From: Planctomycetaceae bacterium
Lineage (GTDB): Bacteria > Planctomycetota > Planctomycetia > Pirellulales > Pirellulaceae
NCBI GenBank assembly: GCA_021298315.1
Contig: JAJTFC010000011.1
Coordinates: 1 to 63,906 of the forward strand
Direction of reading: 5' to 3'
Length of the DNA: 63,906 nucleotides
Below are positions 1 through 63,906 of the stretch, piece after piece. Position numbers and translations under genes: made by a program. Below the pieces are notes generated by a model. The model did not search any database. It was not told the origin of the DNA and saw nothing but the letters and a program-made list of their open reading frames with translations. Position 1 is the stretch's first letter. Each line of letters begins with the position of its first letter.

Positions 1-67
1 ATGCTGGTTGTGTCCGATCCGATCCTGTGGTTCGTTTGGATCCATAAGATTCACCCATTAGGACCGA

Positions 68-88
68 ACCGCTGCACGTACCCTACGG
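68..88 (+). repeat. 21-bp dispersed motif, copy A
   Basis: This 21-bp stretch ends in CACGTACCCTACGG. It recurs with one mismatch, in inverted orientation, at 35808-35828, also in intergenic DNA next to a hairpin. No gene was recognised in the first 210 bases. An open frame from base 1 to 114 has no recognisable product. Confidence 0.4.
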
Positions 89-157
89 GGAAGCGTCCGT
101 ACACTTTCGCTTGACTCTTTACATGCCCTCAGACGCGCCTCGCAGGCTCGGCGGGAA

Positions 158-177
158 GACGGCTGGGGACAGCCGTC
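158..177. terminator. Possible terminator hairpin downstream of the DUF1549 gene
   Basis: A perfect 8-bp stem (GACGGCTG / CAGCCGTC) with a GGGA loop lies about 35 bp past the 3' end of the minus-strand gene. There is no clear T tract, so its role as a terminator is only inferred from position. Confidence 0.3.
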
Positions 178-210
178 GTACTATGGGACAATCGTCGAAC
201 AATGGGGTCC

Positions 211-1923
211 CTAGTGGTTCCACTGGAACTCAGAACTGTTGAGCAACACCCAATACAGATCGCTTAACTTGCTGCTGCGTTCCTCGCCTCTCTTGCCGGC
301 AATCCGCTCTACAAAATAAGCTTGCTCATGCTCGTCCGCCGGCCTGTTGAGCGTCGATAGAAACGCTGTCTGCACGGCTGTCGCATCGTCCTTGGCCAAT
401 CCCGCTATCCGCGTCGATGCGTTCATGATCGGATTGTTCCCAATCCGCTCCGATAAATACTTGCCATTCATCATCAGCAACCGCTGCGGCACCGTCACCG
501 ACTGCTCGGCAAACTCGTCCTCGCCTCGACTCCCATAGGCCGCCGTAAACTCATTGACCCCTCCAAACATCTCCAATCGCGATAGGATCGAACTCGATGC
601 GTCAATGGTCTTGAGCCGACAAGCCTGATGCACCGTTGCTGCCATCTGCTCGGGCCTTAACTGCGTGATCGGAAAGATCGCCCAAGCCTTCTCGTACTTG
701 GGATCAATCTCCATCTCCTGCTGCTCATCGGCTTGTGACCAGCGAGAATCGAGCTGATACACCCCCGTACCTACAATCACTCGCACAAGCCGCTTGATGT
801 CATAACCATTCTTGATGAAATCATCGACCAAAGGCTCTAAACCACTCGGATAGGGACCTTGGGCAGGTATGTCATCGATGGGCTCGACCAACGGTCTGCC
901 GGTCATGATCGCCCACGTCCGATTGACCGCCGCTCGGGCAAACGCGCGATTGCTCTTGTGCGTGACCCAATCGGCTAAACCCTCCCTTCGAGTCGGATCT
1001 TGGCTGCACCATCGCTCCTCAAAAGGAACCTTGGGCTCAACCTGGGTCTCGCTGTCCTGACCTAAATACTTGGTCTTGTAAGCCTCCCCCTGGTTCTTTA
1101 ATCCGCTAAACGGATTCTCCATGCGAATCCCACCAAAATAAGCCGCCAACTGATGGAAGTCGCTCTGCTGACCAACCCTCAAGGATTCATCGCCTGTCTC
1201 TTCATGCGAACTTTCGGATTTAGGAAACTTGACGTTCCCCAAGTAATCGTTGTGGCATTGCAAGCAGTCGATCCGCATGGCAAGGAAGGCTCGCGATGTG
1301 CGACCAGCAAGCCTGATCGCATCGGGCTTGTTGGTATCCGCTTCGTCCATCGTCGCGGTAAGAAAGTTGACTTCGGGACTATCGGTCCATGAACCACGGG
1401 CAACAAGGATCTTGCGAACGAGCTTGTCATAAGCCATGTTCTCTTCAAAGCGATCGGCCAGCCAATCGACATACTTGCGACGGCGGTAGATCAAGAACGG
1501 GCCATTGCTGGTTCCGACCGTCGCACGCGCAAAACGCTCGGCCAAATGGTCGGCCCAGCGACGATCGGCCAGCAAATACTCGGTCCACCAAGCGATCCGC
1601 TGATCTTCGGGGATCTTCTCGAGCGATCGGTACTCTTCGAGCGATAGGCCGTTACCAACCATCCCCAAACTGATCCGCCTTGCGACCGTATACCAAGGTG
1701 CCTGGGGTGCTGGCATTAACCCTTGATTCTCCCACGCTTGCTTGAACTCCAAATCGACTTTACCGGCAGCTTGTCGGATCGATCCGTCGAACTTCGGTTG
1801 GATCTGTTCGGGCCGTTTGAGCAAGACTGGGCGGTGCGTGGTGGCTCCGAGGATCCCCAGCACGATCGCAAGTGCGGTTCCCAAAAACACCAACCTTTTG
1901 ATCCTGGTTCGCTCTCTAATCAT
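211..1923 (-). CDS. DUF1549/DUF1553-type cytochrome-like secreted protein
   Basis: A 570-residue protein with an N-terminal membrane or signal segment (residues ~10-28). It has the layout of planctomycete DUF1549 (PSCyt2) plus DUF1553 (PSD1) proteins: an N-terminal block with WADHLAERF-like text, a CLQCH motif resembling a c-type haem site, and a C-terminal block containing NRTWAIMTGRP and a QRLLMMNG stretch. The family is very abundant in planctomycetes and its biochemical role is unknown. It is often linked to sulfatase or polysaccharide loci, but no sulfatase is present here. It is shorter than many family members. It is the last gene of a three-gene minus-strand operon, 9 bp after the J-domain-like gene. 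The family is clear; the function is not. Confidence 0.85.
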   Translation of the reverse strand: MIRERTRIKRLVFLGTALAIVLGILGATTHRPVLLKRPEQIQPKFDGSIRQAAGKVDLEFKQAWENQGLMPAPQAPWYTVARRISLGMVGNGLSLEEYRSLEKIPEDQRIAWWTEYLLADRRWADHLAERFARATVGTSNGPFLIYRRRKYVDWLADRFEENMAYDKLVRKILVARGSWTDSPEVNFLTATMDEADTNKPDAIRLAGRTSRAFLAMRIDCLQCHNDYLGNVKFPKSESSHEETGDESLRVGQQSDFHQLAAYFGGIRMENPFSGLKNQGEAYKTKYLGQDSETQVEPKVPFEERWCSQDPTRREGLADWVTHKSNRAFARAAVNRTWAIMTGRPLVEPIDDIPAQGPYPSGLEPLVDDFIKNGYDIKRLVRVIVGTGVYQLDSRWSQADEQQEMEIDPKYEKAWAIFPITQLRPEQMAATVHQACRLKTIDASSSILSRLEMFGGVNEFTAAYGSRGEDEFAEQSVTVPQRLLMMNGKYLSERIGNNPIMNASTRIAGLAKDDATAVQTAFLSTLNRPADEHEQAYFVERIAGKRGEERSSKLSDLYWVLLNSSEFQWNH

Positions 1924-1932
1924 GATAGAGGT

Positions 1933-3726
1933 TTATTCGTACTTGTCGGTCAAAAATTGCTTTAAGTCTGCCCGAACACTCTCTTTCCCGGCAGAGCGTT
2001 CAAACCAACCATCGATCCGCTTGGTGATCAATTTGTTGACTTGAGCTTGTTCTTGATAGTACGGGTTTAATGAAAAATAGATGGCCCTGGCGGCAACATC
2101 CACTGGATCGGATTCGCTGAGCCCCAAATCCGACAAGGCGGCGGCGATTCCAAGCGGAAGCTTATCCCATGTGTAAGTCTTGTTCTCCCCTTTTTCACGA
2201 ATGATGAGCTTCTCTGCAGTCGCTTCGACGATACTGACCTCGGCTGCACCAACCTTCATCGAAGATGCACCCTTGGCTTTCTTCTTTGCTTCTTCGAACG
2301 ACTCGACGTAGATCTTATAGAGTTGGCCGGCTTGATCGAGCCGAAGCGTTTGTTCCTTGCCCTCCTTGGTGAGGGCCTTATCCAATAGACTTGCCATCAG
2401 GGGTTCGAATTTTTTGAGGTCACCTTTGACAAGCAAGTCTTTGGCTTGGGTCATCGATGTCTTCCATTCGGGAGTTTCGCCTGTGGGGGCGGGTGCAGGA
2501 GGAGGCTCGGGTTTCATCTCCTCGGGTTTCATTTCCGGGGGCTTGGGCATCGGCTCGGCAGTTGCAGCCGGATCGATTCCAACCGGATCCTTTGGAGCAG
2601 GATCCTTTGGAGCAGGATCCGTCTCGGGCATATTGGCCTGGGCGCTCATGGATGGATCTGCTGTTGGATTGTCCGATGGATCGCGATTGACGGAAGGGAG
2701 ATTGGGAAGTGGAGTATCTGAACCTGGTCTTCCCTTGCGAGCCTTGTTCGGAGCGATCACCAGTTCAGGGTTTTTCTTGGGCGATGTTTCCGCGGACGCC
2801 GAGTTGTCTACGGGGGTGTTTGGTGCGACTTCGCGAGGCGAGTTCTTTTCTTGTTGGGCGAGTTGCATGCGGTTGGAGATGAATCGGTAGCTGGAGATTC
2901 CTAGGAATGCAAGTGCAGCAAGGATCATCGATCCGACGGCAAGCAGATTGCGTCGCTTTCGTGATTTGCGAAGTTGCTCGACAAGGTCGGCGGGTTTAGA
3001 AGCAGCAGGAGTTGCGGAGCTTACGCTGGCCGCTTCGCCTGGAGCTTCGGTTTTGGATTTACCCCCTTTGCGATCTGCGGCGATGAGCCATGCGGGGGCC
3101 TGTTCTTGCGCAGGCTCGGTCTTGAGCGACATGAGCATCAGCGATGGGAACAGTTCTGAGAGTTCAGCCCGTCGTTTATCGACGCTGAAATTCATTGCGG
3201 TCGATGCACCGCTCGAGGCTGGGGCTTGGTTCGAAAACCCAACCATGTAGGGTTGCATCGGATCTCCCGAAGGCAGGAGCTGCGATGCGTTCGATACGGG
3301 GCTTGGGTCTGACTTGCTTGCACTGGACTTGCTTGCATTGGACTTGGACGAAGAAGTTGCCAGGATGCCGATGGAGGCTGTGGTCGTAGCAGTAGCGGTA
3401 TTGCCTAGTGCTTGTTGTTTTTTCTGCGACTCAAAGAGTTTCGCTAGCTGGCTATCGTAAGCCGTTTTCTTGGAGGGGTCGAGCAAGATCGCTTGGGCCT
3501 GCCTGAGGAGTTTATTGACCAGTTGCAGCGAGGTTGCGGCACCTTTGTTTTCTTTATCGGTGTTTTCGCCTTTTCGAATCATTTCCCAAGCGGCTTGCAG
3601 GGCTGTTTCGATATTCGATTTGTCGGAGCAGAAGGGTTCTAAGCCGAGGACTTGGTAATAGTCTAGTTGTGAGACTTTGAGTCGACGTTGCAGGTGTTGT
3701 TCGATTGCCGAGATGATTTCGTTCAT
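1933..3726 (-). CDS. J-domain-like membrane protein
   Basis: A 597-residue protein. Residues ~20-95 read like a J domain (DYYQVLGLEPF, then a C-terminal ILLDPSKKTAYDSQL helix), but the HPD tripeptide that stimulates DnaK is not visible. That suggests a divergent adaptor rather than a working co-chaperone. After a Ser/Ala-rich linker there is one membrane helix (~259-280), a Pro/Lys/Glu-rich stretch (~300-425) with repeated PAPKDP units, and a soluble C-terminal domain of ~170 residues that I do not recognise. It sits between a small membrane protein (8 bp upstream) and the DUF1549 gene (9 bp downstream), so a shared envelope role is likely but unproven. Confidence 0.7.
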   Translation of the reverse strand: MNEIISAIEQHLQRRLKVSQLDYYQVLGLEPFCSDKSNIETALQAAWEMIRKGENTDKENKGAATSLQLVNKLLRQAQAILLDPSKKTAYDSQLAKLFESQKKQQALGNTATATTTASIGILATSSSKSNASKSSASKSDPSPVSNASQLLPSGDPMQPYMVGFSNQAPASSGASTAMNFSVDKRRAELSELFPSLMLMSLKTEPAQEQAPAWLIAADRKGGKSKTEAPGEAASVSSATPAASKPADLVEQLRKSRKRRNLLAVGSMILAALAFLGISSYRFISNRMQLAQQEKNSPREVAPNTPVDNSASAETSPKKNPELVIAPNKARKGRPGSDTPLPNLPSVNRDPSDNPTADPSMSAQANMPETDPAPKDPAPKDPVGIDPAATAEPMPKPPEMKPEEMKPEPPPAPAPTGETPEWKTSMTQAKDLLVKGDLKKFEPLMASLLDKALTKEGKEQTLRLDQAGQLYKIYVESFEEAKKKAKGASSMKVGAAEVSIVEATAEKLIIREKGENKTYTWDKLPLGIAAALSDLGLSESDPVDVAARAIYFSLNPYYQEQAQVNKLITKRIDGWFERSAGKESVRADLKQFLTDKYE

Positions 3727-3734
3727 GACGAATG

Positions 3735-4130
3735 TTAGCTTTCCATGGTGAATTCTTTTTCGTCCTCGAACTCTTGGCGAAGCCGGCGATCGAGTCTTTT
3801 TTGTTGGAACAGGATGAAGTTTCTGAGCATGCTGATCCAGATCATCATCAATAAGGGAGAGCTGTAGCAGAGCAACAGCAGAAACAGGTGTGCGGATCGC
3901 GAGTTCTCGTTGGCGGCTTGTCCGGTGCTAATCCCGAAGAGATCCCTAATTCCATTCGAGAAGCTTGGGATTCGAGCGGCTAGGGCAAGCAGCAGCGCGC
4001 AGCCTGCGAAAACTGTCATCGAGACAAAGAGCATCCAAAGCCGGATCGTTGGAGCCGATCGGGTAGGGGAAGCAAACGGAGACTCTTGGGAGTTTGGTCG
4101 GGGGGGCAAGGCTTGTGTCTCCTGGTGCAA
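3735..4130 (-). CDS. Small two-helix membrane protein
   Basis: 131 residues if a TTG start at 4130 is used. An in-frame stop lies seven codons upstream and there is no ATG before residue 33 (4034), so the start is uncertain. Two hydrophobic helices (residues ~30-52 and ~82-108) are followed by a basic, then acidic, cytoplasmic-looking tail (LDRRLRQEFEDEKEF). The family is not recognised. It is the first gene of the three-gene minus-strand operon, with an 8-bp gap to the J-domain-like gene, and is divergent from the Gly-rich lipoprotein gene. Confidence 0.55.
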   Translation of the reverse strand: MHQETQALPPRPNSQESPFASPTRSAPTIRLWMLFVSMTVFAGCALLLALAARIPSFSNGIRDLFGISTGQAANENSRSAHLFLLLLCYSSPLLMMIWISMLRNFILFQQKRLDRRLRQEFEDEKEFTMES

Positions 4131-4300
4131 TTTGGTTGGGTTACGCTGTCAAAACCCTACCGGGGGCGATCGAAGCTCTGAAAAATCGACCTTCCTAACA
4201 ATATACAGTCGCCGGGAGTGGACAACGCGAAATACACTACAGATAATGGCAATTCTTGTCCGGTTGCTTTTTCAACTCTTTCTTTCGATGGGGCTTACCC

Positions 4301-6889
4301 ATGAAGTTTCGTCTTGCGTTCCTGCTTGGGGTAATGTTCAGTTCCACATTGGTCGGATGTGGATCTAAGAAAACTGAGGTTGCATCGACCGATGCGCAAA
4401 GCACACCGGCTCCAAGCACTCCGGCTCAAAACGCACCGTCAAGTGGTTCGGCAGCACCCGCTGGAAGCACCGGTCAGGAATCGGGTGGTCCTCCTGCTCC
4501 TGCGTCGCTTGGTAGCGGCGGTGGATCTGGTGGTCCTCCCGTTCCGGCTTCGATCGGTAGCGGTGGTGGCGGCGGATCCGGTGGTCCTCCCGTTCCGGCT
4601 TCCATTGGTAGCGGCGGTGGATCCGGTGGTCCTCCTGTTCCGGCTTCGATCGGCAGCGGCGGCGGAGCTGGCGGTCCTCCTGTTCCAGCTTCGATTGGCA
4701 GTGGTGGTGGGCCTGGTGGTCCTCCTGCTCCTGCTTCGCTCGGCAGTGGTGGTGGGCCTGGTGGTCCTCCTGCTGCCGCGTCGCTCGGTAGCGGCGGAGG
4801 AGCCTCGGGCAATCTGCTGAGTGCTGGTGGTGGTAGCAACCAAGGCGCAGGAATCAGTGGAGTTGGTTTTGGTAGTACCGGAAACGAGTCCGATCCGGGC
4901 GAGGGTGGAGTCGGGTTTGCCGGAGTTCAAGGGGCCGGTGGTCCGGGAGCTAGTTCCACCGGTAATGGTGGAATGCAAAATTCGCCAAGCAATACTCCTC
5001 CTGCAATCCCAGAAGTCGAATTGACTCTTGAGGACCGAGCCGTCTTGGCTTTCCAAGCAGGCAATGCACCGCGAGCTTATGCACTCTATCAAGCTCATCT
5101 ATTGCAAGTGCCCAACGACGAAGCTCAAAGTACGGCTGATAAGTATCGATGGGACAAGAAGCGGATCGTCCCGCGCATGGGTTATAGTTTTGCGGTGGGA
5201 TTGATCGTTAAGAAGGGGGCACAAGTTAAAGAACTCAAACCGGTCGGAACACCTCTTGCCCAACTTACTGGCCAAGGTGGTGGAGCCGCAGGTGGGGGCG
5301 GTGGGTTCCCTGGTCGAGCACTCGGGGGTGCAGGCGGCCCGCAAGGTTTGGGGCTTGGTGGACCATCGGGCGAGGCGCCCGCTGAAGGCGTGCGTCGACT
5401 GCCCGCCCAGGAGCTCAGTGATGCTGCGGGCAATTATGCAGCGGCCTTTGTGGATGCCTTCAATAAGGCTCACAGTGAAGGAAATTGGTCCGAAGGATTT
5501 CGGGATTACTCGTACGGTTCGCTTTCGTTACCTCCAAGTCTCTCTGGGCTAACTGGCCTACTATCGAAAGGTGGGGCAGGTGCTGCTGGAGGAGCCGGTG
5601 GCTTCGGTAGTTTCGGCGGAGGATTGGGCGGAGTTTCTTTTGGTGGCCCTGGTGCTCCTACAGCCGGAGGCGGTCCTCCAGCAGGATTAGGTGCTGGCCC
5701 AGGTGGCCCACCAGCGGGCTACGGTGGAGGCAGATCGGGTGGCCCACCAGCAGGCTACAGTGGCGGCGGTGCGGGTGGACCTCCAGCAGGTTATGGTGGT
5801 GGCGGCGCAGGTGGACCTCCAGCAGGTTACAATGGCGGTGGATCGGGTGGTCCTCCAGCAGGCTACAATGGCGGTGGATCAGGTGGTCCTCCAGCAGGTT
5901 ACGGTGGCGGTGGAGCGGGTGGACCTCCGGCAGGTTACGGTGGCGCGGCACCTGGCGGTGCGCAGCCGGGTGCTCCCTCGGGTGGAACTCCGGGGTTGAA
6001 GTTTCTTCCACCACCACAGGCTCCTCAGATTGGCCAAGGTCCTGGATCGGGAGTAGGCTTAGAACCAGGTGCAGCAGGCTTAGGTGCAGGAAGCAGTCCT
6101 GGATCGGGAGCCTCGCTTGAACCAGGAGCCGCCGGGCTTGGTGCTCCGGGGCTTGGGGCCGGCGGACTTGGTGCTGGATTCCCAGGGGGTGGGTTCCCGG
6201 GTGGTGGTCCAGGTTTTGGTGGAGGTGCAGCGGCTCCATCGGGGCCATCGTTGTCGAATCTACAGCAGTACATCAAGAACTTTGATGCCAACGATATTCA
6301 GTTGCCAAGCGGCTGGACCGCGCTGGGCTCGGGATTGGTTTACATTGGTAGTGGCGATAGCCTTGCTGATTTAACCAAACGGGCCAACGAAGCCCACTTC
6401 GATGGACTCATCGTTTTTGAGGTGGATGCATCGATGGTCATCGCGAATCGAACGATCAAAAACGATTGCCGTATTCGCGCAGTGAATTTGAAAGCGGCCA
6501 AGGATGCCAAGGACAAAGCGTTTACTTCCAGTTCGCTCAACAATCGCGAAGTCGCTTTGGATAAGAATCCTGAGACGAAGATCGATAATGCGGTCAGTGC
6601 ATTCATGCAAAGACTCCAAGAGGCTTACATGCTCGAAGATCTTCCGAACCTTCCGGCCGAATCGGTCAAGAAGAAACGGCTTCCAGCATTGGCTGCAGAT
6701 ACGAGCCGAACTGTCTTGGATCGACTTGCAGAAGTTCAACTCTACTTCTCCAAAGGTCTCATCGATGAGACTTTGAAAGTCGATGCTTTCGGTGCCATAG
6801 CAGGTCCGGATGGACAGGTATTGGCAACAGGTACTCTCGACGAGAGACTACCGGTGATTGCAAGGATTATCAAACGCGACTACGAGTAG
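4301..6889 (+). CDS. Gly/Pro-rich repeat lipoprotein
   Basis: The ATG at 4301 is chosen because it gives a lipoprotein signal (MKFRLAFLLG..., lipobox LVGC). An upstream in-frame ATG at 4256 would bury the signal. The protein is 862 residues. Two low-complexity arrays stand out: about seven units of ~15 residues built on GGPPVPASIGSGGG (4486-4815) and about seven 12-residue units built on GGPPAGYxGGGx (5670-5945). Between and after them are more ordinary blocks, including a C-terminal domain (~6240-6889) of about 215 residues that is not recognised. It is likely anchored to a membrane facing the periplasm. The arrays are open to slippage, so length polymorphism between strains is expected. Confidence 0.75.
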   Translation: MKFRLAFLLGVMFSSTLVGCGSKKTEVASTDAQSTPAPSTPAQNAPSSGSAAPAGSTGQESGGPPAPASLGSGGGSGGPPVPASIGSGGGGGSGGPPVPASIGSGGGSGGPPVPASIGSGGGAGGPPVPASIGSGGGPGGPPAPASLGSGGGPGGPPAAASLGSGGGASGNLLSAGGGSNQGAGISGVGFGSTGNESDPGEGGVGFAGVQGAGGPGASSTGNGGMQNSPSNTPPAIPEVELTLEDRAVLAFQAGNAPRAYALYQAHLLQVPNDEAQSTADKYRWDKKRIVPRMGYSFAVGLIVKKGAQVKELKPVGTPLAQLTGQGGGAAGGGGGFPGRALGGAGGPQGLGLGGPSGEAPAEGVRRLPAQELSDAAGNYAAAFVDAFNKAHSEGNWSEGFRDYSYGSLSLPPSLSGLTGLLSKGGAGAAGGAGGFGSFGGGLGGVSFGGPGAPTAGGGPPAGLGAGPGGPPAGYGGGRSGGPPAGYSGGGAGGPPAGYGGGGAGGPPAGYNGGGSGGPPAGYNGGGSGGPPAGYGGGGAGGPPAGYGGAAPGGAQPGAPSGGTPGLKFLPPPQAPQIGQGPGSGVGLEPGAAGLGAGSSPGSGASLEPGAAGLGAPGLGAGGLGAGFPGGGFPGGGPGFGGGAAAPSGPSLSNLQQYIKNFDANDIQLPSGWTALGSGLVYIGSGDSLADLTKRANEAHFDGLIVFEVDASMVIANRTIKNDCRIRAVNLKAAKDAKDKAFTSSSLNNREVALDKNPETKIDNAVSAFMQRLQEAYMLEDLPNLPAESVKKKRLPALAADTSRTVLDRLAEVQLYFSKGLIDETLKVDAFGAIAGPDGQVLATGTLDERLPVIARIIKRDYE
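4486..4815 (+). repeat. In-frame tandem repeat, ~45-bp unit
   Basis: About seven imperfect units encode GGPP(V/A)PAS(I/L)GSGGG plus one variable residue. One unit is two codons longer. All unit changes keep the reading frame. Confidence 0.85.
5670..5945 (+). repeat. In-frame tandem repeat, 36-bp unit
   Basis: About seven units encode GGPPAGYxGGGx, where x is mostly G, S, N, A or R. The array is separate in unit length and sequence from the one at 4486-4815 in the same gene. Confidence 0.85.
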
Positions 6890-6956
6890 TTCGCGATCGC
6901 GGTGCAGGCTCCGGATCCATGATAAGATCCACTCCAATTTGAAGGGTAAATGATCG

Positions 6957-8006
6957 ATGAAACGCTTTGGTCGAAGTTTGGTATGCGGTGGTTTGGTCTT
7001 GCTGTCGGTTGCTTTGCAACCCCTAGCGGTCATGGCTCAAGATCTGTGGTTGAATCTGCCGGGAGCCGCTGGCAAGCCTGGGTCTGGCAAGAAAGTGGTT
7101 TTGATTTCCGGCGATGAAGAGTACCGGAGCGAAGAAGCCCTGCCGATGTTGGCCAAGATTCTATCGGAGCAGCACGGTTTTCATTGCACCGTTCACTTTG
7201 CGATCCATCCGGAGACCAAGACGGTCGATCCAAACTACTCGAGCAACATCCCTGGGCTCGAACAACTCGACGACGCCGATTTCATGGTGATGTTCCTGCG
7301 GTTCAGAGCCTTGCCACCTGAGCAGATGAAGCATATCGATCAATTCGTTCGGGCCGGCAAGCCACTGCTTGCGATTCGCACTGCCACCCATCCGTTCAAT
7401 TTTGGGGACGGCAATCACCCTTATGCACACTGGTCTTGGAATAACGGCAAGTGGCAAGGTGGATTCGGGCAGCAGGTTGTCGGAGAGACTTGGGTCTCGC
7501 ACCACGGGGTACACAACGGTCAGGCCACACGCGGGGTGATCAATCCCAAGCATGCGGATGCTCCGATCCTCAAGGGCGTTGCGGATGTTTTTGGTCCGAC
7601 CGATGTGTATGGAGTGGTCCATTTGCCAGCCGATGCACAGGTGGTCATGTACGGACAAGTCCTTTCGGGGATGAAGCCCACCGATCCGCCATTGGAGGGA
7701 GAGAAGAACAATCCAATGCAACCGTTGGTTTGGACCAAGAGTTACAAGATGCCCGCGTTGAACGATTTGGCAGAGGGTAAGGAGGGCAAGGCGATCGGTT
7801 CGACGATTGGCGCGGCGGTCGATTTGCTCAGCGAGGATCTTCGCCGTCTGTTTGTCAACGGTATCTATTGGGGAACTGGTTTAGAGGTGCCTGCCAAAGC
7901 CAGCGTAGCGATTGCGGAGTCTTATAAACCCAGTTACTTTGGGTTCAAGGACAAGGCATTCTTTACCAACCAAAAGATCCTGCCGAAGGATCTTCTAAAG
8001 AATTAG
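6957..8006 (+). CDS. ThuA-like domain secreted protein
   Basis: 349 residues with a Sec-type signal peptide (residues 1-27, ending VMAQ). The mature part matches the ThuA-like / trehalose-utilisation fold, a class I glutamine-amidotransferase-like Rossmann domain: KKVVLISGDEEYRSEEALPML near the start, then DADFMVMFLRFRALPPEQ and LLAIRTATHPF. These proteins are common in planctomycetes, often near sugar oxidoreductases, and their reaction is unknown. The gene lies 67 bp after the Gly-rich lipoprotein gene. A 9-bp tandem repeat begins one base after its stop codon. Confidence 0.8.
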   Translation: MKRFGRSLVCGGLVLLSVALQPLAVMAQDLWLNLPGAAGKPGSGKKVVLISGDEEYRSEEALPMLAKILSEQHGFHCTVHFAIHPETKTVDPNYSSNIPGLEQLDDADFMVMFLRFRALPPEQMKHIDQFVRAGKPLLAIRTATHPFNFGDGNHPYAHWSWNNGKWQGGFGQQVVGETWVSHHGVHNGQATRGVINPKHADAPILKGVADVFGPTDVYGVVHLPADAQVVMYGQVLSGMKPTDPPLEGEKNNPMQPLVWTKSYKMPALNDLAEGKEGKAIGSTIGAAVDLLSEDLRRLFVNGIYWGTGLEVPAKASVAIAESYKPSYFGFKDKAFFTNQKILPKDLLKN

Positions 8007-8007
8007 A

Positions 8008-8061
8008 GTCTGATCCGTCTGATCCGTCTGATCTGTCTGATCTGTCTGATCTGTCTGATCT
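8008..8061 (+). repeat. 9-bp tandem repeat, six copies
   Basis: Six exact or near-exact units of GTCTGATC(C/T) begin one base after the TAG of the ThuA-like gene. A related array in the opposite orientation starts on the stop codon of the gene ending at 32481. Confidence 0.95.
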
Positions 8062-8155
8062 GAGTCCTGGGCGAGGTCGGCCATTTTGGCAACTTCGTTT
8101 TCGGGCCAATGGTTTTGCTTGGTATGTTAGGCTTTCGCTCTTTTCTTGAGGGTGC

Positions 8156-9691
8156 ATGAACATGAATCGACCGATGTCCACTTGGAAACTCTTATCTTTG
8201 CTAGCTGTTGTTGCTGCTCCGGTGGGATACTGGATGCTTGCGGACTCGAAGATCAATCCTTCGGCGGCTTATGCGCAGCAAGCTTCACAAGCCACTGAGG
8301 CTCGAGCGCAGTTGGATCCAAACTTGATAGCACCTGCCGAGCAGCTTTCGAAGGCGTTCCGGGAAGTTGCCAAATCGGTTAAGCCATCGGTGGTGAGTAT
8401 TAAGTCGCTTGTCGAGCGTCGGAATGTGGCACAGCGTCGGGATCGTGGGTTGCCTCAAGGCCTGCCGCCTGAGATCGAGCGATTTTTAGGCCCCGGTTTT
8501 GGTTTGCCTGAGATGGAGCCCCAGGAGCAGGAGGCTGGTGTTCCCGAGGGGATGGTGCAACTGGGTTTAGGCTCGGGGGTGATTGTCCGCCAAGACGGCT
8601 ATATTCTGACGAACAATCACGTGGTGGCGAATGCGACGGAGTTGGAAGTCTATTTGAGTGATGACACCAAGTATGCTGCGAAAGTCATCGGTACGGATCC
8701 AAGAACCGACTTAGCTGTTTTAAAGATCGACGCGACTGGATTGATCGCTACCCCTGTTGGAGACTCCTCGAAAGTGGAAGTCGGTGATTGGGCCATTGCC
8801 ATCGGTAGTCCGTTTGGTTTAGCGCAGACCGTTACAGCGGGCATCATCAGTGCAACCAAGAGAACCGATCAAGGGATTACGCCTTACGACGATTTCATTC
8901 AGACCGATGCGGCCATCAATCCTGGCAACAGTGGTGGCCCGTTGTTGAATCTCCGTGGTGAGATTATCGGGATCAACACCGCGATAGCCTCTCGAGGGGG
9001 CGGATACAACGGTGTTTGTTTTGCGGTTCCGAGCAACACAGCTTCGAGGGTGCTCAATGATCTGATCACCAATGGTACCGTATCGCGAGGCTTTATTGGG
9101 GTGCGACCTGCGGCCATGAGTCCAGAGTTGGCTAAGCAACTTGGTATGCCAGCGGACTTAAAGGGGGCTTTGGTCGAGACGGTTACCAAGGGGATGCCTG
9201 CGGACAAGGCGGGGATAAGGGCCAAGGATGTGATTGTCCAGATCGACGGGGTTGATATCAAATCCGACTCAGCCATGCGTCGTGCTATCGGCGAGACCAA
9301 GCCGGGAACGAAGGTGAATGTCAAGATTTACCGCGATGGCAAGACGATCGATATTCCGGTCGAAGTCGCTGCGTTGGATGAGAAAGCTTTGGCTGCGAGC
9401 GAACGCCAAGCGAATCAAAATCTTCAGCGGTTGGGTTTTGCGGTCGATGCGGTACCTGCGAAGATCGCAAGGAACCTGCAACTTGAGCCTGGCGAAGGAG
9501 TGATCGTTACAGAGATCGCGCGTCGACGGATTCCTGGTTTGAAGGTTGGTGACGTGATCTTGTCGGTCAACGGAACGGCAGTGAGCTCGGTCGAGGACTT
9601 TGTCGATGCGATCGGTGAGGTTCGAGCTGGCGAAGCGCTCTCGTTGGTTATCCGCGACGAGAATTCCGAACGGATGGTCACCGTCCGTTAG
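8156..9691 (+). CDS. HtrA/DegP-family periplasmic serine protease
   Basis: 511 residues counted from ATG 8156; ATGs at 8162 and 8174 are alternatives. An N-terminal hydrophobic segment acts as signal or anchor. The trypsin-like domain has the full triad: His155 (NNHVV), Asp185 (RTDLAVL) and Ser259 in GNSGGP. Two PDZ domains follow (residues ~300-395 and ~415-505), the usual DegP/DegQ order. The expected role is envelope protein quality control. The gene stands alone, convergent with argJ, and no sigma-E-like promoter was recognised upstream. Confidence 0.93.
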   Translation: MNMNRPMSTWKLLSLLAVVAAPVGYWMLADSKINPSAAYAQQASQATEARAQLDPNLIAPAEQLSKAFREVAKSVKPSVVSIKSLVERRNVAQRRDRGLPQGLPPEIERFLGPGFGLPEMEPQEQEAGVPEGMVQLGLGSGVIVRQDGYILTNNHVVANATELEVYLSDDTKYAAKVIGTDPRTDLAVLKIDATGLIATPVGDSSKVEVGDWAIAIGSPFGLAQTVTAGIISATKRTDQGITPYDDFIQTDAAINPGNSGGPLLNLRGEIIGINTAIASRGGGYNGVCFAVPSNTASRVLNDLITNGTVSRGFIGVRPAAMSPELAKQLGMPADLKGALVETVTKGMPADKAGIRAKDVIVQIDGVDIKSDSAMRRAIGETKPGTKVNVKIYRDGKTIDIPVEVAALDEKALAASERQANQNLQRLGFAVDAVPAKIARNLQLEPGEGVIVTEIARRRIPGLKVGDVILSVNGTAVSSVEDFVDAIGEVRAGEALSLVIRDENSERMVTVR

Positions 9692-9732
9692 TCGGGGTTG
9701 GTCGGCAATTCATTTTAGCTGGTTCGGAGATT

Positions 9733-10950
9733 CTAAGTCGTGTACTCGGAATTGAATCGCACGTATTCGGTGTTCAGGTCCGTTGTCCAGTGGGTAGCGG
9801 ACCCTGGGCCGAGGCCGACATCGAGTTCAATGAGAGTCAATTTGCTTGCCCGGATCGATTCGCTGACCTGCTTGGCATCGAAGGCCAGAGGTTCACCGGC
9901 ATCGAATAAGGGCAAGCCGTTGATTTTCAGAGCGGTGCGTTTGGGTTGGATGGGGACGCCGGCATAACCGGCTGCCGATACGATGCGGCCCCAATTGGGA
10001 TCTCCGCCGGTGATCGCTGTCTTGACTAGGTTGCTAAGTGCGATGTTACGGGCGATTGCATCGGCATCAGCTTGGGTGTTAGCACCCTTGACGCAGATCT
10101 CTATCAAGTGAGTTGCACCTTCTCCATCGTCGGGGATTTTCTTAGCAAGTTCGATGCACAGTTCGGTCAGTGTGGCTTCGAAGTCGGCCAGTTCCGTATC
10201 ACTGAGAGCCTCGACGCTTTTCGAGGGGGCTTGGGCCAAGAGCACTAGAGAGTCGTTGGTGCTCATGTGGCCTTCGACGCTGATGCAGTTGAAGGATCGG
10301 TTGGCTGCGGCTTGTAAAATCCGCTGTGCCACGATGGCATCGATTGGTGCGTCGGTAACGACGATTGCAAGCATCGTAGCCATCTTGGGGCCGATCATTC
10401 CTGCCCCTTTGCACATGCCGACGATGGAGTGAGAGCCTTTGGAGGAGCGGATGCTTCGATGGGCCGTTTTGCGGAACGCATCGGTGGTCATGATACCATC
10501 ACAAGCGTCGAGGAAATGGGTTTGAGTATTTCCAAGATGTTTAGCGGCTTGTTCGATCCCAGATTGGATTTTTGCCATCGGCAGTTTTCGTCCGATGATG
10601 CCGGTGCTCATGACCAAAAAGTCTTCGGCATGAGCATGGAGTTCCTGCGGCAGGTTTGCTGCTGCTAGGCGGGTCATTTCGGCCGCATCGAGGTCCCCTT
10701 GTTGTCCGGTGCAAGCGTTCGCGTTACCGCTATTGACGACGATCCCGCGAATATTCGCAGAAGGTGTTCGGGAGCGAGACAAAACCACTGGGGCCGCTAC
10801 GATCAAGTTGGTGGTGTAGACACCTGCGGCCGTACACGGAGTGTCCGATACGATGAGGGTAACGTCTTTGGCACCCGCTCGACTTTTGATCCCTGCGCTA
10901 ACCCCAGCGAAACGAAAACCCTTGGGTAATTGCATAAGTAATTCCATCAT
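9733..10950 (-). CDS. argJ: Glutamate N-acetyltransferase / amino-acid acetyltransferase ArgJ
   Basis: 405 residues with the full ArgJ layout. It is the recycling acetyltransferase of arginine synthesis, moving acetyl from N-acetylornithine to glutamate; some members also use acetyl-CoA. The autocleavage site is visible as GEGATHLIE, with Thr280 as the expected nucleophile that splits the precursor into alpha and beta chains. GGDPNWGRI and the TNSEYTT-like tail (here FNSEYTT) are also present. The start could be ATG 10950 or the ATG five codons later (MQLPKG). It lies 21 bp after the btaA-like gene, with no other arginine genes nearby. Confidence 0.93.
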   Translation of the reverse strand: MMELLMQLPKGFRFAGVSAGIKSRAGAKDVTLIVSDTPCTAAGVYTTNLIVAAPVVLSRSRTPSANIRGIVVNSGNANACTGQQGDLDAAEMTRLAAANLPQELHAHAEDFLVMSTGIIGRKLPMAKIQSGIEQAAKHLGNTQTHFLDACDGIMTTDAFRKTAHRSIRSSKGSHSIVGMCKGAGMIGPKMATMLAIVVTDAPIDAIVAQRILQAAANRSFNCISVEGHMSTNDSLVLLAQAPSKSVEALSDTELADFEATLTELCIELAKKIPDDGEGATHLIEICVKGANTQADADAIARNIALSNLVKTAITGGDPNWGRIVSAAGYAGVPIQPKRTALKINGLPLFDAGEPLAFDAKQVSESIRASKLTLIELDVGLGPGSATHWTTDLNTEYVRFNSEYTT

Positions 10951-10971
10951 CTGACGTTCCGTAGGTATCGA

Positions 10972-12162
10972 TCAAGCGTCGGCAAGATCGGCGATGTAAA
11001 AGCTTCCGTAGGTATGAACTCGATCGAGTTGATGGAGTTTGGTAGCAAGATCGTTATGGTAAGTGAGCAATTCAGGTAGGAGATAGGTTTTTCCGTTTCT
11101 CTTGACTGTCACATCGTTGAGGAAATCGGTTCGCAATCCTCCCGATCGCCACAGGATCTTCGTGCCCGGTGCAGCCCGATCCAAGATCGCTTGCCACTCG
11201 GACTCAAGGAATGGGAAGTAGTGGTCGCTAAGCCAATCCATATGATCCAAGAGTACAAACCTAGAGATTTGGCCATCGTGTTTTCGGAGGAAACCTTCGA
11301 CCGAATCGGTTCGAATGGACAGTTGATCGAGTAGTCCGTCTCGAAGTCTTTCGAAGTTCTCCGGCTTGAGGTATTCCGGGCAGCAGGCTGGGGTGTAAGA
11401 GCCGGTGATGTAAACTCGCCAGAAATAATTGTCTTGGATCGGCAGTTTTGAAAAAACCGCATCGATGGAGTCTTCGACAAATTGGACGATACCGCCGGGG
11501 TACTGGTCATCGATTTGCCGCCGCTGGGCCTTGGGCACCCCTAGGAGGCTCAGGGTCGTGTCTCGGTTCATTGCAAACTGGAGGGTTTTCGACCAGATGG
11601 CGGGTTTTAGGTCGGCGTAAAGCTGGCGCTGTGTTTCGAGATCAGGAGCGTCGAGCAGTTGATTGATCTGGCTTCTGCAGCGTGCGACCTTATCGACGTA
11701 GTTGCCGACCATATGGGCAAAGGCACCCGATGTTCCACGAAAGTAGAACGATTTTTTGGGATGGTCGAAGAACTTGATCCAGCGATCCCAATACTTGCGG
11801 CTCTGAGGAGTCAGCTTATCTCGCAGTTTGGCAGCATAGATCGATTCGGCCATTGGCAAATGGCCTCGTCCGAACATATCGAAGAATTGATCGTACTGCA
11901 GTTTGCGTATCGCAGCGGACTTGAGTTCCAGCAAGGCATTTTGGCGGGGGTTCATATCTACGGCATAGACATGACCTGCGCCTGCCAGAAGGTAGTCAAG
12001 GGCATTGCAACCTGCGGAGCTGATGACCAGCAAACGATCGTTGGCGCTGAGGTTCAGCGCTTGGCGATCGAGCCTGGGATCTTCCCAGCATGTGTTGTAG
12101 ACGAGGTTGTTGCCATGGACAAACTGAAAAACACGACGACTGACCCATTCACTAATTGGCAT
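10972..12162 (-). CDS. btaA: BtaA-like DUF3419 protein (SAM:diacylglycerol 3-amino-3-carboxypropyltransferase)
   Basis: 396 residues of the DUF3419/BtaA family. Recognisable points are the N-terminal VYNTCWEDPRLDRQAL, the SAM-binding stretch VISSAGCNALDYLLAG followed by VYAVDMNPRQ, and the C-terminal LDHMDWL and TKILWRSGG motifs. Known BtaA makes diacylglyceryl-homoserine, the first step to the betaine lipid DGTS, at the inner membrane. The N-methylating partner BtaB is not in this window, so the final product here is open. It is the middle gene of a minus-strand operon, 28 bp after a membrane protein gene and 21 bp before argJ. Confidence 0.85.
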   Translation of the reverse strand: MPISEWVSRRVFQFVHGNNLVYNTCWEDPRLDRQALNLSANDRLLVISSAGCNALDYLLAGAGHVYAVDMNPRQNALLELKSAAIRKLQYDQFFDMFGRGHLPMAESIYAAKLRDKLTPQSRKYWDRWIKFFDHPKKSFYFRGTSGAFAHMVGNYVDKVARCRSQINQLLDAPDLETQRQLYADLKPAIWSKTLQFAMNRDTTLSLLGVPKAQRRQIDDQYPGGIVQFVEDSIDAVFSKLPIQDNYFWRVYITGSYTPACCPEYLKPENFERLRDGLLDQLSIRTDSVEGFLRKHDGQISRFVLLDHMDWLSDHYFPFLESEWQAILDRAAPGTKILWRSGGLRTDFLNDVTVKRNGKTYLLPELLTYHNDLATKLHQLDRVHTYGSFYIADLADA

Positions 12163-12190
12163 CGGCTTGAAAATCTAAGTTGCTAACGGT

Positions 12191-13039
12191 CTAAGGTTGT
12201 TTGCGATTCTGGTTGTTGGGTACCTGATTAGGATTCGCTTGGTTTGGATTTGCTTGGTTTGGAATTTGTCCGTTGGGGTTGGGTTGATTGGGGTTTTGTT
12301 GGTTGTTAGGGTTGGCTTGGTTGGCTTTTTGGTTGGGATCCAATGCGGGGGCTTTGCGTTGGCCAGGTCCAACCATAGGACGAATTGTGTCGCCACCGAC
12401 AGGCAGTAAGGTATTCATTTGCGCCACACCGGAGCTTTCCATCGAGCGGTTCCAAGGAATGGCAAATGCGACGAAGGTACCGAGCTTGGCATCGACGACA
12501 TACAGAAGCGATTGCGATGCGCGAACTTGTCCACCGGTTGGGGCAGATGCCGAGGCTCCGCTAACGAGGAGGTATTCGGGGTTTTTGCCCGAGGGGCCCA
12601 AGTACTGCACAACGTTGGTAGCAAAGAGTCCACCGAAGGCTTGCATGCGTGGGTAGTAGACCCAACCTTTGAGATCACCGGTCAAAAAGTCTAGGGCGAA
12701 AAAGCCTTCGGCCTCCTCGCCAGCAGCGGCGGTGCAAACCGCCATATTGCTTGTGCCATGGGTTGCGGTGGCACCGAGCCACTCTTTGGGCAAATCAGGG
12801 TGAAGCCGATCGCTTGGGATTGAGCTCACGTGATTTGCGGAAATATCTGACTGCGATGCATCGGCTGACCATCGACCGGCAACAAAAGATCCGATCAAGA
12901 GCGTGGCCAGTGCGAGCCCCGCACCAAGGCCGATCCAGAAGGTGCGGCCAAAACGGTTACAAAGGTCTTGGTCAGAAGACGATGGCTTTAGCGTTTCCAC
13001 GGCAGTGAACTCCAATGAGCAACCTGAGAGGTTTGACAA
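12191..13039 (-). CDS. Single-pass membrane protein with Asn/Pro/Gln-rich tail
   Basis: Up to 282 residues. The longest frame starts with TTG at 13039; a GTG at 13000 is an alternative, and the true start is unclear. One membrane helix (~residues 33-53) is followed by a ~150-residue extracytoplasmic domain, and the C-terminal ~50 residues are repeats of NPNQ/ANPNQ type. The globular part (TSNMAVCTAAAGEEAEGFFALDF-like text split over two strands) is not recognised. It is the first gene of an apparent operon with btaA and argJ. Confidence 0.65.
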   Translation of the reverse strand: MSNLSGCSLEFTAVETLKPSSSDQDLCNRFGRTFWIGLGAGLALATLLIGSFVAGRWSADASQSDISANHVSSIPSDRLHPDLPKEWLGATATHGTSNMAVCTAAAGEEAEGFFALDFLTGDLKGWVYYPRMQAFGGLFATNVVQYLGPSGKNPEYLLVSGASASAPTGGQVRASQSLLYVVDAKLGTFVAFAIPWNRSMESSGVAQMNTLLPVGGDTIRPMVGPGQRKAPALDPNQKANQANPNNQQNPNQPNPNGQIPNQANPNQANPNQVPNNQNRKQP

Positions 13040-13121
13040 CGGAAAGTAGTCTAAGGTGAAACCACTATAAGTGTATAGGATTTCCTTTGTGACTTGTATG
13101 GAACTTGGGACAAACGGTCAT

Positions 13122-13159
13122 AAAAAAACCCCGCCGAGCATAAAAACTCGGCGGGGTTT
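13122..13159 (-). terminator. Rho-independent terminator
   Basis: A 12-13 bp perfect stem (AACCCCGCCGAG / CTCGGCGGGGTT) has an 8-base loop. Read on the minus strand it ends in seven T. It lies 29 bp past the stop of the TIGR03000 gene and is the clearest terminator in the window. Confidence 0.92.
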
Positions 13160-13187
13160 GGACTTCGCATTCGCTTCGGACTTGGAA

Positions 13188-14300
13188 TTAATCCACCGAT
13201 GCGATCTTGTTGGCTTGAATATCGGCGAAGTTGAAGCTCATTTCGAGCTTGTCGCCACCGATCAGGCGGATGGTCTTTTCTTTGGTCAAGCCGTTGTGGG
13301 TAACTTGGATTTTGTAGTCATCCCAAGCTTCCCCAACCTTGAGTTGTTTGGTGCGGTAGACCCGGAGGGATCCGTCGCTCTTGGTGGTGTTATTGGCAAG
13401 CACCACCTTGGCACCTTCAGGAACGTTCAGAGTCAGGGTTGTTTCGACAGGATCGTCGCTGGCGGCTGGGTCAAAAAGAACCGTCTCGGAGCTACCTGCT
13501 TTGGCGATGACCGTCTTGGTTTGGCTAACTTCTTTGCCTTCGACTTCGTAGACAGCTTGGACTTCGAATCGATAAGCTTCCGTTGGGCTCAGGTCTTTGC
13601 TGACGAATTGCCGCGAGGTACCGGTTGCCTTGGTCGGATTTCCATTGACGAATACTTTGGCATTCAATGGCACATCGACGGTTAGCTGAACTTCGGTGCC
13701 CGAGACAGCAGGCTTGGAACCTGTGGCTCGGCTGGCCGAAAAGGTTTGGCCTTGGATATAGCTGCCTTCATTGGAATATATGGGAACGCTATAGCCGCTT
13801 TCGGTGGCGCTGTATTCATAAGAAGGAACATAGCTTCTCGAAACGCCATAACCTCCGGAACTTCCACCAGAGGAACCGCCACCAGAGGAACCGCTGCCGT
13901 AATAGCTACCGCCATAGTAGCTGCCACCGGAGGAACCTCCGCCAGAAGAACCACCCCCTGAGGAGCCGTAGCTGTAGCTGCTAACGCGATACGATCCTGA
14001 GGATCCGTATCCGCCGCCGCTTGAACCGTAACCGCCGGAGCTACCCGAGCTACCATGGTGAGCACTCCATCGAGCCGCATGCCGAGCATGTTTGGCGGCC
14101 AAGTGGGTGTGAACTGCGTCATGGAGTCGACGAAGCGGTCCGACGTGTCCGCCGGAGGAACCACCGGAAGAGCCGTGCGATCGGACGTAGTAGCCACTGG
14201 ATCCATATCCACCGCTGGAACCATGCCCGGCAAGCACTTGGCCTCCTAGCATTCCAGCGGAACACGCGGCAAGTGCCGCCAACAACAACCTTTTGATCAT
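13188..14300 (-). CDS. Secreted Ser/Gly/Tyr-rich protein with two TIGR03000 domains
   Basis: 370 residues. A signal peptide (1-~25, ending QVLAG) is followed by a Gly/Ser/Tyr low-complexity region (~26-165) rich in GSSGG and YGSSG, then two domains of the planctomycete-specific TIGR03000 type. The first (~205-275) opens VDVPLNAKVFVNG and the second (~285-355) opens LNVPEGAKVVLAN. Each has the PxxAxVxVxG start and a closing xxY.xxV beta strand. The function is unknown; a cell-surface or wall role is usual inference. It is a single-gene unit closed by a strong terminator. Confidence 0.85.
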   Translation of the reverse strand: MIKRLLLAALAACSAGMLGGQVLAGHGSSGGYGSSGYYVRSHGSSGGSSGGHVGPLRRLHDAVHTHLAAKHARHAARWSAHHGSSGSSGGYGSSGGGYGSSGSYRVSSYSYGSSGGGSSGGGSSGGSYYGGSYYGSGSSGGGSSGGSSGGYGVSRSYVPSYEYSATESGYSVPIYSNEGSYIQGQTFSASRATGSKPAVSGTEVQLTVDVPLNAKVFVNGNPTKATGTSRQFVSKDLSPTEAYRFEVQAVYEVEGKEVSQTKTVIAKAGSSETVLFDPAASDDPVETTLTLNVPEGAKVVLANNTTKSDGSLRVYRTKQLKVGEAWDDYKIQVTHNGLTKEKTIRLIGGDKLEMSFNFADIQANKIASVD

Positions 14301-14462
14301 CTCCTGGTCGCTCCTTTACTCATGGTGCTCATGCGATCTATGAACGTAAGCCTACGACGAAACTCTCCGCCGATTGGTTCCCTGAGAATAAACCAAAAGC
14401 TTGGTAATTCAAGGAGACTAGGTAAGATTTAACGGCCAAAGCGTTGCTTGGATTGCGATTGG

Positions 14463-15458
14463 TCAGCCGTGGGGGTCTTTGGCGATCGCCGCCCTGACGG
14501 CTTGGAGTACCCGCGACTGGATTTCGCCGAGTTCCCCGTCAAGGAAAGCACCGGCCGCGGCGCGGTGTCCACCGCCAGCAAATTGTCTTGCTAGCTCGTT
14601 GCAATCGACATGGCAGCGGGAGCGGAAGCTGATTTTGAAGCCACCTTTGAGCTGCTCGATGAAGATCACCGCCACCTTGGTTCCTTCGACAGCGAGAGTC
14701 AAATTAATCGCATCTTCGGTATCGCTGGGCAAAGCTCCGGATTCGACGAAGTCCTCTTTGCGAACGTAGGTATGAACCAGTTGGCCGTTGCACTCGACAG
14801 TAGCGCGGGCCAAGATTCTGCCTCTCAGTCGCACTCGTCCGATGGTGTCTCGTTCGTAGAGGTCTCCGTAGATCGTCGAAGGGGAGGCTCCATGGTCGAC
14901 TAGTTCAGCAATCACTCGGTAGGTATCGCTGGTCGTCGAGGCGAATCGGAACCAGCCTGTATCGGTGGCGATCGCAGCATAGAGGGCATTGGCCATGGAT
15001 TTGGTGATAGGAACTCCAGCTTGCTTGGCGCAAAGCGTGACCAGATGCCCGGTGGCTTCGGCGCTGGAATCCTTAAAAAACTCTGTTCCTAAATCGTCTT
15101 CGCCGACGTGATGGTCGATGACGAGTTTGCGACCTGGGAACCTGCGTAGGGCTTCGGCCATCGGGCCAAGCTGAGCCCATGCGCTGGTATCGAGTACGAT
15201 CAAGCAATCGCCAACGACTTCTTCAAGATCGATACTCTCGCCCAGAACTCGGATGTTCTGTTTAGGATCCAGAAACGAGAGGGAAGGGGGGGTCGGATGG
15301 CCATTGACGATCATGACCTTTTTGCCCATCCCTTCGAGCAGTCCTGCCATCCCGATCTCGCTGCCGATCGCATCGCAATCGGGCCGAATGTGGCTAGTAA
15401 GAACGAAGCGCTGATGCGAACGCAGTAGAGGTATGAGCCGGTCCCAGGCTAGTGTCAT
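14463..15458 (-). CDS. DHH-family phosphoesterase (NrnA/oligoribonuclease-like)
   Basis: 331 residues from the ATG at 15458 (MTLAWDRL). A longer frame from 15536 adds 26 residues that do not fit the family. Motifs in order are SHIRPDCDAIGS, LDTSAWAQLG, the DHH triad in VIDHHVGEDD, and the DHHA1 signature GGGHRAAAG near the C terminus. NrnA-type enzymes degrade short RNA (nanoRNA) and dephosphorylate pAp with Mn2+; the exact substrate cannot be read from sequence. It lies about 100 bp past the ABC permease gene on the same strand and may be cotranscribed. Confidence 0.88.
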   Translation of the reverse strand: MTLAWDRLIPLLRSHQRFVLTSHIRPDCDAIGSEIGMAGLLEGMGKKVMIVNGHPTPPSLSFLDPKQNIRVLGESIDLEEVVGDCLIVLDTSAWAQLGPMAEALRRFPGRKLVIDHHVGEDDLGTEFFKDSSAEATGHLVTLCAKQAGVPITKSMANALYAAIATDTGWFRFASTTSDTYRVIAELVDHGASPSTIYGDLYERDTIGRVRLRGRILARATVECNGQLVHTYVRKEDFVESGALPSDTEDAINLTLAVEGTKVAVIFIEQLKGGFKISFRSRCHVDCNELARQFAGGGHRAAAGAFLDGELGEIQSRVLQAVRAAIAKDPHG

Positions 15459-15560
15459 GTCATTGGGGTTTCTACCAAAGTGTTGCTGGGATCTTTCGCA
15501 AGATCCACTTCCAAATCTGCCAAGAGTATAACCCATCGGAGCCAGACTTGGGTGGCTCGT

Positions 15561-16355
15561 CTAGCGATCCGACTCGAAACCCGTGTCGATTGTCCATCGG
15601 CGTAATGCCCAGCGATTGAGGGCCTCGATAGCAAGAAACAGGACAATTCCCAGCAGGGTGCAGGCCATGATGGCACCGATGAGTTGGGCGGTTTTGAGGT
15701 TCGCTTGCATGGCATTCATCATGGCTCCAAGTCCGTCGCTGGTGCCGGAATTTCCTACGAAAAGCTCTCCAACAATGGCTCCGATGACCGAGAGTCCGCA
15801 GCTTATTCTCAAGCCTTGAACGAGCGACCGAACCGCCGAAGGGATCCTGAGTTTCACCAGGGTTTGCCATCGAGAAGCACCTTGCATGCGGAACAAATCC
15901 AGGTGGTTTTGGTCGATCGAAAGCAGTCCGCTGGTGACGTTGGAAATGATCGGAAAAATACTGATGATGCACGAAACAAGCACCACGGTTCGAAATTGAG
16001 CACCGCTCCAGACGATCAGCAGCGGTGCGATGGCAACGATCGGAACGGTCTGAAGGAAGATCACATAGGGGTACAAAGCGGTTCGAATCCAAGAGGACTG
16101 GCTGAAGAGAATCGCCACGAACGATCCTATTAATGTGCTTACAGCTAACCCCAACGCGGCCGCTTGGAAGGTCACCCAAGCTCCGCTTAGAAGCTGAGTT
16201 CGTTGCTCCCAGATCGCTTCGAGAACCTTCAAGGGTTTGGGGAGCAAAACCGGTGGGATTTTGAACCAATCGACCATCAGATGCCAAAGGATCGCGACGA
16301 CTACAAACAGACCGATAGGAGCTGCGATACGAACCGACAAGGGTGACTTGTTCAT
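15561..16355 (-). CDS. ABC transporter permease, NitT/TauT (SsuC-like) family
   Basis: 264 residues with about six membrane helices and the binding-protein-dependent inner-membrane domain. The EAA-type loop is near GASRWQTLVKLRIPSAV. It resembles permeases for nitrate, taurine, sulfonate or thiamine-precursor uptake. Its ATG overlaps the stop of the ATPase gene by 4 bp (ATGA), so the two are translationally coupled. No binding protein is adjacent; the best candidate is the NMT1-like lipoprotein at 36003-37022. Confidence 0.88.
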   Translation of the reverse strand: MNKSPLSVRIAAPIGLFVVVAILWHLMVDWFKIPPVLLPKPLKVLEAIWEQRTQLLSGAWVTFQAAALGLAVSTLIGSFVAILFSQSSWIRTALYPYVIFLQTVPIVAIAPLLIVWSGAQFRTVVLVSCIISIFPIISNVTSGLLSIDQNHLDLFRMQGASRWQTLVKLRIPSAVRSLVQGLRISCGLSVIGAIVGELFVGNSGTSDGLGAMMNAMQANLKTAQLIGAIMACTLLGIVLFLAIEALNRWALRRWTIDTGFESDR

Positions 16356-17122
16356 GCCGATGCGTTCCTTGCAAGCGACTCGCTAACGCGACCGTACATG
16401 GCGGCAAACTCAGGGGTACTTCTGACGGAGGCTTGTCGTGGGGTTGGCAAATCGACATCGATCCGCTCGCCGATTTTGCCTTGGCTAAAAACCGCAATCG
16501 AATGGCTCAGATAGATCGCTTCGGCGATGTTGTGGGTGACAAAGAGCATGGTCGTGTGGGTTTGCTCGACGATCTTCAGGAGTAAGTCATTGAGTTTGGA
16601 TCTGAGCATGTCATCGAGTGCCGCGAAAGGTTCATCCAGCAGCAGGATATCGGGCTTAGTGATCAAGGCTCGGGCGATTGAGGCTCGCATCTTCATGCCG
16701 CCTGAGAGTTGGTGTGGTTTCTTGTTCCAATCGTTGGGTTTGAAACCGACGAGTTCCAGGACGTTTTGGATCTCCGAATCGAGGTCGAAACCCGCAGGGG
16801 CTTTTCGAATTTCCCAAGGGAGTCGAACGTTTTGATAGACGCTGCGCCAAGGTAAAAGAGCGGATTCTTGAAAGACAAACGCGAGTTTGTGTTGATTTTC
16901 TCGGACGCTCTTGCCTTCGATGCAAAGCGACCCGGAGGTGGGTTTGGTTAAGCCTGCGACTACCCGCAACAGAGTGCTTTTGCCACAACCGCTTGGACCA
17001 AGGAGCGTCACGATTTGGCCTGCCGGAACCGTGAGGTCTAAGCCATCGAGGATCGTTTGCTTGTTGCCGCGATTGGCAAAGACCACCTCAAGAGCTTGGC
17101 ACTCGATCGCAGTTGGGGCCAT
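16352..17122 (-). CDS. ABC transporter ATP-binding protein, NitT/TauT family
   Basis: 256 residues. Walker A is GPSGCGKST, the signature is LSGGMKMRASIARAL, and Walker B is ILLLDEPFAALD, followed by the H-loop in LFVTHNIAEA. All catalytic parts are intact. It energises the permease encoded directly downstream (4-bp overlap). The substrate is unknown; pyrimidine precursors or other small organics are plausible given the remote NMT1-like binding protein. Confidence 0.9.
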   Translation of the reverse strand: MAPTAIECQALEVVFANRGNKQTILDGLDLTVPAGQIVTLLGPSGCGKSTLLRVVAGLTKPTSGSLCIEGKSVRENQHKLAFVFQESALLPWRSVYQNVRLPWEIRKAPAGFDLDSEIQNVLELVGFKPNDWNKKPHQLSGGMKMRASIARALITKPDILLLDEPFAALDDMLRSKLNDLLLKIVEQTHTTMLFVTHNIAEAIYLSHSIAVFSQGKIGERIDVDLPTPRQASVRSTPEFAAMYGRVSESLARNASA

Positions 17123-17245
17123 TGGAAATGGTTGGGAATAGGGTCAGGGATCCAAGAGTGTCAGTCGGTAATTAGTCCAATAATTGTAGTGATCATGTCA
17201 AGTTCGTGCAGGCTCTGGAATCAGCGACCTCACTGCGCCAACCTT

Positions 17246-17339
17246 GTCAACCTCGTCAATAAGGTCCGCCGTCAATGCCGTCAACGCCGTCAATGGGGTC
17301 AATGCTGTCCAACGCCCCATCCGACCGCCGTCGGCGGAC
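17246..17339 (+). repeat. GTCAAYGCC 9-bp repeat array plus GC hairpin, copy 1
   Basis: Units start GTCAA every 9 bp (GTCAACCTC, GTCAATAAG, a 7-bp GTCCGCC, then GTCAATGCC, GTCAACGCC, GTCAATGGG, GTCAATGCT), then GTCCAACGCC. The array is followed by a near-palindrome ACCGCC-GTC-GGCGGA. The same parts occur at 18562-18603 and 61005-61076. Confidence 0.85.
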
Positions 17340-17345
17340 CCATGG

Positions 17346-17396
17346 TCGATGATTTCTCCGAAATCATCGCAGGCATCAGAGCGATCGTCATTGGAT
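17346..17396 (+). repeat. 51-bp palindromic element, copy 1
   Basis: This element matches 18506-18556 at 48 of 51 positions in the same orientation. It contains a perfect 10-bp inverted repeat (CGATGATTTC / GAAATCATCG, 3-base loop). The two copies flank the PEP-CTERM gene. Confidence 0.9.
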
Positions 17397-17495
17397 TAGG
17401 GGGCTTTGCAACGCCGCCTTGCGGCGGCGGGTTTTTTGACCTCATTGACGGCGAAGGCCCGAATCGAGTTAGCGACCTTGCGAGGTCAGCATTAA

Positions 17496-18197
17496 CTAAG
17501 CTCTGCACTTGCGTCGCGAGCGGTAAGCGATACCCAACGCACCGAGTCCGAAGATCGCCATCGAGGTCGGCTCGGGGATGGCAGCTTGGGTGTATCTAGT
17601 GATATTTGTGGTGAATCCACCGCCGTTATTGACCCATTGAGATCCGTCGGCCGTTCCGAGAAACAACCGAGTTGCACCGTTGGGTACGTAAAACTTTTGG
17701 TTCACCGAGGAACTAGTTTTCCCATCACCGATAAAGAAGACTTGCTTGAGTTCGGGCGAAAGAGTCAGAAAATCTCTCGTTAGAACCTCAAAATTCAGGT
17801 CGTTTGGTGCGGTAGTCGTCGTGGGAAGTTGGGAATCTAAAAAAACTCCGATGAGCGCAGAAGCAGTAACACGAAGACCTGATATACCATTTTCTGCACC
17901 CCTGGAAAACCATGCTCCGCCATCTGGACCAGAGTAAATTGAACTGTTGTAGCTAGCCGAGCCAGTCGCTGAAAAACTTAGGTAGGAGGCTTGGTTGATG
18001 TTCAAACCAGTAACCAACAATGGGGATTGGTTGGGGGCCGAATCTCCAAAAGGCGCTGTGGTTCCATTTGGCATCCCAGCCAAATAAGGATTTGCAAATC
18101 CAGGAACAAACACACTGACCGTTGCGGCTTGGGAATAGTTGCCCAAGCCGATCAATGAACCCACCACGAAAAACACGTGTGAAATAATAGACTTCAT
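17496..18197 (-). CDS. PEP-CTERM sorting-signal protein
   Basis: 233 residues from the ATG at 18197 (MKSIISHVFF), which gives a clean signal peptide ending near SQAA. A longer frame from 18263 adds 22 residues before the signal. The C terminus carries a PEP-CTERM signal: PEPTSMAIFGLGALG, a short helix, then the basic end RSRRKCRA. Such signals are cut by an exosortase in the inner membrane, and the protein is then usually tied to exopolysaccharide. The body is beta-rich and unrecognised. No exosortase is in the window. The gene is bounded on both sides by copies of a 51-bp repeat. Confidence 0.85.
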   Translation of the reverse strand: MKSIISHVFFVVGSLIGLGNYSQAATVSVFVPGFANPYLAGMPNGTTAPFGDSAPNQSPLLVTGLNINQASYLSFSATGSASYNSSIYSGPDGGAWFSRGAENGISGLRVTASALIGVFLDSQLPTTTTAPNDLNFEVLTRDFLTLSPELKQVFFIGDGKTSSSVNQKFYVPNGATRLFLGTADGSQWVNNGGGFTTNITRYTQAAIPEPTSMAIFGLGALGIAYRSRRKCRA

Positions 18198-18505
18198 CGG
18201 ATTACGACTTTCCAAAAAAGCGAAACGATTAAAAACCAAATCCATCGACCCATGCCGACGCACTTAGTTTGGGGTTCGACCTAAGAACATTCAATAAGCT
18301 TCGTTTCGGATTGCTCCGAGCGGGAGCAATCTCAAAAAAGTCACTTGACAAGCTCGCGGTGATACAGTTTCACGTTGTTAGCCGACTGGCGAGAACGACA
18401 GCCACACTCCTTCGATTTGGGCCCAGACGGAGCGTCGAGGGGGGCTTAGTTAAATTCCTCGCCGTTGGCTGCGGGTTAAACGAATGTTCGCCTAAGCGAA
18501 CAGTG

Positions 18506-18556
18506 TCGATGATTTCTCCGAAATCATCGCTGGCACCAGAGCAATCGTCATTGGAT
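18506..18556 (+). repeat. 51-bp palindromic element, copy 2
   Basis: Second copy of the element at 17346-17396, with three mismatches. It keeps the perfect 10-bp inverted repeat with the TCC loop. Confidence 0.9.
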
Positions 18557-18561
18557 CAGAG

Positions 18562-18603
18562 GTCAATGCCGTCCAAACCCACTCGCGTCCGCCGTCGGCG
18601 GAC
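18562..18603 (+). repeat. Truncated GTCAATGCC repeat plus GC hairpin, copy 2
   Basis: One GTCAATGCC unit and one GTCCAAACCC unit are followed by a perfect 7-bp palindrome (GTCCGCC-GTC-GGCGGAC, 18587-18603). The module order relative to the 51-bp element is reversed compared with copy 1. Confidence 0.8.
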
Positions 18604-18633
18604 GTCGCAAAGATTCTTCACTGGGCTGATTCT

Positions 18634-19275
18634 TCACTGGGCTTTTGGAACCACGCCGAAAGCTAGGCGTTGGAGTTCGATCGCAAGATCGACTTCTTGG
18701 ATGATGGTTCGCTTGGAGGTCGCTTGCACTGCGATGGGTGCGAAATTCAAGATGCCCGGGATACCTGCGTTTTCGATTTCTCTGACGACTCCTTGGGCCG
18801 CATCGGCAGGCACGGCCAGGATAGCCAAGTCGATTTGGTGGGACTGACAAAAGCTCGATAGATCATCGAGCCGTTGGATTTCTAAACTCCCAATCGAGGT
18901 TCCTATCTTCTTTGAGTCGCTGTCAAAGGCACCGACCAAGTGGAAACCTTGCTGCTCGAAACCTCGGTATCCACTGAGCGCTCGTCCGAGGTTTCCGACC
19001 CCCACGAGGATCACGTTCCAAGTTCGATCCGTACCGAGCACGCGCTGGATGCTCTCGATGAGTTCTTGGACTCGGTAGCCGACACCGCGCTGGCCAACGG
19101 TCCCCAAGCAGGAGATATCGCGGCGGACTTGGGAGTCATTTAGACCTAGCCTTTCGGCAATCGCCTTGCTCTGAATATTCGCTAGACCAGAACGCTGCAT
19201 CTGCTGGAGTTCCCGCAGATAGAATGCCAGTCTGGTAACCGTTGCTTTCGAGATCTTCGGGCGAGGCTTGGTCAT
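18634..19275 (-). CDS. rex: Redox-sensing transcriptional repressor Rex
   Basis: 213 residues from the ATG at 19275 (MTKPRPKIS). A longer frame to 19374 overlaps the upstream gene and is rejected. The N-terminal winged helix reads LNDSQVRRDISCLG, as in Rex. The Rossmann domain shows VGVGNLGRAL and, after the second strand, VGAFDSDSKKIG. The C-terminal helix (EVDLAIELQRLAF) serves domain swapping. Rex binds NADH/NAD+ and represses fermentative or respiratory genes when NADH is low. It follows the FAAL-ACP-oxoamine synthase gene by 25 bp, suggesting cotranscription. Its targets are not evident here. Confidence 0.92.
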   Translation of the reverse strand: MTKPRPKISKATVTRLAFYLRELQQMQRSGLANIQSKAIAERLGLNDSQVRRDISCLGTVGQRGVGYRVQELIESIQRVLGTDRTWNVILVGVGNLGRALSGYRGFEQQGFHLVGAFDSDSKKIGTSIGSLEIQRLDDLSSFCQSHQIDLAILAVPADAAQGVVREIENAGIPGILNFAPIAVQATSKRTIIQEVDLAIELQRLAFGVVPKAQ

Positions 19276-19300
19276 CGCTGGCCTTACGCTTGAGCGATTA

Positions 19301-22300
19301 TCAATTTGGCTCTGTGGTTCGGAACGACTCTGGAGCGATCTGCTTGAGGAACTCGGCACACTTGTCGACAGCAAAGAGGATTTGCTGGTTCGAGTGGGTC
19401 GAATTGATGAAGAACCTAAGTCTTGCTGCGGATTCTTCGACGGCCGGATACAAAATCGGCTGGACGTTAATTCCCGAGTCGATCATGCGACGCGAAAGTT
19501 GCAGAGCATGAAGCGAGTTTCCTGTGATGACAGGGATCACTGGAGTCTCGCTGGAGTTGCCCGTGTTGAGTCCTCGCTTTTTGGCTTCGGTCAAAAACAA
19601 CCTTGCGGCTTCTTTCAAGCGAGTGACCCTCGAAGGATCCTTGCGCAGCACGTTGATCGATGCGATCGCAGCGGCGGTATTTGGAGGTGAAAGCCCGACG
19701 CTAAAGACGAATCCGGGTGTGGTGTACTTGAGGTATTCGATCAGTTCAGAGCGTCCGGCGATATAGCCGCCGCAAGATCCGAACGATTTGCTCAGCGTAC
19801 CCATCCAGATATCGACATCGTTGGGATTGACCCCATAGTGCTCGCCGATGCCACGACCGGTCTTGCCCATCGTTCCCATCGAGTGGGCTTCGTCGACCAT
19901 CAACCAGCACTGGTGTTTCTTGCACACTTCAATGAACTTGGGCAACATTGGGAAGTCGCCGTCCATGCTGTAAACACCTTCGACGATCACCAGGACGCGG
20001 CGATGGCGTTTGCGTTGCTCGAGCAAAATCGCATCGAGGGCTTCGTAGTTGTTGTGCGCAAATGGACGCCGACGACTTCCTGAGAGGATCGCACCTTGGA
20101 TGATGCTATTGTGGGATAGCGAATCGTGAAGGATCAGGTCTTGTTGGCCGACCAAATGGCCGATGACCGACTCGTTGGTCGCGTGGCCACCGACCAACAC
20201 GATCGAGTCTTGGACGCCGATCCATTTGGCGATTTGTTGTTCAAGTTCCCTGTGGATGTCTTTCTCGCCGCTGACCAGCCGGGAGGCCGAGACGCTCGTG
20301 CCGTATTTCTTGGTTGCCTCGACGACCGCTTGGGTGACCTCGGGATCGCCACTCATTCCCAAGTAGTTGTAGCTTGCAAAGCTGATGCGTTGTTGGCCAT
20401 CGACGAGCGTTGTATCGCGAGTCAGGCCTTGATGGACCGAGAAGTACGGGTTGGGCAGCCCGGTCATCTCCATTTGCTGCATCGTCTGCTTGAGCCGCTT
20501 GTACTCAGGGAGCATATCGAAGCGGTAGTCTTCTGGAGAGATCGTTCGTTCGAGAGCCGCATCGGGCTCGAGCATCTTGACCCCTTCGCGGATCTTGTCC
20601 TTGCCGAAGGTCCCTTCGATGGCTTCTGCGATCTCGCGAATTGTCTCGATCTCTTGCAAGAGGTCTTCGGGGATACGGCCTTCGACGGAGTTTTCTAAGA
20701 AGTGTGCGATTTGGAGGCGTTCGAGGCTATCGAGTCCAAGATCGACGATCACGTTGGTGTCTAGATCCAAGAGTTTGGCGCGCTCTTGGGCGACACTTCG
20801 TACGGCTCGCTTGACGAGTTCAACGACATCGGGATCTGGATCTCGCGTCTTCTTGGGGTGAATTCCTGACGAGGAAAAACCGTCCTTCAGATCGCTGACG
20901 GTCGCAGCGGCGATCATCGGCGGCCCATCAAAGAGACCTTCTTCCCAACTGAGCCACTGGTGGACGATTCTCAGGGTCCCTTCGCGGAAACCTTTTAGAC
21001 ATGCATGGCGTTGGATTTTGCCCGAGGATGTTTTCGGGAGCGATCCATGGCGTACCAGCACAACCGCATCGGGAGGGATCTCATGGTTGGCAGTCACTGA
21101 GCGGCGAATCGATTGAATCACGGGGTTCCAATCGTCTTCTAAGGATCGCTGAACCTCGACGGTGATAATCAGCCGTTCGCGGGGGCCAGAGTCGTCGGCA
21201 AAAGCCGCTGCGGCCGAGGATTGAATCGATTCGTGGCACTCCTCGACGGTTTGCTCGATGTCTTGTGGGTAACGGTTCACACCCCGGACGATGATCAAGT
21301 CCTTGACGCGACCTGCGACGTACAACTGACCTTCGCTGAGGAAACCTAGATCGCCGGTTCTGAGATAAGGGCCATCGCCATCTTTGGTCGAGGCGTGGAA
21401 GACTTCGTTGGAGATCTCGGTTTTTTCCCAATAGCCCAATCCAACGCTGGGGCTATCGACCCAAATCTCTCCGATCTGGTTGTCCGAAAGTGGCTTGCGA
21501 GTATCTGGGTCGACAATGATGACCTTGGTGTTGGCTGTCGTCACACCGCAACCAACCAATTTACGAGCCATCGGATCGTCGGCGGCAACGGGAACCACCA
21601 AGCGTGCATCGAGTTGCCGACCATTGAAGCTGCGCAGAACAGGCGCCGTGTCGTGCGGCCCACCGGTGACGATCAACGTCGTCTCGGCCATCCCGTAGCA
21701 GGGCAAATGAGCTTGGTTCCTAAAGCCGACCTGAGCAAATCGCTGTGAGAACTGCTCGATGGTCGAAGCCCGCACCGGCTCGGCCCCATTGAATGCCACG
21801 CGCCAAGAGCTAAGGTCTAGGCCTTGCATCTCTTCATCGGTCACCTTGTCGACACAAAGTTGGAAAGCGAAATTCGGTCCGCCGCTTGTGGTGGCTTTGT
21901 ACCTGCTGATGGCTCGAAGCCATCGAACAGGCCGCTGCAAGAAAGTCATGGGACTCATCAGCACCAGTGTGGCACCGAAGAATAGCGGGGCGAGGATCCC
22001 ACCGATGAGCCCCATGTCGTGATAGGTCGGCAACCAAGACAATCCGATCGAGCTGTGGTGTTCCCCGAAGAGTGTCGAGATGATCTCGCAGTTGCGAATC
22101 AAGTTCCCGTGGGTGAGCATGACCCCTTTAGGCTGGCCCGTGGATCCTGATGTGTATTGGAGGACGGCAAGATTGCTATCGAGGATCGGGACTTCGTTGA
22201 ACTGAATCGCCAGCGAGCGATCGACAGCGTCGGTTCCGATTAGCTCCATCGTTTCGGTCTCAGTCCGCATGTTCTCATCACGCAGGATCTGATTGACCGA

Positions 22301-22780
22301 GTCTTGGGTCGTTAAAGCCAACGCAGCTTGACAGTCCTCGGCGATCCCCTGGATCCGCGCCCCCTTGCGGTTTCTCCGCGGTGGGTAAGCCGGTACGGCG
22401 ATGCAACCGGCATAGAGGCATCCGAAAAAGCCGGTGATAAAATCGAGCGTGCCGGGTGGATAGAGCATCAGCACCCGCGATCCGACCGGATGCTTATCAA
22501 GGATGCGAACCGCAATGGCTCGCGCCGCATGATCCAGTTCTGCGTAAGTCAGTTTCGTTTCGTCGTCGCTCTCGCCATCGGTCAAATAGAAAGCAACCTT
22601 ATTCGGGAACGTGTTTGCCCAGTAACGCAGCAAATGCACCATCGTTGTTAGCGGAGGTGTATAAGGCGAATGGATTGGGCTCAGGTCGAGTTTGGTAAAC
22701 TCCCGAACTCGATGCTTACCAATGATGTTCATCGGCTCAGTACTCGGATGGGTTGGGAAGGATGTTTTGCTTGCATTCAT
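19301..22780 (-). CDS. Fatty acyl-AMP ligase - acyl carrier protein - alpha-oxoamine synthase fusion
   Basis: 1159 residues in three domains. (1) Residues ~45-640: fatty acyl-AMP ligase (FAAL) with the adenylation P-loop YTSGSTGQPKGV at ~209-220, a YHDMGLIGG motif and the C-terminal KTSSGKIQR loop. (2) Residues ~650-725: acyl carrier protein with GLDSLERL; Ser685 is the expected phosphopantetheine site. (3) Residues ~765-1150: PLP-dependent alpha-oxoamine synthase (serine palmitoyltransferase/KBL/BioF family) with Lys998 in GTLSKSFGS as Schiff-base lysine and DEAHSMG. The inferred reaction is: activate a fatty acid, load it on the ACP, and condense it with an amino acid (serine or similar) with loss of CO2 to give a 3-keto long-chain base. 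ATG 22780 is the annotated start; ATGs at residues 17 and 47 are possible. Rex follows 25 bp downstream. Confidence 0.85.
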   Translation of the reverse strand: MNASKTSFPTHPSTEPMNIIGKHRVREFTKLDLSPIHSPYTPPLTTMVHLLRYWANTFPNKVAFYLTDGESDDETKLTYAELDHAARAIAVRILDKHPVGSRVLMLYPPGTLDFITGFFGCLYAGCIAVPAYPPRRNRKGARIQGIAEDCQAALALTTQDSVNQILRDENMRTETETMELIGTDAVDRSLAIQFNEVPILDSNLAVLQYTSGSTGQPKGVMLTHGNLIRNCEIISTLFGEHHSSIGLSWLPTYHDMGLIGGILAPLFFGATLVLMSPMTFLQRPVRWLRAISRYKATTSGGPNFAFQLCVDKVTDEEMQGLDLSSWRVAFNGAEPVRASTIEQFSQRFAQVGFRNQAHLPCYGMAETTLIVTGGPHDTAPVLRSFNGRQLDARLVVPVAADDPMARKLVGCGVTTANTKVIIVDPDTRKPLSDNQIGEIWVDSPSVGLGYWEKTEISNEVFHASTKDGDGPYLRTGDLGFLSEGQLYVAGRVKDLIIVRGVNRYPQDIEQTVEECHESIQSSAAAAFADDSGPRERLIITVEVQRSLEDDWNPVIQSIRRSVTANHEIPPDAVVLVRHGSLPKTSSGKIQRHACLKGFREGTLRIVHQWLSWEEGLFDGPPMIAAATVSDLKDGFSSSGIHPKKTRDPDPDVVELVKRAVRSVAQERAKLLDLDTNVIVDLGLDSLERLQIAHFLENSVEGRIPEDLLQEIETIREIAEAIEGTFGKDKIREGVKMLEPDAALERTISPEDYRFDMLPEYKRLKQTMQQMEMTGLPNPYFSVHQGLTRDTTLVDGQQRISFASYNYLGMSGDPEVTQAVVEATKKYGTSVSASRLVSGEKDIHRELEQQIAKWIGVQDSIVLVGGHATNESVIGHLVGQQDLILHDSLSHNSIIQGAILSGSRRRPFAHNNYEALDAILLEQRKRHRRVLVIVEGVYSMDGDFPMLPKFIEVCKKHQCWLMVDEAHSMGTMGKTGRGIGEHYGVNPNDVDIWMGTLSKSFGSCGGYIAGRSELIEYLKYTTPGFVFSVGLSPPNTAAAIASINVLRKDPSRVTRLKEAARLFLTEAKKRGLNTGNSSETPVIPVITGNSLHALQLSRRMIDSGINVQPILYPAVEESAARLRFFINSTHSNQQILFAVDKCAEFLKQIAPESFRTTEPN

Positions 22781-23186
22781 TGGTTAATCGTACTTCTCCA
22801 GAGCGTCGAAACACCGCTTTTTATCGGTTCGTGGCTTAGCTGACAATTCGTCAAACTCGGTATAGTCACTATAATTCGGCCCAAGGAACTGGGTTTGAAT
22901 CCCCCAAACGCCCGATAACCTCCAGGGGTGCCTTGGATAATAGACCGAAAACTCAGGAAAAAATCCACTTGCTGGTTTTTTCAAGGGAACCTATAATTTC
23001 GCCCCCTTGGTCGGATTTGCGTCTCTATAATTTTGGAGAATTCCAAGCCCCAAGGATCCGAGTCGACCCGCGTCGATCACCGCTTAAGCTTGCATAAAGT
23101 CTTGCTAGCTAAATAGTTCGGTGGTGCTGGCGAGTTGGTGGTACTGGGATGTTCGATTGATTCCGCACTGAAAGCGAAACCTGGCC
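22781..23186. other. Divergent promoter region (FAAL fusion / rplM)
   Basis: 406 bp without a gene. It holds the candidate rplM promoter described separately and two more TATAAT hexamers (22870-22875, 23026-23031) without convincing -35 partners. No leader structure typical of an autoregulated L13-S9 operon was identified. Confidence 0.6.
22969..22997 (+). promoter_or_regulatory. Candidate sigma70-type promoter for rplM-rpsI
   Basis: TTGCTG (22969-22974), a 17-bp spacer and a consensus TATAAT (22992-22997) lie about 190 bp before the L13 start. The -35 box is a partial match only. Confidence 0.4.
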
Positions 23187-23678
23187 ATGGCCGAAGCTAC
23201 CAAAGAAGTAAAAAGAACCGTTCAACAAAAGACGACTGTCGCGAAAACCGGTTCGGTTGAACAAAAATGGTTTATCGTCGATGCGACCGATTGCACCCTT
23301 GGACACTTGGCAAGCAAAATCGCTGTGGTGCTCATGGGCAAGCATCGCCCGCAGTACACTCCTCACGTCGACACCGGTGAGTATGTTGTGGTCATCAATG
23401 CCGAGAAGGTAAAGATGTCGGGTCGCAAACTCGAGCATCGGCACTATGCATGGTACAACGGTTACCATCGCCAAAAGATGGAAAGCTACGGTGAAAGGCT
23501 CGAGCGAAAGCCAACCGACTTGGTCCTTCTTGCTGTCAAGCGGATGTTGCCCAAGAAGAACAACCTTGCTCGCCACATGCTTGCTAAACTCAAGGTCTAT
23601 GCCGGTAGCGAGCATCCGCACCAAGCCCAGCAACCGATTCCTGCACCGTTTGGCTATCAAGCCGACGGATCGAATTAG
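23187..23678 (+). CDS. rplM: 50S ribosomal protein L13
   Basis: 163 residues, with a ~20-residue N-terminal extension relative to the short bacterial form. Typical L13 text is present: [39 protein letters not shown], and AVKRMLPKK followed by [10 protein letters not shown]. It is an early assembly protein of the large subunit. It is followed 57 bp later by rpsI, the usual L13-S9 pair. Confidence 0.97.
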
Positions 23679-23735
23679 TTCAACACCTATAACCACCGTC
23701 ATTCAGTAGCACATACCAGTTAAAAAGAAGCGAAC

Positions 23736-24146
23736 ATGTTCACAAAGAAAGACAAAGTCAGCGGTGATTGCCTAGGTACCGGACGTCGCAAGACCTCGGT
23801 GGCCCGTGTTCGCATCAAAGCTGGATCTGGCAAGATCACCGTCAATGACCGAGCTTTCGAAGAGTACTTTGTAACCGACATGGAACGCCGTTTGGTCACC
23901 CAGACGCTCGATCATGTTGGTCACACCGATAAAGTCGATGTGTTTGTTCGAGTCGCAGGTGGTGGCCCGATCAGCCAAGCCGGAGCGATCCGCATGGGTC
24001 TGGCCCGGGCTTTGGTCAGCTTCGCAGAAGAAAACTTCCAGCCCCTTCGAGACGACGGGTTCCTAACTCGCGATTCTCGTATGAAGGAACGCAAGAAGTA
24101 CGGTCTTCGCGGTGCACGCCGTGGAACTCAGTTCTCCAAGCGTTAA
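23736..24146 (+). CDS. rpsI: 30S ribosomal protein S9
   Basis: 136 residues. It opens with GTGRRKTSVARVRI and ends in the S9 signature RKKYGLRGARRGTQFSKR, whose C-terminal Arg contacts P-site tRNA. The full length is normal for the family. The last 35 bases overlap the start of the downstream flavoprotein frame. Confidence 0.97.
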   Translation: MFTKKDKVSGDCLGTGRRKTSVARVRIKAGSGKITVNDRAFEEYFVTDMERRLVTQTLDHVGHTDKVDVFVRVAGGGPISQAGAIRMGLARALVSFAEENFQPLRDDGFLTRDSRMKERKKYGLRGARRGTQFSKR

Positions 24147-25692
24147 TCAGCCGATTCGGCGGTTCGATTTTCTTATCGCCGGAAGCGGCTTCTCAGGAAG
24201 TCTACTTGCCTGGATCTTGGCCTCCCAAGGCCGCAGTGTCCTTTTGGTCGATCGGTCCAGGCATCCACGTTTTGCAGTCGGTGAATCTTCTACACCGACT
24301 GCCGATTTCCTCCTCGCATATCTCGCAGAGCGATGGGGGCTCAAGCAACTAGCTCCGCTTGCTTGCTGGGGGCAATGGAAGAAGCATTATCCCCATGTGG
24401 TGTGCGGAAAGAAGCGAGGGTTCTCCTACTACCACCACTCTCATGGCATGGAAGTAGATCCTAGCAGCCTAGAGACTCAGTCGCTCTTGGTCGCTGCCAG
24501 TTCCCAGGATGCTTGGAGCGATACGCATTGGCTTAGAAGTTCGGTCGATGAGTTCCTTGCAAACCAAGCTTGCTCGGCAGGGGCCACACTCATCGAGTCG
24601 ACCCAGATTCACTCAGCTGTGTTCGATCCTTTCGAACATCGATGGAGTATTTCGCTCCGCAGTGCCAAAGAAACGCCCGGGGCGGATATCCCGGTGCAAG
24701 CCACTTGGTTGATCGATGCAACTGGGCATCAAGGTTTAAGCTCCATCGGCATCGATAACCCTGAGGACTCGCATTGGATGCGGACACGGACCGGGGCTGT
24801 CTATGGTCATTTTGTTGGGGTCGAACCGTTCACCCAAGCAGCAATCCCACGGGATCCTTTTTGCGGCGATGATGCGGCTCAGCATCACGTCTTGGACACC
24901 GGTTGGATATGGATGCTGCGCTTTGATAACGGGGTAACCAGTGTAGGTTTGGTCGAACCAACCAGCGCTGTTCGCAGCCAAGATCATTTCTGGAAGACCG
25001 TTCAAAGCCATCCGAGTCTTGCTCGACTCATGCGGAATGCAAAGCTAGTTGCACCGATTGGTCTTAAGCAGCCAGCAACCTGTAGTGAGCCGGTCATGGC
25101 CTGCGTGGATCGCATGAGCCGTTGTCGTACTCGGGCATGGGGGCCAGGTTGGGTAAGTTTGCCGGTTTCGTATGGCTTTATCGATCCGCTCCATAGCACC
25201 GGGATAGCGCATTCGATCAGCGGAGTGGTTCGACTTGCCGAAGCCATGCTTAGAAACAAGCAGGACTGCTATGGAGCATTGAAAGACTACGGCGAGGATC
25301 TTCGAAGAGAGCTTCAGTGGTTGGACTTGCTCGTTGCAGGATGCTACTTAGGACAGCCCTCGTTTGAGAATTTTGTCGCCTTTGCATGCATGTACTTCAT
25401 TAGCGCCATCGAGTTCGAAAAGCAACTTGCAATCGACCCTGCACGGTGGCCCAAGGGGTTTTTGCAAAGCAAAGATTTCGAACTTGCGAATGTTGCAAAT
25501 CAGGCTTACGAAGGGCTCCGTCGCGTCGCAAGCGGTGATTGGCGAGGCGAAGAGTTTGGTCGTCAGGTCCGTTTATGGATCGAGCCTTGGAACCGTATTG
25601 GATTGCTCGATCCAAGTTTTGCCAATCGTATCGCTCATTCGGTGGCGCCCAAGTATGCATCGAGCCTTGAATCTCTATGCTTGGATCTGTAG
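24112..25692 (+). CDS. FAD-dependent halogenase-like oxidoreductase
   Basis: Up to 526 residues. ATG 24112 (overlapping rpsI by 35 bp) and GTG 24121 are both possible starts. The N-terminal FAD Rossmann motif is IAGSGFSGSLLAWILA, followed by VGESSTPTADFLLAYLAERW as in flavin-dependent tryptophan-halogenase relatives. The WxWxIP motif of true halogenases is altered here to WIWMLR, so halogenation is doubtful; a monooxygenase or reductase role is as likely. A third FAD-region motif reads GFIDPLHSTGIAHSI. The overlap with rpsI suggests it rides on the ribosomal operon. The substrate is unknown. Confidence 0.75.
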   Translation: MHAVELSSPSVNQPIRRFDFLIAGSGFSGSLLAWILASQGRSVLLVDRSRHPRFAVGESSTPTADFLLAYLAERWGLKQLAPLACWGQWKKHYPHVVCGKKRGFSYYHHSHGMEVDPSSLETQSLLVAASSQDAWSDTHWLRSSVDEFLANQACSAGATLIESTQIHSAVFDPFEHRWSISLRSAKETPGADIPVQATWLIDATGHQGLSSIGIDNPEDSHWMRTRTGAVYGHFVGVEPFTQAAIPRDPFCGDDAAQHHVLDTGWIWMLRFDNGVTSVGLVEPTSAVRSQDHFWKTVQSHPSLARLMRNAKLVAPIGLKQPATCSEPVMACVDRMSRCRTRAWGPGWVSLPVSYGFIDPLHSTGIAHSISGVVRLAEAMLRNKQDCYGALKDYGEDLRRELQWLDLLVAGCYLGQPSFENFVAFACMYFISAIEFEKQLAIDPARWPKGFLQSKDFELANVANQAYEGLRRVASGDWRGEEFGRQVRLWIEPWNRIGLLDPSFANRIAHSVAPKYASSLESLCLDL

Positions 25693-25696
25693 ACCC

Positions 25697-26884
25697 TTAG
25701 GCTTCGTCGAGGATTTCAACGGCACGGAATTTTTCACCTTCGAGCATCGAGAGGCTGGCGCCTCCACCGGTGCTAACGTGGGTGACCGAGTCGGCAAAGC
25801 CGAGTTGCTCGATGGCCGCGGCGCTGTCGCCACCACCGATGATGCTCACTGCATCGCTTTGTGCGATGGCTTTAGCCACCGCCTTGGTCCCCTCATCGAA
25901 GGGGGGCATCTCGAAGACTCCCATCGGGCCGTTCCAAACGACGGTCTTTGCGGACTTGACGATCTGCGCATAGCGCTCAGCGGTAGCTGGACCGATGTCT
26001 AGGCCTTCCCATCCATCAGGGATCTGACCGGCAGCGACGACTTGCTTGTTGCAATTGCTGTTGAATGCATCGCCGCAGTGGGTATCGGTCGGGAGGATTA
26101 ACTTTCCAGATCCCGCTCCGATAAGTTCTTGGGCCAGAGGAACCTTGTCGGGCTCGACGAGACTCTTACCGGTTTTGCCACCTTGAGCTAGCGAGAAGGT
26201 GTAGGCCATTGCACCGCCGATAAGGACGTAGTCGCAGACACCCAGTAGGTTTTTAATCACGTTGATCTTGTCGCTGACTTTTGCACCTCCGAGGATGGCA
26301 ACAAAGGGCCGAGCAGGATTGCCGATCGTATCGCTAAGGTATTGAATCTCTTTTGCGACTAGGAAGCCGACCACTTTGGGTTTGCTTCCCATGGCTAGTG
26401 GGACGGCGACCATGGATGCTTCTTGGCGGTGACAGGTTCCGAAGGCATCGTTGCAGTAGATATCGGCAAACGAGGCTAGGGTATTGGCGTAGGAGGCTTC
26501 TCCATCTTTTTCGCCAGGGTTGAACCGGACGTTTTCCAGGACCAGGACTTGTCCGACTTGGAGCTCGGCGACTTTGGCTTGTGCATCGGGCCCGACGGTA
26601 TCGGTGGCAAAGGCGACAGGTTTTCCGAGGAGTTCGCCGAGTCGAACGGCGGTTGGTTGGAGGGTAAACTCTGGCTCGGGGCCTTTTCCTTTCGGTCGCC
26701 CCAGGTGGCTCATGAGGATGAGTTTCCCACCTCGGTCCAGGACCGATTGGATCGAGGGGATTGCCATTCGGATGCGGCGATCATCGGTAATCGCGCCCGA
26801 GTCGTCTTGGGGTACGTTGAAATCGACCCGCATCAAGACGACTTTGCCGCGACAATCCACATCTGCAATACTTTTTTTGGCCAT
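25697..26884 (-). CDS. pgk: Phosphoglycerate kinase
   Basis: 395 residues, the normal bacterial length. Visible motifs are the N-terminal [22 protein letters not shown], the Walker-like hinge [13 protein letters not shown], and the ATP-site [13 protein letters not shown] near the C terminus. It interconverts 1,3-bisphosphoglycerate and 3-phosphoglycerate with ADP/ATP. It is convergent with the halogenase-like gene and lies 115 bp after the IlvD/Edd gene on the same strand. Confidence 0.97.
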
Positions 26885-26979
26885 GATTTCCCCTCGATAA
26901 AACGACTAGGTGTGATTCGGATTAGCTCTTGATGGGCAAGCTACTGGGGGCTAATTATCGAGAGGTTTTCCCGGAGCGA

Positions 26980-26995
26980 AAGCCCCAACGGGCTT
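26980..26995 (-). terminator. Weak hairpin after the IlvD/Edd gene
   Basis: A 6-bp stem (AAGCCC / GGGCTT, CAAC loop) lies 4 bp past the IlvD/Edd stop. There is no T tract, so termination is uncertain. Confidence 0.25.
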
Positions 26996-26999
26996 ATCG

Positions 27000-28769
27000 T
27001 TAGTGATTGTGCCTTGGCACTTTGTTGCAAACATCGCGAAAGGAGCAAGCAAAGTCCAAGCATCCGCCTGTATGAAGTTGGCCAACGTTTTGGCGGTAGA
27101 GGAATTGCCAGGGCGTGGCCGTTTCGGGGGTTTGCTCGATCGAAAAGTTCTCGCGTCGTTCCCATTCCTTGGGATCGACCATCGCATCGACACGTCGTGC
27201 ATTTAGGTCGATACGAACAAGATCACCGGTTTGCAATTTGGCCAGACCGCCAAGAGCAAGAGCTTCGGGGGAAGCGTTCAGGATCGAGGGGCTTGCCGAG
27301 GTTCCGCTTTGTCGGCCATCGCCTAGGGTTGGTAATTGGCCGATCCCTTGTTGGATCCATCGATCCGGTGGGAGCATGTTGACGACTTCGCCGCTTCCTG
27401 GGAACCCCAAGGTGCCGCATCCGCGGATAACCAGAAGGGTATTTGGATCGCATTGATCTTGGATTTGATTGATTCGATCGTGGTAGTCTTCTGGGCCATC
27501 AAAGACGATGGCTTTAACCACAAACGCGTTTGGATCTGCGGGGTCTGAGAGGTACTGTTTGCGAAACTCTGGGCTGATGACGCTGGTTTTGATCAGCGCC
27601 GCATCGAAGAGGTTCCCTCGCAGTACCAAAAACCCTGCATCGACTTTGAGCGGATTTTCGATGGTGCGAATAATCGCATTGTCGGGTTTCTGGGCTTTCT
27701 CGATATTCTCTGCGATGGTCTTGCCCGTGCAGCTCATGAGCGATCCATTGAGGATACCTGCTTGCAGGAGTTCCTTCATGACCGTCGGTAGTCCGCCACT
27801 GCGGTGGAAGTCTTCGGCAAGTTGCGTGCCGGCGGGTTGGAGATTCACCAGCAGTGGAACTCGATATCCGTGGTCTTCCCAATCCTGGGTGCTGAGTTCG
27901 ATTCCGGCATGTCGAGCGATGGCGATAAAATGGGGGGGGCAATTCGTAGAGCCTCCCAGGGCCGTATTGACACGGATTGCATTGAGCATCGATTCGCGAC
28001 TGAGGATTTTCAGGGGCCGTAAATCTTCGTGCACCATTTCGACGATCCGTTTGCCAGCCGCATGGGCAGCTTGGGCACGCTCTCGATAGGGTGCTGGAAT
28101 GGCTGCCGTGGCCGGTAGGGCCAGTCCGACGGCTTCGGCCAAGCAGTTCATCGAAAGGGCTGTTCCCATGACGTTGCAGTGGCCGGGGCTGGGGGCGGAT
28201 GCAGAGAGCAGGTCCATGAACTTTTGCTGATCGATCAGCCCAGCGCTGAGTCGTCGCCTGGCTTCCCAGATGATTGAACCGGCGCCTGCAAGTTCGCCAT
28301 CGAGGTAGCTATTGAGCATCGGGCCGCAATTGAAGATCAGCGATGGCAGGTTCGTTGTGACTGCAGCCATCATTGCCGCTGGGGTCGTTTTATCGCAACC
28401 GGTAGTGAAAATAACGCCGTCGAGTGGGTAACCATGGAGAATTTCCACAAGGGCGATATACGCGAGGTTTCGATCGAGAGCTGCTGTGGGCCGACGCACG
28501 GACTCTTGGATCGGATGCATCGGGAAGACCATCGGAACGCCACCTGCGTCACGCACTCCATCGCACAATCTCGAAACGGTCTGAAGGTGGGCTCGATTGC
28601 AAGGTGCAAGGTCGTTGGCCGACTGAGCAATACCGATGATCGGTCTGCCGGCTTGGAGTTCCCCGAGGGTCATTCCGTAATTGAGGAATCGCTCTAGATA
28701 CAGGGCTGTCATCCCCGGGTTGTTTGGGTTGTCCCACCAGTGTTGGGAACGGAGTTTCAGAGGGTTCAT
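27000..28769 (-). CDS. IlvD/Edd-family dehydratase (sugar-acid or dihydroxy-acid)
   Basis: 589 residues. The Fe-S-cluster cysteines are in place: NDLAPCN, FTTGCDKTTPAAMM, and SPGHCNVMGTALSMN. The C-terminal part shows RGCGTLGFPGSGEVVNMLP and LGDGRQSGTSASPS. The family includes dihydroxy-acid dehydratase (IlvD), 6-phosphogluconate dehydratase (Edd) and pentonate dehydratases. The text (IIGIAQSANDLAPCNRAHL, the alternative start region, the RQSGTS loop) reads more like a pentonate/sugar-acid dehydratase than classical IlvD, but that is a judgement by eye. There are no branched-chain or sugar genes nearby apart from pgk downstream. Confidence 0.82.
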   Translation of the reverse strand: MNPLKLRSQHWWDNPNNPGMTALYLERFLNYGMTLGELQAGRPIIGIAQSANDLAPCNRAHLQTVSRLCDGVRDAGGVPMVFPMHPIQESVRRPTAALDRNLAYIALVEILHGYPLDGVIFTTGCDKTTPAAMMAAVTTNLPSLIFNCGPMLNSYLDGELAGAGSIIWEARRRLSAGLIDQQKFMDLLSASAPSPGHCNVMGTALSMNCLAEAVGLALPATAAIPAPYRERAQAAHAAGKRIVEMVHEDLRPLKILSRESMLNAIRVNTALGGSTNCPPHFIAIARHAGIELSTQDWEDHGYRVPLLVNLQPAGTQLAEDFHRSGGLPTVMKELLQAGILNGSLMSCTGKTIAENIEKAQKPDNAIIRTIENPLKVDAGFLVLRGNLFDAALIKTSVISPEFRKQYLSDPADPNAFVVKAIVFDGPEDYHDRINQIQDQCDPNTLLVIRGCGTLGFPGSGEVVNMLPPDRWIQQGIGQLPTLGDGRQSGTSASPSILNASPEALALGGLAKLQTGDLVRIDLNARRVDAMVDPKEWERRENFSIEQTPETATPWQFLYRQNVGQLHTGGCLDFACSFRDVCNKVPRHNH

Positions 28770-28971
28770 AACAAGGGATGTGCTGATGGCATTAGAGTGA
28801 TATTACAGAGGGGGAATGATCCGCTAAGAATCATCGCATGGCAGGCTCATTACGAAAAGAGCCAATGCTTGCCCAGGGCGATGCAAATCGGTTACGATAA
28901 CTTGATCCTCTCTTTAGTGACTGCAGCGTTGTTCGCAGATTGAAGTCTACATCAAGCCGGGAAACATTCCG

Positions 28972-31900
28972 ATGAAAAAATCTTTTCTTAACGACCCATC
29001 GATCGACCAAGGCTGGTTGCTTGGAAATCCGCAGCGGCAGTTGTCTTGGTCGCGAACGGCCTATCGGGATGAAAAGTCCTATCAACAGTTGCGCCAATTC
29101 ATCTACATGCAAATGGCCGCAACGGATTTGCTCCATGATCAAGAAGCGATGGAGCAAGTCGAATTGCCCGAGGGGCTCTTGGCCAACCTCGAAGAAAAGC
29201 ATCGGTTGGTCGCACAGATGCAACCTGCATGCGATCGGAGGATCGAAGCTTTTCTCGAAGAGCACTTCCGAGACCTTGTTCAAGACAAACCGCTGAAGTT
29301 ACCGAAGTACTCTTTGACGCTCAGCCAACATGGGATGGCCAGAGAACTGAGTCTGCCCGACGGCGGGTCTTTGTTCCAAAACGACATGGTCAGCTCTTAT
29401 CGATTGGCCAATGGTGTATTGCACAATCCCAAGGCTGATCGCAGAACTACCCAAGGGACGTTTCATGTTGCCGAAGGTGGTTTGCCTATTGCTGGAGACA
29501 AGCGTACGGTTCCCAAGCGGGTTTTCATGGAGTTGTTTCGTGCGGCGGTAAATCCACCCCCTGAGAACTTGCTCCTGCCCTTTGCGATGGAAAGAAAGAA
29601 CCAGGTTCGCACTTGGGTGTCGCTGTTGATTCGGCCACTGGTGCGTCCGAAGGTGCCGGGCTATTGCCAAGAGCAGACGATGGAGGTTCGCTTCTTTGCA
29701 CCCGCAGGTTTGGTGAGCAACCTAGACTTTGTCGAATCGATCTTTGGCAATGCCGGCGATCCCTTGTTGCCTGACAACGATGCGGCATTGGATATCGAGC
29801 ATTGGACAGGGCACACCGGGTGTGTGATTCTAGCTCCTCACTTGGTAACTTTGACCAAGAAAGAACTTGGCTTACCCCATTTCGATCAGGCGACCGAGCG
29901 TCAGCGAATCGATGGGATGTGTTGGAAGGATCCGGCCGAGAAATACAACGATGGTGTGGCATTCAAGGCGACTTGCAGGACAGCTCAAGGGGTGATTGTC
30001 ACGCTCATTGCGGATAATTACTACGGTTATTGCAAGAAAGAGGTCAAAACTCAGATTTCCTATTCGGCGAATCTTTTAGGAAACGTCGAAGAGGAGCATG
30101 CCGGTGGAACTTTGGCCTTCATCACGCATAATTTGGGGGATGAATTTCAATGGAACTCGCGCCGTTACAACGGTCGAACCATGGCGGATTTGGTTGCCGA
30201 CTATTCGGAATTCATCCAATGGCATCCCGATGGATATGGGATCGATAAACACTTTCCCAACTTGGTTTACGTACGAGAGGATGCTCGAGCGAGCATTCCC
30301 TTGCGGAGCGTCGTTTGGCAACACGACGGTGCCGAAAAACGCATACCGCTCGAACAAGGCAAGATCTATATTTCTCCGAGCGGTTACAAAGTTCAGATGG
30401 AGAAGCATCCTTGTGCACCATCCTGGCGACTCATAGGCACATCGGGTGATGGGACCGTTTGCCATAAACCCTGTACGGTCAGTGGGGGAGGCAAAAGCGA
30501 GATCAGCAAATCGCTGACCGACTACATGCAGGGTGGATCGATTTTCGTGGCGGATATCGATTCGGATTTCAATCGGCTCGATGAGATCTTTGGCAAGGAC
30601 TATTCGAATCGTTGGCGAGAGGATTCTCCAGAGAAACCCGACTACAAAGAGCATGAGAGTCGACGGGTACTGGATCCTCGTCGCTCATTGGGAAGCGTGA
30701 TCAAACTCCTGACACCTTCGAAAGAATTCACCGATGAGTACAACACTTGGCTTTCAAAGATCCCTTCGCACATCTATGCGATGGCTTTTATTATCAAGCG
30801 ATTTTACAAGGAAGAGTGGCAGGGGGATTGGCGAAGCCACTTTGGGGTCGATATCGTCAATGGCGAACCGGGCCATGAGCTCAAGTACGACAATCGCAAA
30901 CTCGTCGGTATGTATCTTAGGGTTGGTCTAGATATCACGGGACGCTGGAGGATGTACAAGCTCCGACAGGACTTCGCCGCAGCCGCAAAAATTCAGCTCG
31001 AAGACGACATCACCGCAAGCATCGTTGTGCCGGGACGCGAGCTGCCTGAGCCTTTTACGAATCGGCCCGAGAGTTTCAAGTTTGTTGCCAACTGCGAATA
31101 CCGTTTGTTCCAGCGTCCCGATGATGCGGTTCATCGTGGGCTTGATAAGCAGACCGAGCAAGACATTGCCGATGTAGGGAACTTCTTTTGCAACTTTGAA
31201 CCTTTGGACAAAACGCATGTCGAGCAAGAAGCTACCAATATCATTGAGCTCGAGCAGTACTCTGCGCCGATGCGCCAGAGGCTCGAAGGCTTCCTCGAAA
31301 GCGATTTCGATTACGTGGTCTCTTCGGCAAGTCCTCGCTTGGTCGATGGCAAACCCTCGAAGAACCCTCGTTATTTGCAAGACCGACCTGATCTGGTCTG
31401 TCCAGAAGACCGCTATATTGCGTTTCGCGGAATACAGCTTTTTAGAGGTCTCTCGGCGAATGCTCCAGTACCCATCGCGGTATCTGCGATTCTCTCGGGT
31501 CGTCGGAACAATCCGCCTGATCGGCAAGCTGGAATACGTTCCTTGGCCGTTTACAATCCTATCCATTATCAGGAACTTCCTGAATTGATGATGGACTATG
31601 TCTGTTCGCTAACGGGCAAGAGTCCTTCGACAACCGGTGCTGGTAGCGAAGGTGCTCTGACCAAGGGCCCTTTCAATGCATTGGCGATGATCCACGATCT
31701 GAATGCCACTTTGGTCAGTATGGTGCTGACGCGACTGGGGGGATTTAGTACTGCCGCAGGTCACATCGGTCCGGATATCGAAGTCGGCCACGACATCAGC
31801 ATGTTCGTCCCCGAAATTTGGTGCCGATTGCGCCCTGAGGAACGCGATCCGCATGCCATGATCCGAGATGGGATGCTCGAAGCACTAGAAGACCGCCAGC

Positions 31901-32481
31901 ACAATGGGGTTTTGGTTCCCGTAAGCCGGCTCGGCTATCGGATCACATCCCGCTTCGTTCGCCGTTACTTTGGCCGAGTCTTCGACAACCCCTTAAAGGT
32001 CTTCGATGAAAAAATCCTCTGTCCTGAAACGCAAGACCTCGACTCATTCCTCGATGGAGTGATGTACATTGCCCAAGCCCAAGAGCGAGTGGCCAAAGTT
32101 TACATCGAGGACGGGAGTATCGAAGATGCTTGTCCGCCCCTGAAAGCACTTTTGGAAATCATGGCCAATGGAACTTGGAATGGAAAAACGGCCCACGATC
32201 CAGAGTTTCGAGCCATGTTCAACCGAGAATCGGTTTTGCAAAGCGATTGGTACCAGGCTCGATTGAAGGCCAAGCAGCAGGTGGATATTCGACTGGCAAA
32301 GGCCAAACTCCAAGCCATCGAGAGTTACTGCGCTCAGGCAGATCATCTGCCTGTGATCGAGCGGCTGGGGCTCATCGAGCGACTCGATTTAGCTCGAAGC
32401 GATCTGAAGCGAATTTCGTCGCAGGAGTATCTCGAAAGCTTGAGAGGATCGATAGGTGTCGACCCTCCGTTGGCTTTGTGA
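28972..32481 (+). CDS. Large conserved protein, possible PPi-type PEP carboxykinase
   Basis: 1169 residues (about 130 kDa), soluble, with no signal or membrane helix. A Gly-rich phosphate-loop-like stretch lies at residues ~504-512 (SGGGKSEIS), followed by VADIDSDFNRLDEIFG. A second highly ordered block at ~884-900 contains STTGAGSEGALTKGP. The size and the presence of a PEPCK-like phosphate loop suggest the PPi-dependent phosphoenolpyruvate carboxykinase family (130-kDa enzymes known from Entamoeba and Propionibacterium), which interconverts oxaloacetate plus PPi with PEP, phosphate and CO2. This is recalled similarity plus size, not an alignment. It is a single gene, divergent from the IlvD/Edd gene. 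A 9-bp repeat array starts at its stop codon. Confidence 0.5.
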   Translation: MKKSFLNDPSIDQGWLLGNPQRQLSWSRTAYRDEKSYQQLRQFIYMQMAATDLLHDQEAMEQVELPEGLLANLEEKHRLVAQMQPACDRRIEAFLEEHFRDLVQDKPLKLPKYSLTLSQHGMARELSLPDGGSLFQNDMVSSYRLANGVLHNPKADRRTTQGTFHVAEGGLPIAGDKRTVPKRVFMELFRAAVNPPPENLLLPFAMERKNQVRTWVSLLIRPLVRPKVPGYCQEQTMEVRFFAPAGLVSNLDFVESIFGNAGDPLLPDNDAALDIEHWTGHTGCVILAPHLVTLTKKELGLPHFDQATERQRIDGMCWKDPAEKYNDGVAFKATCRTAQGVIVTLIADNYYGYCKKEVKTQISYSANLLGNVEEEHAGGTLAFITHNLGDEFQWNSRRYNGRTMADLVADYSEFIQWHPDGYGIDKHFPNLVYVREDARASIPLRSVVWQHDGAEKRIPLEQGKIYISPSGYKVQMEKHPCAPSWRLIGTSGDGTVCHKPCTVSGGGKSEISKSLTDYMQGGSIFVADIDSDFNRLDEIFGKDYSNRWREDSPEKPDYKEHESRRVLDPRRSLGSVIKLLTPSKEFTDEYNTWLSKIPSHIYAMAFIIKRFYKEEWQGDWRSHFGVDIVNGEPGHELKYDNRKLVGMYLRVGLDITGRWRMYKLRQDFAAAAKIQLEDDITASIVVPGRELPEPFTNRPESFKFVANCEYRLFQRPDDAVHRGLDKQTEQDIADVGNFFCNFEPLDKTHVEQEATNIIELEQYSAPMRQRLEGFLESDFDYVVSSASPRLVDGKPSKNPRYLQDRPDLVCPEDRYIAFRGIQLFRGLSANAPVPIAVSAILSGRRNNPPDRQAGIRSLAVYNPIHYQELPELMMDYVCSLTGKSPSTTGAGSEGALTKGPFNALAMIHDLNATLVSMVLTRLGGFSTAAGHIGPDIEVGHDISMFVPEIWCRLRPEERDPHAMIRDGMLEALEDRQHNGVLVPVSRLGYRITSRFVRRYFGRVFDNPLKVFDEKILCPETQDLDSFLDGVMYIAQAQERVAKVYIEDGSIEDACPPLKALLEIMANGTWNGKTAHDPEFRAMFNRESVLQSDWYQARLKAKQQVDIRLAKAKLQAIESYCAQADHLPVIERLGLIERLDLARSDLKRISSQEYLESLRGSIGVDPPLAL

Positions 32482-32520
32482 TCGGACAGATCGGACAGAT
32501 CAGACGGATCGGACGGATCA
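32481..32520 (+). repeat. 9-bp tandem repeat, ~4.5 copies
   Basis: Units GATCGGACA, GATCGGACA, GATCAGACG and GATCGGACG begin at the last stop-codon region of the upstream gene and run up to the 3' end of tadA. Read in reverse it is the same family as the array at 8008-8061. Confidence 0.9.
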
Positions 32521-33045
32521 TTTTTTGCCGAGCTTACGCTTGCGGTCGAAGAACTCCGTCAAGACTCGACCGCATTCGGGGGCAAGCACATTACCGAGGG
32601 TCTCGCAGCGGTGATTCAGGCGCGAGTCGCTTAGGATTTGATACAGCGAGACGACTGCACCGGCTTTGGGATCCACTGCACCAAAAACGACTCGTGGGAT
32701 GCGACTTTGAAGAATTGCCCCTGCGCACATAGGGCAGGGTTCTAAGGTCACGTAGAGGGTGCAATCGAGCAGTCGCCAGGAATTCAGATGGGAGGCTGCT
32801 TGGGTGATAGCGATCATTTCGGCATGGGCTGTCGGATCGGCCAGTTGTTCGCGTTGGTTATACGCACCTGCGATGATTTTGTTACCCAGTACGACGATGG
32901 CCCCAACGGGAACTTCGTCTTGCTCAGAGGCCGTCCGTGCAAGCTGCAGGGCCTGACGCATAAAGTGCTCGTCCCCAAGTGGTTCGAGACCTTCTTGGGC
33001 CAGCCATGATTCATCGTCGAAATCATCCGATTGGTAAGGGGTCAT
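32518..33045 (-). CDS. tadA: tRNA-specific adenosine deaminase TadA
   Basis: 175 residues from ATG 33045 (MTPYQSDD). This start overlaps the upstream stop by 4 bp (ATGA), so a longer frame from 33135 is rejected. The zinc site is complete: HAE in [10 protein letters not shown] and [15 protein letters not shown] and the catalytic Glu are as in TadA, which edits A34 to inosine in tRNA-Arg(ACG). It is the second gene of a two-gene unit with the repeat protein. Confidence 0.93.
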
Positions 33046-34364
33046 GGCCGAGCTTTCTTCCAGGCTCCCAAGCGTGCTTCTCGGATCGATTCCGAGCCGA
33101 CAGGCAATGCAATCGAGTTTGGAACGTAGCCCCAAAGTACCGATTGCCGAAGGGACCGGAAGTGATCGCGGTAGTCGATATCAGCGATCTGCATGCAGGC
33201 CAGCAGAGCGACATCCCGAAGCTCGACGGTGGCCAACGGTCGTTGGGCATTTGGATTATTACCTGGATTGTTTGGCTGATTTGGCCCTTGGCCATTGGGT
33301 GGAAATTGCGGCGGCATAGCGCCAGGAAAGTTAAGGCTGACGAGTTCCTCGCAGACTTCTTCATTGTCGAGCCATTTTTCGAGCAAGGGGATGTCTTCGG
33401 GTTTTCCGAAACGAAAGAAGACTTGAAAGGCTTTGAGTAAATCCTTTGGATCCTGCTGGTCGTTTGACGGTGAACGAGCATCCGGTGCTTGGAGCATACG
33501 CATTGCCAACGACCTGGCTGTTGATAGATTGGCTTCGAGCATGATCTGAAGAGCGATTGTTTGTTCGTAGCTACCTTCGATGTTTTGGCCCCAGATTTCC
33601 ACCATGCTTTCGATCGCGCGTTTGCCTTGCGGATCTCGGAGGGCTTGGTTGTAAGGTGCACGAAGAAGTACGCGGAGGGACATCGCAGCGAGGTTGGCTT
33701 TGTATTCATCGCTGGTGCTCGCTATGCAACTGCAGTAAAGAAGCACGAGGCCATCGATTTTGTCTGGTTCGTTGCGGCCCATTTCCTGCTGTTGGATGCC
33801 ACGGACGATACCAAGCCCAAACTCGGCTGCTTGCTTGGGGTCGTCGAGCGGTTGCTCGACAAGCATTGGATAGCGATCGTAGAGTTGCAAGAAGAGACGT
33901 TTTGACGTGCGGTTTGAACCGGCTACCTTGGCAAAACTTGACCAACCTTTCAGGCCATGGTCTTTTTCGATGTCGGTTTCCCTTAAAAAGACCTGGACGA
34001 TCTGACTTTGCCGCTCTGCCTTGAGTTTGGCCACGACGCTCGAGAGTCTTACGATAATCTCTGGGTCGGTGCTCGAAGCCAGGAGTTCCTTGAGGAGTTC
34101 AAGTTGTTGGTTTGAAAGGTTACTGAGTTTGGCGGTGGCTTGATCGCGGACCTCGAATTGGCGATCTCCAAGATCCTCAACCCACCTTCGAATGATGCTC
34201 GGATCCGGATCGCTCACGGGGGCTTGGGCCAAGGCACTTGGCAAGGCCAGTTCGGCACAGGCCACAGCAGCGCAGAATCCAATGCAGATCTCCAGCAGGG
34301 TAACGGCCCAGGCTCGAAGTCCCAAAGGGGATGAGGATTTGCTCGATGGCTCTTGCAATGGCAT
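33042..34364 (-). CDS. Secreted repeat (HEAT-like) protein
   Basis: 440 residues from ATG 34364 (MPLQEPSSK), which places a signal/anchor helix at ~residues 18-45 ending LPSALAQA. A longer frame from 34436 adds 24 residues. The mature N terminus ([27 protein letters not shown]) reads like the HEAT-type repeat opening common in planctomycete secreted proteins, and the rest is alpha-helical. A short Pro/Asn/Gly linker ([17 protein letters not shown]) precedes the C-terminal ~60 residues. The function is unknown. It is translationally coupled to tadA. Confidence 0.65.
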
Positions 34365-35174
34365 AAAGTCTTCGCTTCGGAGGGTAGGGGGGTGGAACGC
34401 TTCTAAAAACCCCCATTTTGGTAGATCGTTGGACAACCAATAAAAGAAGGATAACGGGAGTTTTCTGCGAGAAGGGGTGGGCTTTGAAGGTTTTTTGAAA
34501 AAATCGGCTCACACCCCGAACCTTTGATTTTTTTTGTTGTCTTGCCATGTATCCCGATGCCGAAACCGTATCGCATCGGAAATTTGGTTGTTTTTTCGAT
34601 TTCGTCGGCTAACATCCGCTTCGCTCTACGTTATAGATAGTGTTGGAGCAGTTGGGAGCTCATCGGAGAGCGACCTACCTTTTTCACCCATCTCATGCTG
34701 CGCCAAACAGGTGCGGGAGGATGTCATGCGTTTACTTACCAGTGCCAAGCGATGGATTAGCGTTTTTGCCAATGCGCAAGATTCCGCAGTCATCAATGCA
34801 CGGAACGTCATGAACCTCCTGATGACCTATCTCGAGACGCAGGAGGGAAGGATGACGTCACTCGGCAGAACAGGCAAACCCTGTTACGCACCCATACAGC
34901 AGGTGTTAAGCACAGGCAGTAGCCCGGATCGCTTGGCGATCCGCTCGCGGTAACGACGTCACATCCTTTTTTTGAATTACGAATCTTCGATCCCAAACAA
35001 TGGGTGCCCAACGTTGGGCCTTAGATTCGAGCAATCCCTCAAACCCTTGGCACTTGATCCCTTTTTGGGCCATCCTCTAGACGCAACCTACGTCTAGTTG
35101 CATGGTCTCCAGGAAGTCGATCGCTTGAGTTCGAAAGAACTGCAAGTTGGTGTTGCATTACGGAGCATGAGACC
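34365..35174. other. Long intergenic region upstream of the ECF sigma gene
   Basis: About 810 bp. It contains one weak small frame (34725-34953), a perfect 7-bp hairpin (GGATCGC-TTG-GCGATCC, 34926-34942), a 7-bp inverted repeat (CTAGACG / CGTCTAG, 35077-35097) and the structured sigma leader. No tRNA or known RNA family was recognised. Confidence 0.55.
34725..34953 (+). CDS. Possible small protein
   Basis: A 75-codon frame starting MRLLTSAKRWISVF, with GGGAGG about 9 bp before the ATG. Its first half has a plausible amphipathic composition; its last part runs through a hairpin (34926-34942) and looks non-coding. No family is recognised. It may be a leader peptide or chance. Confidence 0.25.
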
Positions 35175-35177
35175 ATG
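35101..35177 (+). promoter_or_regulatory. Structured leader that could hide the sigma-factor start codon
   Basis: CATGGTCTC (35101-35109) is perfectly complementary to GAGACCATG (35169-35177), which contains the ATG of the sigma gene. Inside this closing stem lies a second hairpin, CTTGAGTTC-GAAA-GAACTGCAAG (35124-35146), with a GAAA tetraloop and one bulge. Together they could form a two-stem RNA blocking initiation. No Shine-Dalgarno was seen. Confidence 0.4.
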
Positions 35178-35750
35178 GCCCAAATAAGCCAAATCGATTA
35201 CAGCGTATCGAGCGACGCTCAGTTGGTCGCCGCTGCATTGGCAGGGGACCGCGATGCGTTCGGTGAATTGTTTCAACGGCACGAAAAGCAAGTTTTCGCA
35301 GTCGCTTACCGTCGGTTAAGCGACCGGGACGAAGCCGATGAATTGGTTCAAGATGTCTTCATCCAAGCTTGGAGAAAGTTAGGGCAATTGAGCCAAGCAG
35401 AAGCTTTCGCAGGATGGTTGCGTCAGATCACGGTCCGCATGGCGATCAATCGGGGAACTCGGCGAGCCAAGTTGTCTTTCATCGATCAGGAGATCTTGGA
35501 AGCGAAGGCTCAAACGGGTCAGGACGCTGAGAGCACTTTGGTTCGTGAAGAAACTCGCAAGCGATTGCATGAGCAGTTGGCGCAGTTAAAGGAACTTGAC
35601 CGAGCTACCTTGGTCGCCTACTACATCGAAGAACAAAGCATGATCCAGATGGCCGAAAACTTCGGTGCACCGGTCGGAACGATCAAGCGACGTTTGCATA
35701 CCGCGCGGCAACGCTTGGCAGAAGTCTGCCAGGACTTGGCTGCCTGCTGA
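35175..35750 (+). CDS. ECF RNA polymerase sigma factor
   Basis: 191 residues. The sigma2 region holds AYRRLSDRDEADELVQDVFIQAWRKL, and sigma4 holds a TLVAYYIEEQSMIQMAENFGAPVGTIKRRLHTARQRL helix-turn-helix. It is a typical extracytoplasmic-function sigma factor that would redirect RNA polymerase to an unknown regulon. No anti-sigma gene is adjacent; a stem-loop and a gap follow. Control may be at translation through the leader described separately. Confidence 0.9.
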   Translation: MAQISQIDYSVSSDAQLVAAALAGDRDAFGELFQRHEKQVFAVAYRRLSDRDEADELVQDVFIQAWRKLGQLSQAEAFAGWLRQITVRMAINRGTRRAKLSFIDQEILEAKAQTGQDAESTLVREETRKRLHEQLAQLKELDRATLVAYYIEEQSMIQMAENFGAPVGTIKRRLHTARQRLAEVCQDLAAC

Positions 35751-35773
35751 TTCGATCTAGAAACTTTCAATAA

Positions 35774-35802
35774 GGCTCACAGGGCATCTTGCCCTGTGAG
35801 CC
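35774..35802 (+). terminator. Stem-loop downstream of the ECF sigma gene
   Basis: A perfect 12-bp stem (GGCTCACAGGGC / GCCCTGTGAGCC) has a 5-base loop, 24 bp past the stop. There is no T tract, so it may instead protect the 3' end or be a repeat. Confidence 0.5.
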
Positions 35803-35807
35803 TAAGA

Positions 35808-35828
35808 CCGTAGGGTACGTGAAGCGGT
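35808..35828 (-). repeat. 21-bp dispersed motif, copy B
   Basis: The reverse complement matches 68-88 at 20 of 21 positions. It lies just after the hairpin at 35774-35802. Confidence 0.4.
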
Positions 35829-36002
35829 CCTGGTACTTATTGCCTGGACCGTCATCGCTTATCCCTGTCCATCATTTCTCAGACCTCTGGGGTGGCAATT
35901 GACCGCGCAACGTACCATGGATCTAGGCTGCTAGCGCTGCCTTGGCTTCTAGCCGAAAAAGTACCAGAGAACTTCTTAGGTCCATATTGATGAAGGGGAC
36001 CG

Positions 36003-37022
36003 CTAAGGAACTGGCAATGGCACGAATGAGGCCTGGATGTTTAGCTTAGAGCGATCGATAAGCTTCAAATCCACCAAGGTATCGGCGAGCTGAGTCCAGC
36101 GCTCGAGACTCATCTGTCCGATGCGACTGGTGTCTTCGCCTTCGTAGCACAAGGGCTTGAGGGCCTCGACTCCGTATTCGAGAGCTTCCTTGGTAAGCCC
36201 TTGTTTGTTGGCCGCGAGAATCACTTCGTTGGTTTGTTTTGGATCGCTCAGGTATTTCTGCCAACCTTCGATGCATGCAAGCACCATCTTCTTGCAAATC
36301 TCGTTTTGGTCTTTGGCATACGACTCGGTGCTTACCAATAAACTGGCATAGGGGTTGTAACCAATCTGCGACATCATCAACTGATGGACCTCAACCCCCT
36401 GCTGCTTGGCCATGAACGGTTCGCTGAACGAGTAGCCTTGGGCAGCGTAACCTGGTCCGGCTACCAACTGCGCGACGCTTCCAAAGTAGGGAGCAAGCTT
36501 GACCGAATCGTCCAAAAGGCCTTTGCTTTTGAGAAACGCCACATAGGGGCGGCCTGAATCGATTTGGAGCGTAACATTCTTGAGAGCCTCGAAGGATTGA
36601 ATTCCTGAGTCGGCTCGAACCATGATGCAACGTGGGCCTTGTTGGATCGGGGCCATGAGTGCCACGATCGGAGCCTCTTGGTTTCGCGAGATCAGGACGT
36701 CATCGGCGTTGATCACGCCGAATTGGGCACGACCCAAAGTCAGAGTTTGCGGGACGATCGTCGTTTTCCCGCCGGGCTGAATATCGACGTCTAAGCCGTA
36801 CTTTTCAAAGATTCCATGAACCTTGGCTGCATAGAAACCACCGTGTTCGGCCTCGGGGTACCAGTTCAGGACCAACGCAACCTTGGTCAAGGATTGGCCT
36901 GACTCATTGACTTTCGGAGTCGTGGCAACTTTGGTCGTTTTTCCAGCGTCGCATCCGAGAACCAAAAAGAGAGCTAAAACAGAAAAAAACCAAGCGGTCC
37001 TGGCGTTGAATATCGAATTCAT
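36003..37022 (-). CDS. NMT1/THI5-like ABC substrate-binding lipoprotein
   Basis: 339 residues from ATG 37022 (MNSIFNAR), chosen for its lipoprotein signal and lipobox LVLGC. The mature part opens VALVLNWYPEAEHGGFYAA, the pattern of NMT1/THI5-like binding proteins that carry pyrimidine precursors of thiamine, and also occurs in nitrate/taurine/sulfonate systems. It should deliver a small organic ligand to an inner-membrane ABC importer. No permease or ATPase is adjacent. The only fitting pair in the window is at 15561-17122, about 19 kb away. Confidence 0.85.
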   Translation of the reverse strand: MNSIFNARTAWFFSVLALFLVLGCDAGKTTKVATTPKVNESGQSLTKVALVLNWYPEAEHGGFYAAKVHGIFEKYGLDVDIQPGGKTTIVPQTLTLGRAQFGVINADDVLISRNQEAPIVALMAPIQQGPRCIMVRADSGIQSFEALKNVTLQIDSGRPYVAFLKSKGLLDDSVKLAPYFGSVAQLVAGPGYAAQGYSFSEPFMAKQQGVEVHQLMMSQIGYNPYASLLVSTESYAKDQNEICKKMVLACIEGWQKYLSDPKQTNEVILAANKQGLTKEALEYGVEALKPLCYEGEDTSRIGQMSLERWTQLADTLVDLKLIDRSKLNIQASFVPLPVP

Positions 37023-37329
37023 CGCAAAAAATGCTTGGGCCCATTGTGAATGCGAACGGTGTGTCATCAAAGTCCCCGAGGTTTTAGAGGGTGATTTCCT
37101 GGTAGGGCAAAACAGCCAGTTAAGCCGTTGCCCGCAAGTAGGATATCCAAGTAGTCTAGTCGGTTTGGATCGATAAACGGTTAGACACGTCGGTCAGAAG
37201 TCATGGAATTTCAACTTCGGAAACTCGATGAAACTCTCGTTGGAATCGAGGAATCGATGTTGGCGAAGTGGATTGCTTGTCTAAAATCCTCGGACTTCCC
37301 TCCGAGGCAACTTTCAGTACTTGTTCAAA
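37023..37329. other. Divergent promoter region (binding lipoprotein / tgt)
   Basis: About 307 bp with no gene supported. An open frame from 37203 overlaps tgt and has no recognisable product. No clear promoter hexamers or preQ1-type riboswitch were seen. Confidence 0.5.
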
Positions 37330-38490
37330 ATGGCTTATTCAACCAGTTTCCCGTTCCGAAAGATTGCACAAGATCCGACGACCTTGGCGCGACGAGGGGT
37401 CTTGAGGCTGGCTCATGGAGAGGTTCAAACGCCGGCATTTATGCCCGTAGGTACGCAAGCGACCGTCAAAGGGCTTTCGATCGATCAGATCGTATCGACC
37501 GGAGCTGACATTATTTTGGGGAATACTTATCACCTTGCGCTCCGGCCCGGGAGCGAGCTTATTGCCAAGCTTGGCGGGTTGCATCGGTTCATGGGCTGGG
37601 ATCGTCCGATCCTGACCGACAGTGGCGGTTTTCAAATCTTCTCGCTTGGTCAGATCACCAAGGTCACCGAGCAGGGGGCGACATTTAAATCCCATTTGGA
37701 TGGTTCGACCGTTGAGTTGCGGCCTGAGGATTCGGTTAGGATTCAGCAACAACTCGGCAGCGATATCGCCATGGTGCTTGATCATGTTGTGGCGTTACCA
37801 TCGAGCATTGAGCAGGTTCGCGATGCGATGGAAAGGTCGCTTAGGTGGGCACAGCGTTGTCAGGATTCAAGATCGCGAAGTGATCAAGCGATGTTTGGGA
37901 TCGTGCAAGGGGGATTGGAGCCCGAGTTGCGATGTCGGAGTGCCGAAGGGCTCCAACGCATTGGTTTTGATGGCTATGCGATTGGAGGCTTGAGTGTTGG
38001 GGAGCCACCTGAGCAGATGTATCGGATGCTCGATGTGGTTTGTCCTATTTTGCCAGCCGATCAGCCCCGGTATCTCATGGGTGTTGGACGTCCGATCGAT
38101 TTGGTTGAAGGGATCGCGCGGGGGGTCGACATGTTCGACTGCGTGATGCCGACTCGCAACGGTCGCAACGCCTTGGCCTTCACCGCCGATGGACCATTGA
38201 GGATGCGGAATCAATGCCATGCGGAGGATCCTAGGCCAATCGAAGAGGATTGTCCTTGCATCGCTTGTCGGCACAGCAGGGCTTATATTCGCCATTTGTT
38301 CCAAGCCGACGAGATGCTTGGGCCGACGTTGCTTTCGATTCACAATTTGACGTTTTACCAGCGCCTCATGAGTCAAGCACGTGAAGCGATCGAACAAGGG
38401 CGATTCGGGGCATTTTTGGAGCAGCAGCGTCGACGGCTTGCTGGAGATCCATCGGGCCGAGAATCCTTGCCCGTAGAACCTTCGGAATGA
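37330..38490 (+). CDS. tgt: tRNA-guanine transglycosylase
   Basis: 386 residues from ATG 37330 (MAYSTSFPF), three codons after a TTG that opens the longer frame. Family motifs are [27 protein letters not shown] with the nucleophile/base-recognition Asp, QGGLEPELR, and the Zn site [15 protein letters not shown]. It swaps G34 for preQ1 in tRNAs with GUN anticodons on the way to queuosine. It lies about 105 bp upstream of the DadA-like gene, same strand. Confidence 0.96.
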
Positions 38491-38595
38491 GGGATCTTGT
38501 AGCAGGCAATTTAGGGCTAGATGAATTAGAATGAAATCGGACTGCTTGGGACTAAACAACCTTTGATGAATTAGGAATAGATTGGAAAGCATTGT

Positions 38596-39849
38596 ATGTC
38601 CAAACGAGTGTTGATCATTGGAAACGGGATCATCGGACTATCGTCGGCCCTTGCGGCCCTTCGTCGAGGTTTTGATGTAACAGTCTTGGATCGCAATGCC
38701 CCGCACATCGAGAACTGCTCGTTTGGCAATTCGGGCATGATTGTCCCGAGCCACTTTGCACCTCTTGCACAGCCGGGGGTGATCTCCCAAGGGCTCCGAT
38801 GGATGCGTGACCCAGAGAGTCCTTTCTACGTCAAGCCCAGGCTCAGTTTGGATTTGATGAAATGGGGTGCGCGGTTTTACATGGCCACGAATGCGGATCA
38901 AGTTGCCGCTGGAAGCCAGCTCCTCAAGGAGTTGCATTTGGCATCTCGGGAGATGTATTGCAAGTGGCAAGAAGAGGGGATCGATTGTTCGCTCGCCACG
39001 CGCGGACTGCTGATGCTCTGTAACAGCCAGCACGGACTCCAAGAGGAGGCTCAGCTTGCCCAGAAGGCTCTTCAATTAGGTATACCGGCTTCGGTGCTAG
39101 ATCCTCAAGAGACGGCTGCATTGGATCCGAATATCACCATGAGCATTGCCGGAAGTGTTTACTATCCAAAGGACTGCCATTTGAATCCAACCCAACTGAT
39201 GCAATCTCTTAGGGATAAAGTCGGTTCGCTCGGTGCTAAGTTCGTTTACGGCAAACATGTGCTTGGCTGGCACGAGCAGTCAGGCAGTATCCGTGCGGTT
39301 CGAACCACCAGCGGAGATTATCAAGCCGATGAGTTTGTCTTGAGCACTGGAGTGTGGTCCGATGCGATGTCCAAACCGCTGGGGCTTAAGATCCCCATGC
39401 AACCTGGCAAAGGGTATTCCTTGACGCTGCCGGAGCCGGTGCAACTGCCCAAGATCTGTTCGATCTTGGTGGAGGCCAAGGTGGCCGTTACGCCTATCGG
39501 ATCGGCTCTGCGATTTGGAGGGACGATGCAACTCGGAGAACTCAACGAGTCGATCGACCCGAGACGAATCACAGGGATTCTAAAGAGTATTCCCAAGTAC
39601 ATGCCCAAGTTCGAGCCGTCTGATTTTGAGGGAATTGAGCCTTGGGTCGGCCTTCGGCCAGTCTCTCCAGACGGCTTGCCTTACATCGGTCGAACCAGCG
39701 GAATTCGCAATTTGGTGGTCGCCACAGGCCATGCGATGATGGGAGTGAGTTTAGGCCCGATCACCGGCGAAATGGTTGGTCAGATCCTCGCTGGAGAACC
39801 TACCGGGATCGATTTGCAATTGGCATCGGTCGATCGGTTTCGGGATTAG
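38596..39849 (+). CDS. DadA-like FAD-dependent amino-acid oxidase
   Basis: 417 residues. The N-terminal FAD motif is IIGNGIIGLSSALAALRRG, followed by NCSFGNSGMIVPSHFAPLAQPG as in DadA. The C-terminal GLRPVSPDGLPYIGRT and ATGHAMMGVSLGPITGEMV blocks are also typical of D-amino-acid dehydrogenase and D-hydroxyproline dehydrogenase relatives. It would deaminate a D-amino or imino acid, passing electrons to the respiratory chain. The gap to the epimerase gene is 6 bp, so it is cotranscribed with the sugar set, though a functional link is not obvious. Confidence 0.85.
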   Translation: MSKRVLIIGNGIIGLSSALAALRRGFDVTVLDRNAPHIENCSFGNSGMIVPSHFAPLAQPGVISQGLRWMRDPESPFYVKPRLSLDLMKWGARFYMATNADQVAAGSQLLKELHLASREMYCKWQEEGIDCSLATRGLLMLCNSQHGLQEEAQLAQKALQLGIPASVLDPQETAALDPNITMSIAGSVYYPKDCHLNPTQLMQSLRDKVGSLGAKFVYGKHVLGWHEQSGSIRAVRTTSGDYQADEFVLSTGVWSDAMSKPLGLKIPMQPGKGYSLTLPEPVQLPKICSILVEAKVAVTPIGSALRFGGTMQLGELNESIDPRRITGILKSIPKYMPKFEPSDFEGIEPWVGLRPVSPDGLPYIGRTSGIRNLVVATGHAMMGVSLGPITGEMVGQILAGEPTGIDLQLASVDRFRD

Positions 39850-39855
39850 TGGTCT

Positions 39856-40911
39856 ATGAAGGTACTCGTCACTGGATCCAGTGGGCTGATAGGTTCGACG
39901 GCAGTCAGGCACTGGGATTCCTTAGGCGCCGATGTCGTTGGAGTCGATAACGACATGCGGCGGGTGTTTTTTGGAGAGCAAGGCAGCACACGTTGGAATT
40001 TGGAGTTGCTGCGATCCCAGACACAGCGATTCGAGTCCTATCCGATCGACATTCGAGATCGAGAAGCGATCTTCGAATTGATTCGCAAGCATCGACCGGA
40101 ACTTGTGATCCACTGTGCAGCACAGCCTTCTCACGACAAAGCTAGGGAAATCCCGATTGTGGATTTTGAAGTCAACGCACTTGGGACGCTCAATATACTT
40201 GAGGGTGTTCGGCGGCATGCTGAGGATGCCGTGGTATGCCATATGAGCACCAATAAAGTTTACGGCGATGCACCCAACGAAGTGCCTTTGGTCGAACATG
40301 AGACTCGTTTCGATTACGCTCGACAAGAGGATTACCACGGGATCGACGAGACATGCCGTATCGATCGAACCTTGCACTCCATTTTTGGTGCTTCAAAAAC
40401 CGCTGGCGATGTGATGGCCCAAGAGTACGGCAAGTATTATGGACTCAAGGTTGGGGTTTTTCGTGGTGGTTGTTTGACCGGGCAGGCTCATTCAGGCGTC
40501 GAACTTCACGGTTTCTTGTCCTATTTGGTTCACGTGGCAATCCATCGAAAGCCCTACACGATTTATGGTTACAAGGGCAAGCAGGTGCGCGATCAGATCG
40601 ACAGCATGGATGTGATCCGGGCGCTTGAGGCTTTTGCATGTAAGCCTAGGCCGGGGGAGGTTTATAATTTGGGGGGCGGACGAACCAATTCGGCTTCGGT
40701 TATCGAGTGTATCGATCTGATCGAGAAGCTCAGTGGATATCGGATCGAGTATCGATTGAGCGATCAAAACCGCATCGGCGATCACATCTGTTACATCTCC
40801 GATTGCAGGAAGTTTCAAAGGGACTATCCCCAATGGAGCGTTGGGATTACGCTAGAGACGATTGTTGTGGGAATGATACAGTCCGCTCAGCGGAGTATTT
40901 CAGCGGAGTAA
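39856..40911 (+). CDS. NAD-dependent sugar epimerase, CDP-paratose 2-epimerase-like
   Basis: 351 residues of the extended short-chain dehydrogenase fold. The NAD motif is VLVTGSSGLIGSTAV. MSTNKVYGDAP is the catalytic Ser/Thr strand typical of CDP-paratose 2-epimerase (Tyv/RfbE) relatives. The usual YxxxK reads FGASK here, so the catalytic Tyr appears replaced by Phe. GYKGKQVRDQIDSMDV is the substrate loop. It is expected to epimerise or otherwise modify a nucleotide-bound sugar. It is first in a tight set with the NTase-like gene (19-bp gap) and the kinase/pyrophosphorylase fusion. Confidence 0.85.
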   Translation: MKVLVTGSSGLIGSTAVRHWDSLGADVVGVDNDMRRVFFGEQGSTRWNLELLRSQTQRFESYPIDIRDREAIFELIRKHRPELVIHCAAQPSHDKAREIPIVDFEVNALGTLNILEGVRRHAEDAVVCHMSTNKVYGDAPNEVPLVEHETRFDYARQEDYHGIDETCRIDRTLHSIFGASKTAGDVMAQEYGKYYGLKVGVFRGGCLTGQAHSGVELHGFLSYLVHVAIHRKPYTIYGYKGKQVRDQIDSMDVIRALEAFACKPRPGEVYNLGGGRTNSASVIECIDLIEKLSGYRIEYRLSDQNRIGDHICYISDCRKFQRDYPQWSVGITLETIVVGMIQSAQRSISAE

Positions 40912-40930
40912 TGGTGAGTAGATAATCGCA

Positions 40931-41773
40931 ATGATGAAGATAAGAAAAGCAGTCGTTACCGCAGCAGGGCCAGACCAGGGAGGCATGCTTTTGCAGAACT
41001 TGGTCGATCGGGATGGTCGGGAAAAGACGGTTATCGAGATGATTGTCGAAGAGATCGATTCGGCGGGAATCGACTCGATCGCGATCGTGATCAATCCTGA
41101 AACGAAGGACGCTTACCGGTCAGCCGCTGGAAATTACAAAGACCGGCTAACTTTTGTTTCTCAGGCTGCCCATGGGCCCGGTTACGGACAAGCCATCTTG
41201 AGCTGTCAGGATTATGTCGGTCAAGAACCTTTTCTCCACATGGTTGGAGATCACCTCTGTTTTTCAAAAGGTGCCAAAAGGTGCGCGGCCCAGCTCGTCG
41301 AGGTTGCTTCACAGCATGGATGCAGTATCTCGGCTGTACAAGCCACACGCGAATCTCAGCTCCCTTTTTTCGGAACGGTCGGAGGTGTTCGGTTGCCAGA
41401 GTTCGATCGGCTTTTCGAGATCAAGAGAGTCATTGAGAAACCGACTCCAACCATCGCTGAACAAGAGCTTCTGACGGCTGGGCTTCGGAGCGGAAACTAT
41501 CTTTGCTTTTTCGGGCTGCATGTTCTTATGCCCAGTATCTTCGGCTATCTGGCCGATGCGATTGCGCAGAAGAAAAGACCGATTCCATTGACAAGTGCTT
41601 TAGAAGCTACCTTGAGCCGCCAGCGGTACTTGGCCTACGAGATCGATGGATACAGGTACAACCTGGGCGTGAAGTTCGGGCTTTTGAATTCCCAGTTAGC
41701 CCTTGGATTATCCGGTGTCGACAGAGATCGAGTGCTGACCCAACTGATCGATGTTTTGAGTCTTCACCGATAG
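40931..41773 (+). CDS. GalU-like nucleotidyltransferase without the signature motif
   Basis: 280 residues. The fold of sugar-1-phosphate nucleotidyltransferases (GalU/RmlA) is readable: an N-terminal VVTAAG strand, VEEIDSAGIDSIAIVINPETK, then FLHMVGDHL at the metal-binding region and KRVIEKPTP. The glycine-rich GxGTRxxPxTK loop that holds the nucleotide is missing, replaced by GPDQGGMLLQNLVDRDGRE. It may be inactive, a partner for the next protein, or of altered chemistry. ATGs at 40931 and 40934 are adjacent. It is followed 20 bp later by the fusion gene. Confidence 0.75.
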   Translation: MMKIRKAVVTAAGPDQGGMLLQNLVDRDGREKTVIEMIVEEIDSAGIDSIAIVINPETKDAYRSAAGNYKDRLTFVSQAAHGPGYGQAILSCQDYVGQEPFLHMVGDHLCFSKGAKRCAAQLVEVASQHGCSISAVQATRESQLPFFGTVGGVRLPEFDRLFEIKRVIEKPTPTIAEQELLTAGLRSGNYLCFFGLHVLMPSIFGYLADAIAQKKRPIPLTSALEATLSRQRYLAYEIDGYRYNLGVKFGLLNSQLALGLSGVDRDRVLTQLIDVLSLHR

Positions 41774-41780
41774 ATCATCC

Positions 41781-41785
41781 AGGAG
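41781..41785 (+). promoter_or_regulatory. Shine-Dalgarno site that fixes a GTG start
   Basis: AGGAG lies 8 bases before GTG 41794. This supports GTG as the start of the fusion protein rather than a longer frame that overlaps the NTase-like gene by 270 bp. Confidence 0.7.
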
Positions 41786-41793
41786 CATTCATT

Positions 41794-44700
41794 GTGGCAA
41801 ACGCATCGCTTTCAGATCGTTGGATCGAAGCAATCACTTCATCGGATGACAACGTTCGCAACGAGTCGATCGAGTCGCTCAGTCATGGGCTGAGTGCTCC
41901 GGACTATTTGCAGGTCGCGTTGGACTTGGACCGATTCCGAAGAGGTGCAAAAAACCTTTACCATCTAGTAAGAGCGAACTTTTTAATCTCTTCGATCTAT
42001 CGCTACAGGTTGCCCGAGAAGCTCTCGGAATCCCAATCGGGGCTTTTGCCGCACGAGGCCTATGAACACATCCTCGAGCGTCGGTTTAGCGAGGCGATCG
42101 ATCTGCTTTTGAACTATCAAAAAGAGCATGGAACCAATCATGCCTATTGCAGCGCACTTGCGAAAGCCTACTACCAGCATGGTATCCAGACGCTGGCCGA
42201 CCAGGTTCGCCGGAGCGTCAAAACAGTACGTGGTAATCAGTGGATGTTTCGGATCGCCCATCCAGACGATCAGCCTCTGAGGATCCGAAAGGAACTCTTG
42301 CTCAGAGATCCCAAATCGCTCGATTGGCCGATCTTGCTCGAACGCACCTCGGTCCGCATGGATTTCACCCATAGCGGATGGAGCGACATCTTTTTTCTAG
42401 GTATGGACTTTCCCGAAGGGGCTCGGGTGATCAACGCGTCGGTCAACTTGGGTGTCTATGGAAGGGACCCTGAGCCCAAGCCGCCTGTAGAAGCTTATTT
42501 GCGAGTGATCGATAAGCCCGTGCTTCGATTGGTTAGCACGGATCTAGGGGTCGATGCGGAATTGACCAAGATCGACGAAGTTTTCGATTTTGCGAAAGAT
42601 TATCTTGGCCTGCTCAAGGCCGCTTGTATCGCCTCTGGATTGGTTCCGCCTGGGATGGAGGGTTGCGGCAGGCCAATGTCAGAACTTTTGGCGGTCTTGA
42701 TGCAAAACGCAGGATCGCAAGCTTCTGGGCTTGGCCTAGAGATCGTCAGCAAGGTTAACGATATCCCCAAGGGTTCGCGATTGGCTGTTTCGACCAATCT
42801 CCTGGGTTGCCTGATCGGAGTTTTGATGAGGGCTACAGGCCAAGTCAAAGACATTCAAGGTGGCTTGGATGTGTTAGATCAACGCTTGATCACCGCCCGC
42901 GCTATCCTGGGTGAATGGTTGGGTGGATCTGGCGGCGGTTGGCAAGACTCGGGTGGAATATGGCAAGGTATCAAGAGAATCGAAGGCCAACTGGCTAGCC
43001 AAGAGGATCCTGAGTATGGGATCAGTCGTGGTCGCTTACTTCCCAAACACACGCTCTTGACCAAAGATGCCTTTCCCGAATCCTCTCGCCGAGCTCTCGA
43101 GGAGAGTTTGATTCTCATTTATGGTGGAATGGCTCAGAACGTTGGCCCAATCTTGGAGATGGTTACGGAGAAGTATCTCACAAGGGGAGAAAAGGAATGG
43201 GACGCACGCCAAGAGACGATTGAAATCTACCAGCAGATCATCGACGCGCTGTGCGCCGGAGACATCCGCAAACTTGCTTCGTTGACGACACGAAACTTTG
43301 TCGGTCCACTCCAAACGATCATCCCTTGGTGCACCAATCGCTTCACTGAAGCGATTATCGAACAATGCGCTAAGAAATGGGGCTCGCAGTACTGGGGGTT
43401 CCTGATGCTCGGTGGGATGTCTGGTGGTGGCATGGGATTTTTCTTCGATCCTGCGATCCGTAAAGAAGCACGCGATTGGCTATTGGAGACGCTTGTTGCA
43501 ACCAAACGATCCATGCAAGATCGCTTGCCCTTTGCGATGGATCCTGTGGTCTATGAATTCCAGATCAACGACCGAGGGTCATGGGCGGAATTGCTTGAGG
43601 CCGATTTTGCAAGGATGCCCGAGAGCTATTATGCGATACTTGCGCCAAGACTTGTTCGGGGAAACATCAGAGATCTCAGCGAGCAGTCCAAGAGAGATCT
43701 AGAGAGGCTCAACCAAGCTTGCTCGGAGGATCTCCATCGAGCCGGACGGTTGCTTCAGAGGATCTTGCCCCAGGGCAATTCCAAAGTGGATCATCAACAG
43801 AGTCTGCAATCGAAGTTGCAGGAAAATGGTTTTGATATCCAAGAGCATCAGCAGATCCAATCAGAAATTCTCTCGGGTCGAATCAGCCTTGCTACAAACC
43901 GTTTGGCGATCAATGTCGATATCGCCGACGTCGAGCCCGCAGACTATATCGAACTGCGAGACTCTCGAACCCAAGTTAAAAGCGAAGATTGCTCGGAGGC
44001 AATACGCGCCATTCGCGACTCGCAAGTCGGCGTGATCACCTTGGCCGCCGGTGTTGGCTCTCGATGGACCACCGGAGCGGGTGTTGTCAAAGGACTTCAT
44101 CCGTTTTGTCGCTTTCAAGGCAAGCATCGAAGTTTTCTGGAAGTCCATCTGGCAAAGTCGACCAAGACATGCCATGAGTTCAACGCCTCGATACCCCATA
44201 TCATCGCCACAGGATATCTTACCCACACCCCGATCCAAGAATTCCTCGAGACCAATAATCACTTTTCTTATCCATCGAAAGTTTATCTTTCACGCGGGAT
44301 GTCTGTCGGACTAAGAACCATTCCCACGGTGCGAGATTTGGTCTTTCACTGGGAGGAATCTTCGCATCAAGTCCTCGACGAGCAGCAGCAGAAGGTTCGG
44401 CAAAGCGCCCAAGCCTCTTTGCAGAAATGGGCCCACAGCGCGGGCGAAGCTAGCGACTATACCGATAACCTTCCCGAGCAATGCATGCATCCGGTCGGGC
44501 ATTGGTATGAATTCCCAAGCATGCTCAGAAATGGAACCCTTCGACAAGTACTCCAAGATTTCCCAAAACTGAAATATTTGCTTCTTCATAACATCGATTC
44601 TGTCGGAACCAATATCGATCCGGTTTGCCTAGAGCACCATATGCGATCCGGCGCTGCTTTGAGTTTCGAAGTCATCGGTAGAAGGATCGAGGATCGAGGC

Positions 44701-45156
44701 GGGGGCTTGGCCCGGGTCGATGGAAAAGTCCGACTCCTCGAGGGCATGGCAATGCCCACAGAGAAAGCTGAGTTCAAGCTTACGTTCTACAATACCCTTA
44801 CGACCTGGATCGATATCGATCGAGTCCTAGCGGCCTTTGGACTAGACCGAAAGAGTTTGGAAAGTCCAGCCCTGGTCGATTCGGCGGTGCGAAAGATGGC
44901 CGCAAGGCTACCGACCTATTTGACGATTAAAGATGTCAAAAAACGCTGGGGATTGGGCCAAGAAGACGTCTATCCAGTGGCCCAGTTCGAAAAACTCTGG
45001 GGGGACATGAGCAGCATCAGCGAAGTTGCATGTCGTTTTATGGCGGTCGATTCCAAGCGGGGTCAGCAGCTTAAAGATCCCGCCCAATTGGATGGATGGT
45101 TGAGAGACGGATCAGCAGACTTCGTCGAAAAACTATGCCATTGGAATAACAGTTGA
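41794..45156 (+). CDS. Fucokinase-like GHMP kinase fused to a UDP-sugar-type pyrophosphorylase
   Basis: 1120 residues from GTG 41794. Residues 1-~180 are an unrecognised helical region. Residues ~185-600 carry GHMP-kinase motifs of the L-fucokinase/HddA type: SVRMDFTHSGWSD (~187-199), IPKGSRLAVSTN (~324-335), SGGGWQDSGG (379-388) and GGMSGGGMGF (540-549). Residues ~745-1110 are a nucleotidyltransferase with LAAGVGSRW (750-758) and NIDSVGTNIDP (933-943), like UDPGP-family pyrophosphorylases. Inferred reactions are sugar plus ATP to sugar-1-phosphate, then sugar-1-phosphate plus NTP to NDP-sugar. Bacteroides FKP has the same two activities in the reverse order. It directly follows the epimerase and NTase-like genes, so the three probably act on one sugar. 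Confidence 0.78.
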   Translation: MANASLSDRWIEAITSSDDNVRNESIESLSHGLSAPDYLQVALDLDRFRRGAKNLYHLVRANFLISSIYRYRLPEKLSESQSGLLPHEAYEHILERRFSEAIDLLLNYQKEHGTNHAYCSALAKAYYQHGIQTLADQVRRSVKTVRGNQWMFRIAHPDDQPLRIRKELLLRDPKSLDWPILLERTSVRMDFTHSGWSDIFFLGMDFPEGARVINASVNLGVYGRDPEPKPPVEAYLRVIDKPVLRLVSTDLGVDAELTKIDEVFDFAKDYLGLLKAACIASGLVPPGMEGCGRPMSELLAVLMQNAGSQASGLGLEIVSKVNDIPKGSRLAVSTNLLGCLIGVLMRATGQVKDIQGGLDVLDQRLITARAILGEWLGGSGGGWQDSGGIWQGIKRIEGQLASQEDPEYGISRGRLLPKHTLLTKDAFPESSRRALEESLILIYGGMAQNVGPILEMVTEKYLTRGEKEWDARQETIEIYQQIIDALCAGDIRKLASLTTRNFVGPLQTIIPWCTNRFTEAIIEQCAKKWGSQYWGFLMLGGMSGGGMGFFFDPAIRKEARDWLLETLVATKRSMQDRLPFAMDPVVYEFQINDRGSWAELLEADFARMPESYYAILAPRLVRGNIRDLSEQSKRDLERLNQACSEDLHRAGRLLQRILPQGNSKVDHQQSLQSKLQENGFDIQEHQQIQSEILSGRISLATNRLAINVDIADVEPADYIELRDSRTQVKSEDCSEAIRAIRDSQVGVITLAAGVGSRWTTGAGVVKGLHPFCRFQGKHRSFLEVHLAKSTKTCHEFNASIPHIIATGYLTHTPIQEFLETNNHFSYPSKVYLSRGMSVGLRTIPTVRDLVFHWEESSHQVLDEQQQKVRQSAQASLQKWAHSAGEASDYTDNLPEQCMHPVGHWYEFPSMLRNGTLRQVLQDFPKLKYLLLHNIDSVGTNIDPVCLEHHMRSGAALSFEVIGRRIEDRGGGLARVDGKVRLLEGMAMPTEKAEFKLTFYNTLTTWIDIDRVLAAFGLDRKSLESPALVDSAVRKMAARLPTYLTIKDVKKRWGLGQEDVYPVAQFEKLWGDMSSISEVACRFMAVDSKRGQQLKDPAQLDGWLRDGSADFVEKLCHWNNS

Positions 45157-45183
45157 AATAACAGCCGATATTGCTAAGCTATG

Positions 45184-45199
45184 GACGTTCATGAACGTC
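45184..45199. repeat. Perfect 16-bp palindrome before the glycine riboswitch
   Basis: GACGTTCATGAACGTC is a complete palindrome immediately before the first aptamer. It may be an operator or an end hairpin of the upstream transcript. Confidence 0.6.
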
Positions 45200-45396
45200 T
45201 GGCGCGAGAGTGCCCGCAAGGGTCGCCGAAGGTGTAAAGTGTCCCACAAACACTCAGGCAAAAGGACCGCCGGACCGAAACAGAATCTCTGGAGAGCGAT
45301 TGCCGCTTAAGTGCGAAGCAATCCACCGAAGGGGCAAGCCGCAGAACGTATGCTCGAAGCGGCGAATCTCTCAGGTTAATTGGACAGAGGGGCAAG
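45198..45396 (+). promoter_or_regulatory. Tandem glycine riboswitch
   Basis: Two consecutive glycine-aptamer-like units precede gcvP. The first (45200-45275) has GCGCGAGAG, CGCCGAAGG and CACTCAGG with AAAGGACCG. The second (45286-45391) has TCTGGAGAG, CACCGAAGGGGCAA, TCTCAGG and GGACAGAGG. The core pieces CCGAAGG...CTCAGG...GGACAGAG are the recognisable conserved ones. Glycine binding would normally turn on the cleavage system genes downstream. Confidence 0.88.
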
Positions 45397-45489
45397 CAAC
45401 CATCGATCCATCCTCCAAGTGGCCATTGAGCCTCTTGTGCGGTTGGATCGTAGGCAACTTATAACCCCTACCGATTATCGGCCTGCCCC

Positions 45490-48363
45490 ATGAATTCAAC
45501 GCAAAGCTCCGCCCCCTTCATCGCGCGCCACATCGGTCCGCGAGAACATGAAATCCAAGACATTCTCGGTAAGCTTGGATTCTCAAGCCTCGACGAACTC
45601 AGCCAGCAAGTGATCCCCAAGGGGATCTTGGATCTGAGCCCATTGAAGATTGATCAGGGGGTCTCCGAGGAAGTGGCCTTGGAGGAACTTAGGCAGATCG
45701 CTAGCAAGAATCGCGTCGTGAAAACGTGGATTGGAGCTGGCTACTACAACGCGCATCTGCCAAAAGTGCTCCAGCGAAACGTGCTCGAAAATCCAGCTTG
45801 GTATACCGCCTATACCCCCTACCAGCCCGAGATCTCCCAAGGACGTTTGGAGGTCTTGTTCTACTATCAGACGATCGTTAGCGAGCTAACCGGATTGGAA
45901 ATCGCGAACGCTTCGCTTCTTGACGAAGCGACTGCGGCGGCCGAAGCCATGGCGTTTGCTTTGCGAAATTCCAAGTCTGGCAAACGGTTTTTGATTTCCA
46001 AGTGGTGCCATCCGCAGACGCTCGATGTCGTGCGGACACGGGCTGAGGCTCTGGACGTACAAGTCGTACAGTTCGATGAATCCGTAGGTCCTGACTCTTG
46101 GGAGGACGTCTTTGGTGTTTTGGCGCAATACCCATGCACCGATGGACGCGTTGTATGTCCCAAGGACTGGATAGCGACAGCCAAGAAGCATTCCGCGTTG
46201 GTTATCCTTGCGACGGACTTGCTAGCGCTGATGCTCTTGCCAAGCCCGGGTTCTCTTGGGGCTGATGTGGCTATTGGATCCTCGCAGCGCTTCGGTATTC
46301 CGCTGGGATTTGGGGGGCCTCACGCGGCCTTCTTCGCAACGCGCGATGCGCTCAAACGAACCATTCCTGGACGACTCGTCGGACAGTCGATTGATCGGCA
46401 CGGCAACCCGGCTTATCGACTTGCCTTGCAAACCCGCGAACAACATATTCGAAGGGAAAAAGCGACCTCGAACATCTGTACGGCCCAGGCCCTGCTGGCG
46501 ATCTTGGCCACCTTGTATGCCTGCTACCACGGTCCGGATGGACTCCGCGAAATTGCGCTAAGAACCCATCGCAAAACATCTAGGCTCTACCGAGCCCTCA
46601 AGGCCGCTGGGATCAAGATCCGAAGCGAGAGGTTCTTCGATACCCTGGCTCTCGAAGTCCCGGGCAAGGCAGATGCTTTCATGCAAGCTGCCTTGCAAGA
46701 AGGAATGAACCTTCGACGCATCGACCAGGACACCCTGGGAATCAGTTTCGACGAGACAACCACCGATGAGGATGTGGCGAAGGTTGCCAAGGTGTTTGGT
46801 GCAGTCAAGCTCGATAGCCTCGATACGAGCATGCTCGACGAAGCTCAGTTTCGAAGCGATGCGATCCTCACCCAAGACGTTTTCCATCGCTACCGCAGCG
46901 AGACTGAGATGATGCGGTATGTGCGATCCCTTAGCGATAAGGATATTGCACTCGATCGAGCGATGATCCCACTTGGCTCTTGCACGATGAAACTCAACGC
47001 GGCCAGTGAGCTCACTCCGGTGACTTGGCCCGAGTTTAATTCGATCCACCCGCTGGCTCCAGCAGACCAGTGCGAAGGCTACCGAATCATGATCGAGCAA
47101 CTCGAAGCCATGCTTTGCGAAGCGACTGGTTACGATGAGATCTCCTTGCAACCCAATGCGGGTTCTCAAGGTGAATATGCCGGACTCCTAGCGATCATGC
47201 AGTACCACCAGTCCCGAGGCCAAGGGGACAGAAACATTTGCTTAATACCAAGTTCAGCACACGGCACCAACCCGGCCAGCGCTCAAATGGCCAACATGCA
47301 AGTCGTGGTGGTTGCTTGCGACGCGCAAGGCAATGTCGACCTGAATGATTTGGATGCGAAAATTCAGCAGTATGGCTCGAAGATCGCCGCAATCATGATC
47401 ACCTACCCATCGACCCACGGTGTCTTTGAGGAGGGGGTTACGGCGATCTGCCAAAAGGTGCATGCAGTGGGTGGCCAAGTCTACATTGACGGGGCAAACC
47501 TCAATGCCCTGGTAGGTGTCGCAAGGCCCGGTAAGTTCGGAGGGGATGTTTCCCATCTGAATTTGCACAAGACCTTTTGTATTCCTCACGGGGGTGGAGG
47601 ACCTGGGGTCGGTCCTGTTGCCGTCAAAAAGCACTTGGCCCCGTTTCTTCCTCGCGATGGCGTCAATAGCTCACGACGCGGACCGATGGTCTCTGCCGCA
47701 GCCTTTGGCTCAGCAAGTATTCTGCCGATCTCTTGGATGTACATCCGAATGATGGGGGCCCAGGGGCTCAAGAGAGCAACCCAAGTAGCCATCCTCAGCG
47801 CAAACTATGTCGCTTGGAGGCTCAAGGACTATTATCCGATCCTCTATACCGGCAATCGAGGGCTGATCGCTCATGAGTGCATCATCGATACAAGGCTCAT
47901 GGATCGCGAAGCGCACATCGGGGTCGATGATATCGCCAAACGTTTGATCGATTATGGTTTTCATGCCCCGACGATGTCCTTCCCAGTCGCAGGTACACTC
48001 ATGATCGAACCGACCGAAAGCGAATCGCTACAGGAACTCGATCGGTTCTGCCGCGCGATGATCTTGATCCACGGCGAATACCAAAAGGTTCGATCGGGGG
48101 TTTGGGATCCGAGCAACAACCCGCTTAAGAACGCTCCGCATACGCTCAAGGACGTGTTATCCGAAGCGTCCATGGGCTACACCCGCGAGACGGCCGTGTG
48201 CCCAGATCCTCAGTCGGGAAACCAAGTCAAGTACTGGCCTGCTGTGGCTCGGATTGACAATGTCTACGGCGATCGCAATTTGGTCTGCGCTTGCCCTCCG
48301 ATGTCCAACTACGAATCCTCTCCAAGCCCGGTCTTAGGAAGCTCGAAAAATCCAGCGAATTGA
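45490..48363 (+). CDS. gcvP: Glycine dehydrogenase (decarboxylating), P protein
   Basis: 957 residues, the single-chain form with both halves of the P protein. It starts with [14 protein letters not shown] and contains GSCTMKLNA and the PLP site in [17 protein letters not shown], with Lys as Schiff-base residue. It decarboxylates glycine and passes aminomethyl to GcvH. The T and H proteins are not in this window, so gcvP is separate from the rest of the system. It lies about 95 bp past the glycine riboswitch and is presumably controlled by it. Confidence 0.97.
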
Positions 48364-48481
48364 TCCTCGGGCCAGTGAAAATAGGAAGTTTTGCCAAAAT
48401 AGGGGGTTGCCTTTCTTGACCCTCTGGGCGAACGATTGGCTCGGAAAGGGTCAGAGCACACACTGATTCCGACGAAGTCGC

Positions 48482-49126
48482 ATGCCATTTCGTCTAACTC
48501 AGCTCATGGAAAAAAAGAGCTTGCCAATGATCGGCCAACCTGAGGATGGCCAACCTTCCGAATCTCCTCCAAACGCCAACCGTGCTAAATCTGCGGATGG
48601 AAAATCACAGCCCAAGTCGCTTGCGCTCAAAAAAAGGGCCATTGCACCGCTGCTGATCTCCAAACGCTACGGGATTTTGCACCGAATCGCCGAAGTGAGG
48701 CTTCAGCAAGGACTTTCGCTGCGAGCGATTGCTCGCAGAACAGGACTATCGGTGCGCGAGCTCCGAGTCCAGGAGTCGCCCCATTCGAACCTAACCCTGA
48801 GGGATCTTCACATTTGGAAAGATGCCTTGGAAGTTCCATTGGAGCACCTTTTGATCGATCGGGATTTGTCGGTCAGTGAATCGATACAGTCTCGAGCCCT
48901 GCTTATTAGGATCATGAAAACGGTGATCCTGCTGCGAGAAACCATGGTCAGTCGCCGCTTAATCATTATCCTCGATGTACTTCGCCAACAGCTTGTGGAA
49001 CTCATGCCGGAATTGAGACATATTCACGGCTGGCCGTCGCTTGGCACACGTCGCGGGAATGATGAGTTCGGCAAAATACTTCACGAACCTGTCGTGATCT
49101 CGCAGTTGTCGTTCTTAGGAGACTGA
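48482..49126 (+). CDS. XRE-like helix-turn-helix protein
   Basis: 214 residues; ATG 48482 is used, but ATGs at 48506 and 48527 are possible. After a polar N terminus, residues ~70-120 hold a helix-turn-helix of the XRE type (LSLRAIARRTGLSVRELRVQE). The C-terminal half is helical (SESIQSRALLIRIMKTVILLRE), perhaps for dimerisation. The regulated genes are unknown. It lies 118 bp after gcvP and is convergent with the FliF-like gene. Confidence 0.6.
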   Translation: MPFRLTQLMEKKSLPMIGQPEDGQPSESPPNANRAKSADGKSQPKSLALKKRAIAPLLISKRYGILHRIAEVRLQQGLSLRAIARRTGLSVRELRVQESPHSNLTLRDLHIWKDALEVPLEHLLIDRDLSVSESIQSRALLIRIMKTVILLRETMVSRRLIIILDVLRQQLVELMPELRHIHGWPSLGTRRGNDEFGKILHEPVVISQLSFLGD

Positions 49127-49130
49127 TGGA

Positions 49131-50711
49131 TCAGTTTTGAGAAATCCAAGTTGCCAATCGCAGAGCGACTTGCTCGGGCTGCGATTGAACCTTCTTAGTT
49201 AGAATCACGGATGATTTGGCAAGCGGTTCGTCTTGATCGTTTTCTAAGGAAGCTTCCTTAAGATCGATCAGCGATGCACCGCTTGCTTGTTTTTCCGCAT
49301 CACCAACTCGATGACGATTATCTTTGGACTCCTTAGAATCTCGAAAACCCGCAACCGACCTGAGCATTAGCATTGCTATCAATACCAGAGCGAAGAGTCC
49401 AAGTGTCTTCCAAGAGTCGACAAGCCAATGGGTTATATGGGTCCAAGGGTCTGTTGGCAATAGTGTCGAGTCGACCGAATCGATGTAGTCGGTCACAGCG
49501 ATTCGGTTTTCGATCTGGTTGTTTTGGCCTGTAACTAAAGGTGCGAGTTTCTCTCGGACGGCTTGCATCGTCTGGGTTTTGATTTGAGCCAAGGCGTTAT
49601 CGGTGGCTGCGGGCATATTCGAAGCGACGGCTGACATGCTAGCACCAACAGAGTGATCAGGATCGGCTTGGCTCGTTTGCCAGTGATGCCGATAGGCTCG
49701 TTGGTAATAGGACATGGGGATCGATACCGAGATGCGGTTTGTATAGGTCGGCAGCGAGTTGAGTATTCCGCGGGATGCAACCAGATCCTCTAGGCGAGCT
49801 TTGCGATTGGGGATCGTCGATGGCAATTGGGGTTGGGATTGAGTTTCATTTGCGTTTTGCAATTCACTGCTGGTTTGTGATTCGATCGGTTCGCTCGTGA
49901 CGACGATTTGAACATCACCGTAGCCAGCCAGGAGTTCAAGGGCTTTTTTCTTGATCTCGGCTTCGTGCTCGCGCCTACGATCGATCCAGTGGATATCGCT
50001 TTGGACTAGGTGTCCTGCCAGATCCGAATCTAAATTCGGTTCAGTAAAGGTTTCGCCAAGTCCAAGATCGACCAGGACGACTTCGGAAGCCTTGAGTCCT
50101 GGAAAGTGCATATGGACAAGTCGAATGATGCTTCGGCGCTCAGGGCGCGAAAGATGGTTTTTGTTTTTGGGATGGATCGCGACGGTGGCGGCTCGTTTTT
50201 TTTCGAGGGCAAAGCCGTCTGTCTTCTCGTCATAAGTCACGACCGCTTGGCGGACAAAGGGAAATTCTTTGAGAGTGTTTTCGATCTGCCGAATGCGTTC
50301 TTTGCGTTCTCTTTCCAGGGATGCAGTTCTTGGCTCGAATAACCTCAGCGGATCGCTTGCCGAGTCACTTATTTGCTGAGTGTGAATCGGTAAGCATTTG
50401 GCTTGGGCCAAGGCTTTCAGATAAGCGTCTTTCGAAGCCGTCGGAATCCGCATTCGGTTGCCCATGCGTTGGTAGTTCCGAAGAGCTGCGTTGCTAAATG
50501 CGAGCTCGAACTGATCGAGTTGACCGGGTGTGAAGTCTTGACCGTCGAGGAGAAACTCCAGACGGCTCGAAAAGACATTCGCGTTTTGCACCAACAGTCC
50601 AACGCCGACCCCGAGCAGCAGCGTGCAAAGTACCAGTGCCGTGCGGGTCTGGAGATTGCTGCGAATAAACAGAATTCGCAAGGATTCTAGGATTTGGATG
50701 AGGCTCTTCAT
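49131..50711 (-). CDS. fliF: FliF/YscJ-like M-ring protein
   Basis: 526 residues. Two membrane helices (~residues 25-45 and ~430-452) bracket a periplasmic part with FliF-type ring-building motifs: LEFLLDGQDFTPGQLDQFE, then KEFPFVRQAVVTYDE and HFPGLKASEVVLVDLG. A short C-terminal QPEQVALRLATWI resembles the FliG-binding tail. It should form the flagellar MS ring at the inner membrane. No other flagellar gene is in the window, and similarity to classical FliF is low by eye. Confidence 0.8.
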   Translation of the reverse strand: MKSLIQILESLRILFIRSNLQTRTALVLCTLLLGVGVGLLVQNANVFSSRLEFLLDGQDFTPGQLDQFELAFSNAALRNYQRMGNRMRIPTASKDAYLKALAQAKCLPIHTQQISDSASDPLRLFEPRTASLERERKERIRQIENTLKEFPFVRQAVVTYDEKTDGFALEKKRAATVAIHPKNKNHLSRPERRSIIRLVHMHFPGLKASEVVLVDLGLGETFTEPNLDSDLAGHLVQSDIHWIDRRREHEAEIKKKALELLAGYGDVQIVVTSEPIESQTSSELQNANETQSQPQLPSTIPNRKARLEDLVASRGILNSLPTYTNRISVSIPMSYYQRAYRHHWQTSQADPDHSVGASMSAVASNMPAATDNALAQIKTQTMQAVREKLAPLVTGQNNQIENRIAVTDYIDSVDSTLLPTDPWTHITHWLVDSWKTLGLFALVLIAMLMLRSVAGFRDSKESKDNRHRVGDAEKQASGASLIDLKEASLENDQDEPLAKSSVILTKKVQSQPEQVALRLATWISQN

Positions 50712-50895
50712 AACGACTAAGTCTGTAGCAAATTTGCTTCGGATAGACCAAGCCCATATGGGTTGGATTCCTGAATGATAAGCCCGACAATTCCCGGATT
50801 AGCAAAATCCAAGGGTGCAGACTTTAGGAAGCTGAGGTAAATTGGGAAGTCTGACCCAACGACACTGACCCTTACCCATCAAGCGTTTAGCACGC

Positions 50896-52251
50896 ATGTC
50901 TACAGAAGCCACCAAAACCGAGGTTGGAAGTTATTTCATCTCGAATTACCCACCCTATTCCCAGTGGACACCTGAGGCGATCCCTGAAGCGCTCGAAGCG
51001 TTTTCCCAAGCTCCGCTTAAGGTCAATGCACAGGGGCTAGCCCAAGAAGTCCCACCGCTTGGCCTGTATCTGCATATTCCGTTTTGCCGCAAGCGTTGCA
51101 AGTTTTGCTATTTCAAGGTCTTCACCAACGTCAATGCCGAAGCGATCGAGCGATACGTCTCGGCCCTGTGCCAAGAAATCAGCTTGGTCGCCGAGCAACC
51201 GATCATGCAGGATCGGCAGTTTCGATTCGTCTATTTCGGAGGCGGTACCCCTAGTTTCCTTTCAGTCAAACAACTCGAATCGCTCCTGGATCGGCTCCAC
51301 CGCTATGTCACTTGGAATGGCGCAGAAGAAGTCACCTTCGAGTGCGAACCCGGTACGCTTAGCGAACCGAAAGTCCAAGCTCTCAAGCAACTGGGCGTGA
51401 CTCGCTTGAGTTTGGGTGTCGAAAACTTCTCCGATGCGATCCTCGAAGAGAACGGTCGGGCCCACTTGTCCAAAGAAGTCTATCGGGCTTGGGATTGGAT
51501 CGCTGCTGCCAATTTTGCGAATGTTAATATAGACCTTATCTCCGGCATGGTCGGGGAAACTTGGGAGAACTGGCGAGAGAACATCCGTAAGACGCTCGAG
51601 CTATCCCCAGAGAGCGTGACGATCTATCAGATGGAATTGCCGTTCAATACTGTCTACTCCAAAGGGATCCTCGAATCCCATAGCGAATCGGCCGTAGCAA
51701 CATGGCCCACCAAACGCGATTGGGTTCGATACGCCTTTGATGTTTTCCAAGAAAACGGATACACCATCTCCAGCGCCTATACGGTGGTCAAGGATCCGTC
51801 GAAGGTGAGTTTCTCTTACCGAGACAATCTCTGGAGAGGATCCGATCTACTGGCTACTGGGATCGCAAGCTTTGGTCACGTCGGTGGAGTCCACTACCAA
51901 AATGTCCCCGAGTGGGATCGTTACCTAGGCATGATCCTCGATGAAAAACGACTTCCCATCGGCCGGGCTTATCGACCTACCCAAGAGCAACGATTGATTC
52001 GAGAGATGATTTTGCAACTCAAGAAAGGCTATTTGCAGATCGAATACTTCCGCGACAAATTCCAAGTGAACATCCTCTCAAAGTGGCTCTCTCAGTGGAA
52101 TACTTATGCCTCCGATGGCTATGTCGTATTGCCCGAAGATCCTAAGGCTTCCGACGCGAAGATCCGACTAACTACCGACGGATTGCTTCGGGTCGATGGA
52201 TTGCTTGAGGCCTTTTTTGAACCCCAGTTCCGTAATGTTAGGTATACCTAG
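50896..52251 (+). CDS. HemW/HemN-like radical SAM protein
   Basis: 451 residues. The radical-SAM 4Fe-4S motif is C64-x3-C68-x2-C71 in PFCRKRCKFCYF; classical HemW has CDF where this has CYF. FGGGTPSFL and TFECEPGTL follow, as in the HemN/HemW family. The C-terminal HemN domain region is present. It may be an oxygen-independent coproporphyrinogen oxidase, a haem chaperone, or a related enzyme. Its 3' end overlaps the DUF2752 start by 17 bp. Confidence 0.82.
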   Translation: MSTEATKTEVGSYFISNYPPYSQWTPEAIPEALEAFSQAPLKVNAQGLAQEVPPLGLYLHIPFCRKRCKFCYFKVFTNVNAEAIERYVSALCQEISLVAEQPIMQDRQFRFVYFGGGTPSFLSVKQLESLLDRLHRYVTWNGAEEVTFECEPGTLSEPKVQALKQLGVTRLSLGVENFSDAILEENGRAHLSKEVYRAWDWIAAANFANVNIDLISGMVGETWENWRENIRKTLELSPESVTIYQMELPFNTVYSKGILESHSESAVATWPTKRDWVRYAFDVFQENGYTISSAYTVVKDPSKVSFSYRDNLWRGSDLLATGIASFGHVGGVHYQNVPEWDRYLGMILDEKRLPIGRAYRPTQEQRLIREMILQLKKGYLQIEYFRDKFQVNILSKWLSQWNTYASDGYVVLPEDPKASDAKIRLTTDGLLRVDGLLEAFFEPQFRNVRYT

Positions 52252-52678
52252 AGATCAGCTCGATCGAAAAGAACGCACGGGCTTGGCGCTCCTAACGGCC
52301 ATGCTCCTGTGCGGTCTGGGGATCGCCGCTTGGCTGAGTCCTGATCCAAGTGGGCATGGAACCCATCGGCAATTGGGACTTCCACCTTGCAGTTCTGTTT
52401 TGGCCCTTGGGATCAAATGCCCAGCCTGTGGCATGACGACTTCCTGGGCGCTGATGATCGAAGGTAGGATCGCCGAGGCCTTGGTGGCCAATGTCGGTGG
52501 CTCGCTTCTGTTTCTCGTAGCCTTTGTCTCCATCCCTTGGCTCCTGTGGATCCTCTGGAGTGGGAAACGCCGGCTCAAAGACCAGTGGGGGATGTTCGCC
52601 CTAGGGGGCTCCGCCGGTTCGATGCTGATCGCTTTTGCAACCTGGGCTTGGAGTCTTCTGATCCAATGGAGAACTTAA
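52235..52678 (+). CDS. DUF2752 small membrane protein
   Basis: 147 residues from ATG 52235 (MLGIPRDQ), inside the end of the HemW-like gene. Three membrane helices are present. The family signature KCPACGMTTSW, a Cys-x2-Cys membrane-edge motif, is clear. The function is unknown. It is probably cotranslated with the upstream radical SAM gene. Its 3' end overlaps the SNF2 gene by 4 bp on the other strand. Confidence 0.8.
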   Translation: MLGIPRDQLDRKERTGLALLTAMLLCGLGIAAWLSPDPSGHGTHRQLGLPPCSSVLALGIKCPACGMTTSWALMIEGRIAEALVANVGGSLLFLVAFVSIPWLLWILWSGKRRLKDQWGMFALGGSAGSMLIAFATWAWSLLIQWRT

Positions 52679-54522
52679 GCGGCAAAACCTTTGAAGCGGC
52701 TCGGCACGTTGAGGCCAAAGAGCCCGAAGATCTCTTTGCGATTAAGTCCAAGGTTTGTCGGTGTTCCGGCCTCTGCAAACAAAGTCCGCAGCAGTTCTCT
52801 TTTTTCCGAGAGCACCGCGTCGATTCGTTGTTCGATGGTCTCGACGGCCATCATGCGAGTGACCGTCACGGCCTTTTTGACACCCAAGCGGTGTGCCCGA
52901 TTGATCGCTTGATCCTCGACGGCAGGGTTCCACCATCGATCGAACAAGAATACATAATGACAAAATTGCAGATTCAAACCCACAGCACCTGCACCATAGC
53001 TCATCAAGATCATGCCGCACTTGGGGTCGTTTTTAAATCGATCGATCACACCATCGCGACGGTTCGAAGCGATCCTGCCGTGATACTCCACCGGATTGAA
53101 CCGAGCTAGCTTCTCGGAGATGACGTCCAAGGTCGATACCCACTGGCTAAAGACGATCGCCTTTTGACCGCTGGCGACGATCTCTTCCATGTCGGCTTCA
53201 AGCCGCTCGAGCTTGCAACTCGAACCGGTCACCGGGTCAAAATTACAGATTTGTTTGAGCCTCAAAACCAACTCGAAGACATGTTGCACTGTGACCTCTT
53301 CGCCCAGATCGGCTAGATGCACGACCCCTTCTTCTTCGGCAGCCTTGTAACTGGCACGCTGTTCGGGTGTCAAATCCAAATCAGCATGGCGATAAAGTCG
53401 AGGTGGCATGTCCTTGAGCACCTTGTCCTTGGTTCGTCGGAGGATATGATCCCGCGTTGCATGTCCCAGAGACTTCAGGTGCATATCGTCGCGAAGGTGC
53501 CCAGGCGAGAGGAACTCGAAGATGCTTACCAAGTCCTCGACAGAGTTTTCGATCGGCGTGCCGGTCAATGCCCATGAACGACTCCGAGGTATCGATCGAA
53601 CCACTTCGCTCGTCGTACTGTTGCGGTTCTTGATCCGTTGGGCCTCATCCAATAGAACCAAGTCGAAATACAGCGAGCCGTCATCGATGACCGCCGAGTC
53701 CTTGAGCATCAATTCATAATTGGCGATCTTGACCGGTGCTTGCGGATTGGACCACACCCAAGCCCTCTTGCTCGAGTCCCCTTGGATCACCGCAATCGGG
53801 ATCTCTGGTGCCCATTGCCTAAACTCACGCATCCAGTTGGTCACCAGCGGCTTTGGACAAACCAGAAGGGTATTTCGAATTTCACCCGAGAGCAGCAGCA
53901 TGCGGATGGCGGTGATCGCTTGCATGGTCTTACCAAGCCCCATCTCGTCGGCCAAGATCGCTGAAGTGCGGGAATACAGGAAGGCGATTCCATCCATCTG
54001 GTAAGGGAACGGCTGGAAGGGGAATGTGAGTTTGGCGTTCTGAACGATCGATTCGAGCGGAGGCTGCAACACATAGTAAAGCCGATCCTCCAAACGGATC
54101 AGATTCCGCGGAGGGGTAAGTCGAGTCTTCTTGCCGGTACTCTTTGGTGATGTATCCTCATCGGGCAAACTTGCTTCGGAAGTTTCCTCATGCGGACTGG
54201 ATGGATCGGTCTGAGAACCACTGGGTTTGTTCGACTCAGGACTCACCAGCGACTTGAGTGACCAGTGGGGTGATTCGGGAAACGAAAAGCCAATGGTCTT
54301 TGGAAGTGGGTGCGAGAGTTGTATCGCAAGAACCTTGGTCGGTTTCGATACGATGGATCCCGAAAGATCTGCCGCTCCGTAGTGCATCCTTGGCAATGAA
54401 TCTGCATCGAGTGTATCGATCCATCGATTCGGAGCACACGCGGCTGATGCATCGAGCAAGCGGGTCTGATCGTAGAACTCCGAATGCACATCGATCGACA
54501 ACGGTAACCTCGTTTCGTCCAT
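52675..54522 (-). CDS. SNF2-family DNA helicase/ATPase
   Basis: 615 residues from ATG 54522 (MDETRLPLS); a TTG two codons earlier is an alternative. Motif I is ADEMGLGKTMQAI, motif II LLDEAQRIKN (DEAQ), motif III ALTGTPIEN, motif V LNLQFCHYVFLFDRWWNPA and motif VI QAINRAHRLG. It is a soluble, ATP-driven DNA translocase. The N-terminal ~170 residues are family-specific and not recognised. It starts 2 bp after the upstream hypothetical gene, so the two are coupled. Confidence 0.92.
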   Translation of the reverse strand: MDETRLPLSIDVHSEFYDQTRLLDASAACAPNRWIDTLDADSLPRMHYGAADLSGSIVSKPTKVLAIQLSHPLPKTIGFSFPESPHWSLKSLVSPESNKPSGSQTDPSSPHEETSEASLPDEDTSPKSTGKKTRLTPPRNLIRLEDRLYYVLQPPLESIVQNAKLTFPFQPFPYQMDGIAFLYSRTSAILADEMGLGKTMQAITAIRMLLLSGEIRNTLLVCPKPLVTNWMREFRQWAPEIPIAVIQGDSSKRAWVWSNPQAPVKIANYELMLKDSAVIDDGSLYFDLVLLDEAQRIKNRNSTTSEVVRSIPRSRSWALTGTPIENSVEDLVSIFEFLSPGHLRDDMHLKSLGHATRDHILRRTKDKVLKDMPPRLYRHADLDLTPEQRASYKAAEEEGVVHLADLGEEVTVQHVFELVLRLKQICNFDPVTGSSCKLERLEADMEEIVASGQKAIVFSQWVSTLDVISEKLARFNPVEYHGRIASNRRDGVIDRFKNDPKCGMILMSYGAGAVGLNLQFCHYVFLFDRWWNPAVEDQAINRAHRLGVKKAVTVTRMMAVETIEQRIDAVLSEKRELLRTLFAEAGTPTNLGLNRKEIFGLFGLNVPSRFKGFAA

Positions 54523-54524
54523 GC

Positions 54525-55208
54525 TCAAGCAGCCTTCGTGCGAGGATGGGCTTCGGCCAATGCTTCGACGATCCTTTCAAAAGGTTCCTGCAAGTCTAAG
54601 TCGATCGTATGGGATTCAAGTATCCATTCGATCGCTTCCAAATCGCTCCGGTAGGAGTCCAGGCAAGAGAGTTTGTAATCTTCGATGCAGCGTTCGACAT
54701 ACTGCGATGGGTTCCGTTGATAGCTGGGGCAATGAAAGCCATGCTCGGCTGGCAATTGCGAACCATCATTAGAATTGGATGCGGGATGGGATTTACAGAT
54801 GCATAGAATCGGCAAGTCGATCCAGTGCCGAACACAAAGCACCGCCGGCGAGTCGACCAACACGACCTGCGGCTGGAGCTTTGCCCGAGAAAGCAGTGCC
54901 CTCGCGATCTGCTCACCGCAAAGGAACTCCTCGAGCGTCGGGCCAAAGAGAATCGTCTGAGCCCGGGTCGGTTGAACCGGTACTGTGCAATGGAACTCCA
55001 AAGGCCGGGCGACGCTGTTGACTAGCAAATAACCACCAAAATAACCTTGATCCATCCGGTGCCGGACGGAAACAAAGCCTAGTGATTTCTGCGACATTCC
55101 GTTGTCTGATGCCATGCGATCTTGCTGTAAATCTTGCGAATCCAAGTGCTCTGCGGGTTGGAAACCCAAGTCTAGCTTCGACGCGCCAAGCCGGATCAGT
55201 CCAGACAT
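54525..55208 (-). CDS. Hypothetical protein coupled to SNF2 helicase
   Basis: 227 residues with no signal or membrane helix. Recognisable pieces are few: TILFGPTLEEFLCGEQIARALL and a Cys/His-rich stretch around residues 130-165 (LCVRHWIDLPILCIC). No family is recognised. Its stop lies 2 bp before the SNF2 ATG, so it likely works with the helicase. It is divergent from the gene at 55374. Confidence 0.6.
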   Translation of the reverse strand: MSGLIRLGASKLDLGFQPAEHLDSQDLQQDRMASDNGMSQKSLGFVSVRHRMDQGYFGGYLLVNSVARPLEFHCTVPVQPTRAQTILFGPTLEEFLCGEQIARALLSRAKLQPQVVLVDSPAVLCVRHWIDLPILCICKSHPASNSNDGSQLPAEHGFHCPSYQRNPSQYVERCIEDYKLSCLDSYRSDLEAIEWILESHTIDLDLQEPFERIVEALAEAHPRTKAA

Positions 55209-55373
55209 CGCCCCCTAAGCCGACTTGTCGACACAAATTCACCAAATTAACAATTCGGTGGTTCCGAAAACTCGACTTTTGACTCGTCGTGGGGATATAC
55301 TGGATTTCCGCTGGAGTTTCGGGCGATCTCCGGCTTGGTCTACACCCTCTAGCCCTTTTGCAAGCAAATAACG

Positions 55374-55871
55374 ATGTCCAACGACCCAGGTCCATTTTCT
55401 CCCATCTTTTCGATCAATGTCTCGGCCGAGGGGGCCAGTCCCCAAAACGCCCCGGCACCGGCCCCCACTGCGCACCCTGGGAACCGTAGCTTGGATGTCG
55501 GTACGGCGATGATTGCACTCATGCGGCAAATGGTCGATTCCCAAAATCGACAAAACCAAATGATCGAGCAGCTTTTGCAGATCAACCGTCAAGTGTTGCA
55601 AAGCAACCAGCAAGCCAACGCGCAGCGTCAAAACGAGATGAACCAATGGCGAAACGCCCACCCGGAATTGGTTCAGTCGTGCAAGAGCGCCTTGGAAACG
55701 CTCTCGGCGGTACAAACCGATTTTTTGGACAAGATGACCACGGAGATTCAGGACTCTCGGGATGATCTAGTCGATAGCGAGTACATGTTCGCCGATTTCC
55801 TCGATCGTTACGGGCCTCGTATGGCCCACTTAAACGGTATCCTTCAGATCCTCAATCACTTGGTCGGCTAG
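55374..55871 (+). CDS. Hypothetical coiled-coil protein
   Basis: 165 residues. An N-terminal Pro/Ala-rich stretch (~20-45) is followed by a long Gln/Asn-rich helix (~50-100, QMVDSQNRQNQMIEQLLQ) likely to form a coiled coil, then a conserved-looking end (MFADFLDRYGPRMAHLNGIL). The family is not known. It is first in a plus-strand run with the RidA-like and rsmA genes (10-bp gap). Confidence 0.6.
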   Translation: MSNDPGPFSPIFSINVSAEGASPQNAPAPAPTAHPGNRSLDVGTAMIALMRQMVDSQNRQNQMIEQLLQINRQVLQSNQQANAQRQNEMNQWRNAHPELVQSCKSALETLSAVQTDFLDKMTTEIQDSRDDLVDSEYMFADFLDRYGPRMAHLNGILQILNHLVG

Positions 55872-55881
55872 AACGCATCCT

Positions 55882-56349
55882 ATGGAATCCGCAGAAAGCA
55901 AGCTTCAATCCCTCGGTTGGCAACTCCCTCCTGCTCCTAAGCCCGTGGGGCTTTACAAACCAGTCTTGATCGTCGGCAACTTGGCTTATGTCTCAGGTCA
56001 TGGACCGCTCAAGCCCGATGGATCGCTGATGCTCGGATGCGTCGGAGATGATTTGGATGTGGCCGGGGGCCAAGCTGCCGCAAAACAAACTGCCTTGGCG
56101 ATGCTCGCAACTCTGCGCAGTGAGCTATCGAGTCTTGATCGCGTCGTACGCATCGTCAAGACCTTAGGACTGGTTCGATGCACGAACGATTTCGGGCAAA
56201 GCCCCTTGGTCATCAACGGCTTTAGCCAAGTCTTCGCTGATCTTTTTGGAACCGATCGAGGGATTGGGGCCCGAAGCGCACTGGGAACCAATGCACTACC
56301 CAACGGGATGGCTGTCGAAGTCGAAGCCATTTTCGAGATCAAGCCCTGA
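55882..56349 (+). CDS. RidA/YjgF-family protein
   Basis: 155 residues, a little longer than classic RidA. It has the YjgF-like layout: AYVSGHGPLKPDG near residue 35, a TLRSELSSLDRVVRIVKTLG helix-strand, and the end ALPNGMAVEVEAIFEI. The classic catalytic Arg in the C-terminal RSAVG context reads RSALGTNALP here. It may deaminate reactive enamines or bind small ligands. Its TGA overlaps the rsmA ATG by one base. Confidence 0.85.
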   Translation: MESAESKLQSLGWQLPPAPKPVGLYKPVLIVGNLAYVSGHGPLKPDGSLMLGCVGDDLDVAGGQAAAKQTALAMLATLRSELSSLDRVVRIVKTLGLVRCTNDFGQSPLVINGFSQVFADLFGTDRGIGARSALGTNALPNGMAVEVEAIFEIKP

Positions 56350-57245
56350 TGAGCGAGCGGCAAACACTCAGCTTTCTTTCCAAAACCCTTCAAAGGGCGG
56401 GCCTACAGCCAAAGACCAAGTACGGTCAGAACTTTCTGATCGATTTGAACTTGCTCGATATCCTCGTCCAAGGTGCGGATCTCGGCCCAACCGATGTCGT
56501 CTTGGAGATCGGTACTGGAATGGGATCGTTGACCAAGACGCTCGCGACTCGGGCCGGTCAAGTCATCACCGTCGAGGTCGATCGAGATTTGCAAGCGATT
56601 GCAGCGCGAGAGCTCGCTTCGTTTTCGAACGTCAAACTCCTATGCTGCGATGCTCTGCGGAATAAAAACCACTTGAGGGTCGAGGTCTTGGATGCCGTGC
56701 GTGAAGCGATGGCAAGAATCCCAGGAGCGAAATTCAAGCTTGCAGCGAACCTCCCTTACAACGTGGCTACTCCGATCATCAGCAATTTGCTAAGTGAGAA
56801 ACCTCTCGTCGAGCGAATGGTGGTGACGATCCAAAAGGAGCTCGGTGAGCGGATCATTGCTCCTGCGTCATGCAAGGACTACAGCGCCTTATCGATTTGG
56901 ATGCAATCTCAGTGCGATTGTGAAATATTGAGGATCCTGCCACCGAGCGCCTTTTGGCCAAGACCCAAAGTCGATTCGGCGATCTTGCGGATTGTTCCTA
57001 ATCAAGCCAAGCGAGCTCGAATTGAAGACTTGGAGTTTTTCCACACGCGGCTTCGAGCGATGTTTTTGCACCGACGCAAGTTCTTGCGAAGCCAATTGAT
57101 TTCGGCCATGCAAGAGGAGCTGACCAAAGAGCAAGTTGACCAAGTGCTTGCCGAGCAGCAGCTTGTGGCCAATCTCCGAGCCGAGCAATTGAGCATCGAG
57201 CAGATGATCGGGCTTTTGGAGGCCTGCCGCAAACGCTGCACTTGA
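56349..57245 (+). CDS. rsmA: 16S rRNA dimethyladenosine transferase RsmA (KsgA)
   Basis: 298 residues. N-terminal KTKYGQNFLIDLNLLD, the SAM motif VVLEIGTGMGSLT, VEVDRDL, and the catalytic NLPYNVATPI are all as in KsgA/RsmA. It dimethylates two adenines in the 3' hairpin of 16S rRNA. It is translationally coupled to the RidA-like gene. Confidence 0.95.
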   Translation: MSERQTLSFLSKTLQRAGLQPKTKYGQNFLIDLNLLDILVQGADLGPTDVVLEIGTGMGSLTKTLATRAGQVITVEVDRDLQAIAARELASFSNVKLLCCDALRNKNHLRVEVLDAVREAMARIPGAKFKLAANLPYNVATPIISNLLSEKPLVERMVVTIQKELGERIIAPASCKDYSALSIWMQSQCDCEILRILPPSAFWPRPKVDSAILRIVPNQAKRARIEDLEFFHTRLRAMFLHRRKFLRSQLISAMQEELTKEQVDQVLAEQQLVANLRAEQLSIEQMIGLLEACRKRCT

Positions 57246-57250
57246 TCTAG

Positions 57251-58030
57251 CTATCGTGTGACCGAGGCCACGACATCGATTTCGTCAAACGAGTGGATCG
57301 AAGGGCCATGGAAGTCTTTTGGCAGCGGAGCATTGTTGGGCCGGATGCACGCGATGACTTGCATGTGGGCTTTGTTGGCAGCTTCGATCTCCCCGATCAC
57401 ATCGGTAAAGAAGATGATTTGGGTAGGCGAAAGCCCTAGTGCTTCGGCAATCTTCGAGTAGCTCTCGGGCTCCTTCTTCGAACCGATCGTCGTGTCGTAA
57501 TGGCCACTGAAGAAATGGGTCAAGTCGCCGGCGGTGGTGTGACCGAAGAAAAGCTTTTGGGCTAGGATGGAACCCGAAGAGTAGATGCGAAGCTCGACTC
57601 CGGCCTTTTTCCATCGCTCTAAGGCTGGCACAACGTCCGAGAAAACTTCTGCTCGGAGTTTTCCGCTTCGGAACCCCGATTCCCAGACAAGACCTTGCAG
57701 GGACTTTAGCCCCGTGGTCTTGCTGTCGGTGTCCATGAGTTTGCAGACCGTTTCGACAACGCCCGAAAGCTGGTCGTAGGAAGCTCGCTGATCGACTTGG
57801 CCATGATGTGGTTTCCAAGGGATATCGTCTGGACCAAAGCCCGCATCGATGGCCAGCAGCGAGAGGCTCGATTGGATCGCAGGCACACTCCAGTTGCTGT
57901 GCAGGAATTCTCTGAGGTTGTTCCTTACAAAGGGGAACATCACTTCGTAGACAAACCGCACGTCGGCCACGGTTCCTTCGATATCCAGTAGGGCGCAGCG
58001 GGCGATACGCAGGTTCTTGGCTTCGGTCAT
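57251..58030 (-). CDS. mtnC: Enolase-phosphatase E1 MtnC
   Basis: 259 residues, HAD superfamily. Motif I is LLDIEGTVADVRFVYEVMFP, characteristic of MtnC; motif II is IYSSGS; motif III is the KKEPESYSKIA stretch with IIFFTDVIGEI. It converts 2,3-diketomethylthiopentyl-1-phosphate to acireductone in the methionine salvage pathway. It lies 29 bp after the acireductone dioxygenase gene, so the two act in sequence. Other salvage genes are not in the window. Confidence 0.95.
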   Translation of the reverse strand: MTEAKNLRIARCALLDIEGTVADVRFVYEVMFPFVRNNLREFLHSNWSVPAIQSSLSLLAIDAGFGPDDIPWKPHHGQVDQRASYDQLSGVVETVCKLMDTDSKTTGLKSLQGLVWESGFRSGKLRAEVFSDVVPALERWKKAGVELRIYSSGSILAQKLFFGHTTAGDLTHFFSGHYDTTIGSKKEPESYSKIAEALGLSPTQIIFFTDVIGEIEAANKAHMQVIACIRPNNAPLPKDFHGPSIHSFDEIDVVASVTR

Positions 58031-58059
58031 CGTCTAAAGGTTTTTACGAGTACTTCGGT

Positions 58060-58647
58060 CTAGGTAGGGATGATCCGAGGCGATGGGCTGCTGGCCGACG
58101 CTGGGATATGGGATTTGCCAAAGCACATCGGGCTATAGTCTCCATGGACACCTTGGTCGATGTAATGAGGGGTCCAGCCAGATACGTCCTCGAAGAATCG
58201 GATGCAGCGGATGCGGCGATCATCGCAGAGATTAAACCAATGCTTCATCCCGCAAGGGACGTTGATCATGTCGCCGCTTTCGACCGTGACGCTAAAGACA
58301 GGGCCGTTTTCGGGGTGGAGATGAAAGACCCCTTTGCCCTCGACGGTAAAGCGGACTTCGTCCTCCGAATGGGTATGCTCCTTGTTGAATTTCGCGAGCA
58401 TCGCATCGAGGTTCGGAGTGCTTGGATTGACGTTGATCACGTCGGCAGTGACAAAACCACCGGCGGCCTTAACCTTTTGGATCTCCGGAGCGTACTCGGT
58501 GAGGATATCGGCATCGGATGCGGCAGGATCGAGCCTTCCTGCAACTTGCCAGTGCTCGTACCAGATCCCGAAAGGTTTGAGGAAGGCCGAGATTTCATCG
58601 GCGCTGGTGATCGTTCGGTTTTCAGCGGGGATGTTGACGGTCGCCAT
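58060..58647 (-). CDS. mtnD: Acireductone dioxygenase
   Basis: 195 residues, cupin fold. The metal-binding motif HTHSEDEVRF and the later GMKHWFNL supply the His/Glu ligands typical of ARD. It oxidises acireductone to the keto-acid precursor of methionine plus formate (Fe form), or off-pathway products (Ni form). It is the first gene of the mtnD-mtnC unit. No SAM riboswitch was recognised upstream. Confidence 0.95.
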   Translation of the reverse strand: MATVNIPAENRTITSADEISAFLKPFGIWYEHWQVAGRLDPAASDADILTEYAPEIQKVKAAGGFVTADVINVNPSTPNLDAMLAKFNKEHTHSEDEVRFTVEGKGVFHLHPENGPVFSVTVESGDMINVPCGMKHWFNLCDDRRIRCIRFFEDVSGWTPHYIDQGVHGDYSPMCFGKSHIPASASSPSPRIIPT

Positions 58648-58814
58648 GATTGCTTCGGATCCTTATCCAGTGGAGAAAAATGTTAGGTTTGCAGGCGTCT
58701 TATGGTAATCGATCCAAGCAACTGGATCAAAGGAGATGCGAATCGAGGGCCTGCGAAGAAGGCTTGGGCCGAGGAAAAATAATCCACTTTTTTTCCGAAT
58801 TCTTTGGCCAGTGA

Positions 58815-58869
58815 CCAGAGGTGTCACGCCTCTGGCGATTCTAAGGGTACAGCAAGCGGGTGACTTGCT
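58815..58869 (+). promoter_or_regulatory. Two-hairpin leader of the 105-residue protein gene
   Basis: CCAGAGGTG-TCA-CGCCTCTGG (58815-58835, one G-U pair) is followed by AGCAAG-CGGGTGA-CTTGCT (58851-58869). They lie 30-80 bp before the ATG of the small gene, and GAAGGA (58882-58887) is its likely ribosome site. No known riboswitch family was recognised. Confidence 0.35.
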
Positions 58870-58897
58870 AGGCACAGACCTGAAGGAGTCAAAACAG

Positions 58898-59215
58898 ATG
58901 TCAGCGATCGCAATCGAAACAGTTCCGTTCGATGGTGGTAATTTCGAAGGTGGCAAATATGTTCAGCAGATGTTCGATTGGGACACGCCGGCAGTGGCCG
59001 CTGCGCCCGTCGTTCGAACGACGGCTCCAACTGCGATCAGTGCATCACCAAGCGTTCCATCGCAAAGCACTCCATCACAAGCCATTGGCCGCCGTGGACG
59101 ATGCGAGCACGTCGGGAGTGTCATGGGAGCCGTGCTGAGCAAGTACGGGCTTGGAATCGACGATTTGCTGCGTGCCATCGAGGAGCGTCAAGCTCAAGTA
59201 GGCATTACTCGATAA
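58898..59215 (+). CDS. Small hypothetical protein
   Basis: 105 residues from ATG 58898 (MSAIAIETV), with GAAGGA about 10 bp upstream. A longer frame from 58736 runs through the hairpin leader and is rejected. The N-terminal FDGGNFEGGKYV and a Thr/Ser/Pro/Ala-rich middle (~35-65) lead to a folded-looking C terminus (SVMGAVLSKYGLGIDDLLRAIEE). The family is unknown. It is convergent with the DUF1501 gene. Confidence 0.6.
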   Translation: MSAIAIETVPFDGGNFEGGKYVQQMFDWDTPAVAAAPVVRTTAPTAISASPSVPSQSTPSQAIGRRGRCEHVGSVMGAVLSKYGLGIDDLLRAIEERQAQVGITR

Positions 59216-59221
59216 GCGGCG

Positions 59222-60652
59222 TTAGCCAATGATTTGGGCGATGGGTTTACCGTGGTCGATCTCCAGTCGCTTGCGCCCCGGGACTTCTAGACGTCGCGAG
59301 TCGAGCCCGAGTTGTTGCAGGATCGTCGCATGGATATCGGTCACATAGTGCCTATCTTCGGCAGCATGAAAACCGATCTCGTCGGTTGCACCATGAACCG
59401 TACCACCTTTGATCGAGCCACCGGCAAGCCAGACGCTAAAACCGAAGATGTGATGATCGCGACCATCGGAGCCTTGGGCTCCCGGCGTGCGACCAAACTC
59501 GGTGGCAAAAACCACCAATGTTTCTTTCAGCATTCCGCGACGTTCTAAGTCGACAAGCAACCCGGCGATCGGCTGATCGACTGCTTTGGCATTGTTCTCG
59601 TGATTGGCTTTGAGTCCACCGTGGGCATCCCAGGTTCCAGCGCCCCCGGCCCCATGTTGGATTTGGATGAAGCGGACGCCTCGTTCGACCAGACGCCTGG
59701 AGGCCAGCAGTTGCATCCCAAAGTCTTTGCTGTGGGGTTGATCGATCCCGTAGAGGGCTTTCGTCTCAGCGGTTTCTTGGGAGAAGTCCACTGCTTCGGG
59801 GATCGAGCGTTGCATACGAAAAGCAAGTTCATAGGAAGCGATACGCGCGGCCATGGCCGGATCGTTGGGGTATTCGATCCCGCGTTGGAGATTCAGTTCA
59901 CGCACAAGTTCGGCACCGATTTGTTGGGCTTGGGGATCCAAAGCCCGTTCGGGTTTGCCGAAATCCAAAGGAGCATTCGGATCGATGCGAAGTGGGACTG
60001 CATCATGGGCCGGGCCCAGGTAGTGTCCATCTTTTTTATTCCAGTATTCGCGGTTCCCCATCGAGATGAATTGGGGCAAGTTTTCGTTGAGGGTGCCGAG
60101 GCCGTAATGGACCCAGGCTCCGAGGGTTGGAAAGTCACCATCGTTTTGGTGTCGGCCTGAATGGAATTGGGTTTGGGCACCGTGGTTCGAGTCGGTCGTC
60201 CACATCGAACGAACGATTGCGAGTTTATCGACTTGGGCTCCCAGATGCGGGAACCAATCGCTCACTTCGATCCCGCTTTGTCCGTAGGGTTTGAATCCGA
60301 CTTGGAGAGGATACAAGGTATTGCGTTGGTTGCCGTTGCCGTCGGGAACCACCAAGCGTTCGATCGCGAGTTTCTTTGGGTCTTGGGTATCGGCAAAGGG
60401 TGTTTCGGCGATGGTTTTGCCGGCGTATTTGGTAAGCATCGGTTTGGGGTCGAAGCTTTCCATGTGGCTAACACCACCGTTCATAAAGAGCCAGATGACG
60501 CTTTTGACTTTGGGTGGGAAGTGGGGTTTGCCGTCGGGGGGTAGCCAATTTTGATCGGGCCGAGCGATGCCGTCTTTATGGAGCATGGCGGCCAGTGCAA
60601 GACCGGTAAAGCCAAGACCCATATCGGCGAGGAAGGAGCGGCGGACAGACAT
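59222..60652 (-). CDS. DUF1501-family secreted protein
   Basis: 476 residues. The N terminus [22 protein letters not shown] has a twin-arginine-like pair and a hydrophobic core, as many DUF1501 proteins do. Family text follows: [57 protein letters not shown] and [16 protein letters not shown]. The fold is related to alkaline-phosphatase/sulfatase enzymes. It is usually paired with a DUF1549/DUF1553 gene, which is not adjacent here. The function is unknown. Confidence 0.9.
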
Positions 60653-60922
60653 AGGACTCGGTTGGCGTTAGGGAGGAAAACGGGCTTTGACAATAGGATT
60701 GTAACACATGACTGGACCGCTGACGGACACTCATGCAAGCTCATGAAGAAATCCGACCGTTGATGAACACTGATGAACGCTGATAGGAAACCCTGGAGAA
60801 ATGGGTTGCTGTTTAACGTTAGCCGACGAGCGCCAGCGTCGGGCAGAGACTGTACACGGCACAGCACAATCGAATCATCTTGATGGGGTAATAACTCCTT
60901 GCTCCCCCGCTTGGCTCCCTTT

Positions 60923-60949
60923 CTCCCCCAGGGCTTTGGCTGGGGGAGC
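60923..60949. repeat. GC/CT-rich inverted repeat
   Basis: Nine perfect pairs (CTCCCCCAG / CTGGGGGAG) with a 9-base loop sit inside a longer imperfect inverted repeat. Coordinates are approximate to a few bases. Confidence 0.5.
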
Positions 60950-61004
60950 AAAGGGCGGGGGGATAGAGGGGGCCGACGGCGCGTAGGGCTGTTTGCTGGC
61001 ACCT

Positions 61005-61076
61005 GTCCGCCGTCAACACAGTCAATCTTGTCAACACCGTCAATGCCGTCAGAAAAGTGGCCGCCGTCAGGCGGCC
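61005..61076 (+). repeat. GTCAAYGCC 9-bp repeat array plus GC hairpin, copy 3
   Basis: GTCCGCC is followed by GTCAACACA, GTCAATCTT, GTCAACACC and GTCAATGCC, then a perfect GGCCGCC-GTCA-GGCGGCC hairpin (61059-61076). This is the same architecture as 17246-17339. Confidence 0.85.
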
Positions 61077-61191
61077 GTCTGGCCGCACGAGGCCTCGAAA
61101 AACAATTTTTTTCGTTGTCGAAAAGATGGATCATTACTAAACTTAAACCTCTGTTTTTATGCTTGTTTCCAAAAAATGCCGCCTCAGGATC

Positions 61192-61812
61192 ATGAGTAAG
61201 AAATCCAACCCCGGATCGGTGTCTCACTGGCTGGCGAATCCCTCGTCAACTCTTTGCGACGAAGGCCCAGATCTGCTTTGGAAACGGTTCGGAATGCGAT
61301 TGGTGCGGCTGGCTCGGAAACAGCTTAAGTTTATCCAAGATCGAACCTATGATGCCGAAGACCTCGCGCAAAGCGCTTTTGGAGAACTCCATCGCGGCAT
61401 CGATGCCGGTAACTTCTCAGCACTTGCCAACCGTAAACAACTCTGGAAACTCTTGGTAACGATCTCGTTAAACAAGTCCAGAAACGTGCGTCGCGATAAC
61501 CTGCGGCATAAGCGACGGCACTCGAAATTGACTTCCGCCGCAGCGCACCTGCATCTTGGAAGAATCCTCGATGATCCGAAAAGATCCCCCGAATGGGTGG
61601 CTATGGTCGCAGATCAATGCGAGTTTCTGCTGACGCTTCTGGATCAATCCGACCCATCGGGCAAACTCCGACGCATCGCGCTGATGCGACTCGATGGCGT
61701 TAGCAAAACGCAAATCGCAATCGCCATAGGATGCACTCGCCGAACCGTCTTGGCTCGAATCGATTGGATCCAATCGATCTGGCTGGAACAAAGTATTGAA
61801 GAAGAAGTCTAG
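61192..61812 (+). CDS. ECF-like RNA polymerase sigma factor
   Basis: 206 residues from ATG 61192 (MSKKSNPGS); a frame from 61159 adds 11 residues without support. Sigma2 reads TYDAEDLAQSAFGELHRGI, and sigma4 reads MRLDGVSKTQIAIAIGCTRRTVLARIDWIQ. It belongs to the planctomycete-type ECF factors found next to Ser/Thr kinases. The kinase ATG comes one base after its stop, so the two are coupled and the kinase may control sigma activity. No anti-sigma factor is seen. Confidence 0.88.
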   Translation: MSKKSNPGSVSHWLANPSSTLCDEGPDLLWKRFGMRLVRLARKQLKFIQDRTYDAEDLAQSAFGELHRGIDAGNFSALANRKQLWKLLVTISLNKSRNVRRDNLRHKRRHSKLTSAAAHLHLGRILDDPKRSPEWVAMVADQCEFLLTLLDQSDPSGKLRRIALMRLDGVSKTQIAIAIGCTRRTVLARIDWIQSIWLEQSIEEEV

Positions 61813-61813
61813 C

Positions 61814-63906
61814 ATGGGACTATCCGACGATCCGCCCCCATCAGTCGAGATCTTCAAGCAACTTGCTCTGACTTGCGAACAAATCGAGGCTGCGGTTCGT
61901 TCGGGGCAAAACGTCGATCTCGAAACTTACGTCGCCTCCTTCCCTGCCGAGTACCAAGACATCGTCCGTCCGGAGCTCGAAGATGTGCTCGCAGAGTTGC
62001 GTATCCCAATCGGTAAAACGATCTCCCGCGATCCAGATTCCGGTTATGAAGCCTTGCACGAGTACAGCGTGCTCGATCAACTCGCCCAAGGCGGCATGGG
62101 CCGCGTGCTAGTCGCTTTGGATGAAAACTTCTCCCGTCAAGTTGCCTTGAAAGTAATCCAACCCGATAGCGCCGACGATGAACTCTATCAGAAACGATTC
62201 CTTCAAGAATCGCTCATCACCGCCCGCTTGGAACACCCAGGCATCCTCCCGATCTATAGCCTCGGAGTCAACTCCGACGATCAGCCCTTTTACACCATGC
62301 GGCTTGTATCGGGAGAAAACGCCAAAACACTTACCCAAGCCATCCAGGAGCTACATCGGGAAACGATCGATAAACAGGCTTCGAACCTTTTGCGAAGACA
62401 ACTCCTGAGACGTTTGATCGACGTTTGCAACACTGTCGCCTATGCGCATAGCCAAGGCGTTTGCCATCGGGATTTAAAACCTGCGAATATTCTTATCGGG
62501 CCTTTCGGTGAAACATTGGTCGTCGACTGGGGACTGGCCAAATTCTTCAAGGATCCCAAGTCCCTGCCTAAGCCGAAGGCCGCTGGGCTCTTTACAAAAC
62601 ATTCCGATGCATCCACGGACAATTCAAGCAGCCCACCCTTGAGCAGAACCCACAGCGATGGAGTGGGAACTCGCGGCTATGTCGCACCCGAAAGTTTTAA
62701 CGGAGAACCTATCGTCGATTGGCCACGTCTGGATGTCTATTCGCTTGGAGCGATCCTCTACTGCATCCTGACTAGCAAATCGCCCGGGAGCGAATCAAGC
62801 AGTTCGCTTGGTGAAAGGAGCGGTAGTTACAAATTGCAGACACCCCGACAAATCGATCGACGTATCCCCAAGACACTCGAAGCTGTCTGCTTGAAAGCTC
62901 TCTCTTGCGAACGGGAACTCCGTTACTCCACACCGCTGGAACTCGCTAGTGACATCGAGCGATTCTTGGCAGGTCAGCCCGTGAGTGTCCTGCGCGATGG
63001 GCTTGTCGATCGACTTGTCCGATGGGTAAGCAACAATCGCAAGCTGGCGATGTCTATGCTGGTGTTTGGTTCGCTGCTGAGTTTCGCCATCGGAGTCATC
63101 GCCCTACAGCAATGGAGTTACAACGCGTCGCTGACCGAAAAATCTCAAAAACTAACCGAGTCGCTTGCGAAGGAATCGGAGTTAAGGGAGAAGGAACAAA
63201 AGGCCCGGGAGTTGGCGCAGTTGCAGCAACAAATCGCATCGGATCGCGAACTGCTGGCCCTGAAAGCACTTCGCACTTACACCGATGCAATCACGTCCAA
63301 CGAAACGCTTAAGAGTGCCCAAGGGCTTGGTCAAGTCCGACGCGAGTTGCTCGAAAAGCCGATCGCTCTCTTCGAGCAAATTCAGCAGAGCAAGTCAGGG
63401 ACTTTGGAGCCCTCATGGGGGTATCTCGAGCAACTGGCCAAGATGTCCGAGGAACTGGCCAAGCTTAGTTTCGAGTATGGGGATCCGGTTCAATGCTCAC
63501 GATGGAACGACCGTTCGATCGAACTCTACGAAGATCTAGTTTCGAAGGCTCAAGAGCCCGAAGGCTCCATCGAAGAAGGCAAACGTCGACTTAACGTTTC
63601 CACGCTGGCACTTGCAGGCAGCTATCGCTTGCGAGGCGCACTCCAAATGCCCATGGACAAACAAGCCTCCAATGATTCTCTGCAGCACGCATTGGAGTTG
63701 CTCGATAAGGTCTCTGAGGATCCGATTGGGAAAGAACCCTTATTGAATGAGCTTGCAAATATTCATGTCTATCAAGCGATTTTGGGAGCCGAACAAGGAG
63801 ATGTGCAACGCATGGCTACGAACTTCGACCTAGCCATTAAGGAGAGGGAGGAACTTCTCCAACTTGCAAAATCCTCATCCCCATCCTCGCAACAAAACCA
63901 AGCGGC
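61814..63906 (+). CDS. Ser/Thr protein kinase with membrane helix (3'-truncated by window)
   Basis: 697 codons are visible from ATG 61814 and the frame is still open at the window end. The kinase domain is complete: Gly loop AQGGMGRV, Lys113 in VALKV, HRDLKPAN at 218-225, and DWG at 238-240 in place of DFG. YVAPES is the APE-type motif. One membrane helix follows (~residues 410-430), then a coiled-coil stretch (~440-480) and a helical TPR-like extracytoplasmic part. It likely senses an outside signal and phosphorylates cytoplasmic targets, probably including the coupled sigma factor. Confidence 0.92.
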   Translation, partial: MGLSDDPPPSVEIFKQLALTCEQIEAAVRSGQNVDLETYVASFPAEYQDIVRPELEDVLAELRIPIGKTISRDPDSGYEALHEYSVLDQLAQGGMGRVLVALDENFSRQVALKVIQPDSADDELYQKRFLQESLITARLEHPGILPIYSLGVNSDDQPFYTMRLVSGENAKTLTQAIQELHRETIDKQASNLLRRQLLRRLIDVCNTVAYAHSQGVCHRDLKPANILIGPFGETLVVDWGLAKFFKDPKSLPKPKAAGLFTKHSDASTDNSSSPPLSRTHSDGVGTRGYVAPESFNGEPIVDWPRLDVYSLGAILYCILTSKSPGSESSSSLGERSGSYKLQTPRQIDRRIPKTLEAVCLKALSCERELRYSTPLELASDIERFLAGQPVSVLRDGLVDRLVRWVSNNRKLAMSMLVFGSLLSFAIGVIALQQWSYNASLTEKSQKLTESLAKESELREKEQKARELAQLQQQIASDRELLALKALRTYTDAITSNETLKSAQGLGQVRRELLEKPIALFEQIQQSKSGTLEPSWGYLEQLAKMSEELAKLSFEYGDPVQCSRWNDRSIELYEDLVSKAQEPEGSIEEGKRRLNVSTLALAGSYRLRGALQMPMDKQASNDSLQHALELLDKVSEDPIGKEPLLNELANIHVYQAILGAEQGDVQRMATNFDLAIKEREELLQLAKSSSPSSQQNQA

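Follow-up and report, generated by a model that had tools for sequence, protein, structure and literature searches.

In the planctomycete DNA analysed here (63,906 nucleotides, hereafter the window) and in its relatives, the conserved unit consists of two genes, one encoding a GalU-like nucleotidyltransferase and the other a fusion of a fucokinase-type GHMP kinase with a UDPGP-type nucleotidyltransferase. In the fusion, a kinase of the fucokinase type appears to have become linked to a pyrophosphorylase for a second time, separately from FKP; record titles place it in seven phyla. We propose that the pair forms an old unit of two genes whose role is to activate a fucose-like sugar, a reading on which our judgement is evenly balanced.

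A preliminary description of the same DNA had seen a three-gene nucleotide-sugar operon made of a CDP-paratose-2-epimerase-like gene (hereafter the SDR), a second nucleotidyltransferase-like gene and the fusion. Its open reading frames proved correct when the coordinates were read again, as did the gaps of 19 bp between the SDR and the GalU-like gene and of 20 bp between the latter and the fusion. The three genes are thus adjacent, but the run is not limited to them: an FAD-dependent oxidoreductase gene ends 6 bp before the SDR starts, and tgt lies further upstream on the same strand. The features of the locus, in positions of the window, are as follows:

37321-38490, + strand: tgt (the name is our reading; profile match in relative L052)
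38596-39849, + strand: FAD-dependent oxidoreductase of the DAO family, D-amino-acid dehydrogenase-like (Pfam DAO, E 2.5e-67), outside the unit
39856-40911, + strand: extended SDR of the epimerase/dehydratase family (Pfam Epimerase, E 4.5e-35)
40931-41773, + strand: GalU-like nucleotidyltransferase whose signature loop is altered (TIGR01099 at E 3.7e-23, under its cut-off)
41794-45156, + strand: fusion gene, 1120 aa (profiles and AlphaFold model)
41794-42309, + strand: N-terminal helical part of the fusion, residues 1-172, without a recognised family
42331-43713, + strand: GHMP kinase part of the fusion, about residues 180-640, end estimated (PRK13412, 9iip, Foldseek)
42763-42795, + strand: altered kinase phosphate-loop motif IPKGSRLAVST, residues 324-334 (FKP alignment, column counts in 77/77 rows)
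43996-45147, + strand: UDPGP-type nucleotidyltransferase part of the fusion, about residues 735-1118, limits estimated (PF01704, UGP/UAP folds)
45193-45279, + strand: glycine riboswitch (56.3 bits to Rfam RF00504), after the fusion and before gcvP
45490-48363, + strand: gcvP (the name is our reading)

The start codon of the fusion is GTG, preceded by what appears by eye to be a ribosome-binding-like AGGAG. The pair sits directly upstream of the glycine riboswitch.

Domains and conserved residues of the two proteins

The kinase-first, nucleotidyltransferase-second order that the preliminary description had read from its motifs was borne out by profile searches. The NCBIfam FKP model PRK13412 (NF009948) matches residues 180-546 of the fusion (E 3.1e-16; 58-60 bits, below its cut-off of 721) and the Pfam UDPGP family PF01704 matches residues 892-1014 (E 1.9e-12; 47.1 bits against a gathering threshold of 22). 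PF01704 was detected at E <= 0.01 in all 18 members of one alignment set, and above gathering in 5/5 members scanned singly (27.4-49.5 bits), four of them outside that set. Every motif quoted was found: SVRMDFTHSGWSD at residues 186-198, SGGGWQDSGG at 379-388, GGMSGGGMGF at 540-549, LAAGVGSRW at 750-758 and NIDSVGTNIDP at 933-943. The closest solved structures by sequence are UDP-glucose pyrophosphorylases and FKP.

An AlphaFold model of the fusion was built from 77 sequences (pLDDT 86.6, pTM 0.88). A Foldseek search with this model ranked full FKP (9iit) first, followed by 9iip, the fucokinase part of FKP, with a TM of 0.82 by target length; among the 50 matches listed were also WcbL (0.82-0.84) and UGP and UAP structures (0.54-0.62 by target length). 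The predicted structure agrees with the profiles and recovers both the GHMP fold and the UDPGP-type fold that had been proposed for the two parts. A scan of GTDB with two peptide patterns, in which genes may count twice, yielded at least 539 stretches encoding a relative of the fusion, and the named loci used below are the best 80 of these, those closest to the query. In 79 of these 80 (best 80 of at least 539) the homologous stretch has no stop codon or N. The PRK13412 and UDPGP matches, the open translations and the motif residues kept in 77 rows indicate that the fusion is not due to chance. Longer members were seen in Thermoflexus (L109:5834-9310, 1159 aa matched) and Chthoniobacter (L111:8001-11429, 1143 aa), and their length suggests that they probably carry insertions.

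The same description had placed the two domains in the reverse of the FKP order. That order stands, but the fusion is, by its sequence, not a rearranged FKP: PF07959 was undetected at E <= 0.01 in 18/18 members plus four further members, with the FKP L168 as positive control. In a profile comparison, positions 20-419 of the fusion aligned to positions 475-827 of canonical FKP (E 1.3e-13), an alignment that looks convincing in its kinase part and weak in its helical part. This resemblance of the first half of the fusion to the C-terminal half of FKP hints at a separate fusion, not a swapped FKP. The kinase part is 28% identical to the canonical FKP of a relative (E 5e-17); tblastn against three other kinase loci of relatives, which we guess to be HddA, gave one match at E 0.17 and left two unmatched. 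Across 26 members, the best Pfam match to residues 1-172 had E 0.0025, and the influenza haemagglutinin stalk helices that came up as possible kin of this part (E 0.04-0.9 only) were taken as chance. With regard to uridine specificity, a profile made from the opening half of the UDPGP part hit no solved structure at E <= 1, and the residues ahead of the GH motif gave a poor alignment with one paralogue (L030), UAP-like by our reading.

Residues of the fusion were mapped onto FKP by HMMER alignment, with BfFKP numbering in brackets, and counted over an alignment of 77 rows (the window plus 76 homologues). R188 (R592), W196 (W599), D198 (D601), S333 (S719), E374 (E751), G382 (G759), Q384 (Q761) and D385 (D762) are kept in 77/77 rows. 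The list of catalytic kinase residues of FKP, including R592-D762, was drawn from a structure study (PMC11982464); R597, D606 and D767 of TxFKP, equivalent to R592, D601 and D762, are described as nearly invariant in the main text of an FKP survey (PMC12732313). Five positions are changed in 77/77 rows, namely I199 (T602), R329 (G715), A331 (G717), V332 (T718) and T334 (S720), and the phosphate loop GLGTSS of FKP reads RLAVST in every row. It is here that the model is least sure (residues 327-330, pLDDT < 50). According to the structure study, T602 of FKP contacts the C3-OH of fucose and the loop 712-720 binds triphosphate (PMC11982464); with both changed, the fusion may use ATP and contact its sugar in a different way. 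The glycine-rich loop and T602 are residues of BfFKP, which the papers do not claim as defining FKP. In the UDPGP part, G753, R757, W758, T759, K766, G902, H903, N933, D935 and G938 are invariant in the 77 rows, and G755 and S756 are kept in 74/77.

The model of the GalU-like protein (pLDDT 92.3) has the GalU fold, with YngB as best match. Its score against TIGR01099 is far below the cut-off (82.4 versus 326.8 bits). D107, H108, E169-K170-P171 and R242 are invariant in 62/62 rows, and position 244 is Asn in 43, Asp in 18 and Pro in one of them. We take D107 to be the metal Asp, and likewise assume a role for the EKP motif in this protein. The 62-row alignment and the alignment to YngB show that this protein lacks the GalU signature GxGTRxLPxTKxxPKE and has a QxxLPLQxLVDRDG-type loop without the signature lysines in its place. 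Judged from these residues, it may be an enzyme in altered form or else a subunit with a binding role.

Genes that accompany the fusion

The fusion is present in 25 of 60 genomes, the window's included, five of them holding it as pieces at contig ends. The GalU-like partner occurs in exactly the same 25 genomes and in 0/35 of the others (Fisher p 2e-17, kinship ignored). To this gene the preliminary description had given no special weight, and it is the regular partner, found in 25/25 genomes with the fusion. The remaining 35 genomes have neither gene intact. One of them, G021, contains only broken pieces (G021:C29:9951-11196, fusion fragments with a stop and gaps) and no match to the partner, which together point to a copy that is probably decaying.

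In the named loci (best 80 of at least 539), the partner lies within 300 bp upstream of the fusion in 67, in some as end pieces, and 304-1210 bp upstream in four, giving 71/80 within about 1.2 kb; three loci are cut by a contig end and six lack the partner locally. In all six of the latter the partner was found on another contig of the same genome. It was also found in the genomes of two of the three cut loci, while the genome of the third, L087, gave no partner match. No other neighbour is common to more than six of these loci (best 80 of at least 539). Nearby ORFs formed 167 clusters with one representative each, of which 106 were scanned; no Pfam family appeared in more than two of the 106, and housekeeping genes are frequent among those shown. 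A single case, in the genome of L084 (titled Armatimonadetes), has a gene for an alpha-L-arabinofuranosidase C-terminal domain protein (L181:5930-7450, - strand) divergent from the separated partner gene.

The place of the SDR gene deserves closer attention, because the preliminary description had made it a pathway step, with the SDR epimerising an NDP-sugar that the other two proteins produce. The tight 19-20 bp spacing in the window is as that pathway would have it. The SDR adjoins the pair in 7/25 genomes with the fusion (the window's, G003, G004, G006, G011, G018 and G025; some contigs are cut) and in two named loci, L052 and L071 (best 80 of at least 539), taken to be the loci of G006 and G003. 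These counts come close to the case named beforehand as telling against the pathway, a fusion never near the epimerase, although the seven genomes do show the adjacency. The closest copies, 82-85% identical, are in genomes without partner and fusion (G009, G012, G013, G017 and G019). Four of these five have tgt, the FAD gene, the SDR and gcvP in the window's order minus the pair, and the G012 contig runs out after the SDR. Within the genus, an SDR match at E 1e-60 was obtained in 15/21 genomes with the fusion, hence missing in six with the pair, and in 6/6 without an intact pair, the sixth being G021 (52% identity); at 64% identity or more, the counts were 10/21 versus 5/6. Over all 60 genomes, the SDR was commoner with the fusion (18/25 versus 12/35 at E 1e-60, p 0.008, kinship ignored), a positive association that we read as both being common in this genus. 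The protein matches general epimerase/dehydratase models, with all 25 of the matches listed scoring under their NCBIfam cut-offs, and its residue 177 is Phe, with FGASK replacing YxxxK. Phe takes the position of this catalytic Tyr in 14/14 SDR loci read (18 were examined, taking in the window's own and one genome twice). We consider the three-gene pathway very improbable; the SDR is probably a bystander, a neighbour in one lineage and no required step.

Distribution and candidate functions

Of 294 genomes sampled from the window's phylum, the window's own among them, 17 have the fusion; the figures are 13/145 for the phylum of L107 (titled Verrucomicrobiales), counting the centre, and 1/121 for that of L096 (titled Anaerolineae), where the one is the centre itself. 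By record titles, which can err and most of which belong to MAGs, the 77 rows of the tree comprise 39 Planctomycetota, 20 Verrucomicrobiota, 11 Chloroflexota, two Armatimonadota, one each of Acidobacteriota, Lentisphaerota and Kiritimatiellota, and two unassigned (the window and L110). The closest named homologues (best 80 of at least 539) are Planctomycetota MAGs, several titled Pirellula. A quick tree of the 77 fusions clusters by phylum, with eight label changes (minimum 6, shuffled mean 32.1) and some mixing among Chloroflexota, Armatimonadota and Acidobacteriota. Given this clustering, mostly vertical descent with loss fits better, and the family looks old and often lost. A horizontal cassette, considered because the location differs between clades, is spoken against by the same clustering.

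Under the proposed two-gene unit, the fusion would have both kinase and nucleotidyltransferase activity, as its residues suggest, so that a free sugar would be phosphorylated and then made into an NDP-sugar. The fucokinase-like domain would act on the anomeric OH of L-fucose, L-galactose, D-arabinose or a relative, and the UDPGP-type domain would join the resulting sugar-1-phosphate to a nucleotide with release of pyrophosphate. The GalU-like protein would be needed either as a partner subunit in physical contact with the fusion or for a further nucleotidyl transfer, whose substrate would be the product or glucose-1-phosphate. A fucose-like sugar is favoured since the fucose-type contacts W196, D198, Q384 and D385 are kept. 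Two markers considered as clues to the substrate showed no link to the fusion. GH29, the only fucosidase family searched, occurs in 4/25 genomes with the fusion and 10/35 without it, and was not found in the window's genome; GMD matched in 53/60 genomes, the window's included, so salvage would be unneeded there for GDP-fucose.

The kept fucose-binding equivalents of W599, D601, Q761 and D762, together with FKP being the best structural match of the model, would also suit an FKP in reverse that takes free L-fucose through fucose-1-phosphate to GDP-fucose for fucosylation. This we hold unlikely: PF07959 is missing in all the members searched yet detected in the canonical FKP of G033, the equivalent of T602 is Ile in 77/77 rows, GH29 has no link to the fusion, and GMD is found in most relatives and in the window's genome. 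A catabolic route, in which the fusion makes an NDP-sugar, an epimerase encoded elsewhere acts on it and the GalU-like partner runs backwards to glucose-1-phosphate, would explain two nucleotidyltransferases together without a glycosyltransferase. It is consistent with the regular co-occurrence of the two genes and with the many housekeeping genes among the nameable neighbours, but no epimerase is conserved with the pair and the signature loop of the GalU-like protein is altered, and we give this route little credence.

It is also doubtful that the kinase domain has ceased to use ATP, its loop holding another donor or a regulatory ligand while the UDPGP part and the partner account for the main activity. 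The change from GLGTSS to RLAVST in all 77 rows and the low model certainty at residues 327-330 are what such a loss would lead one to expect; on the other hand, the equivalents of the general base D762, of S719 and E751, and of the sugar contacts W599, D601 and Q761 are kept in every row. A bolder reading, which seems to us distinctly improbable, would make the fusion a distinct bifunctional sugar-activating class, independent of the FKP fusion and working only when complexed with its GalU-like partner, its kinase loop rebuilt around an invariant Arg for a non-ATP phosphoryl donor, conceivably the pyrophosphate set free by its own nucleotidyltransferase step. If active, the fusion would let one enzyme make NDP-sugars by a new route, and would allow ideas on why steps of this kind become fused to be tested. 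The pairing with the GalU-like gene persists even where the genes lie apart, and the pathway is testable, as cultured Rhodopirellula and Stieleria strains carry both genes.

Comparison with known systems

Like the fusion, HldE has its kinase first and its nucleotidyltransferase second, but its folds, a PfkB kinase and a nucleotidyltransferase of the cytidylyltransferase type, are not known to be related to those of the fusion. Zebrafish DrGKUP likewise joins a GHMP 1-kinase to a nucleotidyltransferase; unlike the fusion, it has the nucleotidyltransferase first, and it combines a glucuronokinase with a bacterial-type nucleotidyltransferase (PMC3938481). No description of the architecture of the fusion appeared among the literature matches listed, whose scope lies largely outside subscription journals.

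The GalU-like partner shares with GalU and YngB the fold, Asp107, the EKP motif and the Asn/Asp244 region, and differs from them in the loss of TKxxPKE and in its TIGR01099 score far below cut-off. With the UDPGP family (UGP, UAP), the second part of the fusion has in common the GxGSR + Lys, GH and N-x-D motifs and the fold; unlike that family, it lies C-terminal to a kinase and, compared with L030, is longer by about 40 residues ahead of the GH motif.

In FKP the pyrophosphorylase is N-terminal and the kinase C-terminal, and a single fusion event is favoured in the main text of the 2025 survey, which requires PF07959, COG2605 and PRK13412 together for membership and in which the terms 'planctomycet', 'UDPGP' and 'domain architecture' are absent (PMC12732313). 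By this three-model rule the fusion, having no PF07959, falls outside FKP. Only one canonical FKP in the 60 genomes scores above the PRK13412 cut-off (L168, G033:C474:856-3744), and G033 carries both this gene and a kinase-first fusion. The fusion resembles FKP in having a GHMP kinase of the fucokinase type, with which it shares the Arg, Trp, Asp, Gln and Asp residues of FKP, and in holding kinase and nucleotidyltransferase in one chain. It differs in the reversed order, in a nucleotidyltransferase of the PF01704 and not the PF07959 family, in the changed phosphate loop and T602 position, and in the presence of a GalU-like partner.
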